DNA from: Desulfomonile tiedjei
GTDB lineage: Bacteria > Desulfobacterota > Desulfomonilia > Desulfomonilales > Desulfomonilaceae
Direction of reading: 5' to 3'
DNA: 64,000 nt
Assembly (NCBI GenBank): GCA_016218715.1
Contig: JACRDG010000017.1
Coordinates: 1-64,000, forward strand
This document shows, one piece after another, positions 1 to 64,000 of this stretch. Within the stretch, counting starts at the first letter, position 1. The number at the start of each line of letters is the position of its first letter. A program made the position numbers and the translations under genes. The notes beneath the pieces were generated by a model. It was not told the origin of the DNA. It saw only the letters and a list, made by a program, of their open reading frames with translations, and ran no database searches.

Positions 1-254
1 GAGTCGGTATTCGGTTTGGCCTCGTTCACCTTCAAGGTGCGGCCATTGAGATCCTTGGAATCCAGCTCCTGGATCGCCTTGAGACCTTCTTCGCGATTGG
101 CCATTTCGATGAATCCGAATCCCCGAGACCGGCTCGTGAACTGGTCAAGGATGATCTTGGCGGATTCCACTTCCCCGTACGCTTCAAACAAGCCCTTGAG
201 ATCTCCTTCATTGGAATCGAAGGACAAATTTCCGACGTAGATGTTAATACTCAT
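1..254 (-). CDS. RRM-domain RNA-binding protein (C-terminus cut by window edge)
   Basis: The reading frame starts at an ATG at 254 preceded by an AGGAG ribosome site and runs off the left edge, so the C-terminus is missing. The visible 84 residues form a single RNA recognition motif: IYVGNL near residue 5 is RNP2 and RGFGFIEM near residue 44 is RNP1, with aromatic residues at the RNA-stacking positions. Bacterial one-RRM proteins of this kind are small cytoplasmic RNA-binding proteins, often about 80-110 residues and often cold-inducible, with a short Gly/Arg-rich tail. No tail can be seen here. The family call is firm; its RNA targets are unknown. Confidence 0.9.
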   Translation of the reverse strand, partial: MSINIYVGNLSFDSNEGDLKGLFEAYGEVESAKIILDQFTSRSRGFGFIEMANREEGLKAIQELDSKDLNGRTLKVNEAKPNTD

Positions 255-821
255 TCTCTAGCTCCTTTTGACAGAGCACACCACGCGTTGTGCGTGAGTG
301 CGTTTACAGATACGAACAAGGGCTCTTGGTGAACGGGGATAAACCGGAAAGAATTACGGTGTGACGTCCTCGACACGGGGGCCTATGTCCCAGGGTCTTA
401 ATCCTTGCATGACGCCCGTAGTCCTTGACGCGAGGCCGACTGGAGAAACACAAGTTAAGCTTCAATTAGCAGACTAAGCCACCAAGCTCGGCTTGTCAAG
501 TGATTCTATCAGTAACCTAAGATTTCTTTCTATTCCTGCATCATATCAGAGAGGTATATCTGTTCCCGCAGGCACGATATTCCATTCATGCCAGAGGCGA
601 ATATGCGACCGAGCAGGAGTCCTGGGAGCCTATCGCGTAACCCCAGCAACATGATCCATCGTGCTACCCAGGTGACATCGGCGGTGTTGTCAGGACAAAC
701 AGAGGCTCCGAAAAGGTCTGACCGAATACGGGATCGGCCTGGTCGCCCTTTACCGAAATACTGCAAATCGACCGGCATCGTAGCACGTTGTCGGGACAAA
801 ATTGCGTTACGCGACAGACTC
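255..821. other. intergenic region, no gene recognised
   Basis: About 570 bp between two minus-strand genes. Short open frames exist on both strands but none has a ribosome site or resembles a known protein. It presumably holds the promoter of the RRM gene; cold-shock-type genes often have long 5' leaders, but no specific element could be identified. Confidence 0.5.
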
Positions 822-1964
822 CTACCCTTCCGGGTAGTCCGTCGTGTCTTCCTGTTCGCCTGAGACCTGGAACCGCTTCATGAAGCTTCGGTCGATGTAG
901 TCTTTGAGTTTGAACGCCAGCCTACCAGCCCATACCCATGAATTGCGCACAAAGATACCCGTGCCGTCTCCCAGGTTGAGGATGAGCATATAGGTCTTCT
1001 GAGGAATGAAAGCGGCCATTTCGCCGCCTTCAAGGGCAGCCATGAGATTTTGCTGCAGGATGGGATTCTGACGCACTGCGTATACGCCGACACGATCGAG
1101 TTTTTGTCCTTCGAGGCTTATGCAGTCACCACCGCCAAACATCGTTGGATGCTCCACGCTGTGCAGGTACTGCGTGACGAGGAGCGAACCATCCTCAGCG
1201 GTAGGGAGCCCCGACTCCCGAAAAATCTGGTACGGTCGCACCCCTACGGCCGGAAACACGAGATCGTAGGGTATTGCCTTACCGTCTGATAGGACGACAT
1301 GGCCGTCCCCGATCCGTTCGATGCGGACGCCTTCGATCACCTCGACGTCTCTCCTCCTTAATGACGCGATGGCCAAAGAGCGTGCCTTTTCGACGAAGCT
1401 CGGCAGGAGTCGGCGTCCCGTAACGAGCGTTATCCGTGCCTGTCTTTTGGCCTCGTTCACCAGGCGCCGGATATTGCCCGCTAGTTCCACTCCGGCCGGT
1501 CCGCCGCCCAATACGACGAGGCGAGGCGTTGTCCCTTCAATTGCGTCGATGATGGCTTGCCGGGCCTTGAGCAGATTCACGATGGGTTTGACCGGAAAGA
1601 CGTTCCGCATCGGGCCGTCCACAAGATCCGCGGGAACAAAGCTGCCTATGTTGAAGGAAACCACGTCATAGGGGATTTCCGCACCGTCATCCAGAGTCAG
1701 AACGCGGTTCGCGGGGTCGACGCGGGTCACCCTGCCCTGCACAAACCTCGCACCCCGGTCCTCTGCGAGCCTTCGTATGTCGAAACGTATTTCCCGGGGA
1801 GCGTAGATCCCCGAAAGCATTCCAGGGCCCATTCCGGAGTAGTAGTGTCTTTCGATGGGGCCGATCACGGTAACCCTGTGGCCTCGCTGCACGTAATCGG
1901 CCAGGTTGACCAGTGCCGTCAGATGGGCATGTCCGGCACCGGCGAATACAAGGTCCTTTCCCAT
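822..1964 (-). CDS. FAD-dependent pyridine nucleotide-disulfide oxidoreductase (NDH-2/SQR-like)
   Basis: A 380-residue flavoprotein. The N-terminus has a dinucleotide-binding fold with GAGHAHL in place of the usual GxGxxG ending, a variant I associate with the flavoprotein domain found fused to selenide-water dikinases and with NDH-2/sulfide:quinone reductase relatives. A second Rossmann motif, VVLGGGPAGVELA near residue 150, should bind NAD(P)H, and a third FAD contact is GGGDCISL near residue 275. There is no CxxC redox disulfide, which argues against a disulfide reductase. The likely role is electron transfer from NAD(P)H or another donor to quinone at the membrane face; the exact substrate cannot be read. 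It stands alone on the minus strand, downstream of the hybrid kinase gene. Confidence 0.75.
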   Translation of the reverse strand: MGKDLVFAGAGHAHLTALVNLADYVQRGHRVTVIGPIERHYYSGMGPGMLSGIYAPREIRFDIRRLAEDRGARFVQGRVTRVDPANRVLTLDDGAEIPYDVVSFNIGSFVPADLVDGPMRNVFPVKPIVNLLKARQAIIDAIEGTTPRLVVLGGGPAGVELAGNIRRLVNEAKRQARITLVTGRRLLPSFVEKARSLAIASLRRRDVEVIEGVRIERIGDGHVVLSDGKAIPYDLVFPAVGVRPYQIFRESGLPTAEDGSLLVTQYLHSVEHPTMFGGGDCISLEGQKLDRVGVYAVRQNPILQQNLMAALEGGEMAAFIPQKTYMLILNLGDGTGIFVRNSWVWAGRLAFKLKDYIDRSFMKRFQVSGEQEDTTDYPEG

Positions 1965-2122
1965 GGCACTTTCGTCCTCGTGGAGCCTCTCGTGTCTACC
2001 ATAGTGACGCTCTTGGGAATCAGCGGCACGCTCGACTATGCGTGCAAATCACCCGTGAACCGCTGAGGGACTCGGAGTCGACGGGCGACCCCCTTCTTGA
2101 CCCCGACGGTCCGGCGCACGCC

Positions 2123-4498
2123 CTACTTTTCGTCCAGGACATCCCGAACCGCCTGGAGAAGTTGCCTCATGTCAAAAGGCTTTCCGACATACCCTTTAGC
2201 GCCGAGCTGTACTACCTCTTTTTCAGAACCACCGGAAGAATATCCGCTGGCTATGAGCACTTTCGCTTCGGGGTTGATCTTGACAAGCTGTTCCATGCAT
2301 TGCTTGCCTCCCATCTCCGGCATGATGAGATCGAGTATTATCAAGGAAATGCGCTTCGTTTCCCTCCTGTAAAGCTCAAGGGCCTCCCTTCCGTTCCGGG
2401 CCTCAAGCACCGTGTAACCCGCTCGGTCTAAATAGCGTTTGCCCAGATCTCTTATGTGGTCCTCATCCTCGACCACGAGGATGGTCTCGGATCCACCCCG
2501 CGGCACGAGCTTTCCGGCCTCTTGGTTCGAGGCCGCGTCATCCTTCGTGACGGGCAGGTAGACGTCGAAGGTGGTCCCCTTCCCGGCTTGGCTGAAACAC
2601 TCGATACAGCCGCCATGTTGCTGGATCACCCCTTGAACGACGGGAAGCCCAAGACCGGTCCCTTTTCGAGAGTCCCAACCTTTGGTCGTGAAGAAGGGGT
2701 CGAACATACGATCCTTGGTTTCTGCGTCCATTCCGCGACCGGTGTCCGAGATGCGGAGCAGCACGTAATCGCCCGGTTTGGTACCATGATGCGTTCTGCA
2801 GAATCCTTCGTCCAGAATCACGTTCCGAGTCTCCACCGTGAGGATTCCGCCGTCGGGCATGGCTTCGCTGGCATTGACCGCCAGGTTCATGACGACCTGC
2901 TCCATTTGAGCCGGGTCTGCCTTGATGGGTGCCAGGTCATCAGCCAATATGAGCCTGATCTCTACCATCTTGGGTATCGTCTTGGACAACAACCGGTCGA
3001 TCTGCCTGATCCGGTCGTTGAGGTTCAATCTGCGGGGCTGGGCCTCCGTCTGCCTGCTAAATGTGAGCAACCTTTGGACCAAATCGGCTCCACTGCGGGC
3101 GGTCTGGCCTATCTTTTCGAGGTCGGAATGCCTGGGGTCGCTTTCTTGCGTCTCATCCAACAGTAACTCGGAATACCCGAGGATGATCGTAAGCATATTG
3201 TTGAAGTCGTGAGCTATCCCACCGGTCAATGTTCCAATTGCCTGCATCTTCTGGGCCTGGAGAAGCTGATTTCTGAGGCTCGCCCGTTCCTGCTCGGCGT
3301 GCTTGCGGGCGGTAATATCCATGATGATGGCGATGGTTCCCTTGTGAAGGTCCGAGGGGTCTATCGCTTTCAGGGTTATGTGGGCATCGAAGACGGCACC
3401 ATCCTTTCGGCACATGCTCGCGTCCGTGTCGTTCACCTGCCCGGTGCTCAGGCCGTCATAGAGGATCTTGCCAACCCGCTCGAATTCCTCTGACGTAGGG
3501 TAGAGTTGCCTCACACTGAAGTCCAAATAGCTTGCGTCATCCTGTTCGAATCCGAACATCTGGCCCCAGGCATGGTTAACCCAGACCATCCTCCTGTCCC
3601 TCGCCAGACCAATACCGACTGGAGAGGTGGCGAGAATCGTCCTTTGCAGCTCTTCACTGCTGCGCAGCGCCTCCTCGGTTCTCTTCCGTTCGGATATGTC
3701 GCGGACGACCGCCAGTATGCGTTCTTTGCCACCGATGACGGCTCTTTTCAGATTCACTTCGGTCCAAAATAAACCTCCATCCCTGTTTCTGGACAGCCAA
3801 TCGAAAAGCTGCGACTCTCCATCAGCCGCTTTTCTCACCCAGCGAACGGCATCCTCCTGCGAGTACGGAGGCTGACCGAAACTGATATCTCCCACTGATA
3901 GGTTTCGCGTTTCTTGGGCTGTGTAACCGTACATTTCACACATCTTCCGGTTCACATCGACTATGTTGCCGGTCTCCATGTCGTGCACCAAAATGGCGTC
4001 GTTCATGGAGTCGAAAACCCCGCGATAACTCCCCTCGGATTCCCGGAGTGCCTTTTCGGTCAATTTCCTCTGAGTGATGTCCCGAAGGAAGACAACCATA
4101 CCGGCAGGCTTTCCTGCATGATCGTTGAAGCGCGAGGCGCTTATACTGACGTCCAGAAGGCTGCCATCCTTGGTGAGCCGTTTTGTCTCGAATGCGTTCG
4201 CGACACCCCCTTCATCAATGATTCTCCTTATGTTCCTCATGGAAACGTTTCGTTCGGAATCCGGGAGATAAGGGATGCTCTTTTCCAGGACCTCGTCCCT
4301 GGTCCATCCGAAGGTCCTTACGAAGGACTCATTGATGTACAACGCATGGCCCTGCAAGTCGTAGATCACTATCGCATCGGGGGTGGAGTTCAAAAGCGAC
4401 TTATGGATTTCGTCCAACTGTTCGAGGCGGGAGATGCACTCCTTGCAGTCCTGCAACTCTAACAGAAGCTCCTCTTTGGTTTTTCCCGAATTCTCCAT
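2123..4498 (-). CDS. PAS-domain hybrid histidine kinase with C-terminal receiver
   Basis: A 791-residue sensor. The ATG at 4498 was chosen over a longer frame because GGGAG lies about 7 bases upstream. Order of domains: short coiled coil (1-30), three PAS domains (about 30-150, 150-275, 280-400), a HisKA dimerisation domain with phospho-acceptor His in GGIAHDFNN (about 430), an HATPase domain with DTGRGMD and GTGLGLPVV, and a receiver (about 670-785) with ILVVEDED and phospho-acceptor Asp in LIILDLIMP. There is no transmembrane segment, so it should sense a cytoplasmic signal. The H-box type and C-terminal receiver are typical of hybrid kinases that pass phosphate to a separate partner; no partner response regulator is adjacent. 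Confidence 0.92.
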   Translation of the reverse strand: MENSGKTKEELLLELQDCKECISRLEQLDEIHKSLLNSTPDAIVIYDLQGHALYINESFVRTFGWTRDEVLEKSIPYLPDSERNVSMRNIRRIIDEGGVANAFETKRLTKDGSLLDVSISASRFNDHAGKPAGMVVFLRDITQRKLTEKALRESEGSYRGVFDSMNDAILVHDMETGNIVDVNRKMCEMYGYTAQETRNLSVGDISFGQPPYSQEDAVRWVRKAADGESQLFDWLSRNRDGGLFWTEVNLKRAVIGGKERILAVVRDISERKRTEEALRSSEELQRTILATSPVGIGLARDRRMVWVNHAWGQMFGFEQDDASYLDFSVRQLYPTSEEFERVGKILYDGLSTGQVNDTDASMCRKDGAVFDAHITLKAIDPSDLHKGTIAIIMDITARKHAEQERASLRNQLLQAQKMQAIGTLTGGIAHDFNNMLTIILGYSELLLDETQESDPRHSDLEKIGQTARSGADLVQRLLTFSRQTEAQPRRLNLNDRIRQIDRLLSKTIPKMVEIRLILADDLAPIKADPAQMEQVVMNLAVNASEAMPDGGILTVETRNVILDEGFCRTHHGTKPGDYVLLRISDTGRGMDAETKDRMFDPFFTTKGWDSRKGTGLGLPVVQGVIQQHGGCIECFSQAGKGTTFDVYLPVTKDDAASNQEAGKLVPRGGSETILVVEDEDHIRDLGKRYLDRAGYTVLEARNGREALELYRRETKRISLIILDLIMPEMGGKQCMEQLVKINPEAKVLIASGYSSGGSEKEVVQLGAKGYVGKPFDMRQLLQAVRDVLDEK

Positions 4499-4619
4499 GG
4501 GGATCTCCCAGGACCGGTACCCTGGCCTGTTGCTGCGTTGCTCCGGCACGAAACCATGGCCAACTCACCCACGATACGGCCATACGACCGGCGAGCCTAT
4601 TGCTCCGCCGCTTCTTCCA

Positions 4620-5339
4620 TCACTGATGCTCTTGCTGCCCGCTCTTCTGGAATCGAATCCTTCCCTCCAATTCCTTCACACGTTGTTCCAGCTGGTCCTG
4701 TCTCGCTATCTCTTCCTCTCGGCTCTGGAGAGCGCCGCTGGCACCATCGCTCGGTTTTTGCGCTTCGCGTCGTCTCGCTTTCGCTTCCGCAGCGAGTCGC
4801 TTTTGCTCCTCGATCCGCACCTGACGAGCGGCCTCGAGACGGCGCTGTTCTTCAGCCTTCGTCATGACCCACCAGACCCCCGTCGCGAAGAACAGGACAA
4901 GGCAAACGGCTGCCCCTGACAAAATAATCCAAAACATTCTTCGAGAGGACCCGGACGTCGGTTGATACACGGTGTATCCCGGACCGCGGTCGGCGGTTCC
5001 CTTTTCAGGAGCCCCCAATGCATCGTACTGGCTGCCCGATCCTTCCAGTCTCATCCCGCACTGCAGGCATACTTCGTCACCCTCCACCGCCACCGTACCG
5101 CATACGGGGCATCGGAAAGAGACAAGCGTTCTGCTAATGGGCTCCGAGTCCTGATGGATGCTCTCTGTTGAGGATTTCGCCGGCAACTCATCGATGCGAA
5201 CCAAGCCCGAGGCGACTAATTTCGAGTAGACCTTTTCCGCATCCTGATCCGACAAGGCATAGTGTTCAGCCAATGCGTCGTAGCTCATCCCCGACTTGAT
5301 GTCGGCAACAAGCTCGCGCGCGCTAATCTTCCTGGCCAT
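4620..5339 (-). CDS. zinc-ribbon membrane protein with coiled-coil tail
   Basis: A 239-residue protein of unknown function, starting at an ATG with GGAGA upstream. Residues 1-50 are a predicted helical, HTH-like segment (repeat of Ala/Leu/Ser pattern ending in VASGLVRIDELP). Residues about 75-97 form a zinc ribbon, CPVC...CLQC. A single transmembrane segment follows at about 135-158, then a strongly charged Glu/Arg/Ala coiled coil to the C-terminus. The zinc ribbon is N-terminal to the membrane segment and so may be cytoplasmic with the coiled coil on the other side, or reverse. It lies 121 bp upstream of the hybrid kinase on the same strand and may be co-transcribed. I do not recognise a named family. 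Confidence 0.7.
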   Translation of the reverse strand: MARKISARELVADIKSGMSYDALAEHYALSDQDAEKVYSKLVASGLVRIDELPAKSSTESIHQDSEPISRTLVSFRCPVCGTVAVEGDEVCLQCGMRLEGSGSQYDALGAPEKGTADRGPGYTVYQPTSGSSRRMFWIILSGAAVCLVLFFATGVWWVMTKAEEQRRLEAARQVRIEEQKRLAAEAKARRREAQKPSDGASGALQSREEEIARQDQLEQRVKELEGRIRFQKSGQQEHQ

Positions 5340-5806
5340 TTCATCTCTCCGGATTCACGGACCGACAGTACAGGGCTTGATTATGACACATTCGGAATTC
5401 ATTGTGAAGGTAATGGGTTCCGCTAATGGGTGAAACTCGGCCGGGATCGCCGAGCACGGTCGGTTAGGGCGGTTGACACAAGTCGAGTCCTGCTCCATCT
5501 GGCCTTCGGAATCCGGGGATCATGGTTTGGGTGCCAAGCGTTTGGCGTCGCTCGCTTGTCCGGCACTGGTTGCCCAGGAATCAGGCGTCGCGCGAGGCCG
5601 GGCCGGCTCCAGTGAGACCCGTTGCAAGGAATTTGGTCGAATTGCATTCGAGAAATCCCCGATCGAGGCGCTACTCGGCCGCGTTCCCTCGGCACAATCG
5701 ACCGGAAGGTTGAGCCTCCCCTCTGAACCGGTACGCATTGAGAGTGGGGTTCGTTCCCAATGGGCTCCAGGTTAAATTTGCCGAACATCAAGAGTATTTC
5801 CAGCCG
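5340..5806. other. intergenic region, nothing recognised
   Basis: About 470 bp between two minus-strand genes. Several short overlapping frames exist on both strands with no ribosome site, no recognisable domain and Arg/Pro-rich composition typical of chance translation. No hairpin with a U-tract was seen. Confidence 0.5.
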
Positions 5807-6070
5807 CTAACATGTGCCAGTGGCGCAGACGGCGCAAGTATCTTTGCAAATGAACTCCCTCCGTGGATTCCACAAGTAGTCGTTCAGGCAACGCTCAAAA
5901 CAGGCCGCATACCCCGGCGCTTCGCTGGCAGGGGCCTTGAAAGGAAGCTCATCTCTCGCAGACTCCTTGCTGTCATACCGCTCTCCCGTGACGATCAGGG
6001 TGCGTATCATGAGGGCCACGACCGCCGCCCACGCTGCCACTGCGATGATTTGAGTTACCAGGATGTCCAT
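5807..6070 (-). CDS. small membrane protein with cysteine-rich tail
   Basis: An 87-residue protein. The ATG at 6070 is preceded by GGAGG at about 6 bases, which decides this start over an upstream methionine. Residues 1-28 form one hydrophobic membrane helix (MDILVTQIIAVAAWAAVVAL). The remainder is a soluble tail ending in a cluster of six cysteines (CFERC, CKDTCAVCATGTC). The cysteine spacing suggests metal binding or disulfides, but no known family fits. It is the only recognisable gene in a 1.4 kb stretch. Confidence 0.6.
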   Translation of the reverse strand: MDILVTQIIAVAAWAAVVALMIRTLIVTGERYDSKESARDELPFKAPASEAPGYAACFERCLNDYLWNPRREFICKDTCAVCATGTC

Positions 6071-6603
6071 CTGATCCCTCCTCATCCCTTTTCTCCAGTG
6101 CCGCTCATTGGCATACGCGGCACGCTTCAAAATGAAAGCCAGTGAGCCTTCGACGATCGCATCGTCCAATCTGCCTTGCAGACTTGAGACGCGTGGTACT
6201 CATCTTGGGCTCATGGCCGCTCGGATAGTGGAGCGCCGAGAGCCTACATGTACGCCTCCGAGCGATCTACGCCTGGGATTAAGTCTCCCGTGGTTCTCGA
6301 GGCGTTCTCCTATAAAGTTGGATGCCGTTGGATGGCTGAGAGATTCAAAGAACAGGTGGGCGCGCCTGCCAACGACACGAACGAACTGCCTGCTTTCAGT
6401 CACAGGGACCTATTGAGTGTCAGAGAGACGCCACAGTGACGCTCCGGATAACTGCCCAAAATAGCAGGGCATACGAGGGTCGTGTCCGACGGTCGCGCAG
6501 AAACCCGCGATTCTTGCCACGCCGGATAATTCCGCCCACGCGCTGCTGAACGCTAACCTCTTTGTTTTACGACCTTTTGTCCACATCGTTTCGTGACGGA
6601 ACG
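6071..6603. other. intergenic region, nothing recognised upstream of sigma54 site
   Basis: About 530 bp between a minus-strand gene and a plus-strand sigma54-type promoter. Candidate frames on both strands lack ribosome sites and similarity. Regulatory sites for the promoter at 6604 would be expected here, but no clear inverted repeat was identified by eye. Confidence 0.45.
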
Positions 6604-6619
6604 TGGCACGGAACGTGCA
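6604..6619 (+). promoter_or_regulatory. sigma54 (-24/-12) promoter
   Basis: The sequence TGGCACGGAACGTGCA has the -24 GG at 6605-6606 and the -12 GC at 6617-6618, exactly 12 bp apart as sigma54 requires. It matches the consensus TGGCACG-N4-TTGCA at all but one position (G for the first T of the -12 element). Transcription would start near 6630 and read into the small membrane-protein gene at 6720. Confidence 0.7.
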
Positions 6620-6719
6620 AAGGAAAACCCACACGCGCATAACAATAACACTACGATTGAAAGGGTCGAGCAAGGGGTGCTGGCTGTAATAATGCTATTT
6701 TGTTGAGGAAGGAGCCGAA

Positions 6720-6887
6720 ATGATGACAACGAATCACCATGTCGAACCAGTGATAGCCAGGCAGGGATTATCGATGCAAGAACTCATTTTGCGACAAAGA
6801 ATGATGACCGACGCCATCGTTACGTACGGCCTCACCATTTCCGTGATCGCCGCTGCGTGTGCGATCGCACTCTATATCCATTTGTGA
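6720..6887 (+). CDS. 55-residue single-pass membrane peptide
   Basis: An ATG with an AGGAAGGAG ribosome site 6-14 bases upstream opens a 55-codon frame. The first 30 residues are polar (MMTTNHHVEP...), followed by one hydrophobic helix (about residues 35-54) running to the C-terminus, the layout of a tail-anchored membrane peptide. It is bracketed by a sigma54-type promoter 100 bp upstream and a strong rho-independent terminator 89 bp downstream, so it appears to be a complete monocistronic unit. No family is recognised. The start, promoter and terminator together make it more likely real than its length alone would suggest. Confidence 0.7.
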   Translation: MMTTNHHVEPVIARQGLSMQELILRQRMMTDAIVTYGLTISVIAAACAIALYIHL

Positions 6888-6975
6888 ACCGCAGGCAATA
6901 GGCCGCTCCCTTTGGAACCCAGTGCATTCACCGGGCACACCGGCAAACTCACCGGAACGTGGCTGGAGGAAGCAG

Positions 6976-7010
6976 AAAGGAATTCAGGAAGTGACCTGAA
7001 TTCCTTTTCT
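6976..7010 (+). terminator. rho-independent terminator
   Basis: A perfect 13-bp stem (6976-6988 paired with 6995-7007) with a 6-base loop is followed by a T-rich run. It ends the transcript of the 55-residue membrane peptide. Confidence 0.9.
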
Positions 7011-7312
7011 TTATTCTTGCTACCCCGGAAAGGACCGAACGGGCGACTTGTGGATTGGGAATCAGGTCACTTTGGTTAGACCTTCATTATATCAGTAAGT
7101 TATGCCGGAACCTCGCCTTAAAAATATCCGCGACGGTCCACAACCGTCGGCAACGCGTTGTCCCCGCCGGATGACGTCAGGCGCAAGACTTTCTCGAAAG
7201 CTTGACCTGAAGCTTCCTTCAAAGTACAGTGCCCTGTGGGTGAATTGTGTCTCTTCGCGGCCCGCTCCAAACCGGAGAGGCGGCCCCAAGATCGTCGACT
7301 ATGAGGGATTCC
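7011..7312. other. intergenic region upstream of persulfide-enzyme gene
   Basis: About 300 bp with no convincing gene. It should contain the promoter for the gene at 7313, but no clear -35/-10 or -24/-12 pair was found by eye. Confidence 0.45.
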
Positions 7313-8965
7313 ATGAAAAGAGTATTTTTTCTGGCGTTCTGTCTGGCTCTTGCAATTGCTCAGACTGCTTTGGGAGCCGATATCAAAGACTCAGAATCCG
7401 CTACCCACGGATCGGATTCATCTACGTACCGAATCGTGGACACTTACGTGTTCCCGGGCTTCAAGGTGATCCAGTTCACGCTGCCCGTTCTCTCAGTGTA
7501 CTCATACCTTCTGATGAGTGACGGGGAAGCTTTGCTGGTGGACCCGGTTAGGGACGTTTCCTTCTATCTGGAGACCGCAAAGAAAGAAGGTGCAAGAATC
7601 AAGGGCGCTTATCTGACCCATTCCCACGCGGATTTTGTCGCGGGGCACACGGAAATCACGAAGGCCCTGAATCTGCCGATCTACCAGAGCCACAAGTCCG
7701 GCGCCAAATATCCAATCGTGGCAATGGATGAGAAGTCCAAAGTCAAAATCGGACAGGCCACACTGAAATTCATGGACACGCCCGGCCACACACCCGATGG
7801 GCAGTGCTGCGCTGTCTACTCCGATGACGACCCGGACAAGCCTAAACTTCTTTTCACGGGCGATGTGCTCTTCGTGGGAAGCGTGGGGCGACCGGACCTC
7901 ATGGAGGGGACAGTTCCCGCGGCCTGGCTCGCTTCGGCCATGTACGATTCCTGGACCGACAAACTGTCCAAGCTCCCGGATAGCGTGATGATTTTCCCCG
8001 CCCACGGAGCAGGCTCGCTTTGTGGAGCCCACCTCAGCGACGAACCCAAATCGACCATCGGTCAAGAAAAGGCTTCTAATCCTTATCTGAAGGCAAAAGG
8101 GAGAGGTGAGTTCGTTGCACTCGTTTTGCAAGGCCTGCCCGAGGCGCCTCAATACTTCCAGCACAATGCAAGAATGAACCGCGAAGGACCGCCGCCGGTA
8201 GATTGGGCCGCTCCGATGCCTGCTGAGATCAAAGCCTCCGCTGACCTTACCGAACCGGACAAGTATTACCTGGTAGACGTCAGAGATGCCAAGGACTATG
8301 CAGAAGGACACATTCCCAATTCCGTGAATATCGCTGTGAGAGGGCGACTGGAGAACTGGGTAGGCACCATGGTGCCGTGGGGGGCCCAGATGGTCCTGGT
8401 GGGCGATGCGGGACTCCTGCAAGAAGCCCGGCATCGGCTCCATCGAGTAGGTTACCGTGGCGACCTCATGACATTGGATTCATGGACCCAGGCGAAGCTT
8501 CCCCTCAAGCAAGGAAGTCCTGTCTCTCCTCGGGACCTGCATGCCCTTATGCAGAAGGGCCAAGCACCACTCGTTGTCGATGTGCGTCTCCCGGCGGAAT
8601 GGATGGCCCTCCGGATAGGTACGGTCCTGAACCTGCCTCTCAGCCATCTGGCAGAACTGTCTGCCAAACTCGACCCGGAGCAGCCCGTGGTGCTCGTGTG
8701 CAACTCGGCGTATCGTTCCAGTATGGCCACGGGCATCCTTGAACGTAAGGGTATCAAGAAGGCTCGGAACCTGGAAGGAGGCAGCCAGGCTTGGATGGAC
8801 GCAGGTCTTCCGGTGTACGAAGGGGAGAAACCCCCCGAGGCCGGGCTCGTGCCCAGCAAGGCGGTACCCCGGGGATCACCATCCGACAAGCAAGAAAGCC
8901 AAGCCGCAGAATCTCCCAAAGCGAAACGTACCCTCAAGCCCAAGGTTCCTGCCGAGGGTTGCTGA
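7313..8965 (+). CDS. exported MBL-fold persulfide dioxygenase-like protein with two rhodanese domains
   Basis: A 550-residue protein. The ATG at 7313 follows GAGGG at 5 bases and begins a signal peptide (MKRVFFLAFCLALAIAQTALGA), so the mature enzyme should be periplasmic. Residues about 40-290 are a metallo-beta-lactamase domain of the ETHE1/CstB type: THSHADFVAGH, GHTPDG, FTGDVLFVG and FPAHGAGSLCG supply the expected mononuclear iron ligands. Two rhodanese domains follow, about 310-405 and 420-510. The first has no active cysteine; the second has CNSAYRS with a catalytic Cys. Fusions of this kind oxidise persulfide sulfur and transfer sulfane sulfur. Family activity requires oxygen, which is notable in a probable anaerobe. 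The C-terminus is a Lys/Pro-rich tail. Confidence 0.85.
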   Translation: MKRVFFLAFCLALAIAQTALGADIKDSESATHGSDSSTYRIVDTYVFPGFKVIQFTLPVLSVYSYLLMSDGEALLVDPVRDVSFYLETAKKEGARIKGAYLTHSHADFVAGHTEITKALNLPIYQSHKSGAKYPIVAMDEKSKVKIGQATLKFMDTPGHTPDGQCCAVYSDDDPDKPKLLFTGDVLFVGSVGRPDLMEGTVPAAWLASAMYDSWTDKLSKLPDSVMIFPAHGAGSLCGAHLSDEPKSTIGQEKASNPYLKAKGRGEFVALVLQGLPEAPQYFQHNARMNREGPPPVDWAAPMPAEIKASADLTEPDKYYLVDVRDAKDYAEGHIPNSVNIAVRGRLENWVGTMVPWGAQMVLVGDAGLLQEARHRLHRVGYRGDLMTLDSWTQAKLPLKQGSPVSPRDLHALMQKGQAPLVVDVRLPAEWMALRIGTVLNLPLSHLAELSAKLDPEQPVVLVCNSAYRSSMATGILERKGIKKARNLEGGSQAWMDAGLPVYEGEKPPEAGLVPSKAVPRGSPSDKQESQAAESPKAKRTLKPKVPAEGC

Positions 8966-9013
8966 GGTGACTGAACCGTTGAGACGACAGAGGCGAGAAT
9001 ACTGAATCCAAGG

Positions 9014-9054
9014 TCGGGATAGTCCCTGCACGGTCCAGGACTATCCCGAGTTTT
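9014..9054 (+). terminator. rho-independent terminator
   Basis: A perfect 12-bp stem (9014-9025 with 9038-9049), a 12-base loop and a TTTT run follow the persulfide-enzyme stop codon by 49 bp. Confidence 0.85.
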
Positions 9055-9231
9055 CCATAGGAGGACATCTATTAGCCAGGTCGAACCGTCCGAATCCTCT
9101 TCTGAGACTACAACTCCTCTTCATGGGTTGTGTTTCTCAATCCGCGAGGGCTTCCGAAGGTTCTCCCCTTGCATTTCCGCATAACACTCAAAAGATCTTC
9201 ATGTGCTGTTCCGCTGATGCCCCCAGCGTAA

Positions 9232-9558
9232 CTACTTGCTCGGCTTCCATTCTTTCCAGACCTTTCCCACAAGTTCAGGCCTGGGTTTCAAAGTTGGTTC
9301 GCCCGGTCGCCATCCTGCCGGAGTAGCCTCCGTTCCGTCGCTCTTTCGCACATGCTGAAACGCCATGATTTGCCGGATCAACTCTTCAACGTTTCTTCCT
9401 ACCGGCGGGGTCATGATCTCCATTGCCTGAATAATACCATCCGGATCGATCAGAAACCTCCCTCGGATGTCAACTCCCGCTCCTTCATCATACACTCCGT
9501 AGACCTTGCCTATCTCTCCACCCGGATCAGAGAGCATCGAAAAAGGCGCGCCGCGCAC
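9232..9558 (-). pseudogene. broken peroxiredoxin, C-terminal half only
   Basis: The 108-residue frame matches the C-terminal half of a typical 2-Cys peroxiredoxin: PFSMLSDPGGEIGKVYGV, the strand IRGRFLIDPDGII, and the helix VGRNVEELIRQI. The N-terminal half with the peroxidatic Cys (PxxxTxxC) is missing. A stop codon lies two codons upstream of the only possible start, a GTG with no ribosome site. In another frame just upstream (about 9565-9620) the residues EPPFELEG resemble the first strand of a peroxiredoxin, which suggests an internal deletion of the catalytic part plus a frame change. As it stands it cannot be a peroxidase. The resolving-Cys region (VCPAxW) is also absent: the tail reads TPAGWRPGE. 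Confidence 0.75.
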
Positions 9559-9784
9559 CCTTCAAGCTCGAATGGAGGCTCGGAAGCCTGAGGGTCAGGC
9601 TGAGGCGACCAATCCTGCAGCCAGGCATACTTTGAGAGGATTACTCTCCTGGGCAATGCTGCACGTCGGTCTTTCTGCGTTCCTTTATGAATCCCTTCCG
9701 ACGCCCCTCCCTCTCGGGGGGTACCACTTGTCTGCGGTGACTGGTCGAGCCATAACTCTCCACGATCGTGAAAGAAAAAAGAGC

Positions 9785-9824
9785 TTGACAGGGCAGGAAC
9801 ATCCGAATATTATAACGTTATAAT
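9785..9824 (+). promoter_or_regulatory. promoter with palindromic operator for the acyl-CoA cluster
   Basis: TTGACA at 9785-9790 and TATTAT at 9808-9813 are separated by 17 bp, a good sigma70 promoter. Overlapping the -10 is a perfect 16-bp palindrome, ATTATAACGTTATAAT (9809-9824). Nearly the same promoter-plus-dyad arrangement occurs at 14543-14582 in front of the GntR-family gene, so this is the probable operator of that regulator. Transcription would start near 9820, about 155 bp ahead of the thiolase gene. Confidence 0.75.
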
Positions 9825-9976
9825 GTCCGTATAAATGGGAGCCGCTCGGTTGTTTCCTCCCCTCGAAACCCTCCCCTCACTCGCGGGAACCGCCACCTCT
9901 TCTCGCGTCTATGAGCACGGGATGGGCCCACAGGGACCGAACTCGGAGGAACCCGGCCCCGAGGAGTGAAGAGAAC

Positions 9977-11170
9977 ATGGCTGACAGATTTGTCATTGTG
10001 GGAGCGAAGCGCACTCCCTTCGGAAAATACCTCGGTTCTCTATCGGAGATGGAGCCCCTCGAAGTTGCCGTTCACGCGGCCAGAGCTGCGCTCACGTCCC
10101 AGCACAGGGATCTCACTTCGGACATCGATCAGATCTTCGCCGGGAACTGCGTCCCGGTAGCGTTTGAAACTGGCTCGGTCACGGGCAGGCAGGTCGGCCT
10201 CACGTTGGGTCTCGACGTGTTCACCACGACCCTCGACACTGCCTGCTGTTCACCGCTGACCGCCTTGAGGATGGCTCTATGGGGCCTGCGGCTGGGTGAG
10301 ATCTCCTCGGCCCTGGTCATGGGCGTAGAAGCCATGAGCAAAGTGCCCCACGTGAGCCGTGATCTGCGCAAGGGCGTGCGAATAGGGGAACTCAAGTTCA
10401 GGGACATGATCTATCCAATAGAATATCCAGGGTACAATCCTGTCTCCGTCGATGCATCAGACGGAGCCGAGAAGTACGGCATCCCGAAGCGGATGCTCGA
10501 CACGTGGGCCATGGCCTCGCATGTCAAGTGGGCCAGCGCCAATAAATCGGGCGCCTTTGCGGATGAGATTGCCCCCTTGATGGTGAAGAAGGGCAGAGAG
10601 AAGCTTCTGTTCGACACGGACGAGCCCCCGAGGCCCAACGGAAATCTTGCATCCCTGGAGCAGCTTCCTACGGTCTTTGGCGCGAAAACCACCACAGCAG
10701 GCAATGCGCCTGGGCTCAACGACGGCGCGTCCGCCGTGGTGATAATGACCGAAAAGCGGGCGATGGATTTGGGATTGCAACCGCTGGCAGCCGTGGTGGA
10801 CATGGCCGGAGCAACGGACATGCCGCATGGGATCTCATGGATACCTGCATTGACCATTCAGAAGGTCCTTGCCAGAGCGGGCCTCGGTCTGGACGACATG
10901 GACTTGATCGAGATCAACGAGGCTTTTGCAGCAATGCCCCTTGTCAGCACCAAGATCCTCGCGAAAAACGACACGGCCGGATGGTACCAGCTCCTGAAAA
11001 AGACGAACGTCAACGGTGGAGCTATCGCCATCGGCCATCCCGTGGGAGCTTCGGGACTCAGGATCATGATGACGATGATGTACGAGCTTCGCCGTCGCGG
11101 TGGAGGCCGGGGAGTAGCGGCAATTTGCGGAGGTCTCACCCAGGGTGAGGCAGTAATTATCGCGGCTTAG
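9977..11170 (+). CDS. thiolase (acetyl-CoA C-acyltransferase)
   Basis: A 397-residue thiolase, the usual family length, beginning MADRFVIVGAKRTPFGKY; the ATG at 9977 was chosen because it begins the conserved N-terminal strand and follows GAGGAG. The nucleophilic Cys lies in TACCSPLTALRMA (about residue 90), the catalytic His in GGAIAIGHPVGASG (about 350) and the second Cys in the CGGLTQG loop at the C-terminus. It should cleave 3-ketoacyl-CoA with CoA in the last step of beta-oxidation, in the cytoplasm. It is the first gene of the plus-strand acyl-CoA cluster, 12 bp ahead of the hydratase/dehydrogenase gene. Confidence 0.93.
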   Translation: MADRFVIVGAKRTPFGKYLGSLSEMEPLEVAVHAARAALTSQHRDLTSDIDQIFAGNCVPVAFETGSVTGRQVGLTLGLDVFTTTLDTACCSPLTALRMALWGLRLGEISSALVMGVEAMSKVPHVSRDLRKGVRIGELKFRDMIYPIEYPGYNPVSVDASDGAEKYGIPKRMLDTWAMASHVKWASANKSGAFADEIAPLMVKKGREKLLFDTDEPPRPNGNLASLEQLPTVFGAKTTTAGNAPGLNDGASAVVIMTEKRAMDLGLQPLAAVVDMAGATDMPHGISWIPALTIQKVLARAGLGLDDMDLIEINEAFAAMPLVSTKILAKNDTAGWYQLLKKTNVNGGAIAIGHPVGASGLRIMMTMMYELRRRGGGRGVAAICGGLTQGEAVIIAA

Positions 11171-11182
11171 GGAGACAATATC

Positions 11183-13285
11183 ATGCCGGAAGTAACGTAT
11201 TCTCTCGATCGATCGAGTGGTATGGCAACCTTTGTTATCGATACCGCAGGCCCGGTCAACACGATCGGCCAACAATTCCTGGCCGATCTCGAACGAGCCA
11301 CGGCTCAGGCCAACAGGGACGGCGTCAAGGGTGTTGCAATAGCTTCGGCCAAGAAAGCCAGTTTTCTCGATGGAGCCAACCTCAAGGAGATCCTCACCGA
11401 TTCTACTCCCCAGAGCGTTCGCCTCACCGTCCGGAGATGTCAGGACGCGTTAGCCACTCTTGCCAAGAGCCCGTTCCCTGTCGTAGCCCTTCTCGACGGT
11501 CAGACAGCACTCGGCGGCGGATTCGAGCTTCTGTTGTGGGCGTGCGATCACGTCTTTGCCACTACCGGTTCCAAGTTTGGTCTGCCGGAGGTCAACGTCG
11601 GCCTCTTCCCGGCAGCCGGCGGAACTCATACGTTGCCTCGGGTCGTGGGCTTCGCCTCAGCAGTGGATACCATACTGAGCGGTCGCATCAGTCCCGCTGA
11701 AGCGTACGAAAGTACCGACCTGGTAACGGTGTGCCCAACAGATGAGCTCCGATCCCGTGCTGTGAACTGGCTGGCGGATAACCAGGGCATGGTCAACCGG
11801 AACTACGATCCTGAGCGTAAAGGAGCGGACGGCGTCACCGTCACCGACGCCGAGGCTGAGGCAATCGTGGCAAAAGCCAGGACCAGGTACGCCTTATGCC
11901 CTAACCGGCCCTATCTCCTCGCGGCCATCGACTCTCTGGAAGCAGGGCGAAACAAGCCTGCCGAGACCGCTGCGGGTGAGGATATCGGGAGGTTCGTATC
12001 CTTGCTTGAGCATCCCAATTCCCGGAACAAGATCGATTTGTTCTTCCTCGTGACCAGCGTGGGTCCCCGACTGGCGAAGACGAGCCACCAAGCAGGCAAA
12101 ATCCAAAGGGCTGCCGTCGTGGGCTCGGGCCTCATGGGGGTGGGAATAGCTCAGGTCATGGCGGAGAAAGGTTTGAGAACGACTCTCGTGGACGTAGACG
12201 ATGTAACGACCCGGCGAGCGGTCGAGAGGATTGACCGAACCCTTGGCGATCTCGTCGCTCGGGGACGGTGGAGTGAGTCCCGCAAGGAGCGGGTGATGGC
12301 CAACATCGATTGCACCACCGACTATAGCCGGTTGCGCGACGTTCCTCTGTTCATAGAGTGCGTGTTCGAAGATCTCTCCCTCAAAAAGAAAATTCTCTCT
12401 CAGGTTCAGGCAGTGTGCCCGGACGCGATCTTCGCATCCAACACGTCCACGATTCCCATAGGTGACATTACCCAGTCAGCGGCGTTCCCGGGGCAAGCTG
12501 TGGGGATGCACTTTTTCTCGCCCGTACCGCTCATGCCTCTGTTGGAAGTAATAGAGGGACCCGCTTCAACGCCGGCCGCACTTGCGACCGCTGTGAGCGT
12601 GGGCCGAGCCATAGGAAAGACCGTGATTGTGGTCGGTGACGGCCCGGGATTTTACACCAGCCGGACGTTCGGCAGGTACGTCATGAACGGGTTCAGGCTC
12701 GCCGAACTCGGGGTTAGCCCGTGGGACGTGGACAGGCTGGCGCTGAAGGTCGGTTTCCCCCAGGGACCGCTGCATGTTTACGGCACTGCGGGCGGGAACG
12801 TAGTGTATCACGCGGGCAAGTTCATGGCTGAACGCCTCCCGGAGCGCTTCGAGATGCCACGGAGCATCGTCAGCATGTACGAAGCCGGTTACGTGGGAGC
12901 GGGACAAGCCAGCTTCTATGCGGACGAAAAGAAAATGGCACCCAATGAGTCGGCACTGGACAAGATAGTCCTCGATCGAGGCGTTCCCCGGCCGACCGAC
13001 CAGGAGGTTGAGGACATTCTGCTCCTTGGCATGGTGAACGAGGCTTTCTGGTGCATGAGCGACGGGGTGCTGAGAGACTACTACAGCATGGACCTGGGGG
13101 CCGTGCTCGGCATAGGATTCCCCGACTGCTGGCATGGGCCCGCTCGTTACGTGAGTCAGAAGGGGGTTCGAGCCGTCAAGGCGAGGCTGGCAGAGCTCGC
13201 GGACAAGTTCCTCGTGGCCGGTCTTGCTCCCGCACCCGAGTTTGACCTCTTGACGACCTGCGGGCTGGATTGTCAACTGATCTAG
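11183..13285 (+). CDS. bifunctional enoyl-CoA hydratase / 3-hydroxyacyl-CoA dehydrogenase
   Basis: A 700-residue FadB/FadJ-type fusion. The N-terminal crotonase domain (about 1-190) has the oxyanion loop region ALLDGQTALGGGFELLLWACD and the catalytic acidic region FGLPEVNVGLFPAAGGT. After a linker, the NAD-binding domain starts at AAVVGSGLMGVGIAQVMAEKG (about residue 310), with the dehydrogenase catalytic His in GMHFFSPVPLMPLLEVI and the C-terminal dimerisation domains after about 500. It performs two successive beta-oxidation steps. It is translated 12 bp after the thiolase, and its stop lies 19 bp before the acyl-CoA dehydrogenase start, so the three form one operon. Confidence 0.93.
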   Translation: MPEVTYSLDRSSGMATFVIDTAGPVNTIGQQFLADLERATAQANRDGVKGVAIASAKKASFLDGANLKEILTDSTPQSVRLTVRRCQDALATLAKSPFPVVALLDGQTALGGGFELLLWACDHVFATTGSKFGLPEVNVGLFPAAGGTHTLPRVVGFASAVDTILSGRISPAEAYESTDLVTVCPTDELRSRAVNWLADNQGMVNRNYDPERKGADGVTVTDAEAEAIVAKARTRYALCPNRPYLLAAIDSLEAGRNKPAETAAGEDIGRFVSLLEHPNSRNKIDLFFLVTSVGPRLAKTSHQAGKIQRAAVVGSGLMGVGIAQVMAEKGLRTTLVDVDDVTTRRAVERIDRTLGDLVARGRWSESRKERVMANIDCTTDYSRLRDVPLFIECVFEDLSLKKKILSQVQAVCPDAIFASNTSTIPIGDITQSAAFPGQAVGMHFFSPVPLMPLLEVIEGPASTPAALATAVSVGRAIGKTVIVVGDGPGFYTSRTFGRYVMNGFRLAELGVSPWDVDRLALKVGFPQGPLHVYGTAGGNVVYHAGKFMAERLPERFEMPRSIVSMYEAGYVGAGQASFYADEKKMAPNESALDKIVLDRGVPRPTDQEVEDILLLGMVNEAFWCMSDGVLRDYYSMDLGAVLGIGFPDCWHGPARYVSQKGVRAVKARLAELADKFLVAGLAPAPEFDLLTTCGLDCQLI

Positions 13286-13304
13286 CTCCGAAGGGGAGAA
13301 GTCT

Positions 13305-14447
13305 ATGGAAATCTTGCCGTATACCGAGGAGCACAGGATCTTTCGAGACTCCGTGAGGAAATTCTTCGATCGAGAAGTAGTTCCCTATGTCGAGGAATGG
13401 GAAGAGGCAGGCATTGTTCCCAGGAGCCTGTGGAAGAAGATGGGTGAACAGGGGTTCCTGTGCATTCAGGTGCCGGAAGAATACGGAGGACTGGGGGGCG
13501 ATTTTCTCTATTCTGTTATCCTCACCGAGGAACTCGCGCGCACGAACCATTTCGGACTCGGTGCCCCGATCCACAGCGACATTGTGGTGCCGTACATCGT
13601 ATCCTTTGCCTCCGAAGAAGCGAAGCGCCAGTATCTCCCGGCCTGCGTCTCCGGAGACGCCATCACGGCCATCGCCATGACCGAGCCGAATGCCGGCAGC
13701 GATCTGGCGTCCATGCGGACCACCGCGGTCGACGACGGAGACCATGTGGTGATCAACGGGCAGAAAACATTTATCAGTAACGGCATAAACTGTGACCTCG
13801 TCGTTCTTGCCGCCAGAGACCCGTCGGTTCAGAATGCTCACCGGGCTATCGAGTTGTACCTGGTTGAAGCCGACACGCCCGGCTTTGAGAAAGGTAAGAG
13901 AATTAAGAAGATCGGGTGGCATAGTCAGGATACCGCCGAGCTGTTCTTCACGGATTGTCGAGTGCCCAAGACCAACCGGCTCGGGTCAAAGGGCGGCGGA
14001 TTTGCCATGATGATGGAAAAGCTCCAGCAGGAGCGGATCATGTGCTGTTTAGCAGCAGTCTCTGTCGCTGAAAATGTCCTGGCACGGACCATAGACTATT
14101 GCAAAGAGCGGACCGCGTTCGGCAAGCCTCTCTCGAAATTCCAAAACACCCAGTTCAAGATCGTGGAGATGGCGACGCAGGTGAAGCTCGGCCGTACGTT
14201 CATGGACAAGCTGATCGTGGAGCATATGTCGGGCGGCAACATCGTGGCGGAAGTCAGCATGGCCAAGTACTGGACTTCGGAAATGGCAATGCGGGTAGCG
14301 GACGGCTGTCTGCAGCTTCACGGTGGGTACGGCTATTGCGAAGAGTACCCGGTAGCCCGGGCATGGAGGGACGTGCGGGTGATGTCGATCTTCGCCGGCA
14401 CGAACGAGATCATGAAGAGCATTGCGGCCCAGTTCATGGGGCTCTGA
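13305..14447 (+). CDS. acyl-CoA dehydrogenase (long-chain-type active site)
   Basis: A 380-residue FAD enzyme with a GGGGAG ribosome site. Signature 1 is AIAMTEPNAGSDLASMRTTA; signature 2 is QLHGGYGYCEEYPVARAWRD. The C-terminal loop reads FAGTNEI, so the catalytic Glu that short/medium-chain enzymes carry at the start of this loop is Ala here. As in long-chain and isovaleryl-type enzymes, the base is instead likely the Glu of LQQERI in helix G (about residue 246). It should introduce the 2,3-double bond into a long or branched acyl-CoA and pass electrons to ETF. Third gene of the operon beginning at the thiolase. Confidence 0.92.
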   Translation: MEILPYTEEHRIFRDSVRKFFDREVVPYVEEWEEAGIVPRSLWKKMGEQGFLCIQVPEEYGGLGGDFLYSVILTEELARTNHFGLGAPIHSDIVVPYIVSFASEEAKRQYLPACVSGDAITAIAMTEPNAGSDLASMRTTAVDDGDHVVINGQKTFISNGINCDLVVLAARDPSVQNAHRAIELYLVEADTPGFEKGKRIKKIGWHSQDTAELFFTDCRVPKTNRLGSKGGGFAMMMEKLQQERIMCCLAAVSVAENVLARTIDYCKERTAFGKPLSKFQNTQFKIVEMATQVKLGRTFMDKLIVEHMSGGNIVAEVSMAKYWTSEMAMRVADGCLQLHGGYGYCEEYPVARAWRDVRVMSIFAGTNEIMKSIAAQFMGL

Positions 14448-14542
14448 GGTGCTCGATCGCGGTACGGGGCGCCTGACAGCTGCCTGCAGGTGCGGCTCGG
14501 TTGTGGAGAGATAGTCACTCGAGGACACGGTGGAGAAAAGGC

Positions 14543-14582
14543 TTGACATGGTTTCCGGCGACCAATATAGTAATGTTATAAT
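14543..14582 (+). promoter_or_regulatory. promoter and probable auto-operator of the GntR-family gene
   Basis: TTGACA at 14543-14548, 17 bp, then TATAGT at 14566-14571. The dyad ATAGTAATGTTATAAT (14567-14582) overlaps the -10 and shares its right half, GTTATAATGTC, with the thiolase promoter operator. The shared position relative to -35/-10 in both promoters supports a common repressor. Predicted transcription start is 14578-14581, essentially at the ATG of the regulator. Confidence 0.65.
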
Positions 14583-15342
14583 GTCTGGACAAATAACACA
14601 ACCAACCGCAGCGAAGCTGGAAAGAGGACACATCCCGCTGTACTACCAGCTCGAAAAAATTCTCCGGGACAAGATCGCCTCACGTGAGATAGCTCCCGAG
14701 GAATCCTTCCCCACCGAGCAAGAGCTCTGCAACCAGTATGGAGTAAGCCGCGCCGTGGTCAGACAAGCCTTTGCGGCTTTGCTTCAGGACGGCCTAATCT
14801 CCAGAATCCCCGGGAAAGGTACCTTCCTGGCTCAGCAGACGCGGGGTCATCGAATCCTGCACTGTTTCAACTCCATCGAGGAGTTGGTCGAGCTTTCGAC
14901 CCAAGCCACAAACGTCATTCGGTACAAGGGACTGGTCACTCCCAGTAAGCAGACGGCCTCCTTGTTCACACTGGGACACGGTGAAAAGCTTTATTCTCTG
15001 AGGGGGATCCGGATTATCAATAATAATCCGGTCTGCTACTTCGCGATCAATCTGCCTGCTGAGTTCGCCGGATTCCTCGAAGACGAGAACCTGGAAACCG
15101 GAGCGATCCTGCCGATCGTAGAGAAAAAATCCGGTTTGCTCGTGCAACGGGTTCGGCAGACTATCACCGCAGCTAGAGCCCGCAAGAACGTGGCGAGAGA
15201 TGTGGGGTTGGAGGAGGGTGATCCTGTGCTCCAATTCGAGAGAGTCTACTATGCAGCTAACGATAGGGTAGTGGAAGCAGGAACCAGCTATTTTCATCCT
15301 GACCGCTATCACTATGTGATGGAGTTCTCCCACAAGCGGTGA
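14581..15342 (+). CDS. GntR/HutC-family transcriptional regulator
   Basis: A 253-residue regulator when started at the ATG at 14581. The N-terminal winged helix reads IPLYYQLEKILRDKI ... FPTEQELCNQYGVSRAVVRQAFAALLQDGLISRIPGKGTFL over separate stretches, typical of GntR. The C-terminal 160 residues are a UTRA effector domain ending LEEGDPVLQFERVYYA ... SYFHPDRYHYVMEF, which binds a small ligand, plausibly an acyl-CoA or carboxylate. The frame is open back to a GTG at 14530, but a promoter lies inside that extension, so the downstream start, which would be leaderless, is preferred. It probably represses itself and the thiolase operon. Confidence 0.88.
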   Translation: MSGQITQPTAAKLERGHIPLYYQLEKILRDKIASREIAPEESFPTEQELCNQYGVSRAVVRQAFAALLQDGLISRIPGKGTFLAQQTRGHRILHCFNSIEELVELSTQATNVIRYKGLVTPSKQTASLFTLGHGEKLYSLRGIRIINNNPVCYFAINLPAEFAGFLEDENLETGAILPIVEKKSGLLVQRVRQTITAARARKNVARDVGLEEGDPVLQFERVYYAANDRVVEAGTSYFHPDRYHYVMEFSHKR

Positions 15343-15559
15343 CGCATCACCGCCGGGCAGGTGATTCCGGAAGCTGAACGTCAGACGAAGCAAAGTCTGC
15401 AAAGCTCGTAAACCAGAGTAGCCAAGGGCATCGAAAGAGTACATCGGATGTCCGCGATGTCGAGGGGACAGGTACGCTGTCTGCAGTGGACCGATTTGGC
15501 GACGCGCGTCCGCAGCGCGGAAACCATCATCACCCCAACGAACAGAAAGGGATGAGGTT

Positions 15560-17134
15560 GTGGAACCGTTCATGGAAAGACGCCTGGCGCAGTTGCAGCA
15601 GGCAAGGGAACGCGTGCTTATGAAGAACAGGGGTGAGAATCCGTCAGGCGAGCCCCTCCGGGAAAAGATGACTGCGCGTGGCAGAATCGGGGCGCTATTG
15701 GACAAGGAATCGTTTGTCGAGTCAAATATGCTCGCTGGCCACCTGGTGGATCGTCCCGGTGACGGTATCATAACGGGGTTTGGCAGCATCGAAGCCCGCC
15801 GGGTGTTCGTCTACGCCCAGGACTCTTCAGTGATGGGAGGCTCCATAGGCGTGGATCACGGGTACAAGATGTACCGCACCATTGAACGGGCATTGGAAAT
15901 GAGGTCTCCGCTCATAGGACTGCACGATTCGCCGGGGGCCAGGCTTCCGGACTCGACGGATCTGGAAATACTGAGGAAACAGCGCCGCTCGTTTTTTTCG
16001 CAAATCGCGGAAAAGCACGGAGGATCTGTCTTTTTTCCCAACACCCAAGCGTCGGGCGTCATTCCTCAGATATCGGGCATACTGGGAAGTTGCGGCGGAA
16101 TCTCCGTGTATTCTCCTGCTCTCACGGATTTCGTCTTCATGGTGGACAAAACCAGTCACATGTTCATCACCGGGCCCCGTATCGTCAAATCTGCCGTGGG
16201 CGAAGACATCAGCAAAGAGGATCTCGGAGGAGCAAAGGTCCACGCCCAAAAGTCAGGGGTGTGTGATTTCCGGTGCAAGGACGATGCGGAATGCCTGCGA
16301 GAAATACGGCGACTGCTGAGCTTTCTTCCGTCGAACTGTGACGAGCAGCCTCCGGTCGTTCCCACAGGAGACGATCCGGACAGGGCATGTCCCGAGCTGA
16401 GTGAGATCGTTCCCACCAACCCACACCAGCCGTTCAACATTGTCAAGGTCATCGAGCAGATAGTGGACAATGGAGATTTCTTGCAGGTGAAGAGGGAATT
16501 TGCAGGGGAGATCGTCGTCGGATTCGGCAGGATGGATGGGCGAACCGTCGGCATTGTGGCCAATCAGCCGAGGGTGCGTGCCGGTGCCATGACTGTGGAC
16601 AGCTCCGACAAGCAGGCACGCTTCATCAGATTCTGCGACTGTTTCAACATCCCCATCGTCCTCCTGGTCGACACTCCGGCGTACATGCCGGGATCGGCTC
16701 AAGAGCATGCAGGAATTATCAGACACGGCGCCAAGGTTCTGTATGCCCTGTGCGATGCGCGTGTGCCGAGAATTTCTCTCGTGCTTCGCAAGGCCTATGG
16801 TGGAGGCAATCTGGGTATGGGAGTGCTTCCGGGTCTGGGAACCGACATGGTCTTGTACTGGCCGATCATGGAGACCGGTATCCTGGGGCCGGAACAGGCC
16901 GTAGCATTGCTTTTCGGTAATGCGCCCGACCTTTCCCGAGAGGTTCTGGCTCAGAAAATCGAGGAATACCGAGAAACTTACGCGAATCCCGTCTATGACG
17001 TCTCTTCCAACCTGAATGTGGAGGATGTGGTCGCGCCGTCAGAAACAAGGCGGTATCTCATTCGAGCCCTCAGGTCGCTGGAAGGCAAGCATGGGCAGCG
17101 GATTGCCAAGAAGCACGGCAATATTCCGCTCTGA
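15560..17134 (+). CDS. acyl-CoA carboxylase carboxyltransferase (beta) subunit
   Basis: A 524-residue carboxyltransferase of the propionyl/methylmalonyl-CoA family, beginning at GTG 15560 with GAGG close upstream. Two crotonase-like halves are visible: the first with HDSPGARLPD and SGVIPQISGILGSCGGISVYSPALTDF, the second with VGIVANQPRVRAGAMTVDSSDKQARFIRFCD and LVDTPAYMPGSAQEHAGIIRHGAKVLYAL, here cited in parts. These oxyanion holes move carboxyl groups between biotin and an acyl-CoA. No biotin carboxylase or biotin carrier gene lies nearby, so the partner is encoded elsewhere, or the enzyme works as a transcarboxylase/decarboxylase. In a fumarate-addition pathway it is the candidate for removing the carboxyl of a branched malonyl-CoA; that role is inference. 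Confidence 0.88.
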   Translation: MEPFMERRLAQLQQARERVLMKNRGENPSGEPLREKMTARGRIGALLDKESFVESNMLAGHLVDRPGDGIITGFGSIEARRVFVYAQDSSVMGGSIGVDHGYKMYRTIERALEMRSPLIGLHDSPGARLPDSTDLEILRKQRRSFFSQIAEKHGGSVFFPNTQASGVIPQISGILGSCGGISVYSPALTDFVFMVDKTSHMFITGPRIVKSAVGEDISKEDLGGAKVHAQKSGVCDFRCKDDAECLREIRRLLSFLPSNCDEQPPVVPTGDDPDRACPELSEIVPTNPHQPFNIVKVIEQIVDNGDFLQVKREFAGEIVVGFGRMDGRTVGIVANQPRVRAGAMTVDSSDKQARFIRFCDCFNIPIVLLVDTPAYMPGSAQEHAGIIRHGAKVLYALCDARVPRISLVLRKAYGGGNLGMGVLPGLGTDMVLYWPIMETGILGPEQAVALLFGNAPDLSREVLAQKIEEYRETYANPVYDVSSNLNVEDVVAPSETRRYLIRALRSLEGKHGQRIAKKHGNIPL

Positions 17135-17200
17135 TGAAGCACCAACCAGGCTCGCCAGGGTCGCTGCGGAAAGGAAGCTTCAAGAAGAAAGGCATGCCTC

Positions 17201-17599
17201 ATGGATCAGCAGAAGCGCATACGGGTGTTGGTAGCCAAACCGGGGCTGGACGGACATGAGCGGGGAGCCCATGTGGTCGCATACGGGCTGAGGGATGAAG
17301 GGTTCGAGGTCATCTACACGGGGCTTCGGCAAATGCCCGATCACATAGCGACAGCCGCGGTCCAGGAAGACGTAGACGTGGTGGGCCTCTCGATCTTGTC
17401 CGGCGCTCACCTTACGTTGACCAGAAAGGTCATCGAGAAGCTCCGCGAAAAAGGAGCTGCCGATGTAATGGTCCTCGTCGGGGGCGTCATACCTGAAGAA
17501 GACGTCCCCAAGCTCAAAAAAATGGGAGTTACGGAGGTGTTCAACGCTGGTACGCCCGTGAAAAAGATTGCGGAGTTCGTTCGGTCGCACCTTACCTGA
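17201..17599 (+). CDS. cobalamin-binding small subunit of an acyl-CoA mutase
   Basis: A 132-residue protein consisting only of a B12-binding Rossmann domain. The DxHxxG motif is present as DGHERG, with His19 as the lower axial cobalt ligand; SxL is SILSG and the GG motif is LVGGVIP. The length and ending match the small subunit of two-subunit methylmalonyl-CoA-type mutases. Its partner, the catalytic large subunit, is encoded separately at 21174 with four genes between, an unusual separation for a two-subunit mutase. It sits 66 bp after the carboxyltransferase gene. Confidence 0.92.
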
Positions 17600-17863
17600 T
17601 GCGCGGATCGAGCTGAGCCGAGTGGGTTGGCTTTCACGAAGGAGCGGAAGGAGTTCCGAATCTGAGTGGCTCTTCCGGGATTTCTCCAAGTAATGAGTTG
17701 AGCGCAGGGAGACTCGTATCTCGCTTTCCCGGCCCGCGACGTTCACCGGGCCAGGCCCCTCTGGTGGAGACCGTCAGCCATCATAGGTCCTGGGCGAGTA
17801 ACCCTGAGAGGACTACTAGCTCTCATTTCTTGCAAGGATTCGTGGAAGAAAGGGGATCGATAG

Positions 17864-19426
17864 ATGCATTGGGACATTGGCTGGATCGCGACCAAGAGGG
17901 CCATGATTACCCCGGACCGAACCGCTCTCATTTATGAAGACAAAACCATTTCTTACAAGGAGCTGAATGACGGGACAAATCGATTTGCTCACCTTCTCCA
18001 GGAGAAGGGTCTCAAGAAAGGCGATCGTATCTCGGTCCTGCTTCTCAATTGCCCGGAATTCCTGGAGGTGTTCTTCGCAGCAGCCAAGCTCGGGCTGATC
18101 TTCGTTCCGCTCAACTTCCGGCTTGTCGCGCCCGAGCTGAAATACCAACTGAACGATTGTGGCGCACGCATCCTGGTCTTTCATGACGCGCTCATCAAGA
18201 GCTTCGAGTCAATTCGCTCGGAGGTGAGCGTGGAAGAAGACAAATACCTCTACGTAAAGTCGGGAGTTCCGGATGCACCGCCGTGTCCGGACTGGGCCGT
18301 GAGCTATCACGAGGCAGTTCGGTCCTTGTCCGCTGGCGAGCCGGTACTAGACGCTCCGCCCGCCATCGAGGATCCCCTGGCTATCATGTACACCTCTGGG
18401 GTTACCGGTGCACCGAAAGGAGCTGTCCTCTCCCATCAGCAGACTTACTACAAGAATGCGCAGATGATGATGTACACCGACATGCGGGAGACAGACGTCT
18501 ATCTTTCCCAGCTCCCGCTCTTCCATTCGGGAGGCCTTTTCATTTCCGCGACTCCTACCCTGTGCCGGGGAGCCGCTCTCATCATGCGGCAGGGATTCGA
18601 TCCGGACAAGTTCGCCTCGGACATCGAACGACATCGGGCCACGATCATCCTCGCGCTCACGACCATGTGGAGGCTCGTTCTTGCGACCGGGAAGCTGGAC
18701 CACGTGGATCTCCGCAGCGTGAGAGTGGTTCTCGGCGGTGGCGAGCGGACTCCGCCCTCGATGTTGGACGATCTGGCTGCCAAAGGACTGCACATGCAGC
18801 AGGGGCTCGGACTTACCGAGAACTCCGCCATGATTCTCCTGCCCCGCACTGACTTGCACAGGAAGCATGGCTCGGTCGGTCTGCCAGGCTTTTTCACTCA
18901 CGCGTGGATCAAGGGCGCGGACGGCAACGAGGCACCGCCGGGTGAAATCGGGGAGATCGTGGCGAAAGGGCCTACGGTCATGAGCGGCTATTGGAACATG
19001 CCGGAAAAGACTGCCGAAGCCATCGTCAGCGGAGTGCTCCACACGGGTGACTTGGGTTATCGGGACGACGACGGGTACTTCTACATCGTCGACCGGGCGA
19101 AGGACATGTATAGGAGTGGCGGTGAAAATGTATATCCGGCTGAGATCGAGAAGGTGCTGGCTGGCCATCCTGGCATATCGGATGTGGCCGTAATTGGTGT
19201 TCCGGACGACAAGTGGGGCGAGACCGGCATGGCCTTCGTGGTTCCCGCGAAAGGAGCCACTGTATCGAAGGACGAGCTTCTGCAGTATCTGGACGGCAAG
19301 GTTGCCCGGTACAAATATCCGCGTCACGTGGAGTTCATAGACGCACTTCCCATGACTGCCAGTGGCAAAGTCAAGAAAGTGGACCTGAAAAAGCGGTTTG
19401 GCGACTTTTTGCGGAGTGAGCCATGA
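17864..19426 (+). CDS. AMP-forming acyl-CoA ligase
   Basis: A 520-residue ANL-superfamily ligase. ATP-binding loop YTSGVTGAPKGAV (about residue 172), the aromatic/acid adenylate motif GYWNMPEKT, the hinge TGDLGYRDDDGYFYIVDRAKD (given in parts) and the C-terminal catalytic Lys in MTASGKVKK are all intact. It activates a carboxylic acid to its CoA thioester via an acyl-AMP. Given the neighbours, a substituted succinate or long/branched fatty acid is the likely substrate; it occupies the place of AssK-type ligases described for anaerobic alkane degraders, but substrate cannot be read from sequence. Its stop overlaps the next gene by 4 bp (ATGA), so the two are translationally coupled. Confidence 0.9.
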   Translation: MHWDIGWIATKRAMITPDRTALIYEDKTISYKELNDGTNRFAHLLQEKGLKKGDRISVLLLNCPEFLEVFFAAAKLGLIFVPLNFRLVAPELKYQLNDCGARILVFHDALIKSFESIRSEVSVEEDKYLYVKSGVPDAPPCPDWAVSYHEAVRSLSAGEPVLDAPPAIEDPLAIMYTSGVTGAPKGAVLSHQQTYYKNAQMMMYTDMRETDVYLSQLPLFHSGGLFISATPTLCRGAALIMRQGFDPDKFASDIERHRATIILALTTMWRLVLATGKLDHVDLRSVRVVLGGGERTPPSMLDDLAAKGLHMQQGLGLTENSAMILLPRTDLHRKHGSVGLPGFFTHAWIKGADGNEAPPGEIGEIVAKGPTVMSGYWNMPEKTAEAIVSGVLHTGDLGYRDDDGYFYIVDRAKDMYRSGGENVYPAEIEKVLAGHPGISDVAVIGVPDDKWGETGMAFVVPAKGATVSKDELLQYLDGKVARYKYPRHVEFIDALPMTASGKVKKVDLKKRFGDFLRSEP

Positions 19427-20367
19427 GAAACCGCATCACTGAAATGCTCGGGGTCTCTTTTCCCCTGATTCTTGGCCCTATGCGGATGATTACGCTCGGT
19501 GAAATGGCCGCGGAGGTCTCCCGAAGCGGAGCTTTCGGGCAGATTGGAGCGTCGGGGCTTTCGGGGGAACGGTTACGCTCGGAGCTGCACAGGGCCGGTC
19601 GACTGACCGACCGGCCCATCGGTGTGAATATTCCCCTTTACCGTCCCAATGCCCGAGAGGCCCTCGCAATAGCCATCGAATGCGGAATAAAAGCCGTAAC
19701 CACTTCCGCAGGTGATCCCGCAACGTTTATCGACAAGATCAAAGACGCCGGGCTGAAGGTCCTGCACAAAGTCTCCTCAGTGGAAATGGCTCGCAAGGCT
19801 GCCAGCGCTGGGGTAGACGGAGTCATTGCCACCGGATTTGAAGCAGGCGGGCACATCGGCCGACAGCAGACCACCACGCTCTGTCTGGTTCCCCAACTGG
19901 TGGACGTGCTTGACATCCCGGTGGTCGCGGCGGGCGGTATCGCCGATGCCAGGGGGGTGCTTGCGGCGTTCGCTCTGGGCGCGGAGGGAGTCGAGCTGGG
20001 CACCCGGTTCATCGCTACGAAACAATGTCCGGTTCCTGAGTACTTCAAAGAACTCGTAATCGGTGCGGACAGTGACGCTACGATGCTTCTCGGGAAAGAA
20101 GCCATGCCGATCCGAGTGCTGAAGAACAAGGCATCGGCACGGATTAAGGATACCGACAGATCCAAAGAGGACGCCAAGCTGGAAGCCTCGGGAGAGGCAA
20201 GCTACGTCCAGTCCGGAGGGGATGCGGACACCACGATCATGCCTTGCGGCCAGATTGCAGGCCTCGTGAAAGATCTCAAAGGGATCGAGGAGCTGCTGTC
20301 TGAGCTGTCCGCGGGATGCAGATCCCTTTCAAGGAAGCTCTCCTTACTTTTCAACGAGGAATCCTAA
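19423..20367 (+). CDS. nitronate monooxygenase / FabK-like FMN protein
   Basis: A 314-residue TIM-barrel flavoprotein of the 2-nitropropane dioxygenase/enoyl-ACP reductase II family. Diagnostic stretches are the N-terminal LGVSFPLILGPM, GVNIPLYRPN, ATGFEAGGHIG with the candidate catalytic His, and the phosphate-binding IPVVAAGGIADARG and GAEGVELGTRF. Members are reductases or oxygenases using FMN. In an anaerobe the enoyl-thioester reductase activity is more plausible, but the family does not settle this. It overlaps the ligase by 4 bp and its TAA overlaps the next ATG by 1 bp, so all three are one translational unit. Confidence 0.85.
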   Translation: MRNRITEMLGVSFPLILGPMRMITLGEMAAEVSRSGAFGQIGASGLSGERLRSELHRAGRLTDRPIGVNIPLYRPNAREALAIAIECGIKAVTTSAGDPATFIDKIKDAGLKVLHKVSSVEMARKAASAGVDGVIATGFEAGGHIGRQQTTTLCLVPQLVDVLDIPVVAAGGIADARGVLAAFALGAEGVELGTRFIATKQCPVPEYFKELVIGADSDATMLLGKEAMPIRVLKNKASARIKDTDRSKEDAKLEASGEASYVQSGGDADTTIMPCGQIAGLVKDLKGIEELLSELSAGCRSLSRKLSLLFNEES

Positions 20368-21158
20368 TGAGCTGGAACCATGTTCTGCTTGAGAAAAAGG
20401 ACAACGTAGCCACGCTGACGCTGAACAGGCCCGAGAAATACAACGCCTTCGCGGGCCGCATGCGGGAGGAAATTCGCGAGGCGGTGGAGGAGTTCTGCTC
20501 TGACGGGGATGCCCGCGTGCTCGTCATAACCGGAGCCGGCAAGGCATTCTGCTCCGGAGGTGACGTGGATGAATTCGTTTCGGGCGAGACGCAAGCGCTG
20601 TCTGACGTCGTATCCAATGTCCGCCACACCATGTGTCGTACCGTTCTGGCGATCAATGCTGTGGAGAAGCCGGTGATCGCTGCAGTGAACGGTGTCGCAG
20701 CCGGCGGAGGCTGCAATCTGGCTCTGTCGTGCGACATACGTATCGCCAGCGATCGAGCTAGATTCGGGCAGGTTTTCACCCGCATCGGGGCACACCCCGA
20801 CTGGGGAGGAATCTACTTTCTGCCTCGTCTCGTGGGGTACGCGAAAGCCGCCGAGCTCATCTGGTCAGCCGAGATCATCGATGCTCAGGAAGCTCTACGG
20901 TTGGGCATGGTAAGCAGGGTCGTGCCTCATGAAGAACTCATGGACGCCACGTATGCGCTTGCCGGACGAATAGCCAAAAATGCTCCTCTTCCCATCGCCT
21001 TCTCCAAGAGAGGGCTCCAAAACTTCTTCCGGTGGGACCTGGAGGCGGCGCTGGATTATGAGGCCTATGTCCTGGAGGTGATCAGGAACAGCGAAGACAT
21101 GATGGAAGGCTTCAAGGCGTTTCTCGAGAAGCGGGAGCCACATTTCAAAGGATGCTGA
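20367..21158 (+). CDS. enoyl-CoA hydratase/isomerase
   Basis: A 263-residue crotonase. The ATG at 20367, with GAGGAA 5 bases upstream, gives the standard start MSWNHVLLEKKDNVATLTLNRPEKYNAF, cited here in two parts across the conserved N-terminal beta-hairpin. The oxyanion hole segments are AFCSGGDVDEF (about 65) and NGVAAGGGCNLALSCD (about 105). Around residue 140 the sequence RIGAHPDWGGIYFLPRLVG carries Asp where the second catalytic Glu of hydratases usually sits, which is seen in isomerases and other crotonases, so the exact reaction is uncertain. It is embedded between the nitronate-type protein and the mutase gene, 15 bp ahead of the latter. Confidence 0.88.
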   Translation: MSWNHVLLEKKDNVATLTLNRPEKYNAFAGRMREEIREAVEEFCSDGDARVLVITGAGKAFCSGGDVDEFVSGETQALSDVVSNVRHTMCRTVLAINAVEKPVIAAVNGVAAGGGCNLALSCDIRIASDRARFGQVFTRIGAHPDWGGIYFLPRLVGYAKAAELIWSAEIIDAQEALRLGMVSRVVPHEELMDATYALAGRIAKNAPLPIAFSKRGLQNFFRWDLEAALDYEAYVLEVIRNSEDMMEGFKAFLEKREPHFKGC

Positions 21159-21173
21159 AAGGGAGCGAGGCCG

Positions 21174-22919
21174 ATGACGAATAAGCTTGAAGCCATAGCC
21201 GGGGCTAAAGACGAGTGGAGCGACAAGGTCCTCAGCCCTAAGTTGAGCAAACTGGAGATCGCCGAAAGTCCCACTCGATTCTATTCACCGCTGGACCTCC
21301 CCGATTTCGACTTCATGGAGAGTGTTGGATTTCCCGGCCAATACCCGTTCACCGCTGGCAACGATCCGGTTCCCACATGGCAGGCCAGAGCAAGGCAAAT
21401 GGCCGTCGCCGGTTACAGGTACGAGTGGGGTGCGAGCGGCTCCGGGAAGTATGGCGGATTTGCCACTCCTGAGGACTATCGAGACTACCTGCTCCGCATG
21501 CACGATATTGGCAGGAAAGGCGGCCCGAACATTGCCTTCGATTTGCCGACCCAGTGCGGCTACGACTCCGACAGTCCGTGGGCCGAAGGGGAAGTGGGCC
21601 GCGTTGGAGTGGCTCTGGATACGCTCCGGGACTTCGAAGTGATCTACGAGGCCTATACCGGCCTCCTGGATATAGATAAGGTTCCGTCCAATTTCACGAT
21701 TAATGCTCCAGCAGCCATAATTATCGCGATGTACGTCGCGCTGGCGGAAAAACGCGGAATTCCTCTCGAGAAGCTGAGAGGCACTCCCCAGAATGACATA
21801 CTCAAGGAATTTGTTAGTCGAGGAGCGTACATCCTGCCGCCCGAGCCATCCATGAGGCTCTTCCGGGACACTTTGGTTTTCTGCACGGAGCATCTTCCGA
21901 ACTTCAACATCACCAGCATCGGGGGATACCACATGAGGGAGGCCGGGGCCACGAGGGAACAGGACCTGGCTTTCAGCATGGCTAACGGAGCAGCGTACTT
22001 ACAGTCGGGAGTGGACGCACAGCTCCCCGTGGATTCGTTTGCTCATCGCTTCACCTTCAATGCCTTCGGCGGAAGCATGGAGATCTACAAAGAGGTGGCG
22101 TTTCAGCGGGCTGCCAGGAGGATGTGGGCTACCATGCTCAAAGACCGGTTCGGAGCAAAGAATCCCAGGAGCATGATGATCAGACAGATCGCGACCGCCC
22201 ACGTCGGGTGCACCAGCACCACGCTGCAGAGGCCGCTCAACAACCTCATCAGGGCAGTGGTAGGTGGACTGGCAGGAGCCATGTCCGGCGGTGTGCCGCT
22301 GGCTTTCCCTCCGTACGATGAGCCCCTGGGATTGGGGCACAGCCTAGAAGCACAGCAACTGGCCCACGACGCCACCCGCATCCTCATCTATGAAGCCAAG
22401 GTCTGCGAAGTGGTCGATCCTTGGTCCGGTTCCTACTTCATGGAATCCTTGACCAACGAGATCGAGGAGGCTGCCCGTCAGGAGCTCGAGAAGATCGATA
22501 AAATGGGTGGCGCTGTAGCGGCCATTGGCAATGGATATATGCACCAGGCCATAGCGAAGAGCGCGTACGAGAGGCAAAAGAGACTTGAGAGCAAGCAAGA
22601 GTTCCAGGTGGGGGTGAACTGCTTTGACGGCCCCCACGAGCTGGAGCTTTCAACCAGCAGGACCGTGCCCGACGTGTACGACTCCGAACTCCTCAACACG
22701 GCCGAAGAGAGGCAGAAAGCGGCACTTGAAAGGGTGAAACGGGAGCGGCCTGAAAAAGAGGTGGCGCGGACGTTGCTCGAGCTGCGGCGCCAGGCTCGTG
22801 ACGGTGGCGCCAACCTGCTTCCCTGCATTCTGGACTGCGTCAAGTGCTACGCCACCCTTCAGGAGATCTGCGACGTGCTGAGAGAAGTCTTCGGCGAAGC
22901 CAAACCGGCAACCGGTTAA
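21174..22919 (+). CDS. divergent B12-dependent acyl-CoA mutase large subunit
   Basis: A 581-residue catalytic subunit without a B12 domain. The barrel is clearly of the methylmalonyl-CoA mutase family: NIAFDLPTQCGYDSD, GTPQNDILKEF, ILPPEPSMRLF, ITSIGGYHMREAGAT, RPLNNLIR and VDPWSGSYFMESLT. The region after YPFT, where family members have RGxYxTMY (its Tyr contacts the substrate carboxylate in methylmalonyl-CoA mutase), reads AGNDPVPTW and is followed by an insertion of roughly 15-20 residues before the conserved GF. The loop SLHTN is replaced by PLAFPP. These changes line the substrate pocket and suggest a substrate other than methylmalonyl-CoA, such as a (1-methylalkyl)succinyl-CoA. Partner subunit: 17201-17599. 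Confidence 0.85.
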   Translation: MTNKLEAIAGAKDEWSDKVLSPKLSKLEIAESPTRFYSPLDLPDFDFMESVGFPGQYPFTAGNDPVPTWQARARQMAVAGYRYEWGASGSGKYGGFATPEDYRDYLLRMHDIGRKGGPNIAFDLPTQCGYDSDSPWAEGEVGRVGVALDTLRDFEVIYEAYTGLLDIDKVPSNFTINAPAAIIIAMYVALAEKRGIPLEKLRGTPQNDILKEFVSRGAYILPPEPSMRLFRDTLVFCTEHLPNFNITSIGGYHMREAGATREQDLAFSMANGAAYLQSGVDAQLPVDSFAHRFTFNAFGGSMEIYKEVAFQRAARRMWATMLKDRFGAKNPRSMMIRQIATAHVGCTSTTLQRPLNNLIRAVVGGLAGAMSGGVPLAFPPYDEPLGLGHSLEAQQLAHDATRILIYEAKVCEVVDPWSGSYFMESLTNEIEEAARQELEKIDKMGGAVAAIGNGYMHQAIAKSAYERQKRLESKQEFQVGVNCFDGPHELELSTSRTVPDVYDSELLNTAEERQKAALERVKRERPEKEVARTLLELRRQARDGGANLLPCILDCVKCYATLQEICDVLREVFGEAKPATG

Positions 22920-22941
22920 CCCGCAGAAGGAGACCGCCTTC

Positions 22942-23895
22942 ATGATCGAAGCGTGGGACGACCTTATTGCAGGCGTGAAACAGGGCTCGGTGCGCTCACT
23001 GGCCAGGATGATCTCGGCTGTCGAGAACCGTGTCGCGGGCTGGATGGAGGCCATGAAGCTCATACACCTGGATCGGAAGACGGCCAAGGTGATCGGAATC
23101 ACCGGGCCTCCCGGCTCGGGCAAGAGCACCCTGACGGATAAGATCACGTCGGAACTGGTGCAGGAAGGACTGTCGATTGGCATAATCGCTGTGGATCCTT
23201 CCAGTCCGTACTCAGGCGGCGCGCTCCTGGGCGATCGCCTTCGCATGAGAGACGTGAGCATCCTTCCCGGTGTGTTCGTGCGGTCCATGGCGACGAGAGG
23301 GGCACTGGGGGGACTGACGTGGGCGGCTCACGATGTCGTCAAGATCCTGAGCGCGTCTGGCAAAGACGTGATCCTGATTGAGACCGTGGGAGTAGGTCAG
23401 GACGAGATAGAGATCGTGCGAACAGCGGACCTCGTTATGCTCGTCTGTGTGCCGGGACAAGGGGACGCAATTCAGGCGATCAAGGCCGGTGTTATGGAGA
23501 TTGCCGATCTGTTCGTGGTGAATAAGGCGGACCTGAACGGCGCTGACCGGGTAGTCGCAGACATAGAGGCCATGCTGGACCTCAGCTCGAGTTCGGATTG
23601 TGGGAGGCCCCCTGTGTTCAAGACCGTGGCCACCCAAAGCACCGGCACCCGAGATCTGGTTGCCATGGTCCACAGCATGCTTGCACGGCGCTCCGACGAG
23701 CGCTCGCGGCGGGAAGTCCGCGTCAAAGAGCTGCTGGTGAGCCTCCTGGCAACAGAAGTCGCCCGTCTCGTTCATGAAAAATGGAATCGGGACGGCTCGC
23801 TGGCCTTGGCCGTCGAGGATGTCCTCAGGTCAAGAAAGGATCCGTATTCGATTGTCCAAGAGGTGCTCGCGCCGGTTGCTTCTCATCTCAAGTGA
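22942..23895 (+). CDS. meaB: MeaB-type G3E GTPase, mutase chaperone
   Basis: A 317-residue P-loop GTPase of the MeaB/ArgK family. Walker A is GPPGSGKST (about residue 55), the switch/base region is VDPSSPYSGGALLGDRLRM, the G3 motif lies in IETVGVGQDE and the G4 motif is NKADL. MeaB proteins protect B12-dependent acyl-CoA mutases from inactivation and gate cofactor loading. The gene begins 22 bp after the mutase large subunit with an AAGGAG ribosome site, which makes that mutase its client. Length is normal for the family. Confidence 0.93.
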   Translation: MIEAWDDLIAGVKQGSVRSLARMISAVENRVAGWMEAMKLIHLDRKTAKVIGITGPPGSGKSTLTDKITSELVQEGLSIGIIAVDPSSPYSGGALLGDRLRMRDVSILPGVFVRSMATRGALGGLTWAAHDVVKILSASGKDVILIETVGVGQDEIEIVRTADLVMLVCVPGQGDAIQAIKAGVMEIADLFVVNKADLNGADRVVADIEAMLDLSSSSDCGRPPVFKTVATQSTGTRDLVAMVHSMLARRSDERSRREVRVKELLVSLLATEVARLVHEKWNRDGSLALAVEDVLRSRKDPYSIVQEVLAPVASHLK

Positions 23896-23985
23896 GTCCA
23901 GCTGGCTTTTTGGCCTTCACTTCGAACGGAAGCGAGGTGAAGGCGACCGAGGAAAGCCTCTGCGATGGAGAAAGTGAGGTGATGT

Positions 23986-24291
23986 ATGGAACAACTGGTG
24001 GCCGCATTCTTCTCTGCTGCTCTTCTGTTCAATGCGATTCCGCATCTGGTTCAGGGAATATGCGGTAAGAGTCACATGACCCCATTCGGGGTGAGTTCCA
24101 ATCCTGCGACGAACGTCGTCTGGGCATGGATCAACCTTGTGGCAGGCGTCTTGATCTGGAAGTTCTTCGTGACAGTTACGCCGACCCTGTCTGTCTGGGT
24201 AGCCGCCGGTCTGGGCGGGTTTGTAACGTCCCTGGGCCTGGCAATCTTTTGGACGAATCCCAAGGCTAGACTTCCCTGGCACAGCAGTTAG
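23986..24291 (+). CDS. small integral membrane protein
   Basis: A 101-residue protein with GAGGTG 4 bases before its ATG and three probable membrane helices: about residues 1-24, 42-62 and 68-90. The loop after the first helix, GICGKSHMTPFGVSSNP, is polar and contains a single Cys. I do not recognise a characterised family. Its position between the MeaB and PrpD-type genes, with gaps of about 90 bp each side, suggests co-transcription; a transport or membrane-association role for the acyl-CoA pathway would be speculation. Confidence 0.7.
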   Translation: MEQLVAAFFSAALLFNAIPHLVQGICGKSHMTPFGVSSNPATNVVWAWINLVAGVLIWKFFVTVTPTLSVWVAAGLGGFVTSLGLAIFWTNPKARLPWHSS

Positions 24292-24386
24292 CTCGGCTGT
24301 GCCCCGAAGTGTGCTTCCGACAGTAAGCCCCGGCTTTCCATCGTCCGCTCGAGAACATTACCGGGATTATCGGGAGGTACCGTGCA

Positions 24387-25733
24387 ATGCAAGAGAAGCC
24401 TTCGCAATTCACGCGAACGATTGCAGGATTTGTGGCCGCTACAGACTCGGCAGACATACCCCAAGCAGCCTACGAGCATGCCAAAGTGGCTTTCATGGAT
24501 TGGTTCGCCGTTACCATGGCCGGCAAGGATGACCCACTGGTGAAGAAGTTGATGCGATATGCGGAGCTCATGGGTGGAAATGACCAGGCCACCATACTAG
24601 GATACGGAATCAAGAAGACGGTGAGCCAGGCGGCCCTGATAAACGGCTCCGCATCTCACGCCCTGGATTACGACGATACGTTGAGGAATTTCCTGGGTCA
24701 CCCTTCTGTCACGCTGTTCCCCGGGCTGGTGGCTCTGGCCGAATGGCAGGAAAAGTCGGGCTCGGACCTCCTCTCAGCCTATCTCATAGGCCTTAAGGTC
24801 GGCGCCACCGTGGGCGCGGCTGCGGGTCTGGAGCACTACAAAGCCGGTTGGCATGCCACATCTACCATCGGGTATCTGGCTTCTGCCGGCGGATGTGCAC
24901 GCCTACTGGGATTGGACGAGCAGCAAACGGTTCACTGCCTGGGGATTGCCGGGACACAGGCTTCCGGGCTCAAGCGGGTTTTCGGAAGCATGTGCAAGCC
25001 GTTTCACGCGGGAAGGTGCTCACAGGGAGGGGTCATGGCCGCTCTTCTCGCGCGAGAGGGGTTCACGAGCGCTGAGGATATTCTGGAAGGGGCTAACGGA
25101 TTCTTTCACGTGCTGAAGGGTTCAGGGAATGAAAAGGCTCTCGCGAGTCTCGGCAAGTCCTGGGAAGCCGAGAATCTGGCTCAGAAATACCACGCCTCCT
25201 GTCATGCGACCCACTCAGCCATCGAGGCCGCCCTGGAGATCGTGCAGAAAGAAAGGATTGAGCCGGGCCAGATAGAGTGTCTGAAGATCCGCTGCTCCCA
25301 GGTATCACTTGACGCCGCGGGGAAGCTGTCTCCCACCACAGGCCTGGAGGCCAAGTTCAGCATACCGTACTGTGTGTCCAACGCGATTCTGAGGGGAACC
25401 ACCGGCATGCAGGCCTTTACAGAGGAGAAGGTCAACGATCCTGCCATCAGGGAGTTCATGAACAGAATTACCGTTTCCGTTGACGAGAGTATGGAAGCCC
25501 TGGAAGCCAAGGTTACCCTGCACACCGACAACGGTAATGTCTACTCCGGTTTTTCTGATATCCTTGAGCAGATCCCGGACCTGGAAACTAAAAAGGCCAA
25601 GATCACGGACAAGTATACCGATTTGTGCGGTCCGGTCCTCGGAGATGCGAAGACGAAAGACCTGGCCGAGACGATACTGTCGATGGAAGATCTGGCCAAT
25701 GTCAGAGAGTTCACCGAGCAGATAAGCTGCTGA
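24387..25733 (+). CDS. MmgE/PrpD-family dehydratase or decarboxylase
   Basis: A 448-residue protein covering the full MmgE/PrpD family length, with GGGAGG upstream. Recognisable stretches are INGSASHALDYDDT near residue 90, GWHATSTIGYLASAGG near 155, and KPFHAGRCSQGGVMAALLA near 210, which bring together the active-site His, Asp and Lys residues of the fold; YHASCHATHSAIEA follows at about 275. Characterised relatives are 2-methylcitrate dehydratase, cis-aconitate decarboxylase and iminodisuccinate epimerase, so it acts on a small polycarboxylate. In a pathway producing propionyl-CoA or using fumarate this would fit, but the substrate is undefined. Last gene of the plus-strand cluster. Confidence 0.87.
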   Translation: MQEKPSQFTRTIAGFVAATDSADIPQAAYEHAKVAFMDWFAVTMAGKDDPLVKKLMRYAELMGGNDQATILGYGIKKTVSQAALINGSASHALDYDDTLRNFLGHPSVTLFPGLVALAEWQEKSGSDLLSAYLIGLKVGATVGAAAGLEHYKAGWHATSTIGYLASAGGCARLLGLDEQQTVHCLGIAGTQASGLKRVFGSMCKPFHAGRCSQGGVMAALLAREGFTSAEDILEGANGFFHVLKGSGNEKALASLGKSWEAENLAQKYHASCHATHSAIEAALEIVQKERIEPGQIECLKIRCSQVSLDAAGKLSPTTGLEAKFSIPYCVSNAILRGTTGMQAFTEEKVNDPAIREFMNRITVSVDESMEALEAKVTLHTDNGNVYSGFSDILEQIPDLETKKAKITDKYTDLCGPVLGDAKTKDLAETILSMEDLANVREFTEQISC

Positions 25734-26292
25734 TCTCGACGAGAGACCGCAAAGAGATGGCCGATAACGTACACGTGAAGGAGGTGAGTCTGCGGACCGA
25801 AGAAGGGAGGACAATCAGAGGAGCCCTGATAAACCGTTGCGCAGCAAAGAGATCCCGGGTGCCCATAGGCGTTGACTTGATTCTGAAGTCGCTCGGATTT
25901 TCAATGAGTTGTCACATCCCTCCCCCCTTTTCTTGAAGGCGGATGGGAGGATTTTCGGCTCGATGAGGAAGCCGTTCAAGTGCCTACGGGCAGGCACCAG
26001 TCTCTGCAAGCTCGGTGTAACTGGAGCCTGGCCGGTCTGGCCGGCTAGGGACCGGGAAGAGACGCAGTAGATTCTTTTCAAGAGTCACGGGCTACGATAT
26101 ACTGATTTATTGAGGCGCATCGGACTTGCCGCGACCCAGGCAGCGAAACGATGTGACCCTTGCATGCAGCGGATGCGGAAACAGTCATACGCGCATCGAG
26201 CAAAAGTCCGCAGCCCACCCAATAATTCTGCCGCGGCGTCGCGGCCAGACCTTCACCTGGCGATGGGACTGATACAGCCGGGAGGAACAGCC
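25734..26292. other. intergenic region before the sensor kinase
   Basis: About 560 bp. A 59-codon frame at 25757-25936 (begins MADNVHVKEV) has only a weak purine stretch before its ATG and no known relatives, so it is not called. A short direct repeat, CTGGCCGGTCTGGCCGG, lies near 26030. The promoter for the two-component genes should be here. Confidence 0.4.
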
Positions 26293-28689
26293 ATGCAGAC
26301 CGGCAACAAAGGTTTCGATCCGGATACGTGCCCACCTGAAATACTCAAGATGATAGCCCGTGCGTTTGACCAGATGGACACGATGGCTGGAATTGTGGGT
26401 ACGGATCAGCGGTTGATTTTCGCCAATCAATCAGGACTGAGGCACGTTGGAGCAAAACTCGAAGAGGTCCAAGGTATGCTCTTTCCCGAAACTCCCTGGC
26501 GAAATCATTCGCCCGAGGCCAGGGAGATTACTCGTGGAATGACCGCGGAGGCGCTCAACGGCAAGAGGGCCATCGTGGAGGACGGATTTCGCGACAAAGA
26601 AGGGCAAATTCTGCCCGCAATTTTTTCTGTTTCGCCACTGTTCGACACTGCCGGCACCGTGGTTGGACTCGTGCCGGAAGGAAAGGTGATCACCGACCTC
26701 AAGCGCCTCCAAGCAAGGCTTGAGAAAGAGCGCCTGAAGACGCAACAGTGGCTCGATTCCATGGGCACGTACGTGGCCCTGTGCGACCTCGAAGGAAAGA
26801 TTCTCATCTGCAACCGCCCCCTGGAACAGGCAGTGGGGGATGCAGTGGGAAGCAAGATATGTGATTTTCCCATGCTGAAATCGACCCCCGAGGCCAAGGA
26901 CAGGATTAAACATTCCATCGAGAAAGCGGTCAAAGGGGAAAAAGAAACCATTGAAATTCGCTTGGCGGCGGATAGCGAGAAACAACTCGCGTTCATCATC
27001 AGTGCAAGTCCGATATACGACACCCACGGCGAAATAACGTATCTGGCGGTCGAAGCCAAAGACATTTCAGAGCAGATCCGGCTGCAGGAGCTGATACTGC
27101 AGAAGGAAAAAGAGTACTCCACCCGACTGAAAAAGGAGGTAGATGAGGCCACCAGAGCCCTTAGGGAGACAGAGCTGCTCAACAAGAATCTGGTAGATTC
27201 GGCTCCGATGGGTATCATCCATTTAAACCAGCGCGGAGAACTGGTGTTTGCCAACCCTGCTATCAAAGAGAAGCTGGCCGCCGCCGGATTCAATCTCGAC
27301 CAGATCGAAGGCAAGCGACTGCACGATCTCAACATATTCCCGGCCAACAAATCCTGGGAGAGAATGCGGGAGCTTCACCGGCAAGGTTATGAATTCAGGC
27401 ATGAGAAGATGATACTTCGCTCAAACGGGCAGGATCTATTTTTGTTCGCCGCGGACACGGCGCCCCTCAGGGATTATGAAAACCGGATCAAGGGGACCAT
27501 CGTTATAATGAGTGATGTCACCGAGCGGACCAGGCTGGAGGCGGAGCTGTTCCAGACCCGGATGCAGTCGGAAAAGCTCGCCTCCCTGGGCCAACTCATT
27601 TCTGGAGTGGCGCACGAAATCAACAATCCGTTAACCGCGGTTATCGGCTGCGCGGAGTTCCTGGTCGAAGACTGTAATCTTGGCGAAGACGATCGGGAGG
27701 CAGCCCAGATCATCGCTGAAGAGGCAAGACGATCGGGACGGATCGTGAAGAGCCTTCTCGCTTTCGCTCGTCAATCTGCTCCGGAAAAGACGCGCGCGGA
27801 CTTGAACAAGATAGTGGAGACCGTGATGAACATCAGTGTCTACGGTCTTCAGATCCGGAACATCGGGGTCATTTTTCAATTGAGCGAGAATCTGCCTCTG
27901 GGCGAAATGGACGCTAATCAGATCCAGCAAGTCATCGTCAACTTGATCAACAACTCTGCCGATGCCATCGAGGAATCAGGTATTGGCGATCGCGTGATAG
28001 TCAGGACGTATGCCGAGAGCAACTGGCTGTTCCTGGAGGTGGAAGACAACGGGCCGGGAATCCCGGATGACATAAAGGCAAAGGTTTTCGATCCGTTCTT
28101 CACCACCAAAGATCCCGGCAAAGGCACAGGCCTGGGACTGTCCATCTCCTACGGGATCGTCAAGGAGCACGGTGGCGAAATTCAACTCGAGGCGGTCGAG
28201 CCTCACGGGTGCCGCATGGTGGTAGGTCTGCCTGCACCCAAATCGGAAGAGTTACCGACAACAGAACCAATAATCGTGCGGTGGATTCCCGGCAAGACGC
28301 TCGTGGTTGATGACGAAACAAACATCCGATTGACCCTGTCGAACTGCCTGAGGGAGCTCGGCAGCCATGTGCACACCGCAGCAGACGGCATCTCCGGGCT
28401 GGAGAAGGCACGCAACGAGTCCTACGACCTGGTGCTGGCCGATTTCAAGATGCCCAAAATGGACGGCATGAAGTTCTACCAGGCACTGCTGAAAGAACGT
28501 CCTGAATTGGCCGAGCGGTTCGTCCTGATGACAGGAGCCCAGGGGAAGGATGTCGAACAGTTCCGGGAGAAGACCGGGAACCTGATATTGGCTAAGCCTT
28601 TCGGCCGAAAAGACATCTTCCGCGTGCTCTCGCTGATGGGCTCTCGCGAAGGCATTCGCACCCATTCCTGGACAGGTCCGGGGAGATGA
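26293..28689 (+). CDS. PAS-domain histidine kinase with C-terminal receiver
   Basis: A 798-residue cytoplasmic sensor; the ATG at 26293 has GGAGG 7 bases upstream. Two or three PAS-like domains occupy about 15-125, 140-265 and 295-420, joined by a coiled coil (about 265-300). The HisKA domain has the phospho-acceptor His in [15 protein letters not shown] (about 440), an H-box typical of NtrB-like kinases. The HATPase domain ends [16 protein letters not shown] receiver follows (about 670-785) with VVDDETN and [13 protein letters not shown]. No transmembrane segment is present, so a cytoplasmic ligand is sensed through PAS. Its stop overlaps the following regulator by 4 bp, making the two a cognate pair. 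Confidence 0.93.
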
Positions 28690-30074
28690 GAATTCTAGTT
28701 ATTGACGACGAACAGTCTATCCTCAGGACATTCAAGCTCCGATTGACCCAGTGGGGCCACCGGGTGCTCCTGGCATCCGATGGTGATTCAGGACTGGAGA
28801 TTGTCCACAAAGAGCCATGTGATGTCGTGATTACTGACTTGAAAATGGGGGGTGTGCCCGGCGAAGAAGTGGTACGCAGAATCAGCAGCGAAAGCTCGGG
28901 CACGGAAGTTGTCGTCATCACCGGTTTCGCTACGGTAGAATCTGCCGTGGAGGTCATGAAATCAGGAGCCACCGACTTCCTGGTAAAGCCGCTGAATTTC
29001 GACCAGGTCCGTCTGGTGCTGGACAAGATAGAAAAGCAAAGGAGCCTCAGAGACGAAAACCAGCAACTACGCGACCGCGTCAACGAGCTGAAGCTAAAGT
29101 TGGCCGAGCAGAACAGCCTCCAGAATCTGGTGGGCAAGAGCAAGCCGATGCAGGAAGTCATGGATCTTATCGTCTCGGTTGCTCCTCTTGATTGCACGGT
29201 CACGATCTATGGTGAAACGGGCACAGGAAAAGAGATGGTGGCCAGGGCAATACATCAGTTGAGCCCTCGATCGTCCGAGAACATGGTCACCGTCGATTGC
29301 GGCACGCTTACCGAAACTCTGCTCGAATCGGAATTGTTCGGGTACGAAAAAGGAGCCTTCACCGGTGCGGTGAGGACGAGACGAGGCAGATTCGAGTTGG
29401 CCCACCGCGGAACCATTTTCCTCGATGAAGTGGCCAACGCTTCTCCCCGGGTTCAGAAGAGACTCCTGCGAATCGTTCAGGAGAAGACGTTTGAGCGACT
29501 TGGAGGCGAATCGTCCGTTCACACGGATGTGCGGATAATCGCTGCGAGCAATCGGGATCTGGCTGCCATGGTTAGGGAAGGAAGCTTCAGGGAGGATCTG
29601 TTCTATCGCCTTAATGTCGTTCCCATTCATATGCCCCCGCTACGCGATCGGACAGCAGATTTGCCCTTGCTCGCAAGGCACTTTTTGGACCTGTACGCGC
29701 GCGAAATAGGGCGCGAGCCTCCCAACCTTTCCCCCGAAGCAATCGAGCAAATCATGCAATACGCGTGGCCCGGGAATGTACGCGAACTGGCACACGTAAT
29801 GGAACGGCTGGTCATAACCTCTTCTGAAAATGTGATTCGGAGAATACTCTTCCTAGAGCCTGCTGAACCGCCGCCACTCCAGAACCCTGGTGTCGCAAGT
29901 CTCGATCCTCCACTGAAGGATCAAATTACCGCTCTTGAGATGGACTACCTCACCTCTGCCCTCGAGGCCTGCCGCGGCCGCATCAAGGAAGTTTCACAGA
30001 GATCGGGGCTTGATGAGCGGACCGTACGCAGGAAGATGAGGCTGTATGGTCTACATAAGGAAGACTTCAAATAA
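28686..30074 (+). CDS. NtrC-family sigma54-dependent response regulator
   Basis: A 462-residue three-domain activator. The receiver (1-115) has IDDEQS and phospho-Asp in VVITDLKM; a coiled linker follows. The AAA+ domain (about 140-365) has Walker A GETGTGKEM, the sigma54-contacting loop GAFTGA in YEKGAFTGAV, and Walker B IFLDEVAN. The C-terminus is a Fis-type helix-turn-helix, EVSQRSGLDERTVRRKM. It is translated from an ATG overlapping the kinase stop. A canonical -24/-12 promoter at 30292 and paired dyads at 30093 and 30151 follow on the same strand, so the glycyl radical enzyme cluster is its probable target. Confidence 0.95.
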   Translation: MRILVIDDEQSILRTFKLRLTQWGHRVLLASDGDSGLEIVHKEPCDVVITDLKMGGVPGEEVVRRISSESSGTEVVVITGFATVESAVEVMKSGATDFLVKPLNFDQVRLVLDKIEKQRSLRDENQQLRDRVNELKLKLAEQNSLQNLVGKSKPMQEVMDLIVSVAPLDCTVTIYGETGTGKEMVARAIHQLSPRSSENMVTVDCGTLTETLLESELFGYEKGAFTGAVRTRRGRFELAHRGTIFLDEVANASPRVQKRLLRIVQEKTFERLGGESSVHTDVRIIAASNRDLAAMVREGSFREDLFYRLNVVPIHMPPLRDRTADLPLLARHFLDLYAREIGREPPNLSPEAIEQIMQYAWPGNVRELAHVMERLVITSSENVIRRILFLEPAEPPPLQNPGVASLDPPLKDQITALEMDYLTSALEACRGRIKEVSQRSGLDERTVRRKMRLYGLHKEDFK

Positions 30075-30092
30075 AGCGGGCTGAATTGCAGC

Positions 30093-30171
30093 TTTCGGTC
30101 ACATTGTCCGAAAGGCTTTTCCTTAATGACCTTAACATGTTACATGACCGAACCGGCCAAGTTGGCCGAAA
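30093..30171 (+). promoter_or_regulatory. paired dyads, probable enhancer sites for the NtrC-type regulator
   Basis: Two 21-bp imperfect dyads share the pattern TTTCGGYCAnnTTGnCCG: one at 30093-30113 on the plus strand and one at 30151-30171 read on the minus strand. Their centres are about 58 bp apart and 130-190 bp upstream of the sigma54 promoter at 30292, the usual distance for activator sites. The first dyad, followed by CTTTT, could also act as a weak terminator for the regulator gene; the two roles are not exclusive. Confidence 0.55.
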
Positions 30172-30291
30172 TGTGAATAATCGTCTTCGACATCATTTCA
30201 CTCGTACTCCCGAAAGCAACCCATTTCCACATAAGTGTTCGTAATGGCGAGTGCTTTTTTGTCCACAGCACAATGCGTTTTGTTTGCGTGG

Positions 30292-30307
30292 TGGCACACT
30301 TCTTGCT
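30292..30307 (+). promoter_or_regulatory. sigma54 (-24/-12) promoter of the glycyl radical enzyme operon
   Basis: TGGCACACTTCTTGCT has GG at 30293-30294 and GC at 30305-30306, exactly 12 bp apart, and matches TGGCAC-N5-TTGC fully. It lies 218 bp after the gene for a sigma54 activator. Transcription from about 30318 would read through two hairpins and a repeat into the cluster starting at 30965. Confidence 0.82.
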
Positions 30308-30367
30308 TTTTCAGCATCAAGCGGGCTACATGGAAAGACAACGGGATACGTGCTTTGCGTTCAACTA

Positions 30368-30446
30368 GAGACAGTCTGTTTTCGGAGTCTGACCGCAAAT
30401 AGACTGTCTCCACCCACTGCGCCGATCTCCTCCGGATATCGGCGCA
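30368..30446 (+). repeat. two consecutive inverted repeats in the operon leader
   Basis: The first is a perfect 10-bp inverted repeat, GAGACAGTCT at 30368-30377 against 30401-30410. The second is a 9-bp stem, TGCGCCGAT at 30418-30426 against 30438-30446. Neither is followed by a U-tract. Both lie in the predicted untranslated leader downstream of the sigma54 promoter and could be protein-binding sites or RNA structure. Confidence 0.6.
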
Positions 30447-30741
30447 TCACAAGTTTCACACCGATTCGCTCTCAAGCAAGTGATACGTCTTTCCCGATGG
30501 GACGAGCATCTTGTCCGTCTTTTTCGCGAAGGTAAGACGCATGCCGCACCATTCGATGTCTCGGTATGCCATCTATTTGCTGGCGCATTGGCATTCACTG
30601 GGACACGAGGGCGCCGCCAAGCTTTAGCTGGATGGTGTGTCCGCTGCCGCAGTGGCACCGACACAACGGTCGCGGCTTGCCTGGCTGGCCTGGCAAAGAG
30701 AGTCGATGTGCATGAACCGGTTCTGGGCATGAGTTTATGCC

Positions 30742-30893
30742 AATTCGCTTTATAACCGGTGATATTCGAAGCGCCTACCAAGGGCAACTCCTGGGAGGTC
30801 TCCTCCGCTAGGGACGGCACAGCCTGACTGCGCTCCGGAGATTTCCCAGGAACGCCCACCGGCAGTACCACTTGTTTAATCGCGAGTTGGTAT
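30742..30893 (+). repeat. 152-bp dispersed repeat, copy A
   Basis: This segment matches the reverse complement of 59974-60125 over its full 152 bp without gaps, with about 16 mismatches counted by eye. It contains a terminal hairpin, AGTACCA paired with TGGTATT around a 17-base loop. It lies in the leader between the sigma54 promoter and the first gene of the glycyl radical enzyme operon. It encodes no recognisable protein. A small structured mobile element or a structured RNA are possible. Confidence 0.8.
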
Positions 30894-30964
30894 TGGACGG
30901 CCGCAGGTATGTCGTGCGGCCGCTCTTCAGTTACCGACGCATTCTGGAAAAGAGGGCGTGACAG

Positions 30965-31186
30965 ATGGGACTCAAATGCCGACATTGCAGCTTCGAGGGA
31001 ACCAGGGCTGACTTTAGGCTCCTGCAGCGCGTGGACAGCGCTGGCCCAGATACGTATCGGCTGTGTCCGAAATGCAAGGCGGCCGTCTATTGCGAGGAAC
31101 TGGAAGTGATCGACTCAGGGGGAGTCCCCTGGGGAGCGGGACACCTCCGCGGACGGGTGTTCCGTCGTTCCGACAAGTCTGACTGA
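30965..31186 (+). CDS. zinc-ribbon protein 1 of the glycyl radical enzyme cluster
   Basis: A 73-residue protein with two CxxC pairs, CRHC at residues 5-8 and CPKC at 34-37, separated by about 25 residues, a zinc-ribbon or rubredoxin-like metal site. The pattern CxxCxFE...FR...CPxC is shared with the proteins at 35985 and 36720, so the three are paralogues within one operon. The tail after the second pair is short and basic. It is the first gene of the cluster, 23 bp upstream of the first activase. Small Cys-rich proteins accompany succinate-forming glycyl radical enzymes, but the exact task of this one is unknown. Confidence 0.75.
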   Translation: MGLKCRHCSFEGTRADFRLLQRVDSAGPDTYRLCPKCKAAVYCEELEVIDSGGVPWGAGHLRGRVFRRSDKSD

Positions 31187-31209
31187 GGCGTCGAGGAGAT
31201 TGGTGTGCC

Positions 31210-32187
31210 ATGGAATCAGGGACTCTGGTAACCGAGATTCAGCGATTTGCCGTGAATGACGGGCCTGGCTTCAGGACCAATGTGTTTCTCAAAGGGTGCC
31301 CGCTCAGGTGTCAGTGGTGTCACAACCCGGAAACCATAGCGCCCCATCGAGAAATTTACTGGAAAAGACGGTCTTGCGCTCAGTGTGGAGCGTGTCTGGA
31401 CGCGTGTCCCAACGACGCCGTAAATGCTCCCATACACCCATTTGAGGCGCGGCGGGAAGAATCCACGTACCACAAGATCATCAGGGACCGTTGCGACCTC
31501 TGCCTGAAGTGTGTGGATGCCTGCCAGTACGGTGCGCTGGAGATAGTTGGAACCAGGTTGAGCGTCAATGAAATACTGGACGAGGTGGAACGGGATAGAC
31601 CGTTCTACGACAACTCGGGCGGCGGGATGACCATCAGTGGCGGGGAGCCTACTGCTCATCCCGAGTTTGTCGTGCAACTGATCGAGGGGGCGCGGAGCAG
31701 GGGCCTCCACATTTGTCTGGACACCAACGGGTATTGCCAGTGGGACATCCTGGGGCCGATCGTGCAGAGCGTCGATATAGTCCTATACGACCTGAAGCAC
31801 CTCGATTCCGTCAAGCATGCCGAGATGGTCGGTGTGGGCAACGAGCTCGTTCTGGATAATCTCGTTAAGATCCTCGGCACCGGACCGGAGATCTGGATCA
31901 GACACCCGATCGTCCCCGATTACAGCGACTCCTGGGGGTATCATCTGAGTGTCGCCGAATTCCTCGATCGGCTTCCCGGGCGGATTCAGCGAATCGATCT
32001 GCTCCCATTCCACAACTGGTGTCAGGACAAATACTCCTGGCTCGGCCGGGACTGGCCGCTGAAAACAACTGAGTCCATGGATCCTTCTATCGTGGAGCTT
32101 CTCGTGGAGGCGTATCAGGCTCGAGGATTCGCCGCCACCACGGGTGGATCGGGATTCGAGGAGTTCGTGGTGCGGGGAGGCCACTGA
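31210..32187 (+). CDS. glycyl radical enzyme activase 1 (radical SAM)
   Basis: A 325-residue radical SAM enzyme of the PFL-activase family. The SAM-cluster motif CxxxCxxC is CPLRCQWC (about residue 30), followed by a ferredoxin-like insert with two [4Fe-4S] motifs, CAQCGACLDAC and CDLCLKCVDAC, as in BssD and other long activases. SAM-contact motifs GGMTISGGEP and the DTNGYC strand follow. It installs the glycyl radical on the partner enzyme under anoxic conditions. The ATG has GAGGAG upstream. It ends one base before the start of a second, distinct activase. Confidence 0.93.
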   Translation: MESGTLVTEIQRFAVNDGPGFRTNVFLKGCPLRCQWCHNPETIAPHREIYWKRRSCAQCGACLDACPNDAVNAPIHPFEARREESTYHKIIRDRCDLCLKCVDACQYGALEIVGTRLSVNEILDEVERDRPFYDNSGGGMTISGGEPTAHPEFVVQLIEGARSRGLHICLDTNGYCQWDILGPIVQSVDIVLYDLKHLDSVKHAEMVGVGNELVLDNLVKILGTGPEIWIRHPIVPDYSDSWGYHLSVAEFLDRLPGRIQRIDLLPFHNWCQDKYSWLGRDWPLKTTESMDPSIVELLVEAYQARGFAATTGGSGFEEFVVRGGH

Positions 32188-32188
32188 T

Positions 32189-33112
32189 ATGGAACAACAC
32201 CCGGTCTTCGGAGTGGTAAACGACATCCAGAGGATGTGCACTTGCGACGGCCCCGGGTTTAGGACCGTGGTTTTCCTGAAGGGTTGCTATCTCGATTGTC
32301 GGTGGTGTCACAATCCTGAGGGGAAGAGACGCTTTCCGGAAGTAATCCCTTATGTTGGAAACTGCGAGGGGTGCGGTGAGTGCCTCACCGTGTGCCCAAC
32401 CGGCGCGGTCACTGTTGACGACGGACTTGGGCCTCGGATCGACCGTGGTCTTTGCTCCACCTGCCTCCAATGTGTCAAAGCCTGCAAATATGACGCACTT
32501 GTCCTGTGGGGACGCATCATGCTCGCTGAACAGGTGGTGGCGGAAGTGGAGCTGGACAAAATGATCCATGTGAATTCGGGAGGGGGCGTCACCATTTCCG
32601 GCGGCGAGCCCATGGCGCAGCCCGACTTTGTCCTGGCAATCATGGCTGCATGCAAAGCACGAGGCATCAGCACCGCTCTGGACACGTGCGGGCACGCCCC
32701 CTGGGAAGATTTGAAGCGAGTTCTCGAGTACACGGATCTGGTGATGTTTGACATCAAACAGATGGATGGCCATAAGCACCGGGAATATTCCGGCGTCGGC
32801 AACGAACTCATTCTCGAAAACGCGAAACGGATAGCCAGTCTGGGCGTCCCGATAAGGTTCAGGATTCCGATAATTCCCGGAAGCAATGACTCGACAAGGA
32901 ATTGGGAAAGCGCAGCCAGGTTCATCGAATGCCTTGGGGACGCGGTCTTGGGCGTAGACCTTCTGCCATACCATCCGTTTGCCGGGGGCAAGTACAGGGC
33001 CTTCGGCATGGACTACCCGTACCCGGGCGGGGAAGGTTTGGCCGATGATGACGTCGCACCGGTGATAGATCTGTTCCTGAAGCACGTACCCGAAGTTACG
33101 GTAGGCGGTTAG
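32189..33112 (+). CDS. glycyl radical enzyme activase 2 (radical SAM)
   Basis: A 307-residue activase homologous to the preceding one but clearly diverged. The start at 32189 has GGGAGG 8 bases upstream. SAM-cluster motif CYLDCRWC, ferredoxin motifs CEGCGECLTVC and CSTCLQCVKAC, then GGGVTISGGEP and LDTCG. All expected cluster ligands are present, so it should be active. Two adjacent activases for a single visible glycyl radical enzyme is unusual: either both serve it, or one serves an enzyme encoded outside this window. It lies 38 bp upstream of the small subunit gene. Confidence 0.93.
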   Translation: MEQHPVFGVVNDIQRMCTCDGPGFRTVVFLKGCYLDCRWCHNPEGKRRFPEVIPYVGNCEGCGECLTVCPTGAVTVDDGLGPRIDRGLCSTCLQCVKACKYDALVLWGRIMLAEQVVAEVELDKMIHVNSGGGVTISGGEPMAQPDFVLAIMAACKARGISTALDTCGHAPWEDLKRVLEYTDLVMFDIKQMDGHKHREYSGVGNELILENAKRIASLGVPIRFRIPIIPGSNDSTRNWESAARFIECLGDAVLGVDLLPYHPFAGGKYRAFGMDYPYPGGEGLADDDVAPVIDLFLKHVPEVTVGG

Positions 33113-33150
33113 CCACCATCACAAGTCTAAACAATGAAGGAGGTGACAAG

Positions 33151-33315
33151 ATGGCTACTTGCAAAGACTGCAAGAGCTTTTTCGCAAGGGAGGATGACCG
33201 GTCACAGGGTGACTGCGTGATGAGGGTTGTGGACCCGCGGCAGGCCTACTACCAGGCCACGCCGGTGGAGACAGAGAAGGATGCCTCAAAATGCTCATCG
33301 TTCCAGAAAAAATGA
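33151..33315 (+). CDS. BssC-like small Fe-S subunit of the glycyl radical enzyme
   Basis: A 54-residue protein with a strong AAGGAGG ribosome site. It has four cysteines (CKDC at residues 4-7, C22 and C48) and the central stretch DCVMRVVDPRQAYY, a pattern I recognise from the gamma subunits of benzylsuccinate-type synthases, which hold a [4Fe-4S] cluster and bind the large subunit near its active site. It lies 74 bp upstream of the large-subunit gene, the same order as in bss operons (activase, gamma, alpha, beta). It is too short for most gene finders but well supported by context. Confidence 0.85.
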   Translation: MATCKDCKSFFAREDDRSQGDCVMRVVDPRQAYYQATPVETEKDASKCSSFQKK

Positions 33316-33389
33316 AATTCCACCCTGCGTACGTGCCATCCGGGGCAGAGGCTCAATGAGCCTTGTCTCCAGCACCAAGGAGTAGAAAC

Positions 33390-35894
33390 ATGGGGCAAAG
33401 AACAGCACAGACTGAAAAAGCACTGAGTGTCGATGAACTGGCAAATAGAAGGGAATGGTGGTCTGTTGCCCAGAAAACCAGGTCCAAACGGTTGGACTAC
33501 CTTCGCAAGGGTGTCTGGAAGAAGGGAGCCATCGGCGGTAACTACGCTCCCGGAATCAAGATCGACCTGACCCTTCCCCAGCTCTTTACAGAGAAATGGC
33601 AGGAGCAAGAGGGCGAGCCCATCATGCTTCAGAAGGCCCACGCCATAGCCCACGTCCTGGACAACATCCCGATATTCATCACCGACAGGTCGCAGATCAT
33701 GGGCTATATCGGGAGCGCCCCCCACCAGATCGTTTGGCATTGGCAGGGCATCAGCATGGTCAACGAGGAGATCTACAACGAGGAAGGGATCATACCGGAG
33801 CCGGAAGAAGAATCTCTCGAGATTCTCGCCACCCTCAACGACTACTGGGGCGGTCGAACCGCCGTAGACAAACTTGCTCGAATACTCGATCCCGAAGATG
33901 CCGTGAAGTTCATGAGCGGAGCCATCGGCTGGGGCACTCCTACGTCTGCGGCTACCTATTCCACAAAGGACTTCACCTACATTTTCAAGGGATTTGAGGC
34001 CCTGCTCGCCGAGATCGAAGAGCGCATGGAAGAAACAGAGCAAAAGCTTCAAGGGAATCCTTCACCACAGCTCCTCCCGCTGTACGACAAACTCCCCCGA
34101 TGGGAAGCCATGCAGATCGTTCTCGAGGCGAGCATTCGGTATGCCAAACGCTATGCGAGATTGGCGCGAACCCTGGCCGAGCATTTCGAAAGCGATCCCA
34201 CGCGAAAAGAAGAACTGCTGCGCATAGCAGAGACCTGCGAACGTGTCCCTGCTAAACCCCCGCGTAACCTTCAGGAATCGTTGCAGTTCGATCATTTCGT
34301 CCAGGTCCTCGCTCGGTACGAGACTTTCGAGGGAGCATGGCCGCACCGTCCGGATTACGTTCACGGCCCGTACTACGATAAGGACGTGAACCAGGAGAAG
34401 CGGCTTACCAAAGAGGAAGCCCTTGACCTCGTCGGGGAGCATCTGATTCGCACGTACGAAGTGGGGATATTCGCTCCCAAATGGGCTCGAGAGGGGCTCC
34501 AGGGGATCACCGGAACCTGGGTCTGGACCATGGGCGGTGTCAAGCCCGACGGATCTGACGCGTGCAACGACATGACCATCGCGTACATGCAGGCGGCGCG
34601 CCTGGTTCGGGTATCCAACCCCACTTTTGGGTTCAGGTGGCATCCCAAGGTGAAAGACGAAGTGTTGCGGGAATGCTTTGAGTGCATCAGGCACGGGCTC
34701 GGGTATCCTTCGATGCGCAACGATCCGGTGCTTGTGGCGAACACGGTCCACTGGTACGGGCACCCGGTGGAGGAAGCCCGAACATGGGTGCACCAGGCCT
34801 GCATGTCCCCCTGCCCCACTACCAAGTACGGCTGCCAGCCGATGCGAATGGCTTCGGCCACGGCCAATTGCGCAAAGATGATTGAGTACGCCCTCCACGA
34901 CGGATACGATCCAGTCGTGAACATGCAAATGGGACCCAAGACCGGAGATCCTCGCCAGTTCAAGGACTTCGAGGAGTTTTTTGGGGCGTGGGTCAAGCAG
35001 ATGGAGTGGCTGCGGAATATCCTGGTCCGCACAGTCAATTTAGGCCGAGTCAAAGATCCCGAGTTTTTCGGGAGGCCATTTCTTTCGGCCATCTACGAAC
35101 GGGCGGTCGAGACCGGGACTGACGCGTGCGACCCATCCAACGGTGAGCGTGGAAACGCTTGGGTGACCGGATTTACCTGGGTGGAGAACGCAGACAGCCT
35201 CGCCGCAATCAAGAAATTCGTCTACGACGAGAAAAAATACACCATGGATCAGCTCATGGAGGCGCTCAACGCGAACTGGGTGGGCTACGAGGAGATGCGC
35301 CTGGACTTTGTCAAGAATGCGCCCAAGTGGGGCAATGACGACGACTACGTGGACGACCTAATGGTTCGCTGCCTGAGGGAGGTGTCGCGACACGCCAAAG
35401 AGAATAAATGCCCGAGCAATAACAACTGGCCGCTGTTGCCGGAAAATGTGAGCGGAAACATTCATTACGCAAACCTGGTCGGTGCTCTCCCCAACGGTCG
35501 CCGGCTAGGCGACGCCCTGTACGACGGAGGCATCTCGCCGGGGCCGGGACTCGATAAAAAGGGGCCCACTGCGGTGCTCAAATCATGCGGCAAGTTCGAT
35601 CATGTCACGGACGGCCGGGCTTTCCTCCTCAACCAGCGTCTTTCGCCAACGCAGCTCTCTGGAGAGAAGGGGTACCAGTTATGGAAGGCCTACATGAAAA
35701 CATGGGCCGATCTGGGCCTCGATCACGTGCAGTTCAACATGGTGGATGACGCCACCTTGCGGGCTGCTCAAAAGGATCCGGAGAAGTACCAGGAGGTCAT
35801 CGTCAGGGTGGCTGGTTACAGTGCCCACTTTGTGGACATTAGCCGAAAGACCCAGGACAACATCATCCAAAGAACCGTCCAAGGACTGGGATGA
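33390..35894 (+). CDS. aryl/alkylsuccinate synthase-type glycyl radical enzyme, large subunit
   Basis: An 834-residue glycyl radical enzyme; the ATG at 33390 has AAGGAG 7 bases upstream. The active-site Cys is Cys471 in QACMSPCPTTKYG, and Arg486 in QPMRMASATAN sits 15 residues later, the spacing of Cys493 and fumarate-binding Arg508 in BssA. The radical site is Gly809 in VRVAGYSAHF, 26 residues from the end. These motifs place it in the fumarate-adding family (BssA, AssA/MasD, NmsA, HbsA, IbsA) rather than pyruvate formate-lyase or diol dehydratase. It should add a hydrocarbon radical across fumarate to form a substituted succinate. Which hydrocarbon cannot be read; the acyl-CoA genes nearby favour an alkane. 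Its accessory genes surround it. Confidence 0.93.
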   Translation: MGQRTAQTEKALSVDELANRREWWSVAQKTRSKRLDYLRKGVWKKGAIGGNYAPGIKIDLTLPQLFTEKWQEQEGEPIMLQKAHAIAHVLDNIPIFITDRSQIMGYIGSAPHQIVWHWQGISMVNEEIYNEEGIIPEPEEESLEILATLNDYWGGRTAVDKLARILDPEDAVKFMSGAIGWGTPTSAATYSTKDFTYIFKGFEALLAEIEERMEETEQKLQGNPSPQLLPLYDKLPRWEAMQIVLEASIRYAKRYARLARTLAEHFESDPTRKEELLRIAETCERVPAKPPRNLQESLQFDHFVQVLARYETFEGAWPHRPDYVHGPYYDKDVNQEKRLTKEEALDLVGEHLIRTYEVGIFAPKWAREGLQGITGTWVWTMGGVKPDGSDACNDMTIAYMQAARLVRVSNPTFGFRWHPKVKDEVLRECFECIRHGLGYPSMRNDPVLVANTVHWYGHPVEEARTWVHQACMSPCPTTKYGCQPMRMASATANCAKMIEYALHDGYDPVVNMQMGPKTGDPRQFKDFEEFFGAWVKQMEWLRNILVRTVNLGRVKDPEFFGRPFLSAIYERAVETGTDACDPSNGERGNAWVTGFTWVENADSLAAIKKFVYDEKKYTMDQLMEALNANWVGYEEMRLDFVKNAPKWGNDDDYVDDLMVRCLREVSRHAKENKCPSNNNWPLLPENVSGNIHYANLVGALPNGRRLGDALYDGGISPGPGLDKKGPTAVLKSCGKFDHVTDGRAFLLNQRLSPTQLSGEKGYQLWKAYMKTWADLGLDHVQFNMVDDATLRAAQKDPEKYQEVIVRVAGYSAHFVDISRKTQDNIIQRTVQGLG

Positions 35895-35899
35895 GCACA

Positions 35900-35933
35900 T
35901 GCGGCCGGTCTGCTCGCGTGGGAGCCGGCCGCA
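35900..35933 (+). other. intercistronic hairpin after the large-subunit gene
   Basis: A 9-bp GC-rich stem, TGCGGCCGG (35900-35908) with CCGGCCGCA (35925-35933), and a 16-base loop begins 6 bp after the large-subunit stop. There is no U-tract, so it is unlikely to be a full terminator. It would be well placed to protect the upstream mRNA 3' end and give more large subunit than downstream products. Confidence 0.7.
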
Positions 35934-35984
35934 CACTATCACCTGCAACATACCGTTTTTTCAGAGCATTGAGGAGGAAATACT

Positions 35985-36209
35985 ATGAAGTGCACTGAAT
36001 GCGCGTTCGAGGCGCCAATAGGCAAGTTCCGTTACCTATACAACGCTCGAATCGACTCTTCCATCAGCATGAGACAGTGCCCCCAGTGCGAGCAATGGCT
36101 TGCTGTGGACGAATTGCTGGGAGAAGCCCAAGACGCGGTGCATCCCGGTGAGGCCCCGTGGGGTAAATCAGCAGGAATCGAGGGGTTGGCCGGAGACTCC
36201 CAGGGATGA
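35985..36209 (+). CDS. zinc-ribbon protein 2 of the glycyl radical enzyme cluster
   Basis: A 74-residue protein with CTEC at residues 3-6 and CPQC at about 29-32, paralogous to the zinc-ribbon proteins at 30965 and 36720: each starts with CxxCxFxA/E, then an F-R/T-x-L stretch, then CPxC. The ribosome site is GAGGAAA. It is inserted between the large (33390) and the second small subunit (36231), where bss operons have none. Possible roles are metal delivery, electron transfer, or subunit assembly; none can be shown from sequence. Confidence 0.75.
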   Translation: MKCTECAFEAPIGKFRYLYNARIDSSISMRQCPQCEQWLAVDELLGEAQDAVHPGEAPWGKSAGIEGLAGDSQG

Positions 36210-36230
36210 GATCGGTACAGGAGGTACGTC

Positions 36231-36599
36231 ATGTCCAGGCGCGATAAGTGGAAGAGTGCGAGGGATGCCATGATGGGCCCGTTGGCACGAGCTAAAGGGG
36301 TCAAGAACCGGGAAAGCGTACCCGAAACATGCTGCGGCAAGTGTCAGATGTGGTCTGAAAACGCATACTCGTCCGAAGGCAGAGGCACTTGCCGCGTGCT
36401 GAAAATGGGGTCCGATCTCAATTCCAATCAACCTACCTACGTGCTGGAGGGCGAAGCAGGCCTCATATCGTATTTCAACATGGATGCTTCCCGTTGCACC
36501 TATTTCACGAAAATGGAACTCATCGACACCGACGGAACGGAGTGCTCGGATCCCCATTTTCGAAGGGCGCTCAGGCAGATGAAGAAATTCAACGAATGA
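36231..36599 (+). CDS. BssB-like small Fe-S subunit of the glycyl radical enzyme
   Basis: A 122-residue protein with AGGAGG before its ATG. Four cysteines in CCGKC (about 35-39), GTCRV (about 55) and SRCTYF (about 90) have the arrangement of the beta subunits of benzylsuccinate-type synthases, HiPIP-like folds that bind one low-potential [4Fe-4S] cluster. The long N-terminal helix with Arg/Lys residues could clamp the large subunit. The beta subunit is known in bss systems to regulate access of fumarate and the activase to the active site. It follows zinc-ribbon protein 2 by 21 bp. Confidence 0.8.
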   Translation: MSRRDKWKSARDAMMGPLARAKGVKNRESVPETCCGKCQMWSENAYSSEGRGTCRVLKMGSDLNSNQPTYVLEGEAGLISYFNMDASRCTYFTKMELIDTDGTECSDPHFRRALRQMKKFNE

Positions 36600-36719
36600 A
36601 GCATGGCTTCCGTTACCTTCCAGCGCACGTCGCAGCGAAAGGGGCTGTCGCCCTAACGATTGCACGAGGGCGATCGCCAGCCTTTCGGTGGACCTTGCGC
36701 AGAGGAGCGAAAAGTGGAA

Positions 36720-37058
36720 ATGACATGCAGGCAGTGCGGATTCACCGCACCGTATTCGGAATTCACCTACCTGTGCAAATCCGGTTGACCCGCGTGCGGA
36801 GAAGCTGATCTCCGCCAATGTCCCAGGTGTGGGACCCAAAACCTGTTTTCACGGGCCGAAAGCCTCGAAAGAGAAGAGATCGAAATGAGAGAGCTCTCCG
36901 AGAAACTTGCCGGCATTTCCGCAACCGGAAGCGAGGAAGAGCTGGCCGAGGCCCGAGGGCTCATAGCGAAACTGAGGAACATGAACCTGAGATGGAACGT
37001 TCCCGAGCTGTCGAATTTCATCAAAGCCCGGCAGCGGGAGCTGTTCTTCAGAACTTGA
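36720..37058 (+). CDS. zinc-ribbon protein 3 with in-frame TGA, candidate selenoprotein
   Basis: An ATG at 36720 opens a frame that meets TGA at 36786-36788 (codon 23) and then continues uninterrupted to a TGA at 37056, giving 112 residues if the first TGA is read through. Before it: MTCRQCGFTAPYSEFTYLCKSG; after it: PACGEADLRQCPRCG, then an acidic helical domain. Both sides align with the zinc-ribbon paralogues at 30965 and 35985 (CxxC...CPxC), so the TGA is internal to one gene. It replaces the first Cys of what would be a CPAC motif, giving UPAC. A 7-bp hairpin starts 7 bases after the TGA. Selenocysteine is the favoured reading; a nonsense mutation of a Cys codon is the alternative. Confidence 0.65.
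36796..36815 (+). promoter_or_regulatory. SECIS-like hairpin downstream of in-frame TGA
   Basis: A perfect 7-bp stem, GCGGAGA (36796-36802) with TCTCCGC (36809-36815), encloses the loop AGCTGA, with G at its second position as bacterial SECIS loops prefer. It begins 7 bases after the TGA at 36786. The TGA-to-loop distance of 14 bases is slightly shorter than the usual bacterial range, so this is suggestive, not decisive. Confidence 0.45.
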
Positions 37059-37115
37059 TTCCCACGAGCAGCACGACAAACATTTCTTGACCACGACTTC
37101 GGAGAAAGATCACAG

Positions 37116-37964
37116 ATGGCCGGATTCGACCTGTCAGCCGCAGTCCCGACGCCGGAAGAGCACTTCTTCCTCGAGGAGAGAGAAATCGTCTACCTGGAAC
37201 GAATCCATGAACTCTCCAAGCGCCATCCCGTAAACCTCCTGGTGGCCGGAAAGCAAGGCTGTGGAAAATCGACGCTCGTGCGGCAGTTTGCTGCCCGCAA
37301 CAGCCGACCCATGGCCACTTTTCAGATCGGCATCCTTTCCGAGCCGGGCCAGCTGTTCGGGGAGCACAGACTTAAGGAAGGGGAAACCTATTACCAGAAA
37401 TTCCTTTTTCCCCAAGCGATTCAGACACCCGGCTGCGTGATTCACCTCGAAGAGATCAATCGGCCGGAGCATCCCAAAGCTCTTAACATGCTGTTCTCTG
37501 TCCTTGCCGAGGATCGGCGCGTGTGGACGGACGAACTGGGTCTTTTGCAGGTCGCTGAAGGCGTAGTCTTCGTCGCGACCCTCAACGAAGGGGATGAGTT
37601 CATAGGCACGGAGATGCTCGATGCCGCGCTCCGGGACAGATTCTATGTGACCCTGCTCGGCTACCTGCCGGCAGAAATAGAGGCCAGGGTCCTCGAGCTC
37701 AAAACCGGCATCGACAGCGCCGACGCGTTGACGGTGGTCAATGTGGCCAACCAGCTCCGCGGAAACGCACAGGAACCGATTACCGTCTCCACACGGCACA
37801 CGCTGATGATCGCAGAACTGATATCGGTGGGAGCATCGGTCAAAGAAGCGTTCATCAACAGTCTTTCCGTGAGCAAAGACGTGCTGGAGTCGATTCTCCT
37901 CTCCCTCCATATCCAGCTCGGTCAGACAGGAAAAGGCAATGGATTGCGGTATCGGTCCTATTAG
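37116..37964 (+). CDS. BssE/NorQ-like AAA+ ATPase 1
   Basis: A 282-residue AAA+ protein of the MoxR branch, close in layout to NorQ/CbbQ and to the BssE/TutH proteins of toluene operons. Walker A is GKQGCGKST (about residue 45), Walker B is VIHLEEINR (with Glu-Glu rather than Asp-Glu), sensor 1 is FVATLNEGDEF, and the arginine finger region is LDAALRDRFY. Such ATPases pair with VWA proteins to remodel or activate a client enzyme. Its 3' end overlaps the VWA gene by 26 bp, confirming the pair. The client is presumably the glycyl radical enzyme or its activase. Confidence 0.9.
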   Translation: MAGFDLSAAVPTPEEHFFLEEREIVYLERIHELSKRHPVNLLVAGKQGCGKSTLVRQFAARNSRPMATFQIGILSEPGQLFGEHRLKEGETYYQKFLFPQAIQTPGCVIHLEEINRPEHPKALNMLFSVLAEDRRVWTDELGLLQVAEGVVFVATLNEGDEFIGTEMLDAALRDRFYVTLLGYLPAEIEARVLELKTGIDSADALTVVNVANQLRGNAQEPITVSTRHTLMIAELISVGASVKEAFINSLSVSKDVLESILLSLHIQLGQTGKGNGLRYRSY

Positions 37965-39750
37965 GATTTCTTCGTCTTCATCGGAAAAGACGTCGGATCA
38001 ATCCAGAGGGAGTGCAAGCCAGCGGATGGGAGATGGATCGGAGCCCTCTGAAGAGGCCACGGTCGACGGCCAAGGTCTTTCTGCGTTTTGGCGCATGAAT
38101 ACCTCGCCGGTGGCTGCCACAGAGCTGGCGAATCTGCTGCGGGCGCTTCGCAAAGCAGCCGGATACCTCGGCCCAAATGTCGGTCAAATCGAGTGGGCTG
38201 GTATGTCCCGGGGGAATACGGGAGCCATTATACTGGATCCATCCCTCGTTTTCGGCCGCTACCCGGTCCCGAGCGAAAAAGTGGATTACGTCCTCGGTGT
38301 TCTGGTCCATGAGGCGATCTCGAGGATCGAGTGGAGCGACCTTGTCTGGAAGAAGCTGGAGCAGTATCTCGCGGGAATGAGAATTCTGCACAAGATCATG
38401 TTTCAGAAGATTGTCGAGACGGGCGAACAAATCTACTGCGACATGATCCTGGATCGATGCCTGTTGGGACTGTACGCGGCTCGAGCGAGGCGCGTAGCCA
38501 TGGGACAGGCCCGGCTCAGGCTCCGTGGGGACAAAGTGACCGTGGACGAGCTGGTACAGCTCTGGTGGGAGATCACCTGGGGCGAAAGCCTACCGGCGGG
38601 CCTCGAGGCCTATGAGGACGCGCTGGTGCCTCTGCACGGTCTAAGCAGCCGGCTCAGAGAGACGAGCACATCGTCCGCGAGGCTGGATCAAAGGTGTGAG
38701 CAACGGAGTTCGCTCTACGTCGAAGCCTGGGAGCAGGTCAAAGAAGCAGTAGTCCCGCTGGCAGTCCTGAACAAGGTGCTCGTGTGGCATCCCGAATCAG
38801 GCTCCGCGGGATGCAGCCAGCGCCCGCGCGAGAGCGCACGCGGCACGAGAACGGAGCTGCCGACTTTCGTGGCCAGGAAGGTGGAGGCCGAGCTGGCGAA
38901 AAGCTCGACTGACCTGACTCCCATCATACGCTCCGTCGTGGGGTACGAGAACGAAGACGTGGTGCCCATGTCACGGTGGGACTTCGATATCTCGGCTCGA
39001 CCGGTGGTGGATACCAAGCAGGTGAATAGGCTTCGAGCCATATTCCGCACGTACGCGGACAGATCGAAGCTCGTCAGTCGAGGCCTCACAAGCGGTAAGA
39101 TTGACAGAAAGCGACTCTATCGGGCCCCTATCTCAGGCCGTTGCTTCATGGAAGCACACCACATACCAAACATGAACTGGAACATTTGTCTCCTTGTCGA
39201 CGCCAGCGGATCCATGAGGGGACCCAAGTGGCGACTGGTCGAGAACACCGTCGCTACCATCCACAAGGCCTTTCTCGGCTTCGAAAATTCTTTCCGTGCA
39301 TACGCCTACTTCGAGGCCAATGGTATCTCGATGGTGGCCAATCTGGTAAGAGCGAGGAATCTTGTCTCTATCCCGCCGAGCGGGCAAACCACGTCGGGGC
39401 AGTCCATCATCGCAGCAGCTTACTTCATGCCTCAGGATAGCCGCAGAAGACTCCTCATACACATAACTGATGGTGAGTCAAATCTTGGGTGCCACGTACA
39501 GCACGGGATCGATTTCTGCAGCGACAAAGGCATCCATCTGGTGACCCTGGGATGCGGGTACAACAATCGTCAGGCAATGCTGAAACAGTACGGGAGGGGT
39601 ATACAGTTCCTTAATAGCTTCGGTCAATTGCCTTCTGCACTGGAGAAGCTGCTCAAATGGACACTCATATACGGCGGCACCGACAATCACACGCCATCGC
39701 AGCGGAACTGGGCTTTGGACCAGTTCGACAGCCAGGGAGGAGCTACGTGA
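37939..39750 (+). CDS. VWA-domain protein 1, partner of AAA+ ATPase 1
   Basis: A 603-residue protein with a C-terminal von Willebrand A domain (about 410-590). The metal-ion-dependent adhesion site is complete: DASGSM (about 418), the Thr in GQTTSGQS, and the Asp in HITDGESN. The N-terminal 400 residues are helical, with ATELANLLRALRKAAGYLG and VLVHEAISRIEW conserved in the second VWA protein at 42638. The NorD/CbbO proteins that pair with NorQ/CbbQ ATPases have the same architecture. AGGA lies 8 bases before the ATG, which is inside the 3' end of the ATPase gene. Its stop overlaps the next start (TGATG). Confidence 0.87.
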   Translation: MDCGIGPIRISSSSSEKTSDQSRGSASQRMGDGSEPSEEATVDGQGLSAFWRMNTSPVAATELANLLRALRKAAGYLGPNVGQIEWAGMSRGNTGAIILDPSLVFGRYPVPSEKVDYVLGVLVHEAISRIEWSDLVWKKLEQYLAGMRILHKIMFQKIVETGEQIYCDMILDRCLLGLYAARARRVAMGQARLRLRGDKVTVDELVQLWWEITWGESLPAGLEAYEDALVPLHGLSSRLRETSTSSARLDQRCEQRSSLYVEAWEQVKEAVVPLAVLNKVLVWHPESGSAGCSQRPRESARGTRTELPTFVARKVEAELAKSSTDLTPIIRSVVGYENEDVVPMSRWDFDISARPVVDTKQVNRLRAIFRTYADRSKLVSRGLTSGKIDRKRLYRAPISGRCFMEAHHIPNMNWNICLLVDASGSMRGPKWRLVENTVATIHKAFLGFENSFRAYAYFEANGISMVANLVRARNLVSIPPSGQTTSGQSIIAAAYFMPQDSRRRLLIHITDGESNLGCHVQHGIDFCSDKGIHLVTLGCGYNNRQAMLKQYGRGIQFLNSFGQLPSALEKLLKWTLIYGGTDNHTPSQRNWALDQFDSQGGAT

Positions 39751-40142
39751 TGAAAATGTTCTCGGCGGAATGGGCGCAAACGTTGGCCGACAAGCTGAAA
39801 GTCGACGAGGCATTTCAGAGGAAGGCCCAAAACTTCGACAGTAATCTCCATTTCCACGTGCTCAAAGATCCCAAGGCGGGCCTCCAGGAAGATGTGAGCT
39901 TCGGGATGTGGGTTCCCTCGATTGACAGCTTCTGGTACGGACCCAAGAAGGCAGACGAAGTGGATATCTTTCTGGAAGGCAAAGCCGGGGTGTATGAGGC
40001 AGTCTTCAAGGGAAAGAAGAACGTGGTCATCGCTCTGACAATGGGAGCGATCAAGCTCAAGAAAGGCCAGGTTACGAAGCTCACCGGAAATCTGGGCGCC
40101 GTCAGCCGCTTCATCGAGGTAGCAGGAATCATTTCTACCTGA
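39750..40142 (+). CDS. SCP2-like sterol/lipid-carrier protein
   Basis: A 130-residue protein starting at the ATG that overlaps the preceding stop, with AGGAG 8 bases upstream. The sequence has the SCP2 fold pattern: N-terminal helix with AQTLADKLKVDEAFQRKA, beta sheet with FHVLKDPKAG and FGMWVPSIDSFWYG, VDIFLEGKAGVYEAVFKGK, and the C-terminal KLKKGQVTKLTGNLGAVSRFIEV. SCP2 domains bind fatty acyl or other hydrophobic ligands in a tunnel. In this operon it could hold a hydrophobic hydrocarbon or its succinate adduct; that is inference. No signal peptide. Confidence 0.7.
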   Translation: MKMFSAEWAQTLADKLKVDEAFQRKAQNFDSNLHFHVLKDPKAGLQEDVSFGMWVPSIDSFWYGPKKADEVDIFLEGKAGVYEAVFKGKKNVVIALTMGAIKLKKGQVTKLTGNLGAVSRFIEVAGIIST

Positions 40143-40299
40143 ATCACCGGCAGACTCGTCCGACCGTCTTCTTGGTGCGGTTTTTGAAAACAATTCCCGA
40201 AGGCGGGGAAACTTCATCCCGCTGGGCAGGCCTCCCCGTTTGCCAATGCGCGAGAACTGTCGAGAAGCGGTACCGCTTCGGGAAAAAGGAGATCTGGCA

Positions 40300-40710
40300 A
40301 TGCTCGTCAGTGAGGCCGTAAAAGGCTATTTGGCTCAATCGCCCAGGATTAATGTCCTGAGCACGTCAAGTAATCGAGGCGAGGCCAACGTGGCACTGTT
40401 CGGCTCGCCGGTTCTTATCGATGAATCCACGGTGATGATGATGTTGTCGGAGAACCGGACCTATGCCAACTTGCGGGAAAACCCCCGGGCGGCCCTCCTC
40501 GTCATCATGCCCGGCACGACGGGAATGCAGACGGAAGGCTGTCGTCTCTACCTGAAAGTCAAGACCATTGAAGACAGTGGCCCCGCGCTCGATGCCATGA
40601 AGGCCAAAATCAAGGCAAAAGTCGGAAACGCTGCCGACATGCTCAAGCACCTGGTGGTGTTCGAGGTCGAGGAAACCCGGCCTCTTGTGGACATGGGCCA
40701 GGGAATTTGA
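40300..40710 (+). CDS. pyridoxamine 5'-phosphate oxidase-fold (FMN-binding-like) protein
   Basis: A 136-residue protein; the ATG at 40300 has AAGGAG 8 bases upstream. The split-barrel pattern is visible: SEAVKGYLAQSPRINVLSTSS, ANVALFGSPVLIDESTVMMML, RTYANLRENPRAALLVIMPG and the strand CRLYLKVKTIEDSGP, each shortened here. These are features of small flavin-reductase/PNPOx-like proteins that bind FMN at a dimer interface. Function in this operon is unknown; a flavin-dependent electron supply for radical activation is one possibility. The next gene begins 13 bp after its stop. Confidence 0.7.
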   Translation: MLVSEAVKGYLAQSPRINVLSTSSNRGEANVALFGSPVLIDESTVMMMLSENRTYANLRENPRAALLVIMPGTTGMQTEGCRLYLKVKTIEDSGPALDAMKAKIKAKVGNAADMLKHLVVFEVEETRPLVDMGQGI

Positions 40711-40723
40711 GGAGCTGGCGGGC

Positions 40724-40999
40724 ATGGGCGCCACCATACGACTCCCAGGATCGTTGAAGTTCTGGATCGGAGGCTCAGAAGAGGTCAACTGCGAGTGTGG
40801 AACCGTACGTGAATGCATCGACTACCTCAGTGAGACCCACCCCGACTCGAGAGCACGGTTGTTCGATGAGCAGGGGGAGGTGAGTTCTCTTCTGATGATC
40901 TTTCTCAACGGAGAGAACGTTCGCCACCTGGACGGATTGGCCACATCGGTCAAAGACGGGGATCAGTTGGCCATCATTCCGCTTGCAGTGGGAGGATAG
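40724..40999 (+). CDS. MoaD/ThiS-like ubiquitin-fold protein ending in Gly-Gly
   Basis: A 91-residue beta-grasp protein; the ATG at 40724 has GAGGAG upstream. ATIRLPGSLKFWIGG opens the fold, MIFLNGENVRHLDGL is the conserved central strand and KDGDQLAIIPLAVGG the end. The C-terminal Gly-Gly is the residue pair that is adenylated and thiocarboxylated in MoaD, ThiS and related sulfur carriers. No E1-like (MoeB/ThiF) gene lies in the window. In this operon it may carry sulfur or modify a partner protein. Its stop is 4 bp before the next start. Confidence 0.8.
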   Translation: MGATIRLPGSLKFWIGGSEEVNCECGTVRECIDYLSETHPDSRARLFDEQGEVSSLLMIFLNGENVRHLDGLATSVKDGDQLAIIPLAVGG

Positions 41000-41003
41000 G
41001 ATC

Positions 41004-41525
41004 TTGATCGTTGACGATCCTAATTCTCACTTCGTGTTCGTGTATCACCCCGAGATTTATTACGGCAAGAGGTACACCGTGTACGACGGCCGGCCGATGA
41101 CGAACGGAGAAGTGCTCGAGAACTGGGGCAAGTGGATAATCCTGGGTGAACTGGCTTCGCTGGAGAAGCTTGCTGCAGAGCTGAACTCCTATGTTGAGCG
41201 GGAGAGCATTCCGGTCATCAAATACGATCGGGAGCCTCCTCGGAATCTCGGCATCGATGAGTGCGTTATGATGGTGTACTGCGACAAGCGTTGCCGCGAG
41301 ACGGTGTGGGCTATTCTGGAGAGTCACGGGGTCAAGCTCAAGGCGTGGGTCTCTGAAAAGGAGACCATGGAGATGTGGTCGCCGGGAGGCTTCCTTCTCG
41401 AACGATGGATCGAGTCAAAAAACCTCGATGAAAACCAGGCGCTTGCAGTGCGGGAAGATGCCCGAGTGAGGCTCGGAAGCGTGTTTGAGAGGCCGGAGGA
41501 GATATTTTCACCCTGGACCCAGTGA
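41004..41525 (+). CDS. conserved-looking protein of unknown function in the cluster
   Basis: A 173-residue protein. The TTG at 41004 is preferred because GGAGG lies 7-8 bases upstream within the 3' end of the MoaD-like gene. It is acidic, rich in Trp and Tyr (HFVFVYHPEIYYGKRYTVYDG, in parts), and has two halves with alternating strands and helices. The helix ECVMMVYCDKRCRETVWAILESHG could be a ferredoxin-like fold. No signal peptide or membrane segment. I do not recognise the family. Its tight packing in the operon suggests a role in assembly of the synthase rather than in downstream acyl-CoA metabolism. Confidence 0.65.
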   Translation: MIVDDPNSHFVFVYHPEIYYGKRYTVYDGRPMTNGEVLENWGKWIILGELASLEKLAAELNSYVERESIPVIKYDREPPRNLGIDECVMMVYCDKRCRETVWAILESHGVKLKAWVSEKETMEMWSPGGFLLERWIESKNLDENQALAVREDARVRLGSVFERPEEIFSPWTQ

Positions 41526-41773
41526 TCCGTGCGGACGAGCGTATGTCAACCGTTCGATCGCGCATTCACGTGACGGACCGTCCAGGGAACACCCCTTGGT
41601 TGAGTCAACGTATAGTGCGATGTGGAGGGGAGATGCGTCTCCCTCGAAAGGATGGGGCAATGTGCGCTATTCGTGATCTCACTGGGGCGAAGGAGCGGAG
41701 CACCTCCTGCAGGCAAGCGCTTTCATGATTGGTTGCAGCTTGTACGCAATGTGAGCTGTTCTCGATAGTAGCC

Positions 41774-42625
41774 ATGATCGATGCAGAAAAACTACTGAAT
41801 GTCCCCCGGCTGGATTCGAGTTTCTATTCCCGGGAAGAGGTCATGACGAATCTCGACCGGCTGGAGATGATGTCGAGCAATCACCCGGTGAACGTCCTCG
41901 TGACCGGCAGCCAGGGTTGCGGTAAGTCGTCTCTGGTGAGGCAGTTTGCGGCCTATTACGGAAGGCCCATGGCGACCTTTCAGGTGGGGCTGCTCGTGGA
42001 ATCGGGCCAGCTTTTTGGACAGCAAAGGCTGAGGAACGGGGAAACGTACTATCACAGCTTCCTGTTTCCCAGGGCAATCCAGACCCCAGGCTGCGTCGTG
42101 CACCTGGAGGAGATCAACAGGTCGGAGACACCGTATGCTCTCAACGAACTGTTTTCGATTCTTTCGGAGGACAGGAGCATCTGGATCGACGAGTTGGGCT
42201 TCACACAAGTGGCGCCGAAGGTGATGTTCTTCGCCACCATGAATGAAGGCCACGAGTTCTCGGGCACGGACCTGCTGGATGCGGCCCTCAAAGACAGATT
42301 CTACCGTGTCCACCTCGATCATCTTCCTGCCGAGATAGAGAAGCGGGTCTTGATAAGCAAAGCCGGCATTGACAGCGAGACCGCGTCACAGCTCATGAGG
42401 GTTGTGAACCTCCTGAGAAGCAACAAACAGATGGCCCTCAACGTTTCCATACGTCACAGCCTGATGATCGCGGAACTCCTGGCTCGTCGAGCCTCCTTGA
42501 GGGAGGCATTGATTTATAGCCTCCAAGTATCTAAAGATACGCTGGAATCATTGCTCCTCGCGGCCCACGTCGAAACCGGTGAGCAAGAAGTCGATCCAGA
42601 CAGGTATAGGCCGTATGTCCCGTAG
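41774..42625 (+). CDS. BssE/NorQ-like AAA+ ATPase 2
   Basis: A 283-residue paralogue of the ATPase at 37116, similar along its whole length. Walker A is GSQGCGKSS, Walker B VVHLEEINR, sensor 1 FFATMNEGHEF, arginine-finger region LDAALKDRFYR. As in the first copy, Walker B has Glu-Glu. The start at 41774 lacks a strong ribosome site; a TTG at 41729 is in frame but no better. It is 12 bp upstream of the second VWA gene, so the operon holds two complete AAA+/VWA pairs. A 248-bp gap separates it from the preceding gene and may hold its own promoter. Confidence 0.9.
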   Translation: MIDAEKLLNVPRLDSSFYSREEVMTNLDRLEMMSSNHPVNVLVTGSQGCGKSSLVRQFAAYYGRPMATFQVGLLVESGQLFGQQRLRNGETYYHSFLFPRAIQTPGCVVHLEEINRSETPYALNELFSILSEDRSIWIDELGFTQVAPKVMFFATMNEGHEFSGTDLLDAALKDRFYRVHLDHLPAEIEKRVLISKAGIDSETASQLMRVVNLLRSNKQMALNVSIRHSLMIAELLARRASLREALIYSLQVSKDTLESLLLAAHVETGEQEVDPDRYRPYVP

Positions 42626-42637
42626 GAGATTCCGGCC

Positions 42638-44386
42638 ATGAGCCACAACCTGCTGGACGGGCGATCGCTTTCGAGGCCGTACGTACGCCCTGCCCCCTCT
42701 CGGCAAGCCCTCTCCCGGTACTGGCGCACCATGCGGGCAAGCCACGAGGCCACCGAGCTTGCTCTGGTGTTGAGGGCTCTGCGCAAGGTCACCGGCCACA
42801 TAGGACTTAACGTGCGGCCGGTATTCTGGCTTGGCATGACCTCGTCGCCGGGCTCGGCCATCATCGTTGACCCCCAAGATTACGCCGGCAGTTATCCAAT
42901 GCCGTTGCGGACATTCGACGTCATGGTGGGCCACGTGGTGAGAGAAGCCTACCATGACCTCGAATGGAGTCAGTGGGTAAAAAACAGAGTGCAAGGCCGA
43001 TTCAAGACCAGCCATCCGGAAGCCGCCGACTACCTCATCAGCGTTCTGGCTGCCGGTGAGGACATCTTCATAAACAGATTGCTGGCATCACGCAGTGTTT
43101 GGTCACTTTACCTGACAAGATATTGGGAGCACTCCCTGGCAAAACGCGACCGTGACCCGTCGTTGCCTCCCACCCCATCTTCCCTGGCCGACGTTTGGAG
43201 GGCGGTCGCTGTGACCGCAAGCCTGCCAGAGGGGCTTCACGAGGCATATGGCGACCTTTTGACCGCTCTCGGGGAACATCAGGATGCGCTGCGAGAGGTG
43301 GGGTGCATGGATACCGTCTTGCAGAGGAGCTCTGCTCGAGTAATGCTCTACGAGAAGATCTGGAATCGCTTGGCTCCTCGTGTCCTGGAAATGATAGGGT
43401 CGTCGATTCCTCTGTCTGGCGTCGAGATTCGGCAGCCCGGCGCTCCCAGGAAGGCCTCGCAGGATAGTGAGCGGCCCGTCCATGAAAACATTGGGCTCCC
43501 GGAGGAGGAGCGGCGGCGGCGTCCCGGCCTGGAGAAGGAAGTGGCCGAACAGGTTTCCACTCTCCTGGACGGAACCGCAACAGACCTGAGCGATTGGATA
43601 GCTTCTGTCGCCCAGGATGCCGGGGCAGACGCGATACCGACCGTGCTTTCCGCAGGGTCGGCTCCGAGCACCGTAACTCCTGATCCACACCTGGTAAAGA
43701 GACTCAGACGAGTGTTTGAAGCACAAGAAGCGTTTGAAAGGAGATTCAGGAAGAAGCGTGTCAGAAGAGGTATGTGCGGCGGAAGACTGGACGCACGAAG
43801 ACTGTACCGCTGGTCCCTGGACGAGAAGATATTCAAGATAACCGATAAGCTGAATCCCGACCATGCGTGGCAGATCACGTTGTTAGTCGATGCTTCTGCG
43901 TCCATGGTACGCAAGAAGCGGGGTGAAGTGCCGTGGACTGTAGCCGAAAAGACTCTGACCTCTCTCGTGGAAGCGGGGAAGGCATCCAGGAACAAACTGG
44001 AAGTCTATGCCTACAACGAACAGGATCGCCGCTGTCAAGTGGTATCGCTTGCCGACGGTGAAAAGGTGTTCACTCTGTGTCCGGCCGGTCAGACGCCCTC
44101 AGGTCAGGCGTTGCTGACAGTGGCCCTGCTCGGCCGAGGCAGGCCTAACAAAACGCTGATCCTCCACATAACCGACGGTGGGTGCAACTGCGGGCTTGAC
44201 GTTGCCTACGCAACACGGTATTGCCGAGAAAACGATATCGATCTCATCACGATCGGGTGCGGGTACACGGCTCAAACCAGTGACCTGCTGCGCGAGCAGT
44301 ATCGTGGCAGCCTGTGCTTGATGGACAGCATCTACCTGTTGCCGGAAAACCTCGAACGCGTTATTCGCCAGCGGCTTCTCGCATGA
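42638..44386 (+). CDS. VWA-domain protein 2, partner of AAA+ ATPase 2
   Basis: A 582-residue paralogue of the protein at 37939, with AGGAG 9 bases before the ATG. The helical N-terminus contains ATELALVLRALRKVTGHIG and VVREAYHDLEW, matching the first copy. The C-terminal VWA domain has DASASM (about 420), GQTPSGQA and HITDGGCN, so the metal site is preserved. The central linker (about 240-330) is charged and poorly conserved between the copies. The second pair could serve the second activase or a different conformational step of the same enzyme. Confidence 0.87.
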   Translation: MSHNLLDGRSLSRPYVRPAPSRQALSRYWRTMRASHEATELALVLRALRKVTGHIGLNVRPVFWLGMTSSPGSAIIVDPQDYAGSYPMPLRTFDVMVGHVVREAYHDLEWSQWVKNRVQGRFKTSHPEAADYLISVLAAGEDIFINRLLASRSVWSLYLTRYWEHSLAKRDRDPSLPPTPSSLADVWRAVAVTASLPEGLHEAYGDLLTALGEHQDALREVGCMDTVLQRSSARVMLYEKIWNRLAPRVLEMIGSSIPLSGVEIRQPGAPRKASQDSERPVHENIGLPEEERRRRPGLEKEVAEQVSTLLDGTATDLSDWIASVAQDAGADAIPTVLSAGSAPSTVTPDPHLVKRLRRVFEAQEAFERRFRKKRVRRGMCGGRLDARRLYRWSLDEKIFKITDKLNPDHAWQITLLVDASASMVRKKRGEVPWTVAEKTLTSLVEAGKASRNKLEVYAYNEQDRRCQVVSLADGEKVFTLCPAGQTPSGQALLTVALLGRGRPNKTLILHITDGGCNCGLDVAYATRYCRENDIDLITIGCGYTAQTSDLLREQYRGSLCLMDSIYLLPENLERVIRQRLLA

Positions 44387-44486
44387 GGCCCTCACCTCTT
44401 CTCCCCTGCAGAGATGAAGCTGGAGTTGCGACAAGCTCACGGGACAACCTCGGAGCTGCCCGATCACCATTAATGTGGAGGAGTGC

Positions 44487-45287
44487 ATGGACAAAGACTC
44501 GATCCTGATAACCACCGACGGTCCCATTGGGATCATCTCTCTCAACAATCCGGAAAAGAAGAATGCAGTCACCAACCAGATGCTGAAGGAGATCGACCAC
44601 GTCCTCCAACAAATGGAAGAGAGTGGAATCCGTGCGGTTGTGCTGACAGGGGCCGGCGACAGGATTTTCTGTTCGGGGTACGATGTCACGACCTTTTCGG
44701 GCGCGCTGTCAGACCTCGAAGAGGCCGCGGCAGGAGGAGAGAAGACCGACTACCTCCGGCTGACGTTGAGGCGTATTCAAAATATTGGCATGCCGGTAAT
44801 AGCCATGATCAACGGACATTGCATCGGCGCCGGGGTAGACATTTCCCTGGCCTGCGATTTCAGATACGCCGCGGCTGGGGTGAGGTTTCAGGTGCCTCCT
44901 GCCCGGCTGGGCATAATCTACAATCCCGACGGCATCCGACGCGCAATAAACATTCTTGGCCTGGCCAGGGCAAAGGAGCTGTTTTTCCTGGGGGAGAGCG
45001 TCTCTGCCGAGGCGGCCCTCGCAATGGGGTTTCTCAATGGCGTGCACCCAATGGAGAAGCTGGCAGAACACACCATGGGCATTGCGCGCACTTTGGCTGA
45101 AAACGCTCCCCTGTCGTTGCGAGGCATGAAAAAGGTGTTCCGTTACTGTCTCGAGCACCAGGGACTGAGCCGGGAACGAGAAGCGGAAGTCGAGCAACTG
45201 ATAATCGATGCCATGCGGAGCGAAGATGCGGCGGAGGCATTGAAAGCCTTCTCAGAAAGGCGAAAGCCGCAATTCAAAGGCAGATGA
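44487..45287 (+). CDS. enoyl-CoA hydratase/isomerase, end of the cluster
   Basis: A 266-residue crotonase; the ATG at 44487 has GGAGGAG 3 bases upstream. Oxyanion-hole segments are IFCSGYDVTTF (about 65) and NGHCIGAGVDISLACDFR (about 115). Around residue 140 the sequence PPARLGIIYNPDGI lacks the second acidic catalytic residue of classical hydratases at the usual position, so isomerase, hydrolase or decarboxylase chemistry is possible. It is 100 bp after the VWA gene and ends the plus-strand run. It is only distantly similar to the crotonase at 20367. Confidence 0.87.
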   Translation: MDKDSILITTDGPIGIISLNNPEKKNAVTNQMLKEIDHVLQQMEESGIRAVVLTGAGDRIFCSGYDVTTFSGALSDLEEAAAGGEKTDYLRLTLRRIQNIGMPVIAMINGHCIGAGVDISLACDFRYAAAGVRFQVPPARLGIIYNPDGIRRAINILGLARAKELFFLGESVSAEAALAMGFLNGVHPMEKLAEHTMGIARTLAENAPLSLRGMKKVFRYCLEHQGLSREREAEVEQLIIDAMRSEDAAEALKAFSERRKPQFKGR

Positions 45288-45619
45288 GGGGCTTGACCGT
45301 TCCGACGATGGTGAAGCGCTCTCAGCGCGTGCACGAGAGAAGAGAGATAAACTGACTGAAGTATTGGCCCGGAGAGAGCCGAGCGGTCAACCAGATGAGC
45401 CTCGATAAAAAGACGGAGCCAATCGAAAGAATCCCGTGTGCTGTTGCAGGCAGGTAAGGGGGAATCTGCATCCCATCATCCGGATCATGCCGGATATCCC
45501 ACGCTCAACATAATGAGACTTGACCGTACGGCTGGCATTACCCCTTTGCCTCGGTTGGGAGGTCGCAACAGGGATCGCCACTTATCACGAAACAGCTTCT
45601 GACCGCGGGTTGTTCCGGT
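45288..45619. other. intergenic region, no gene recognised
   Basis: About 330 bp between the end of the large operon and the first glycan-gene fragment. A short dyad GCGCTctcAGCGC near 45317 has no U-tract. No clear terminator was seen. Confidence 0.45.
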
Positions 45620-45738
45620 TCACTTCGACGCGGACTCCCAAAAGTAGAGCACGGCATGAGGAGTGCAAACAATCTGATAGCCCTTTTCGGCTGCCCTCAA
45701 GGCAAGATCGACGTCGTTGAAGTCCATGGGAAGCCTTT
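45620..45738 (-). pseudogene. glycosyltransferase family 2 fragment
   Basis: About 39 codons on the minus strand read FNDVDLALRAAEKGYQIVC and then TPHAVLYFWESASK, followed by a stop. This is the conserved C-terminal acceptor/base region of family 2 glycosyltransferases (normally ND/ED-VD-x-x-L-R...GY...TP-x-A-x-L-x-H-x-E-S). The rest of the gene is absent: upstream it runs directly into an IS3-type transposase remnant at about 45739. A Trp replaces the usual His before the Glu. It is non-functional. Confidence 0.75.
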
Positions 45739-45939
45739 AGTCTGCTCCGTAATCCCCAGCTCCCGGCTCACGTGCCGGACATTCTTCTCCTCCGAAATAT
45801 GCAGTTCCGCCTCCCGCAGCATCCTGACGATCTGATCCATGGTAAAACCTTTCCGCTTCATCCTGACCTCCGTTCGGCCTCCGACTCTCCCACGAGTCTC
45901 ACTCACAATCTGGACCGGTTCTTGGGAGTCCGGCCCACA
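45739..45939 (-). mobile_element. IS3-family insertion sequence remnant (5' end with partial orfA)
   Basis: The minus strand begins at 45939 with TGTGGGCCGGACTCCC, an IS3-type terminal sequence starting with TG. An orfA frame starts at 45861 with GGAGG upstream and reads MKRKGFTMDQIVRMLREAE ... ELGITEQT over about 41 residues, the helix-turn-helix start of an IS3-family OrfA. It stops abruptly at 45739, where glycosyltransferase sequence resumes. The right end, orfB with its DDE domain and the second inverted repeat are gone, so it cannot move on its own. Confidence 0.8.
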
Positions 45940-46849
45940 CAAAAGGACTTTCCGGCAGAAAAAGTGGAGCAGAATACGTGTCACGCCAAGGCTGAAAGAT
46001 CACGGCCCGCATCTTTTCTATCGCAACGCCCAATTCAGCACAGTTTTTCTCAAGAAACGTCGTGATTTCTTGGGCTCGGGTTTCGCTGAGCCCCGCGGCT
46101 CGCGCGGCCCGAAGCCATTCATCGCGACCCTGGCTCTGCACTCGTTCCGCAGCATCTTGAATAGATTTGTTGAAGAGTTCAAGATCCCGAGCAAAGTGAA
46201 GCGCCATATCTCGGGCCCTTCCTATCCGGCGCACCTCCTCGGTGGAGACCGTTGCTTCGGGCCCCGCTATTTCGACTCGCCATCGGCTGGCATGGCCGGC
46301 ATCTGGCCCAGGTTTGAAGAACACGTCGAGATTCATCAATTGAGGCTCTCCGAGGAAGCCAGTATGATGATCGAAGAATACGGGAACGCTGTTGATGTAT
46401 ACCCGATTGGCGGCGTGCGTATCGCGCCTTCGGATCCACAAGGAAAACACCAGTTCGCTGGCCACGGCGGCGTCAATACCAGCGTTCGGGAGTTGGTCGA
46501 CGGTGTAATCCTGACCTAGACGCACAAGAAGGGTGTTGGCCTTCGAAGCCCACTTGGGTGCCACAATGCCGACGTGACGGAGATCTTCAAATTCGCTTTC
46601 GCTCAAGGCGCGCACTTCAGCAACGTTCACCCAGCTCCGACCTAGAAGGTAGGCGAGATAATCACGTTTCTGCTCTTCCGGGTCGGGCTTGAATTTCACA
46701 AACCAGTGTTTGCCATTGAAGCGCACGACCCTCTTGCCGCTTCGGTCAACACGCCTCCCCCACCAGTCAGCGAGATCAGGAGACCAGGCAGAGGACAACT
46801 CAGCTTGCGGCCAGGAGAATCGTTCCTTGTTCGAGGGAGTTGGCGACAT
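45899..46849 (-). pseudogene. HipA/PI3K-like-fold kinase truncated by the IS3 remnant
   Basis: A 316-residue frame resembling HipA-like (PI3/4-kinase-fold) proteins. FNGKHWFVKFKP is an ATP-binding strand with Lys, DYLAYLLGR follows, and RRDTHAANRVY with VFFDHHTGF correspond to the catalytic HxD/N and metal-binding Asp motifs. The last 13 codons (45899-45939) come from the IS3 end, so the native C-terminus is lost. The catalytic core appears complete, so residual activity is possible. The start has GAGGAG very close to the ATG. It could have been a defence or toxin kinase; context is degraded. Confidence 0.6.
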
Positions 46850-47035
46850 CTTCTCCTCTGGGTTCCAAGGTCTGTGTCATATCAACCGGAATTATAAGGT
46901 GGTCTTGCCAATCCTGGGGTGTTTGCCCCAGGATCCAATCGCCGGCTGGTTCCCCTGACCCGGAAAAGGCTCCGTATATCGTCCCAGAAGACTCGGCAGC
47001 GGCAAAACCGTCGTCATGTTGGTGAAAAAGCACGA

Positions 47036-47218
47036 TTATTCCTGTTCTTGAACGTACCTCACCGCATGCGCTTCCGTCAACCAAAATGTCCTCGCCGTCC
47101 TTACCCGAACACAGCACGGATCTGCTGGCGAGAATAGTCTCTCCAGGTAGTGACCTGACGGAGCAAGGACCCGGACGGTAGGTTCCCTGAAGATCACGGT
47201 GAAGGGAACGCGCTGCAT
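47036..47218 (-). CDS. small protein upstream of the HipA-like kinase
   Basis: A 60-residue frame with AGGAG 5 bases before its ATG: MQRVPFTVIFREPTVRVL and a tail AVRYVQEQE. A second open stretch on the same strand in another frame (about 47030-46802, containing PQDWQDHLIIPVDMTQTLE) looks protein-like and could be the continuation of this gene after a frameshift. No family recognised. Small genes preceding HipA-like kinases are often cognate partners, but this is only positional. Confidence 0.4.
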   Translation of the reverse strand: MQRVPFTVIFREPTVRVLAPSGHYLERLFSPADPCCVRVRTARTFWLTEAHAVRYVQEQE

Positions 47219-47616
47219 GACCTCTCCTGATAGCCTGCTCAGGGTAGATTTCTGAGAGAATTCGTGCCGGATCAACGTTGCCCGCTTTTGGCGTCGATCC
47301 TGCGGTGACCAAGCCCACTTCCAATGTTTACCACCGGTACGAAACACGCGGGTCTGCCGAGTGCGATCCGAAACGGCGTTCAACTGTACGGCCGAATCGA
47401 GGAAGCGTATTGGTCTTCCGCAGACGAGGGATCCGACTCAAGTTTGGGTGGAACGTGCCCATCACCAACCCGCACATGAAGACCCTCGAAGATCCATACC
47501 AAGACTGAGGCTCAGGTGACCGTGGATTCTGGCGAACAAATTGGATTGACTTGGAAGTCGGCGTCGATGTATGCTTTTTGGTTACAAAGACTCAGTCTTG
47601 AAGGGGGTACCTGGCA
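47219..47616. other. region of gene debris, nothing recognised
   Basis: About 400 bp between the kinase-associated small gene and the WbsX-like fragment. No frame has both a ribosome site and recognisable similarity. Confidence 0.4.
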
Positions 47617-48264
47617 ATGGTTCAGGAAAACTCCGCCGAAATAGCTGGTCTGCCTGAGGCCCCCCAGGAACCGGCACTTGCGAGTTGGCGTTCTCTGCTG
47701 ATGATAAATGGGACGCCGAGGAACTATGAATGTTGGCTCGCCGAGGCAATTCGGAAGACCGTGAACGATTTTCCCGGGCAAGAGCGCTTGGTTTTCATTA
47801 ACGCCTGGAATGAGTGGGCGGAGGGGTGTCACCTGGAGCCCGATCGGGCATTCGGAAGACAATTTCTCGAAGCTACTCTGACCGCCAAGAATAACGCAGC
47901 TACTCGGCAGACCTTCGCTGACACGGCAGTTCCACGGCTGCCTACGTTTCCCTTCCTCGCGGCGATCGACAAGGTTCTTTTTTCCCGTCTCGGCATGCTG
48001 AACCACTGGTCGCGAAGCCGCTTGAACCGACACCCCAAACTGAAGGCCGTCCTAAAATCGATCCTTGGTCTGGTGAGGCCGAAATACGACCCCGGGCACC
48101 AGCAACTCGACGAAGACTCAACAGCCTGTCGGAGTGCTCAGAACCCACGATCTCCCGGCAACTACAGAGAACTCCCATGTGATGGACCAAAAGATGGTGA
48201 GGCACGAGGAGAAAACCACGGTGAGAACCGGATTCTGGTAATAAAGAGTGAATCCCATGGATAA
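47617..48264 (+). pseudogene. WbsX-like glycosyltransferase, C-terminal fragment
   Basis: A 215-residue frame of which about 70 residues are recognisable: LVFINAWNEWAEGCHLEPD is the hallmark C-terminal motif of WbsX-type polysaccharide glycosyltransferases, preceded by NGTPRNYECWLAEAIRKT. Full-length members have about 250 more N-terminal residues, which are missing; the first 35 codons here do not match the family. The ATG has GGGG but no strong ribosome site. Its 3' end overlaps the methyltransferase start by 8 bp, so it may once have headed an O-antigen-type operon. Confidence 0.6.
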
Positions 48265-49132
48265 AGACACGCCTCACAAGTACGAATACGCAGTCGATTT
48301 GAATTCCGATAGCGCTGCCGCAAAAATCGTACGCATGGTCGGTGAAGGAAAACGTGTACTCGAGATCGGAGCGGGACCTGGCTCGATAACACGGATATTG
48401 CGGGATGCGGCTCATTGTCGTGTCACGGCAATTGAAATAGACCCGAAAGCGATCGAGGTGCTGACCCCCTTCTGCGAACGCCTCTATCAGGCGGATCTCA
48501 ATGATAGCGCTTGGCCGATGGTCCTGCGCGACGAGGAACCTTTCGAGGTAATCGTAGTGGCTGACGTGCTGGAACATCTTTACGATCCCTGGTCCACGCT
48601 GAGGCACATCGGAGACTTGATCGCCGACGACTGTTACGCGGTGATCTCACTCCCTCACGCCGGGCACAACGCCGTACTCGCCTGTCTCTTGGCGCAGGAC
48701 TTCGAATATCGTGATTGCGGTCTGCTGGATCGCGACCATATCCGCTTCTTTGGCATGAAGAATATACAGGCTTTGTTCGACGGGGCCGGTTTGAAAATTG
48801 TGGCGGCGCAATTTGTTGTTGTCCATCCGGGGCAAACGGAGTTTGCCGAATGTTGGGAACAGACGCCGGCGAAACTGCGAAGGGCACTGTCGTTCAACAG
48901 GTTCGGTATGGTGTACCAGGTGGTTGTGAAAGCAGTTCCGAGTGAGGCGACGAGCGTGGGGATCTCACTTCCATCGCTCCCCGTTGGCGCTCCCCCCACC
49001 GACCTTCTGGCTGCCGTAGTGCCGTTTCCAGGGGTGCGAAGAGCGCTCAAGGCCCGCGCCCGCGCCCTTCTGAGCACGGGCACACGTGCAAGACTGCGGT
49101 CCATCGCCACGCACCTGGGTATCCGGTTCTAG
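48257..49132 (+). CDS. class I SAM-dependent methyltransferase
   Basis: A 291-residue methyltransferase. Motif I is VLEIGAGPGSITRIL (about residue 32), the acidic end of strand 2 is TAIEIDPKA, and motif IV is EVIVVADVLEHLYDP. The bEHL ending and length match O-antigen/glycan methyltransferases that often sit with WbsX and family 2 glycosyltransferases. The C-terminal 70 residues are basic and could associate with the membrane or polymer. The frame also opens at a GTG three codons earlier. It appears intact, unlike its neighbours. Confidence 0.85.
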   Translation: MDKDTPHKYEYAVDLNSDSAAAKIVRMVGEGKRVLEIGAGPGSITRILRDAAHCRVTAIEIDPKAIEVLTPFCERLYQADLNDSAWPMVLRDEEPFEVIVVADVLEHLYDPWSTLRHIGDLIADDCYAVISLPHAGHNAVLACLLAQDFEYRDCGLLDRDHIRFFGMKNIQALFDGAGLKIVAAQFVVVHPGQTEFAECWEQTPAKLRRALSFNRFGMVYQVVVKAVPSEATSVGISLPSLPVGAPPTDLLAAVVPFPGVRRALKARARALLSTGTRARLRSIATHLGIRF

Positions 49133-49391
49133 GGGCATATTGTAGGCGATGTCAGTGGAGCCTCCCCGGTCTCGATCCCGTTGCCAGTGCTTCGCGCCAT
49201 ACCTGGCACATACTCCTGGCGCTTTGGTTCAGGTGAATTTGTGGCCGGACGACCCATGGGCACATAGGGCACATTCGAACCCCTGACATCGAGCGACACT
49301 CTCTATGTAATTGATATTATTGAGCGTGACGCGGACTGTGCGGGATGAAAGCTCTAATGAGGAGACTCAAGGTAACTTGTTAATTTTGTTT
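49133..49391. other. intergenic region left of the tRNA-half boundary
   Basis: About 260 bp after the methyltransferase with no recognisable gene or terminator. It ends exactly at the start of the tRNA-Arg 3'-half copy, so it represents the left flank of the inserted island. Confidence 0.45.
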
Positions 49392-49438
49392 GGTACCCCC
49401 GGCAAGGATCGAACTTGCGACCTGCGGATTAGGAATCA
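49392..49438 (-). repeat. 3' half of tRNA-Arg(CCU), left boundary of island
   Basis: These 47 bp are identical to 53205-53251, from the encoded CCA end through the anticodon loop of the intact tRNA-Arg(CCU), and then diverge abruptly. With the 5' half at 55246-55283 it overlaps by TTAGGAATC, the anticodon-loop core. This is the footprint of integrase-type insertion into a tRNA anticodon loop. The half itself cannot fold into a tRNA. Confidence 0.9.
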
Positions 49439-49639
49439 CGGAAAAATGGTTCAATAATCAACCATATCAACATGTTACGAAAGGACGACCATTCCACCCT
49501 ATCACGACAAATCAGGACGTTGCATAACCGATGGACACAATTTGGCCACAGACGGACTACTTGAGGTTCTGGGCCTAAGTTCTTGTCTTCATAAACACGG
49601 TCTCGCTTGGAGGCTCTGCTCTTGGCTGTTCAGTGGGGC

Positions 49640-49690
49640 CGGCATCTTGCCGGTCCATTAAGAAGTGACAGGCAAGATGCCTGTCCCACC
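49640..49690. repeat. REP-like pair of short hairpins
   Basis: CCGGCATCTTGCCGG and GACAGGCAAGATGCCTGTC lie about 20 bp apart and share the core GGCA-AGA/TCT-TGCC in opposite orientation. Such paired small hairpins resemble dispersed intergenic palindromes. No gene is nearby. Confidence 0.55.
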
Positions 49691-49819
49691 AAGAAACCTA
49701 AAATCCGCGACCGAACTTGCGAAAAGGTGTACTAAGTCAGCTCTGAACGATTCGCCGCCGCGCCAAGTGCCGCACCCACGCCACCCACCTGAACACCACT
49801 CAGGTTTATCGCTACTCCG

Positions 49820-49897
49820 TCACTTCAGCCAATCGGAATAGTTCAGTTTCATCCTATGGTTCGAGATATTAGCGATGGCGATTGCCGGCCCCACTGG
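49820..49897 (-). pseudogene. duplicated C-terminal fragment of the QAGRD-motif protein
   Basis: The minus strand encodes VGPAIAIANISNHRMKLNY then SDWLK and a stop, about 25 residues, matching the end of the 278-residue protein at 50345 (VGQAIAIANISNHGLKLDY, SEWLK) at roughly 19 positions. Upstream the match stops at the Gly/Tyr-rich gene. It is the remnant of a second copy of the gene. Confidence 0.75.
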
Positions 49898-49905
49898 ATA
49901 GGAGG

Positions 49906-50193
49906 CTACCGGCTCTGGCCCTGGCTCTGGCCCCGTCCATCGTGACCCGTGCCATAACCGCCGTCATATCCGCCGTAGTACCCCGGATACCCGTATCCGC
50001 CATATGCGCCATACCCGCCATACCCGCCAAATGCGTCGTACCCGCCGTACCCGGGCCCGGCGGAAGCAGGACCGTACACGGTGTTCGGTATGCCAGGGGC
50101 CGGCCACTTGCTGACCGTGTATCCCCAACACGTGCAGGCGCCAAATACCAGCATCGCAAAGATCGCAAAAATTATCGTAGACTTTTTGACCAT
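49906..50193 (-). CDS. small secreted Gly/Tyr-rich protein
   Basis: A 95-residue protein; the ATG at 50193 has AGGAGG 7 bases upstream. Residues 1-24 (MVKKSTIIFAIFAMLVFGAC) are a signal peptide; Cys20 or Cys22 could be lipidated, although the preceding residues are a weak lipobox. The mature part is low-complexity, repeats of GGYGGYGAYGG type, then a Gln/Ser tail. Such Gly-Tyr repeats occur in envelope or aggregation-prone proteins; no function can be assigned. It lies between a full and a partial copy of the QAGRD-protein gene. Confidence 0.6.
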   Translation of the reverse strand: MVKKSTIIFAIFAMLVFGACTCWGYTVSKWPAPGIPNTVYGPASAGPGYGGYDAFGGYGGYGAYGGYGYPGYYGGYDGGYGTGHDGRGQSQGQSR

Positions 50194-50344
50194 ACCACAT
50201 CCTCCTATGGAATTCCCGTTACGACTGAACCAAAAGGAGCATATCACTGACTACTTTGAAAGTCCATCAGTAGTGCTGCAGTACCCGCCCCACCTTCCAC
50301 ATAAGCCCCGCTGGGTTCACGCGTTCCGATCCGCACGGCGCCGG

Positions 50345-51181
50345 TTACTTCAGCCACTCGGAATAGTCCAGCTTTAGTCCATGATTCGAGATGTTTGCGA
50401 TTGCGATTGCCTGCCCTACACTTGTGAGGGTGCATGAAAGAAGGCCTTCCTTCTGAAATTGACGTACAACCTCCCTGAATGATGGGGCTTGTGATTTAAT
50501 AACATTGGCGAACTCGATTTCGTTGGCACAGCCAAATTGACTGTAAACTTTTCTCAGGTGATCGTAAATGTTGCCACCGAGGTTCTTGATTATCGAACAG
50601 CAGCCGGTGTATACGATGTGCCGCTTCTGAGCCTCTGGCAGGTTGAAGGCCGGAGATGAAAAGACTAATGCCTTTCGTCCATATGGCTCTAGCCCTGAGA
50701 CATCTATCAACCCCGTGATCGTGACTGAGGTAACGAAGTGAACAAAGGACAGAAACGAAATATGCGGCGGGGTCAATCTGGGGACAACCTGCATGGCTTC
50801 GCTGATTACTATGCCTACAAAGTCAGATGGCTGTTTTGATCCACGCTCTGCGATCAGTCTTGTCAAAAGGTCTGGATTTCCCTTGTTGCCCTTGCGGCCG
50901 ATTGCCTTAACTGCATCAGTGATTGCCATTTGGAAATCCGGGTCTCGGAGTTTTTCGGAGTCAATTGACGCCGCTTTCAGGGAATCGGCGACCGATAATA
51001 AGAAATTTCTGGCATTGTGCTGGAATTGCTGATCCGCCTCGTCTCGTTTCTGAAAGAAGTCGTTCGGGAATCTCGTCACTTCATCGGGCGAAAAATTGCA
51101 GTTGATATTGATTATATCACGACCGGCCTGAAGTGCAATTGATTCGCCTTCAGCCGTTTGCTCTTGCTTATCACCCACCAT
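50345..51181 (-). CDS. protein with N-terminal QAGRDI motif, unknown function
   Basis: A 278-residue protein with AGGAG 7 bases before the ATG at 51181. The N-terminus carries ESIALQAGRDIININC, a short beta-type motif (xxQAGRDIxI) that is also present in the adjacent protein at 51195. The remaining 240 residues are mostly helical, with a hydrophobic stretch HISFLSFVHFVTSVTITGLI that is not long enough to be a clear membrane anchor. Proteins with QAGRD motifs occur in accessory gene pairs, some in presumed conflict systems, but I cannot place it in a defined family. The base composition is lower in GC than the surrounding operons, consistent with transfer. Confidence 0.65.
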   Translation of the reverse strand: MVGDKQEQTAEGESIALQAGRDIININCNFSPDEVTRFPNDFFQKRDEADQQFQHNARNFLLSVADSLKAASIDSEKLRDPDFQMAITDAVKAIGRKGNKGNPDLLTRLIAERGSKQPSDFVGIVISEAMQVVPRLTPPHISFLSFVHFVTSVTITGLIDVSGLEPYGRKALVFSSPAFNLPEAQKRHIVYTGCCSIIKNLGGNIYDHLRKVYSQFGCANEIEFANVIKSQAPSFREVVRQFQKEGLLSCTLTSVGQAIAIANISNHGLKLDYSEWLK

Positions 51182-51194
51182 GACGTTTCTCCTC

Positions 51195-51431
51195 TTATTT
51201 CTCCTCTTTGCCGATACGAACGTCCCTACCGGCCTGAATTCCCGTGGACCCCCGCGAGACCTTTTGCGACTGGTCAATTCCGGGAGGGCCTTTTTTTCGC
51301 AGAAATGATGCTAGAAAAACAACTAGCGCGGCAAAGGTCGCTGCTGCCGAATCCCATCCCGGTTTCTGCACCAACCACCCTGCACATACGAGCACCGCGC
51401 CAAGGGCCACGACTCTTACGACTGTGAGCAT
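51195..51431 (-). CDS. small two-helix membrane protein with C-terminal QAGRDV motif
   Basis: A 78-residue protein; the ATG at 51431 has GGAG 7 bases upstream. Two membrane helices (about 1-20 and 28-46) are followed by a basic segment and the tail GSTGIQAGRDVRIGKEEK. The QAGRD motif is shared with the larger protein encoded 13 bp downstream, so the two genes form an operon and their products probably interact or bind the same partner. The anchored small protein could tether the larger one to the membrane. Confidence 0.65.
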   Translation of the reverse strand: MLTVVRVVALGAVLVCAGWLVQKPGWDSAAATFAALVVFLASFLRKKGPPGIDQSQKVSRGSTGIQAGRDVRIGKEEK

Positions 51432-52115
51432 ACAGCTTCTCCGTTTGACGTCCGTATGGTGGTTCCCGGATAAACCCGCCTCGCGACCGAACCATTGCCA
51501 AGGACCTACAGTCACTACAGCGTTCCCCGAATAACCTGAAATTCCACTTCCCAGTCGTATATCACCAATTGTCCAGCAGTCAACCCCAATCTTCGCGTCG
51601 ACGCGGATCGACGCACAAAGGTATTGCGCTACCCTCCTGCCCGCCCCCCACCTCGATCAATCGTCACCCTGGCTTCGTGGCAGCCACGCTGTGCGCTTCC
51701 TGGGGCGAGGTAAGGGTGTAGCCGGAGACCGTGGCGTGCCCGTACGACGTTCTCAGGAATGCTAAGAACGTTTCGTAATTGGGAGCGATGAAATGGGTTG
51801 TTCTTGCTTCCGGAGGCTAGGACTAGAGCGATGAGCGTGGTGCTGCGCGACGAAGTGGGAGACCCGGAGGTGTCGATTCGTCACCATTGGTGACTTCCAG
51901 GAAGGTCAAGATTGTCCCAGCTATCACCGTACTTTTGATCGATTCGGAAGTCTTAACTCTATCAGCACGCGGCTGCCAGTCGCAATTTAGGGCGATGCCC
52001 GTGACTCAGAGTCGAGTCAAGCCAGGGATCGGGGAGAGGCGTTCGTGGGGAGCGATGGACCGCGTGTGAACGCCTCTTGTTTTTCCACGACCAAGAAAAT
52101 CCTCCGTGTAGGGTC
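51432..52115. other. intergenic region, nothing recognised
   Basis: About 680 bp between two minus-strand genes inside the island. Short frames exist with no ribosome site or similarity. A small dyad GTCACCATTGGTGAC lies near 51880. No terminator or promoter pair was identified with confidence. Confidence 0.45.
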
Positions 52116-52688
52116 TCAGTCGATCAATCTGTAGGGATAGGCCCGTTTGGTCCACTCATCGTTCGGATACTCTTTGGAAAGCCTCTCGTACGCTGCCCTT
52201 AGCGGTTTCGGATCTTGTGTGCTCTTATATTGGGATACCCCGAGCAGATATATTGCCTCCGGTGCGAAGGAGGTTTTGGAATAGGATTTCAGAAGCGACT
52301 CAAAAACGGCAATGGCCTTGCCGAAATCCTCCAGATCGAAGTGAGTCTTCCCGATCCCCAACAGGAGCGACGCGATCAGATCTTCCGGCGCGAGAAAGCC
52401 AACGGTCCGAGAATGTTCTTTTCCCTGCGAATCAATGGTCACCAGGGTCGGCGTCCATTTGACGTTGAATTGGGGTGCCAGAGTGGGGTGATTGTACTCC
52501 ACCCGCAGAGGAATGACCTTCTCGTGCAGGAAAGACGCAACCTTGTCGTCAGGATACGTAACCGCATCCATCTGTTGGCACCCGATTCAGCCCGGATTGA
52601 AGAAATCCAGCAACACAGGCTTACCCTCGCTTTGGGCTTTTGATAGAGCCTTGCCAAAATCAGTTTCCCACCCAATTTTTCCGCTCAT
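52116..52688 (-). CDS. thioredoxin-like protein with UxxC motif (in-frame TGA), candidate selenoprotein
   Basis: A 190-residue frame if the TGA at 52587-52589 (codon 34) is read through; the ATG at 52688 has GGAGG 7 bases upstream. Before the TGA: GKPVLLDFFNPG; after: IGCQQMDAVTYPDD. In the thioredoxin fold this is the end of strand beta-1 and the active site, so the TGA replaces the first Cys of CxxC, giving U-I-G-C. The cis-Pro strand follows as WTPTLVTID, and the C-terminal half has TPR-like helices. Without read-through the protein would lose its active site. Selenocysteine insertion is the simplest explanation; a nonsense mutation is the alternative. No obvious SECIS hairpin was found by eye. 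Confidence 0.75.
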
Positions 52689-53204
52689 AGGGCACCTCCA
52701 CCGTACTCCTGAATTATGCCGCGGTCCGCGGTCATGTTGCCTTGAAAGCCTATTCCATCTGGTGTCAAGAGTAATCACCCGTGCTTGGGCAGTCAAGTGG
52801 AGTGCGCCCGCAAACAGCGTCTGGCCCGCCCCGATCGACCACCCCGGACCGTCAAACCGGCTTCGTGGCAGCTATGCCGAGCGTTTTCCGGGCTGAGGTA
52901 ATGGGTGCCAGTGGCGGGGAACACGGCCGCGGCTGTACGTGGTACTCGCCAGGTCTGAGAACGCTCCCGAGATGGTCGCATCCCCAGCAGGAGACTACGC
53001 GCAGCGGGGGTCTCATTCGAGGATCGTCAAGACCTCCTGGGGCACAAGTCGGCAAGGATCACGACTCACTACTCCATGCCGGAGCTGGAGAATCCGATCG
53101 CCGCTTCCAATGAGGTGTGCACGCAAGAAGGACACAATGGTGATCCTTCGAAAGAAAAAAGCCACGAGCGCCGTGGCCAGCACGATGTAATGATAAGGTT
53201 TTTC
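52689..53204. other. intergenic region, nothing recognised
   Basis: About 515 bp between the thioredoxin-like gene and the tRNA. Arg/Pro-rich short frames on both strands look like chance translations. If the left part of the island carried an integrase, it is not recognisable here. Confidence 0.45.
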
Positions 53205-53280
53205 TGGTACCCCCGGCAAGGATCGAACTTGCGACCTGCGGATTAGGAATCCGTCGCTCTATCCACTGAGCTACGGGGGC
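53205..53280 (-). tRNA. tRNA-Arg(CCU), intact, CCA encoded
   Basis: A 76-nt gene read from 53280 to 53205. The acceptor stem GCCCCCG pairs with CGGGGGT, the 3' end CCA is encoded, the T-loop TTCGATC is standard and the anticodon loop TTCCTAA gives anticodon CCT (53245-53247). The D-arm GCTCAGTGGATAGAGC is normal. It is flanked by a 3'-half copy at 49392 and a 5'-half copy at 55246, each identical to this gene, which indicates integration events at its anticodon loop. Confidence 0.95.
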
Positions 53281-53438
53281 ATCAACTCGAAACCTGCGTA
53301 GTTTTGACTAGTTGCCCTACCCTAACACACGGGGCCTGTTTTTTCAAGATGACCAGTGCGGGATTCTTGCGGGACTCGTCACCACAAACCTTATTAGCAC
53401 TCGTGATGAGCTGCTCCAATTCCGGGCGAGAATAGTGA

Positions 53439-54026
53439 GTGGTGACGCTGCCTCAGATCCGGGGCAAGGAAGGGATACGGGTACGGGAGGCATACGCGCA
53501 GGCCAGCCGCGAAAGGGGTGTGCCGTGGCACGGACGCTCGTACGATCGAGGCAATTGGAACAGCGCGGCTCCGGTCAACCGCGCTCTGTCGGCAGCGAAC
53601 AGTTGTCTGTACGGTATCTGCCAGGCAAGGATTCTCGCGCTCGGACTGTCTCCCGCGCTCGGCTTCATCCACACGGGGAAGACGCTGTCGTTCGTCTATG
53701 ACATCGCAGACCTGTACAAGACCCAGGCTTCGATCCCGATTGCCATTCACGCGGTGCCAAGAGTGAGCAGCACCTCGAAACTCGGGTGCGGAAGGCCATC
53801 CGAGACAGGCTGCGAGAGACGAAGCTGCTCAAGACCATCGTTGCGCACATTCAGTTCACGCTGGATCTGCAAAGCAGAGGCCGGACCCAGCCGGCGGAGA
53901 TCGACTTCGATGCCGACCCGGCTCTCCCCGGCAACCTGTGGGACCCGACGGGGGAGAATGTGGTGGGCGGTAGGAACTTCTTCGACGAACCCGCTACAGG
54001 AGAGGAAGATGGTTCTGGTGATCCTT
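53439..54026 (+). pseudogene. cas1: type I-E cas1, N-terminally truncated and frameshifted
   Basis: The C-terminal part of Cas1 is recognisable: [49 protein letters not shown], then after a frameshift near 53762 [17 protein letters not shown] and [14 protein letters not shown]. Catalytic Glu (in RGKEG), His (in FIHTG) and the Asp pair (in YDIAD) are retained, and the overall pattern is that of type I-E Cas1. About 130 N-terminal residues are missing; no start with a ribosome site exists. Together with the cas2 remnant and one repeat it is a dead CRISPR adaptation module. Confidence 0.88.
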
Positions 54027-54280
54027 GATAAGGTCCCACGAGGGCTCAGAGGCGAGCTGACGCGATGGATGCTCGAACCGAAAACGGTATATTTCTGGGA
54101 AGCGTCACGGGGATGGTCCGTGAGCGTTTGTGGCAGAAGCTGTGCGACGAATCCCGGTACGGGGCCTGCGTGACGATCCATAGCGACAACACCGAGCAGG
54201 GATTCTCCATAAGGATCGCTGGCGAGCCGAGTCGGCAGGTTGTTGACTTCGAGGGGTTATCTTTGATCCGAGTCCCGTAA
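54009..54280 (+). pseudogene. cas2: type I-E cas2, frameshifted
   Basis: An ATG at 54009, inside the end of cas1, begins [19 protein letters not shown] and WMLEPKT, the first half of a type I-E Cas2. A one-base shift near 54090 moves the rest to another frame: [28 protein letters not shown] and DFEGLSLIRVP. Both halves are well conserved, so the frameshift appears fairly recent. The stop at 54278 is 20 bp from a single CRISPR repeat. Confidence 0.85.
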
Positions 54281-54299
54281 GCATGCGGCTTTTGGTAGC

Positions 54300-54328
54300 A
54301 TTGTCCCCACGCACGTGGGGGTGAACCG
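54300..54328 (+). CRISPR. solitary type I-E CRISPR repeat (relict array)
   Basis: A 29-bp unit with the type I-E stem CCCCACGCACGTGGGG and the ending TGAACCG matches the well-known I-E repeat at all but about four positions. No second repeat occurs within the following several hundred bases, so there are no spacers left. It lies 20 bp after the cas2 stop, too close to leave a normal leader. Confidence 0.85.
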
Positions 54329-54397
54329 GTGGTCGCTGCATGATTCTTGGAGAGTAATGTGTGCCAGTAGAGTCCTTGCGATGGAGGGGCAGAGGTT

Positions 54398-54622
54398 CTA
54401 CAAAAGTCTCTCGAATTCTTCTCTCGTCAAGTCACAGTCATTGATTATCTTGATCAGTAGGCCGGGACCGATTGATTCACCCGCGTGGACCGGCACCACG
54501 GTTACGCGGCCGTCAGGATGTCTCAGGAAATGATGGCTGCCCTTGATCCGCGTGGCCTCGAATCCAGCCTTGACCAAAGCTGCCACGACCGGTTTTCCGT
54601 CGATGCGCGGAAGTCGGGTCAT
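54398..54622 (-). CDS. hicA: HicA-family toxin (mRNA interferase)
   Basis: A 74-residue HicA protein, the normal length. The double-stranded RNA-binding-like fold is evident: ALVKAGFEATRIKGSHHFLRHPDG and VTVVPVHAGESIGPGLLIKII, here quoted in parts, with the catalytic His in KGSHHFL (about residue 29). HicA cleaves mRNA and is neutralised by HicB. The gene overlaps the 3' end of hicB by 4 bp, so toxin synthesis is coupled to antitoxin. It lies between the relict CRISPR repeat and the right tRNA half, inside the island. Confidence 0.93.
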   Translation of the reverse strand: MTRLPRIDGKPVVAALVKAGFEATRIKGSHHFLRHPDGRVTVVPVHAGESIGPGLLIKIINDCDLTREEFERLL

Positions 54623-54834
54623 AACTTCACCGTGATGCGCTGGACTCCCACAAATTCGCTGGACGAAATCGGACGCCCTTGCTCTTCAAGGCACAGGTCT
54701 ATCGCTTCCCTGACTCGCTCCATCAGGTCGTCCAGCGAGCGAGCCTGGGTGTGGCAGCCCCGAAGTTCCGGAACCGTAGCAACGTAAAAGCCTTCCTCGT
54801 CCCGTTCGACAATAACGTTGAAAGCGATTTCCAT
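54619..54834 (-). CDS. hicB: HicB-family antitoxin
   Basis: A 71-residue HicB protein; the ATG at 54834 has AGGAGG 7 bases upstream. The partial RNase H-like fold reads FNVIVERDEEGFYVATVPELRG and CHTQARSLDDLMERVREAI in separate segments, with the conserved PELxGCxxxG-type turn. It lacks a C-terminal DNA-binding domain, so it is the short form. It precedes hicA in the operon (antitoxin first), which fits a small number of HicBA operons. Confidence 0.92.
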   Translation of the reverse strand: MEIAFNVIVERDEEGFYVATVPELRGCHTQARSLDDLMERVREAIDLCLEEQGRPISSSEFVGVQRITVKL

Positions 54835-55245
54835 GGGGGTGCCTCCTGTCTTCTGAGGTGTCGTCATTTGTTATTCTACCATAGGTCCCGGAGAATCGGG
54901 GAAGGATCTCCCTTACCAGGCAACCAGGAGTGCTTTGCCAACTGCGGGTCGGCTGCTTCCCCATAAGCCTCACCTGTAAGTTCCAGGGCAGCGCCGAACT
55001 TAACAGGATCCGGGGCGATCAACCCTGCCTGAAATCTCCTGTTCCGCCCACAACCCATCGAAATTGCTGATGGTGTACAGCCCAGTACCTGCAGCGTTCC
55101 ACTGCGGCTATTCTTGTGGACGATTACCCGCGTGCGGGACTTTCGCGGGATACGATCCTGAGGAGTTGTGATCTGTCGTGAATTGGTGCACCGGACGTCC
55201 GACGTAACCAATTGATATTCTTAAATACACGCTTTAGCGGTAGGG
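54835..55245. other. intergenic region at the right end of the island
   Basis: About 410 bp with no recognisable gene. It ends at the tRNA 5'-half copy. The AT-rich stretch near 55215-55235 could be part of an element end. No integrase remnant was recognised. Confidence 0.45.
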
Positions 55246-55283
55246 TTAGGAATCCGTCGCTCTATCCACTGAGCTACGGGGGC
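55246..55283 (-). repeat. 5' half of tRNA-Arg(CCU), right boundary of island
   Basis: These 38 bp are identical to 53243-53280, from the anticodon loop to the 5' end of the intact tRNA-Arg. Sequence to the left diverges at once. Joined to the left half at 49392 through the shared TTAGGAATC it would give one complete tRNA gene. Confidence 0.9.
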
Positions 55284-55405
55284 AACGAAAGCATGAGGTT
55301 GTCTCACGCGCCAATCGGAGTATACTCTGGAAAAGCCGCGGGGTCGAAGTCAACCCTTTTGTGTCCTCCCGGGGCGTGGAGCGCATGCAGAGAGGGACGC
55401 CTGAG

Positions 55406-55750
55406 ATGGTGCTCATCGAAGCTATCGTGAAATCGTTCAAGCTCGACGACGTCAAGGAAGCCTTGGAAGAACTGGGTGTTGGAGGCCTCACGGTCACGGA
55501 AGTGATGCAAAGCGCCTCCCAGAGGCAGGGAGGTCATTCCGTCCGCGCAGGAAGGCCCACACCGGATCTGGTCCCCAAGCTGAAGATTCAAGTCGTGGCA
55601 CGGAAGGAACTGGCCGAGAGGATCATTGAAGCCCTTTGCCTTCACGGGTCCAGCGGCAAGACTGAGGACGGAAGTATCATCGTGAAGAAAGTCCAGTCTG
55701 CTGTTCGCATCCGCACGGGCGAACTGGACGACCTCGCTCTCTCGTCGTAG
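55406..55750 (+). CDS. PII-family signalling protein with a shortened T-loop
   Basis: A 114-residue GlnB-like protein starting at MVLIEAIVKSFKLDDVKEALEE; the N-terminal strand sets the start. The B-loop SGKTEDGSIIV and C-terminal RIRTGELDD are well conserved, so ATP/ADP and 2-oxoglutarate sensing are plausible. The T-loop, where PII proteins have GHTE-x-YRGAEY, reads GHSVRAGRPTPDL: the uridylylated Tyr51 and Tyr46 are absent and the loop is about one residue shorter. It is therefore unlikely to be controlled by GlnD uridylylation. No ammonium transporter is adjacent, so its target is unknown. Confidence 0.88.
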   Translation: MVLIEAIVKSFKLDDVKEALEELGVGGLTVTEVMQSASQRQGGHSVRAGRPTPDLVPKLKIQVVARKELAERIIEALCLHGSSGKTEDGSIIVKKVQSAVRIRTGELDDLALSS

Positions 55751-55836
55751 TTCGGTGTATCCCTGGTGTCTCCGTGTTTTCCGCTTTGCCGGCGACGAAC
55801 GCTGCAAGGCTTTCATCGTCAGGTCGCTCCTACCCC

Positions 55837-56184
55837 TCACGGTCGCGAAATCGGTTCGACATCGCACTGGTCACGAAAATTGCTCGCCACATCCGCTTGA
55901 AGCTTGTCCAAGGCGACCTCGTCTTCCACTTCCACGACAAGCTCTCCGTCGTCAAAGCATTTGAGCCTCCCGTGGGACTCGAAGACCTCGATGGCGCGCC
56001 TGGGGTCCACCGTGATCCAGCCCTTCATCCGCCGAAGGAGCTCGGCCCCGGTGAACTCCCGTTCAATCGTCAGCCCGATATCCCTGTTCTTTCCCTTCCA
56101 GCCTATCACCGCCGGCCGAACGAGGACCGGCATGACGGGATCGTGCATGGCAGCACAGCGAAACCAAACTCTTGCTCGAATCAT
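55837..56184 (-). CDS. hypothetical protein between the PII-like and carboxypeptidase genes
   Basis: A 115-residue frame on the minus strand; the ATG at 56184 has a GGAGAAGAG purine run upstream. The composition is protein-like, with IGWKGKNRDIGLTIEREF and a C-terminal acidic segment DDGELVVEVEDEVALDKLQ that predicts strands and a helix. The plus-strand reading of the same DNA is His/Pro/Ser-rich and unlike a protein. No family is recognised. It is convergent with the PII-like gene and divergent from the carboxypeptidase. Confidence 0.45.
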   Translation of the reverse strand: MIRARVWFRCAAMHDPVMPVLVRPAVIGWKGKNRDIGLTIEREFTGAELLRRMKGWITVDPRRAIEVFESHGRLKCFDDGELVVEVEDEVALDKLQADVASNFRDQCDVEPISRP

Positions 56185-56344
56185 GTCTGCTCTTCTCCCT
56201 CGCCTCGGTGCATGAGACGTCTGTTTCCCGGACCGTATCTTTGCACACGAACGCGGCAGATTTCCAGGCTCAAATCGCCGGCGGGCAAAAAGAACTTCAC
56301 TAACGGCTTCAAGTGTGCTATAGATTGTCAAGTTAAGGGATCAA

Positions 56345-56358
56345 TTTACCAAGGTAAA
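56345..56358 (+). promoter_or_regulatory. 14-bp palindrome upstream of the carboxypeptidase
   Basis: TTTACCAAGGTAAA has 6-bp arms and lies 19 bp before the ATG at 56377, a typical operator position. The binding protein is unknown. Confidence 0.35.
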
Positions 56359-56376
56359 CCTCTAATAAGACACCTC

Positions 56377-57495
56377 ATGAATCAGAACAAGCTCGTCTCA
56401 CCGACATCGATAGCCGCACTCTTGCGCGTGCCACTCCTTCTGGCAATCGCAGGCTTGGTTCTCTTCACGTGGTCCGTGTCCCCTTCCTGGGCTGAAGTTC
56501 GCTCGAACAAGCATCCCGCAGCAGTAAAGAAGGCCGTCAAGAAGCCCGAGAACAAGGTCGTGCTCAAGAAAAGAGCCAAGACCAAGGCAGCCACAACGAA
56601 TGCCAGGAGCGGCCACAGCAGGAAAAAGCCCGCCACGAAGACCATCAAGCGGGTCCCCAAGGGAGTCCTGGCCAAGGCGTACTATTGCGTGAACCTGGCC
56701 AACAACCGGGCGGTGCTGGAACGGAACCCGGACAAGCAATTGCCGGTCGCCAGCCTCACCAAATTGATCACAGCCCTCGTCGCGATCGATTCCATGCCGT
56801 TCGACCGGAAGTTGACCGTGCCGGATCACATCAAGAAGGTCCCGAAGTCGGTCATAGGCCTGAAACCTGGTGATGAGTTGTCGGTCGAAGATGTTCTGCA
56901 CGGGCTGCTCATGGCATCGGGGAATGACTGTGCAGAGACGATCGCTTGCTCGTTTCCCGGGGGGAGAGACGATTTTATCAAAGCCATGAATCGCAAGGTC
57001 AAGAGCATGGGAACGGCCCACACCGTGTTCTACACTCCCAGCGGTCTGGACCGCAAAGTCGTCCAGAATCGAGAAGGGAAACAGACCGTCGACGTGGACT
57101 CCAACGTGTCTACTGCCCGCGAAATCGCGCTCGTCACACGGGCTGCCTTTTCTCATCCGGAAATCCGCAGGATATGCAGGAAGACCGGCCACATACTGAA
57201 GAGCGCAAAGGCAGAAGAGGGTTACGCGGTCAGAAACACGAACAAATTGCTTCGAGACAACCTTCCGCTGATCGCGGGCAAGACCGGCTATACGGCTCGC
57301 GCCGGCCACTGCCTGGCCTCGGAGTTTGCCTGCGGGCGAGATGTTTACGTGATCGTGGTGCTCGGTAGCCCGGATCATTTTCGTGACACTCGGCTCGTAT
57401 ACCACAAGGCTCTCCAGGAAGACGCTCGCACCAAGACTGCGGCCCCGAACAGGGTCTTTTCCAGAAGAATCGCCTCCACCGTTATCACCGATTGA
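56377..57495 (+). CDS. D-alanyl-D-alanine carboxypeptidase, peptidase S11
   Basis: A 372-residue low-molecular-weight penicillin-binding protein. An N-terminal signal anchor (about residues 15-38) is followed by a Lys/Ala-rich linker of about 50 residues, unusual for the family. The catalytic motifs are SLTK (about residue 127), SGN in ASGNDCAET and KTG in AGKTGYTARAG, all in the S11 order. It trims the terminal D-Ala of peptidoglycan pentapeptides in the periplasm. The frame is open about 200 codons further upstream, but that extension shows a non-protein composition and overlaps a minus-strand gene, so the ATG before the signal sequence is chosen. There is no strong ribosome site. Confidence 0.9.
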   Translation: MNQNKLVSPTSIAALLRVPLLLAIAGLVLFTWSVSPSWAEVRSNKHPAAVKKAVKKPENKVVLKKRAKTKAATTNARSGHSRKKPATKTIKRVPKGVLAKAYYCVNLANNRAVLERNPDKQLPVASLTKLITALVAIDSMPFDRKLTVPDHIKKVPKSVIGLKPGDELSVEDVLHGLLMASGNDCAETIACSFPGGRDDFIKAMNRKVKSMGTAHTVFYTPSGLDRKVVQNREGKQTVDVDSNVSTAREIALVTRAAFSHPEIRRICRKTGHILKSAKAEEGYAVRNTNKLLRDNLPLIAGKTGYTARAGHCLASEFACGRDVYVIVVLGSPDHFRDTRLVYHKALQEDARTKTAAPNRVFSRRIASTVITD

Positions 57496-58061
57496 ACTAC
57501 TACCGTTTTAATGGCGACCTCCCGGAAGACTAGCGGGAAAAAGGCTCATGACCCGAGGCCGGGAGCGCCAAGAAGAATCCGATTGTATGGCCGAGTGCCC
57601 TTCAATCGGACTTCTATGTGTTGCCCAGAGCTAGAGGAACGCGCAAGCCTTCCCGGCCGCGATTCAATGACTCGTCAATGCCTGCACTAGCCTCGAATCT
57701 CGGTCAACAGCCTACCGCAGCGAGCGACCCTTTGCCGATCCCGAACCCCGAGGGCGACGCTCCAGCCCACGTGCAACTCCTCCAAAGATAATTGTTGACT
57801 GCTCGAACGGTAATGAATTAAACTTAACTCGCGATATGAGACCTTTCCTGTCGCTGAAAGGCCGGGCGTTCCGGCGACTTTGTAGCATTGGCCAAGGCAA
57901 TCCACGCTTTCTCGTGACCCGACAAACCTTCGACTTATTCTCCGACGGTTCGAGGACCCACTGAGGATTGCAGCAGCCGTGTCATCGCGGAAAGGGCGGT
58001 CAGAGGCTTCGGCTACCCGAGGGCTCCGGCTGCCTCACGAGTGCGTTGAAAAGAGGTAACG
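57496..58061. other. intergenic region, nothing recognised
   Basis: About 570 bp between two plus-strand genes. No frame with a ribosome site, no strong terminator (only a weak CCCG/CGGG pair after the carboxypeptidase). It should hold the promoter of the radical SAM gene. Confidence 0.45.
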
Positions 58062-59534
58062 GTGCGAATTGTATTGGCTACTCCCCCAGCAGACGGGGAA
58101 AGTGACGGCAGCGTGGGCGGACTGCCTCCCCTGGGGTTGCTGTATCTGTATTCATCCGCGGCAACCTTGCCGGATACCGAAGTTCACATTGTGGACGCGA
58201 CTGTCGAAAACCTGAACACACCTGAAGCTGTCGAAAGAGTTCTTGCCCTTGAGCCCGACGTTTTCGGGGTGTCCGTGCTGAGCACGAACATCTGCCGAGG
58301 GCTGAAGCTTTTGAAAGGTGTGAAACAACGTTCTCGTTCGGTTACCACCGTTCTCGGCGGAGTGCACGCGACCCTGTTCGACAAGCAGTTGCTTGAGGAA
58401 ACCCCTGAGCTTGACCTGGTAATGAGGGGGGAAGCCGAGCAGACTTTTGTGGATCTGTGCACGCGCCTGATGGACGGGACGGACATCGCTGGCGTTCAAG
58501 GCCTCTCATACCGTCGCGGAGCCGAGATAGTCCGCGGAGAACCTCAGATTGTTGAAGACCTGGATGCGCTTCCGTTTCCGGATTGGAACGCCCTCGATCT
58601 GAGCAAGTACTTCCAGCGGTTCAGTGCGCTCCCACTGTGGGGGGTGCACAAGAGCGCCGCGGTCTTGACCTCCCGCGGATGCCCTTACCGGTGCAGTTTC
58701 TGTTCGAGGATAACGGCTGACTTGGGCAAATGGCGGGCTCGCAGCGCAGAAAATGTGTTCCAGGAACTCGTGCAGCTCTCCGAGAACGGCTTTACCGATG
58801 CCTTCCTGGTGGACGAGAATACCACCGCCAGTGTCAGCAGGCTTGAGAAACTCTGCGAGCTGCTGATAGAGCGCAACTTGGACATGCGATTCGCGTGTGA
58901 CGGAAGTTTGCATCACCTGTCCGAGTCCACGTTGAAGTTGATGCGGAGAGCGGGTTTCGACGTGATCACCGTGGGGGTTGAAAGCGGCAGCGACGAGCAG
59001 CTCAAGCGCTTCAACAAGCCCGCAAATTCCAAGGCGCTTGCTGCGGGAATAAAGCGAGCGAAGAAGGCTCATTTCTGGGTTCACTCCTTCTTTATCGCCG
59101 GCGGCCCCGGCGAAACAGCCTCGGATCACGAGGCAAGCAAGCGGTTCCTTTCCGAAGTTGCCCCCCACTCCGGCGATTTCCAGTGGCTGACCGTATTCCC
59201 CGGAAGTCAACTGTGGAACCAGTTTGTGGGTGGTGCCGCGACAAGGCCCCTGAGCGAATTGTCCCCTCGCCCGATCTATGAACTCAGTAAGGAGCCCGAT
59301 GAAAACACGATACGATACCGGGTCAACGATCTCATTCGGGTATTCTTGAGAACATGGTTCCGGTGGAACCGTTTGGGTGAGTTCGTCGGTCTGATACGAA
59401 ACAATCCTTTTGTCAGGAGATGGGCGGTGGGGGCACTGAAGAATCTGCCGCACTTCCTCAGGACGGCTCATGTCATCAAAACAGCCGCTCGGCTCCCGAG
59501 TTTCGATCCGGGCAAGTATATGGCCTTGAAGTGA
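58062..59534 (+). CDS. B12-binding-domain radical SAM protein
   Basis: A 490-residue protein starting at GTG 58062 with AGAGG 5 bases upstream. Residues 1-135 are a cobalamin-binding-type Rossmann domain (LPPLGLLYLYS, VFGVSVLST, VLGGVHAT) without a DxHxxG His ligand, as is usual for this class. The radical SAM domain has CxxxCxxC in CPYRCSFC (about residue 208) and GVESGSDEQLKRFNK near 305. The C-terminal 100 residues, rich in Trp and Arg, are specific. Members modify lipids, cofactors or natural products with methyl or ring-forming chemistry; the substrate here cannot be assigned. It stands alone. Confidence 0.88.
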   Translation: MRIVLATPPADGESDGSVGGLPPLGLLYLYSSAATLPDTEVHIVDATVENLNTPEAVERVLALEPDVFGVSVLSTNICRGLKLLKGVKQRSRSVTTVLGGVHATLFDKQLLEETPELDLVMRGEAEQTFVDLCTRLMDGTDIAGVQGLSYRRGAEIVRGEPQIVEDLDALPFPDWNALDLSKYFQRFSALPLWGVHKSAAVLTSRGCPYRCSFCSRITADLGKWRARSAENVFQELVQLSENGFTDAFLVDENTTASVSRLEKLCELLIERNLDMRFACDGSLHHLSESTLKLMRRAGFDVITVGVESGSDEQLKRFNKPANSKALAAGIKRAKKAHFWVHSFFIAGGPGETASDHEASKRFLSEVAPHSGDFQWLTVFPGSQLWNQFVGGAATRPLSELSPRPIYELSKEPDENTIRYRVNDLIRVFLRTWFRWNRLGEFVGLIRNNPFVRRWAVGALKNLPHFLRTAHVIKTAARLPSFDPGKYMALK

Positions 59535-59973
59535 TAGTGGAAGGAGCCGCCCGCAGCCGAGACTTCCTACAAGCCTCGTACCGCACTTCTGAATCAGAGT
59601 TCGGACATATCATTCGTCAAGACGTTTTCCCGACTGGTGTGGACTGATCCCGTCATTCAGGGGTAGACCGGAATCCGGGGCGGTCTGCCTCATCGCCCCG
59701 CCACCGCTCGCGGCGGGTGACGGTCACGTCGGAAGAGCGGCAGAGATTTCTCCGATTCCCCGCCAGAATCCGTACGCCTTGGAATCGAACAACTTGCGGC
59801 TCCAGGAGACGTCAACCCTCCTTCCCATTCGGCCTTCTGCCAAAAGATGTCCTATGTTGACTTAAGTCAAGGCTCTCCCCTTCCCTCCCGGTTAATCTGA
59901 AAGACAAACGAGGCGTGGATCGATCGGGCCGGGCCGCATGGCCTGCCGGGAAAGTCCTCATGGTGTGGCAGTG
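59535..59973. other. intergenic region before repeat copy B
   Basis: About 440 bp with no recognisable gene, terminator or promoter; the repeat copy B follows directly and ends just before the kinase gene. Confidence 0.4.
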
Positions 59974-60125
59974 ATACCAGTTCGCGATTAAACAAGTGGT
60001 ACTGCGGGTGGGCGTTCCCGGGAGGTCTCCGGAGCGCAGTCAGGCTGTGCCGTCCGTAGCAGAGGAGACCAGCCAGGAGAAGCCCTTGGTAGGCTCCTCG
60101 AATATTACAGGTTATAAAGCGAATT
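59974..60125 (-). repeat. 152-bp dispersed repeat, copy B
   Basis: Reverse complement of copy A at 30742-30893, equal in length with about 16 mismatches (near 89 percent identity, counted by eye) and no gaps. The stretch GACGGCACAGCCTGACTGCG is identical in both. It lies 64 bp before the GTG of the kinase gene, on the opposite strand. Both copies keep the hairpin at one end. Confidence 0.8.
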
Positions 60126-60188
60126 TCTATGAGTACCAATTACGTTTTCTTTGTCACTAATCTCAGTGAAGCAAAGGAGGCGGCCGCG

Positions 60189-61610
60189 GTGATCGGCGAA
60201 GCGGACATGCAGGCAAGAGAAGCCCTCTCCAGAGAGGACATTGAGTTTCTTATGCGAACGGAACTGCTGCGTGCCACGCCCGACGAAGCCAAAAGGCGCT
60301 TGATGGGGTTGCTGCTTCCCACTCAGGTCGCGGCGGGTGAACGATTGATAACCCAAGGCCAGGTCGGGGATCGATTTTGCGTAATTCAACACGGCACGTG
60401 CGTGGTAAGCCTGGAGAAGGACGGCCACCCCCATCCGATCGCTCGCCTCAAGGCGGGAGATGTCGTAGGCGAAATCGCGGTCATTACTGGTGAGCACCGG
60501 AGCGCGGACGTCGTGGCCGAAACCGAAATGACCATGTGGGCGCTGCCCATCGACGATTTCAATGCACTGTGCAGCTCCTACCCGCCACTCCTTGGGTTCC
60601 TCACCGAAATAGCTACGGAGCGCCTCTGCAAGCAGAAGATCACCGCCCAGCGCACGGTCGGGCGGTACACGCTCACTGAAGTGGTCGCAGAGGGAGGTTG
60701 GAGCATCGTTTACGAGGGTGTGCACTCCTTCCTCCATCTTCCCGTCGCGGTGAAGATGCTCAAACACAACATGGCCATGGACGAGGACTTTTTTCAGCGG
60801 TTCCAAAACGAGGCGAAGATCATCGCAGGTCTCAATCACGAACATATCGTGAAGGTCTACGATATCGAACATGTGTATCGGACCGTCTTCATCGTCATGG
60901 AGCACCTTGACGGGGTCACGTTGAGGCACATCCTCAAGGAACGCCTCAGGCTGCCGCTCGCGAGGACCGTGCAGATCCTCCTGCAAGTGTGTTCGGGGCT
61001 GCATTACGCCCATCAGCACGGGATCGTTCATCAGGACGTGAAACCGGGGAATATATTCGTCCAGAAGGACGACCGCGTAAAGCTCGTTGACTTCGGCTTG
61101 GCTTCTCCCATAGGCGGGTGCTCGGACGAACTCCCGGGAACCCCTCATTACATGGCTCCCGAGCAGATCGAAGGCGATCCGGTCGATCCGCGCACCGATG
61201 TATACTCGCTGGGCATAACTGCCTATGAGATGGTCACCGGGCGCCGGCCGTACCCTGATGACATCTGCGAAGTATTGCGCTACCATATAACCGCGCCGAC
61301 ACCGGACCCGCGGTTGCTGCATCCGGAAATACCTCAAGAGTTTGTGGATTTCATCGGTCGTGCCACTGCGAAAGATCCTGAAGCGCGGCACCAGAACATG
61401 TTGGAAGTACTCGAAGATCTCACCGCTCTCAACTGCTCGATCGGGGTCGGCCCGCCCGTAGAATTGAGAAAACGTCGCCGCATGATGACTCTGTTCATGT
61501 TTTACGAAGACGATCGCCAGCTTGCGCTGAATCGATTGCTCGACCGCTTCAGTGAAGGATTGAGATCCCTTGGTGCAGAACTCAGGGTGGCGGACTTTGA
61601 AGACGTATAA
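60189..61610 (+). CDS. Ser/Thr protein kinase with N-terminal cyclic-nucleotide-binding domain
   Basis: A 473-residue protein. The GTG at 60189 is chosen because AAGGAGG lies 7 bases upstream; an in-frame ATG at 60129 has no ribosome site and overlaps repeat copy B. Residues about 20-145 form a CAP-type cyclic-nucleotide domain with GDRFCVIQHG and the phosphate-binding cassette region GDVVGEIAVITGEHRSADV, quoted in parts. The kinase domain (about 160-420) has a loose Gly loop (AEGGWSIVYEG), VAVKML with the ATP Lys, HQDVKPGN with the catalytic Asp, DFG and a GTPHYMAPEQ activation end. The architecture parallels cyclic-nucleotide-dependent kinases of eukaryotes. A nucleotide cyclase gene follows at 57 bp. 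Confidence 0.92.
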   Translation: MIGEADMQAREALSREDIEFLMRTELLRATPDEAKRRLMGLLLPTQVAAGERLITQGQVGDRFCVIQHGTCVVSLEKDGHPHPIARLKAGDVVGEIAVITGEHRSADVVAETEMTMWALPIDDFNALCSSYPPLLGFLTEIATERLCKQKITAQRTVGRYTLTEVVAEGGWSIVYEGVHSFLHLPVAVKMLKHNMAMDEDFFQRFQNEAKIIAGLNHEHIVKVYDIEHVYRTVFIVMEHLDGVTLRHILKERLRLPLARTVQILLQVCSGLHYAHQHGIVHQDVKPGNIFVQKDDRVKLVDFGLASPIGGCSDELPGTPHYMAPEQIEGDPVDPRTDVYSLGITAYEMVTGRRPYPDDICEVLRYHITAPTPDPRLLHPEIPQEFVDFIGRATAKDPEARHQNMLEVLEDLTALNCSIGVGPPVELRKRRRMMTLFMFYEDDRQLALNRLLDRFSEGLRSLGAELRVADFEDV

Positions 61611-61666
61611 CCATACGCCACAGGCGTACGCCGTGATGGGGCGAGGTGAGCGGCGGGAGGGACTGC

Positions 61667-62875
61667 ATGGCAATTAATACGGAAACGGGTTCCTTGTACC
61701 AGGATCGTTTTGAAAACCTGATGCGAGTGGCTGAGAAGATAACCGCTTCCCTGAATATCGGGGACGTCCTGGAAGCGATTCGCGATGAGGTGAAGAACAC
61801 CATTCCGCACGCGAAGGAAGCGTGCCTGATCTTGACGGATACCGAAGCACCGACCTACACGCGTCCCTTACACTGCTGCGTAAAGAAGGAGCAGGTCAAC
61901 TGCCACAACTGCAAACGTGCCAAAGACATCGTGAGCAAGGCGCTGGTCGGACCCGCTGCATTTCAGTGTATCCTGCAAGCGGACGGAGGTGACCCCAGCG
62001 GAGGAACAGAGCGGGAGCAAGAGATTTACGAGATCGTCCTCCCCATCTACGATGGAGGAGAGCCGCTCGGGGTGCTGAACGTCGTCACGGACCAGGGCCA
62101 GACGATTACCGAACGCGACATGGTCCTGTTGCAGGACTTGACCAACCTGGCCACGAACACCATCGTGAACGCGAAAAAGTATGCCAAGATCTCGCGGGAA
62201 AAGCTCACGCTGGAGCGGATCATGGGTCACATCAGCCCGTTCCTCCCCGAAACCGTGAAACGCATCGTGGAAAAGAACCCGGAAGCCCCTGCATTCGACA
62301 AGAGAGAGAGTGACATTTCCATTCTCTTTCTCGACGTGGCGGATTACACGCGGATCACCGAGTCGGTTACTCGGGACCAGGTGAATTTCATCATCGAGAA
62401 GTACTTTTCGAGCTTCCTCGATGTGATCTATTCCCACGGCGGCGATGTGAACGAAACGGCCGGTGATGGGTTGATGGCCATTTTCCAGGGCACTGTGGAT
62501 GACCATCCGCTGCGGGCCGCAAACGCAGCCCTGGACATCCGACGGCGGACGGGAGAGATCAATGAGGAACTGGCCGGCCTCTTTTACCCCATCGCGGTAA
62601 ACATGGGGATCAACTCGGGCACGGCTTCCGTGGGGATGAGTAGATTCACCGGTACTTCAGGCACGCGAATGACCTTCACCGCGTCCGGCTCGGTGACGAA
62701 TCTGGCATCCCGCCTCGCGGCTTCCGCCCAAGACGGAGAGATCCTCGTCGGCCCGGAAACCGCGCACCGAATTTCGGACAAGATGACGCTCTTTTCAAAG
62801 GGGTCCATGAGATTCAAGAATATAAGGGAGACCGTTCAAATCCACAGTCTGGTCCCCCCCGTTCACCTGATATGA
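61667..62875 (+). CDS. GAF-domain class III nucleotide cyclase
   Basis: A 402-residue protein; the ATG at 61667 has GGGAGG 6 bases upstream. A GAF domain (about 15-175) with several Cys (CCVKKEQVNCHNCKRAKD) may bind a redox or small-molecule signal. The class III cyclase domain (about 215-390) has both metal Asp residues, in LFLDVADYTRI and AGDGLMAIF. The residue preceding the second motif that specifies ATP (Lys in adenylate cyclases) is Glu in NETAGD, as in guanylate cyclases, and the second specificity position is Thr. The product could be cAMP or cGMP. It is 57 bp after the cyclic-nucleotide-binding kinase and very likely supplies its ligand. Confidence 0.9.
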   Translation: MAINTETGSLYQDRFENLMRVAEKITASLNIGDVLEAIRDEVKNTIPHAKEACLILTDTEAPTYTRPLHCCVKKEQVNCHNCKRAKDIVSKALVGPAAFQCILQADGGDPSGGTEREQEIYEIVLPIYDGGEPLGVLNVVTDQGQTITERDMVLLQDLTNLATNTIVNAKKYAKISREKLTLERIMGHISPFLPETVKRIVEKNPEAPAFDKRESDISILFLDVADYTRITESVTRDQVNFIIEKYFSSFLDVIYSHGGDVNETAGDGLMAIFQGTVDDHPLRAANAALDIRRRTGEINEELAGLFYPIAVNMGINSGTASVGMSRFTGTSGTRMTFTASGSVTNLASRLAASAQDGEILVGPETAHRISDKMTLFSKGSMRFKNIRETVQIHSLVPPVHLI

Positions 62876-62921
62876 CTCACAGTCCCACTTATCGCCCGCA
62901 ACAGTCCGAATCTTCCCTGAA

Positions 62922-63401
62922 TCACTTGAAATGCGAGCGAGCCTTCTCATATGCCTGGCTGAGATCAGTCATGGCCTTGTCCACCCCGTCTTTGACTTCT
63001 CCCCAAGCCTGAGACGTGGAGTCGCGGAGCCCGGGCAGTTTCTTCTCCACGGCCTTCTGGCTCTTTATTAATTCATCCAGCGTCCCTTGCAGTTTGTCGC
63101 TAACGCTTTGCTGGGCGGACTGCGCCTTTTGTTTCAGGTCGTCAATTCGCTTGGTGAGGTCGGCAAACTGAGACTCTATTTTCTTCTCGTATTCCTGTTT
63201 TTGCTCCATGGTGTAGTCCTTTGCCGCATTCACGGCCTGTTCGGTCCGTTTCATGACCTCACCGGACGGCACCTCGCCCTGTTCCGAAGATACCGTGCCT
63301 TGAGCCGGAGCAGCCTTATCCTGATCCGCGGCCGCGGCGTTCCCCTGGAAGCCCAGGCAGAAAGCGATAACCATCACCAACGCCAAGAGAGAATTACGCA
63401 T
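62922..63401 (-). CDS. periplasmic coiled-coil protein
   Basis: A 159-residue protein starting MRNSLLALVMVIAFCLGF, a classic signal peptide cut after NAAAA. The mature protein is an almost continuous coiled coil (KQEYEKKIESQFADLTKRI onward) with Lys/Gln/Asp/Glu heptads, about 110 residues. No enzymatic motif. Similar small periplasmic helical proteins act as chaperones or envelope spacers; nothing more specific can be said. It is convergent with the cyclase gene, 46 bp apart. Confidence 0.7.
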   Translation of the reverse strand: MRNSLLALVMVIAFCLGFQGNAAAADQDKAAPAQGTVSSEQGEVPSGEVMKRTEQAVNAAKDYTMEQKQEYEKKIESQFADLTKRIDDLKQKAQSAQQSVSDKLQGTLDELIKSQKAVEKKLPGLRDSTSQAWGEVKDGVDKAMTDLSQAYEKARSHFK

Positions 63402-63842
63402 GTTGTCAGGTACCCCCTTTGCTCGGAGGTCGCGTTGTCTCACCGGGACGCACTGTGCCGCGACCTCCACGTTCTTCTGCATTCTAATATAGTGTTTTCA
63501 TCTCTCACGACAAGGGCATCGTCGGAATCGCCCGCTGAGCAACGCTGTGGCAGACCGTCTGATGCCCATACGCTTTCAAGGAACAGGCGTAGGATAAGGT
63601 GACCAACGGGAACCGCATCGTTCGAGGTTTTCTCTCGACAGATGCGATTCGCTTCGCTCACCACATCCTACGGGACCTTTCAAGGTGGTGATAGTCGAGG
63701 AGCCTCCCAGGATAAATCTGTCAGCAGTACGAGTTCTTCGATGGCTCAGTGGCATGACGGCTTCAAGCAAGCCTTGATTCACCGTGGGAGTTTTGAGATA
63801 AGTACTAGGGAATCCCTTGAAGGGCACGGGAAGGAGACAAGC
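63402..63842. other. intergenic divergent region, nothing recognised
   Basis: About 440 bp between divergent genes; it must contain both promoters. No clear dyad or -35/-10 pair was identified. Confidence 0.4.
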
Positions 63843-64000
63843 ATGGAGCCCGTTCATCTGGGGCGATTTGCCATAGGTCCGGGAATGCCCTGTTTCATCA
63901 TTGCCGAGGCAGGGGTGAATCACAACGGCAATCTGGAAACCGCCTTGCGGCTAATTGACGCTGCAGTCGACGCGGGAGTCGACGCGGTCAAATTCCAGAC
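63843..64000 (+). CDS. NeuB/SpsE-type sugar acid synthase, start only (cut by window edge)
   Basis: Only the first 52 residues are visible, beginning at an ATG with AAGGAG 6 bases upstream. IGPGMPCFIIAEAGVNHNGN and DAGVDAVKFQT are the N-terminal strand motifs of N-acetylneuraminate/legionaminate/pseudaminate synthases, which condense phosphoenolpyruvate with an amino-sugar to form nonulosonic acids for surface glycans. The glycine-rich first strand and AEAGVNHNG are diagnostic. Which sugar is used cannot be told from this part. Confidence 0.88.
   Translation, partial: MEPVHLGRFAIGPGMPCFIIAEAGVNHNGNLETALRLIDAAVDAGVDAVKFQ

Follow-up and report, generated by a model that had tools for sequence, protein, structure and literature searches.

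In the window, by which we mean the whole stretch of 64,000 nucleotides analysed here, the forward strand carries an operon built around a glycyl radical enzyme. Its genes encode a small Cys-rich protein, the third delta-like one at this locus (30965-31186; match to 9o8u_D, E 0.0055), two radical SAM glycyl radical activating enzymes (31210-32187 and 32204-33112, both above the TIGR02494 cut-off), a MasC/BssC-like gamma subunit (33151-33315; 9o8u_C, E 9.6e-11), the glycyl radical alpha subunit (33363-35894; 9o8u_A, that is MasD, 1393 bits), a rubredoxin-like, MasE-like delta subunit (35985-36209; 9o8u_D, E 1.2e-34 with the profile of the delta family) and a MasB-like beta subunit (36231-36599; 9o8u_B, E 2.8e-30). 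The alpha subunit contains the RVAGY radical loop and may truly start at ATG 33390. The reference 9o8u is the cryo-EM structure of (1-methylalkyl)succinate synthase (PMC12358834). Since the alpha, beta, gamma and delta products match MasD, MasB, MasC and MasE and activating enzymes are present, the operon is, on the strength of these homologies, one encoding alkylsuccinate synthase (mas/ass). The gene at 30965 was also considered as the gamma subunit; this assignment was rejected, the match to 9o8u_D making it delta-like and the gamma subunit being encoded at 33151.

Downstream of the beta subunit lies the gene that is the subject of this report, here called SecP (36714-37058, 114 amino acids), which combines a delta-like N-terminal domain with a tail predicted to be helical. 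It is followed by a MoxR-type AAA+ ATPase (37116-37964) and by the VWA-domain partner of this ATPase (37939-39750). SecP stands directly upstream of the MoxR ATPase in 34 of the 35 loci, window included, in which the downstream side of SecP is on the contig; the exception is the locus of genome G218.

Several other features of the region deserve mention. The gamma subunit has only 54 amino acids, below the usual size in lists of open reading frames. The two activating enzymes (31210-33112) stand in tandem for a single alpha gene, and several relatives have one. A gene resembling ThiS-family sulfur carriers (40685-40999) lies in the operon region; several related loci have it too, with the adjacent gene (40983-41525) beside it. 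A second MoxR/VWA pair occurs downstream (41774-44386), so that the region holds two such pairs.

The in-frame TGA and the sequence behind it

The SecP frame contains a single in-frame stop codon upstream of 37056, the TGA at 36786-36788, which replaces the first Cys codon of a CPAC motif and would yield UPAC. In this respect the sequence bears out the earlier note, which had proposed a selenocysteine at this codon. The reading frame given there (36720-37058) stands at its end; its start is less well placed. GTG 36714 is likelier than ATG 36720, because a probable ribosome-binding site, GAGGAG (36702-36707, as read from the sequence), lies 6 nt upstream of it and because homologues begin with M-x-[LMI]-T-C. 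Selenocysteine is residue 25 when counted from GTG 36714 and residue 23 from ATG 36720; the numbers used below (Sec23, C3, C6, C19, C26, C34 and C37) are counted from the ATG. TGA also terminates SecP itself and most genes of its operon, so any recoding must be local.

The genome encodes selA, selB, selD and a tRNA-Sec with anticodon TCA (UCA), and its selD is itself Sec-containing (motif UASK). The machinery for selenocysteine is thus complete. The presence of SelB does not discriminate between genomes with a Sec and those with a Cys form of SecP, nearly all of which carry selB. Two SecP carriers, G224 and G033, have no full selB, probably because their bins are incomplete.

Since a scan of contigs had given just one close relative, homologues were sought in whole genomes: 60 related genomes, 395 genomes of the phylum (Desulfobacterota) and 389 genomes of one class. 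Together with the window gene, 44 close homologues were recovered. TGA occupies the codon in 34 of them, distributed over 17 family-level groups, and Cys in the remaining 10; no residue other than Sec or Cys was found at this position among the 44. Such a distribution at an identical codon excludes chance. Downstream of the TGA, pairwise dN/dS values of 0.02-0.45 show purifying selection. On a tree built without the Sec/Cys site, five changes between Sec and Cys are required, at least three of them forced by well-supported branches.

Directly behind the TGA lies a SECIS-like hairpin (36796-36815), already noticed as a 7-bp stem beginning 7 bases beyond the codon and confirmed here: its arms GCGGAGA and TCTCCGC (36796-36802 and 36809-36815) enclose the loop AGCTGA (36803-36808). 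The predicted energy is -12.7 kcal/mol (z = -2.8 against shuffled sequences). When compared with synonymous recodings, the fold reaches a mean z of -2.7 in Sec genes, as against -0.35 for the Cys genes (p 4e-5), and z is negative in all 17 families with Sec genes. In the stem alignment 92% of the cells are paired, versus 36-53% in slid controls, and 11 doubly changed stem cells were observed against 3.6 in shuffles. The clearest case of covariation concerns residue 26. Where this residue is Thr and not Cys, the first base of the stem becomes C instead of G, and the codon of Arg32 is CGG in eight of nine such genes versus 4/25 of the others (p 2e-4); read from the codons, the change from CGC to CGG is a synonymous compensation restoring the stem pair. 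These p values are optimistic, the sequences being related, and the family-level count (17/17) is the safer figure. Compensatory and synonymous changes thus maintain the hairpin in the TGA genes, whereas most Cys genes lack it. One Cys gene, L077 of genome G686, retains all seven stem pairs; its stem is apparently a former SECIS left by a recent change from Sec to Cys.

Two observations count against a SECIS. The loop begins 14 nt past the UGA, or 17 nt when the count starts at its U, which is close to the lower limit of the 16-37 nt range of the bSECIS model (PMC13188914), and G is missing from the first two loop positions in some homologues. Rfam identified no SECIS family in the window, its sole match being a tRNA.

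Could the TGA simply be a real stop, leaving either a pseudogene or a short peptide followed by an unrelated open reading frame? TGA is indeed the usual stop of most genes in the operon. Against this stand its recurrence at one codon in 34 genes of 17 families, the selection acting on what follows and the fact that Cys is the sole alternative residue; a real stop is therefore very improbable, and the pseudogene version was rejected on the TGA/Cys pattern and on the purifying selection behind the TGA. A reassignment of UGA throughout the genome, for instance to Trp or Cys, would also open the frame. No support for it was found, it is contradicted by the complete Sec machinery and by the genes, SecP and its neighbours among them, that stop at TGA, and it was rejected; we regard it as scarcely conceivable. 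There remains very little doubt, in our opinion, that SecP is a selenoprotein in which UGA 36786 is read as selenocysteine, although no proof exists at the protein level and the case is made by inference from sequence. The candidate proposed in the earlier note is in this way strongly supported by three kinds of evidence, the machinery, the covariation of the hairpin and the TGA/Cys homologues.

Two cases among the relatives deserve separate mention. Four sequences (L089, L090, L091 and L092, from genomes G766, G732, G486 and G714) form a distant, shorter subfamily of about 29% identity with TGA at the same aligned position, in the motifs SSUCGP, SSUSGP and SCUGGP. Two of these four loci encode a glycyl radical activating enzyme immediately upstream, and the subfamily probably represents another accessory protein of glycyl radical enzymes that contains Sec. 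In genome G218, a TGA-bearing SecP homologue (L067, 8418-8741) has no mas genes within about 8 kb; the open reading frames around it were read as resembling 2-hydroxyacyl-CoA dehydratase subunits.

Relation of SecP to the delta subunit

Residues 1-43 of SecP align with the delta family (hhalign 95.7%, E 1e-8), and the best PDB match of the SecP family profile is MasE (E 0.0028). The earlier note had described both sides of the TGA as aligning with paralogues at 30965 and 35985. These two genes are delta (MasE)-like, and the relation holds for the approximately 43 N-terminal residues; it does not extend to the last 70. Likewise, the label of zinc ribbon calls for greater precision: this domain is a relative of the mono-iron, rubredoxin-like MASS-delta, and a metal in SecP itself is inferred from homology alone. 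No full-length match to MasE was obtained, the alignment stopping at about residue 43 and leaving out the C-terminal tail by which MasE touches the radical domain. By these alignments SecP is a paralogue of delta (MasE) and not an orthologue of MasE.

The cysteines C3, C6, C34 and C37 are present in 44/44 SecP sequences and align with Cys3, 6, 32 and 35 of MasE. Sec23 lies outside these four Fe-ligand positions, in an extra UxxC hairpin with Cys26 and Cys19; this hairpin is longer than its counterpart in delta, which has no Cys there. Cys26 is replaced by Thr in nine genes and Cys19 is lost in three, and some Cys near Sec/Cys23 is always kept (Cys28 in G218). Only Sec/Cys23 and the four Fe-type cysteines are invariant. 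We infer from this conservation pattern that Sec23 and a nearby Cys would constitute not a metal site but a redox pair; the redox reaction is itself an inference.

A structure model computed from five sequences consists of three strands followed by helices, so that the tail is predicted to be helical; an earlier model from two sequences was poor in its N-terminal part. Foldseek searches with the five-sequence model gave no significant match, only matches to helical bundles. MasE is absent among the fold matches listed, which says nothing against the relation between SecP and delta.

Possible functions in the alkylsuccinate synthase operon

Taken as a whole, our reading is that SecP may be a Sec-dependent redox accessory or maturation factor that serves the glycyl radical synthase together with the MoxR/VWA proteins. 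Its function remains a hypothesis, and to the reading as a whole, with the function in it, we give about an even chance. UGA 36786 would be decoded in a SelB-dependent manner with the aid of the hairpin right behind it. A paralogue of delta, SecP keeps the four Cys by which MASS-delta coordinates a single Fe and would have gained a second, redox-type site between them, in the hairpin where Sec23 meets Cys26 and/or Cys19, while a helical bundle would replace the short tail of delta. It could then dock on alpha at the site used by delta or by the activating enzyme and, together with the MoxR/VWA ATPase, help in maturing, switching or re-reducing the oxygen-sensitive complex, while Sec and its neighbouring Cys would cycle between selenolate/thiol and selenenylsulfide. 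Gene order and homology are the only grounds for inferring the docking and the partnership. Delta has been proposed to occupy the binding place of the activating enzyme and to have to move for activation, and its mono-iron domain was called enigmatic by its discoverers (PMC12358834). A delta paralogue endowed with a redox Sec beside MoxR/VWA genes would fit a switching, maturing or re-reducing role, an inference that rests on protein anatomy and on the order of the genes. No SecP-type gene occurs in the seven-gene mas cluster of strain HxN1, whose complex was produced from masBCDE (PMC12358834); the basic reaction therefore does not require SecP everywhere. The SecP of G218, with no mas gene within about 8 kb, counts against a role in the synthase.

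Two other functions must be weighed. SecP could be a stable structural subunit, a second delta in which Sec serves as a metal ligand or tunes the Fe site without redox turnover. Its delta-like domain with all four Fe-type Cys and its position amid subunit genes would suit such a role, which we nevertheless consider doubtful: the four cysteines form a complete set to which Sec does not belong, the hairpin bearing Sec exceeds in length that of delta, where Cys is absent, and C26 and C19 vary as the residues of a metal site would not. Alternatively, the partner of SecP might not be the synthase at all, SecP serving the MoxR/VWA chaperone as a redox sensor or as an adaptor for its substrates. Its adjacency to the MoxR gene (34/35) is more constant than that to any subunit gene. 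BssE is a MoxR-type ATPase. Toluene degradation cannot do without bssE, a gene of the bss operons, the product of which is drawn as a putative BSS chaperone (PMC5874301). This possibility, too, seems rather unlikely to us, since the relation to delta argues for binding to alpha and the distant Sec subfamily adjoins an activating enzyme instead.

The reading of SecP as a redox accessory factor of the synthase can be carried further, with correspondingly little confidence. Selenocysteine might have been recruited for the control of protein radicals in anaerobic hydrocarbon-activating enzymes: SecP would replace delta on the glycyl radical domain, and Sec would quench, shuttle or repair glycyl/thiyl radicals or the cluster of the activating enzyme. 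We offer this as a speculation more likely wrong than right. If it were true, the distant subfamily with Sec, which adjoins other glycyl radical activases, would make of this a general device.

Given 34 genes with TGA, spread over 17 families, and 10 with Cys, the machinery that surrounds this alkane-activating radical enzyme probably makes use of selenium. As the operon serves the oxygen-free breakdown of oil alkanes, selenium is now linked to anaerobic alkane degradation. SecP supplies an unrecognised component of alkylsuccinate synthase operons, probably truncated or missed by gene callers, and offers hypotheses, open to experiment, about the activation or protection of these radical enzymes. 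It also suggests that attempts to express such operons in standard hosts may be unsuccessful unless selenium or a Cys variant is provided.

SecP and known selenoproteins

The earlier note knew of no selenoprotein tied to a glycyl radical synthase, and this holds within the sources consulted. A 2026 inventory counts 119 prokaryotic selenoprotein families (PMC13188914), none of which is an accessory protein of alkylsuccinate synthase or of a glycyl radical enzyme. No NCBIfam or Pfam model matched SecP above its curated cut-off, and no report of a SecP-type selenoprotein was found in the open-access literature, subscription papers being outside the scope. A 'hypothetical protein DW' has been predicted in Desulfosarcina sp. 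BuS5 and D. widdelii (PMC12013277); the model under which it is listed (NF041197, motif GxU), the sole basis of the comparison, did not match SecP. We therefore class SecP as a new selenoprotein family and as a Sec-bearing variant of the delta-type accessory protein.

Among small Cys-rich ribbon proteins with Sec, SecP resembles the zinc ribbon-containing (seleno)protein DG (NF049953) and the FmdB-type UxxU proteins. DG differs in its motif, GUxG versus GUxxC/T in SecP, and NF049953 gave one weak match (E 0.0074) and none above cut-off on ten SecP members. With thioredoxin, glutaredoxin, GrdB and other known UxxC selenoproteins (PMC13188914, Table 1), SecP shares the redox-type motif, the exchange of Sec and Cys among homologues and a hairpin past the UGA, but library scans revealed no sequence relation to any of them. 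The closest known system remains MASS-delta (MasE; PDB 9o8u chain D; PMC12358834), which has the same N-terminal CxxC...CxxC domain, is encoded in the same operon and, as a family, shares 34% identity with SecP over 41 aligned columns. MasE has a short tail and is devoid of Sec and of the UxxC hairpin, whereas SecP, in whose operon a separate MasE gene is present, adds Sec23, C26, C19 and a predicted helical tail of about 65 residues.

Follow-up and report, generated by a model that had tools for sequence, protein, structure and literature searches.

A UGA codon within a gene for a thioredoxin-like protein of Desulfomonile tiedjei is very probably decoded as selenocysteine (Sec), a reading to which comparative sequence analysis lends a probability of about 0.95. 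The gene lies on the minus strand of the window, the 64,000-nucleotide stretch of DNA that was analysed, and the UGA is its codon 34. The computed evidence comprises the Sec machinery of the source genome, conservation of the UGA among homologues, the occurrence of Cys as its alternative, covariation in a SECIS hairpin and a predicted fold. The window gene represents a well-supported member of a known phenomenon, with an unusually clear SECIS, and the family of thioredoxin-like selenoproteins concerned is widespread in anaerobic bacteria. The features of the locus are as follows.

52116-52688, minus strand: putative selenoprotein gene of 190 amino acids including Sec34, with its ATG at 52688 and its terminal stop TGA at 52118-52116
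52694-52699, minus strand: Shine-Dalgarno sequence GGAGGT, 5 nt upstream of the ATG, read directly from the sequence
52587-52589, minus strand: codon 34, a UGA very probably decoded as selenocysteine; every Sec-type homologue has TGA here and eight Cys homologues have TGC
52578-52580, minus strand: codon of Cys37, the putative resolving Cys of U-I-G-C, invariant in alignments A1 and A3
52552-52569, minus strand: SECIS hairpin GGAUGCGGUUACGUAUCC, spanning nt 21-38 with the U of the UGA as nt 1 (18-35 nt after the UGA)
52368-52688, minus strand: thioredoxin-like domain, about residues 1-107, from Pfam, the predicted structure and fold matches
52143-52367, minus strand: C-terminal TPR-like helices, about residues 108-182, from Pfam TPR_6 and helices in the model

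The gene product and its probable role

With the TGA translated as a residue, the frame reads MSGKIGWETDFGKALSKAQSEGKPVLLDFFNPG-U-IGCQQMDAVTYPDDK..., and within the motif FFNPG-U-IGCQQM the TGA takes the place of the first active-site Cys. A Pfam search in which the TGA was entered as Cys returned Thioredoxin_2 (2.1e-13), Thioredoxin_7 and TPR_6, each above its cut-off. Frame translation and Pfam agree with the sequence-only reading, which had placed the TGA (52589-52587) at the first active-site Cys of a thioredoxin-like fold; the good ribosome site that it described is the GGAGGT at 52699-52694. No signal peptide was detected in the window copy.

The AlphaFold2 model, built from an alignment of 34 family members, reached a pLDDT of 96.9. 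It displays a strand at 25-30, Sec34 just ahead of the helix and a helix at 35-44, as in thioredoxin, followed by a helical C-terminal half (helices 101-118, 122-135, 142-157 and 161-173). The stretch WTPT (78-81) presumably contains the Pro that a thioredoxin-like fold places opposite its active site. The best local Foldseek matches are YbbN, DsbD-gamma, DsbH and thioredoxins, and sequence profiles agree. The DsbD C-terminal (gamma) domain and DsbH, among the best matches by sequence and structure, share the thioredoxin-like fold with the redox pair in the same place, whereas the window protein has Sec for the first Cys, a TPR tail and no membrane domain. YbbN/CnoX likewise carries a thioredoxin domain followed by TPR, and the top Foldseek matches are 3qdn and 3qou. 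Unlike YbbN/CnoX, the window protein has a shorter TPR part and a UIGC redox site, and the whole-chain comparison (TM 0.41-0.43, rmsd over 10 Å) falls short of a full-length structural match.

The events proposed here begin with a ribosome reaching the UGA at codon 34, where SelB carrying Sec-tRNA-Sec would bind the hairpin that lies 18-35 nt further on, so that selenocysteine would be inserted. The product would be a thioredoxin-like protein of the cytoplasm, extended by a TPR tail at its C-terminus and with Sec-x-x-Cys at the start of its active-site helix. Sec34 would then attack a substrate disulfide and Cys37 would resolve the intermediate, with the resulting selenenylsulfide perhaps reduced by an enzyme of the thioredoxin-reductase or ferredoxin-thioredoxin-reductase (FTR) type. 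The TPR tail possibly binds the client. From the computed data we infer Sec incorporation in vivo, the reductase activity, its partners and its role alike.

A U-x-x-C site in a DsbD-gamma/thioredoxin-like fold points to disulfide exchange, and a disulfide-reductase role is the likelier one for this protein. That a Sec-containing product might instead serve mainly in peroxide, selenium or metal handling draws on the rubrerythrin genes found nearby in several genomes; against it stand the UxxC site in such a fold and the fact that the neighbours are not conserved, and we regard it as rather unlikely.

Near the gene in several genomes lie a pyridine nucleotide-disulphide (TrxR-like) reductase, FTR, glutaredoxin, rubrerythrin or DsrC. 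A search for a conserved neighbourhood found no neighbour common to most loci, and in the window none of the directly adjacent genes had a Pfam match linked to redox. Since the neighbours vary between genomes and none is general, any redox partner named here is a weakly supported guess. The two largest neighbour clusters consisted of reverse-strand shadows of the gene itself and of apparent sensor kinases. Elsewhere in the window, a one-frame fragment at 53439-54173 on the plus strand has weak Cas1 and Cas2 (CT1978 type) matches and seems to be what is left of a CRISPR adaptation module; direct repeats of at least 22 nt, sought within 53300-56500, were not found.

Conservation of the UGA and of the hairpin behind it

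Among 60 related genomes, 25 strong matches were found, 24 with an in-frame TGA at the Sec34 codon and one (L035) with Cys. A contig scan yielded 80 named loci from Desulfobacterota, Nitrospirota, Geobacteraceae, Syntrophaceae and others, all 80 with the TGA, which in L060 follows FFNQG. With duplicates removed, the TGA stands at the Sec34 codon in 97/97 distinct sequences of the main Sec-type set. The contig scan relied on a pattern placed within the MDAVTYP stretch, which biases it to close relatives. No such bias affects a profile scan that covered 297 genomes of the phylum: among its full-length matches, 59 contain one TGA and 8 contain none, and these eight homologues have Cys (TGC) at the Sec34 codon. 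In a second set drawn from the phylum scan, all 26 readable sequences carry the TGA, counting L138, a repeat of the L036 locus. The homologue alignment proposed earlier thus yields either TGA or Cys at this site.

The family has five copies in the source genome. The four further paralogues (L036, L042, L044 and L045) all have the TGA; two of them bear a signal-like N-terminus and one is a short form. Across related copies, a hydrophobic signal-like N-terminal stretch occurs in L033, L037, L038, L042 and L044, and short copies with UGAC or UPAC are represented by L039-L041, L043 and L045.

With the U of the UGA as nt 1, nt 21-26 pair with nt 33-38. The window hairpin, GGAUGCG-GUUA-CGUAUCC, has an MFE of -9.6 kcal/mol and a z of -4.55. 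When the window sequence is folded by itself, the 60 nt after the UGA give an unremarkable structure (z -0.92); it is the 18-nt hairpin, together with sequence comparison, that carries the case for a SECIS. As given in a 2026 inventory, bSECIS criteria are a stem of 4-16 bp, an apical loop of 3-9 nt with G in its first two positions, a UGA-to-loop distance of 16-37 nt and an MFE of at most -7.5 kcal/mol (PMC13188914). The window hairpin fits this model, with a 7-bp stem, a 4-nt GUUA loop, a spacing of 24 nt and -9.6 kcal/mol. Some homologues with a 6-nt loop reach only about -6 kcal/mol when folded as the bare 18 nt.

Codon usage and base pairing in the 97-sequence set bear directly on this hairpin. 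The codon of Thr44 is ACG in 95/95 and that of Asp41 is GAT in 86/87, while other conserved codons are free to vary (four codons each for Pro32 and Val50). Pair 23-36 is A-T in 86 sequences, G-C in 8, G-T in 2 and A-C in 1, and the change of Asp41 to Gly (GAT to GGT) is accompanied by a synonymous TAT to TAC change at Tyr45 that keeps the pair. The Ala42 and Val43 codons end in positions 27 and 30, both of them synonymous sites, and these two bases are complementary in 97/97 as A-U, G-U, G-C, C-G or U-A. In 100,000 shuffles of this pair the maximum was 88 complementary sequences versus the 97 observed, and the excess over expectation is 19, against 8.7 for the next variable column pair within the 60 nt. 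The covariation was weak on the first 24 sequences and strong on 97. On a tree built without the hairpin codons, the minimum number of changes in joint state is 27 for pair 27-30 and 8 for pair 23-36, so the covariation does not go back to one inherited event; a formal tree-based test of independent pairs had too few pairs for significance.

The second set behaves in the same way, with 27-30 complementary in 26/26 and all six stem pairs present in 23/26. The three exceptions are MDAVAYP sequences, as in L034. L034, L157, L163 and L164 all have MDAVAYP and fit, by folding, a shifted pairing GGACGCGGUCGCGUACC, an alternative presentation of the GU loop. In L147, L152, L153 and L162, Glu41/Phe45 replaces Asp41/Tyr45 and pair 24-35 is kept as A-U (GAA...TTT) or G-U (GAG). 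The hairpin search suggested by the sequence-only reading found a conserved structure whose compensatory changes lie in part at synonymous positions.

E. coli SelB contacts U17 and G23 of its hairpin, and G23 and U24 lie in the apical loop (PMC8659212). By analogy, the GU at 28-29 may be the natural counterpart of E. coli G23/U24. With two synonymous positions covarying around a GU dinucleotide, the hairpin gives clean natural data on SelB recognition, and its RNA constraint visibly drives amino-acid choice.

One could also read the locus as a two-product gene, in which the UGA mostly terminates translation, Met40 serves as an internal start for a 151-residue fragment and Sec readthrough is minor. 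An ATG six codons past the UGA (52571) does open a 151-residue ORF, the only one that a standard ORF caller reports and the one that standard annotation would call, and Met40 is nearly invariant. Its conservation can be explained, though, by the position of the codon's last base in the SECIS stem and of residue 40 in the active-site helix. Furthermore, neither the redox residues nor the first strand would be part of the fragment, the part upstream of the UGA is equally conserved and the upstream ATG has the good ribosome site, which leaves this arrangement very improbable.

A true premature stop, whether from nonsense mutation, pseudogene formation or sequencing error, is a formal possibility only, given that a lone genome would look alike. 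It is effectively refuted by the conserved TGA and hairpin: the same TGA occurs in all Sec-type homologues, in Desulfobacterota, Nitrospirota and Geobacteraceae, and also in the five paralogues of the source genome, and the alignments show the protein to be conserved on both sides of it. A TGA that recurs at one codon in 97/97 and 26/26 sequences, within a frame that is otherwise open and conserved, is far more than chance would give.

Selenocysteine machinery of the source genome

The source genome (5.55 Mb in 124 contigs) holds the full set of Sec genes that the sequence-only reading had proposed to look for. A tRNA-Sec was detected with Rfam RF01852 (71.3 bits, cut-off 47) and by ARAGORN (tRNA-SeC, anticodon tca, that is UCA), and selB (384 bits, cut-off 242), selA (590 bits) and selD (370 bits) are present. 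The selD gene (L018, C85:75991-76908) has its own in-frame TGA followed by a strong hairpin, and the selenophosphate synthetase it encodes is probably itself a selenoprotein. More broadly, a tRNA-Sec match was obtained in 57/64 genomes with the TGA form and in 3/6 genomes with the Cys form only. The seven TGA-form genomes without a match include four that are less than 90% complete, and all seven were scanned under stricter filters.

Apparent readthrough of UGA in a gene family could in principle reflect genome-wide reassignment (to Trp or Gly, for example) or general UGA suppression, an explanation of negligible probability that we reject, since UGA is the ordinary terminator of this same gene and of several homologues, the whole Sec machinery is present and the replacement residue in homologues is Cys, as expected for Sec. 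The proposal of Sec decoding in this organism is upheld by the machinery, the TGA or Cys of homologues and the conserved hairpin; neither a lack of tRNA-Sec or selB nor homologues devoid of a redox residue at the site came to light to count against it.

Known relatives and a second UGA-containing gene

According to the 2026 inventory, the 119 prokaryotic selenoprotein families include a 'thiol:disulfide interchange protein' defined by PF13098 and UxxC, with WP_011366075.1 as representative (PMC13188914, Table 1); the same source credits this family to Kryukov and Gladyshev 2004. A 2006 survey places the same selenoprotein in Syntrophus aciditrophicus, Geobacter metallireducens and G. uraniumreducens (PMC1794560). 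The window protein matches Thioredoxin_2 at 2.1e-13 and carries U-I-G-C. Compared by Pfam domain, UxxC motif and taxa (Geobacteraceae, Syntrophaceae), which agree, it probably belongs to this known family. The tables consulted on 'thiol:disulfide interchange protein' make no mention of a TPR tail, which is present in the window protein.

TsoB (NF045694), VPGUxxT (NF041383) and Trx7/PDZ (NF041199) are likewise thioredoxin-like selenoproteins and give weak domain matches. Against their curated cut-offs, the window protein scores 46.7 of 805 bits for TsoB, 30.1 of 275 for VPGUxxT and 18.6 of 300 for Trx7/PDZ. An NCBIfam scan of the window protein found no model at its cut-off, and the other 33 members scanned had no matches beyond those weak models for thioredoxin and TPR (best E 7e-14). 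Because no NCBIfam model reaches its cut-off, automatic annotation probably cuts the gene at the UGA and calls the 151-residue TPR fragment. Such truncation would hide a selenoenzyme with five copies in the source genome.

A broader reading is tentative, and we lean against it while granting it some plausibility. It holds that the genes form a large family that no NCBIfam model covers and that normally uses Sec, Cys being exceptional, with at least three forms: a cytoplasmic UIGC-TPR, an exported UMGC-TPR and a short UGAC/UPAC form, all hosted by strict anaerobes. The protein would be a dedicated Sec reductant for TPR-bound clients, and the SECIS would dictate protein sequence, with Asp41 to Gly and Asp41/Tyr45 to Glu41/Phe45 changing together with exchanges of base pairs.

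When the window was searched for further UxxC-type frames, just the two cases and antisense noise came up, and a GPUIQC frame at 8480 on the minus strand had no Pfam match. The other case is a small unrelated CxxC protein at 36708-37058 on the plus strand, with TGA at 36786-36788 in CKSG-U-PACGE, already singled out by the sequence-only reading. At the TGA site its homologues have TGA (L047, L050 and L054) or Cys (L048, L049, L051, L052, L053 and L055), and this first UGA case accordingly appears real. A hairpin follows its TGA, and in L054 the stem differs with both arms changed; the gene looks like a second real selenoprotein gene.
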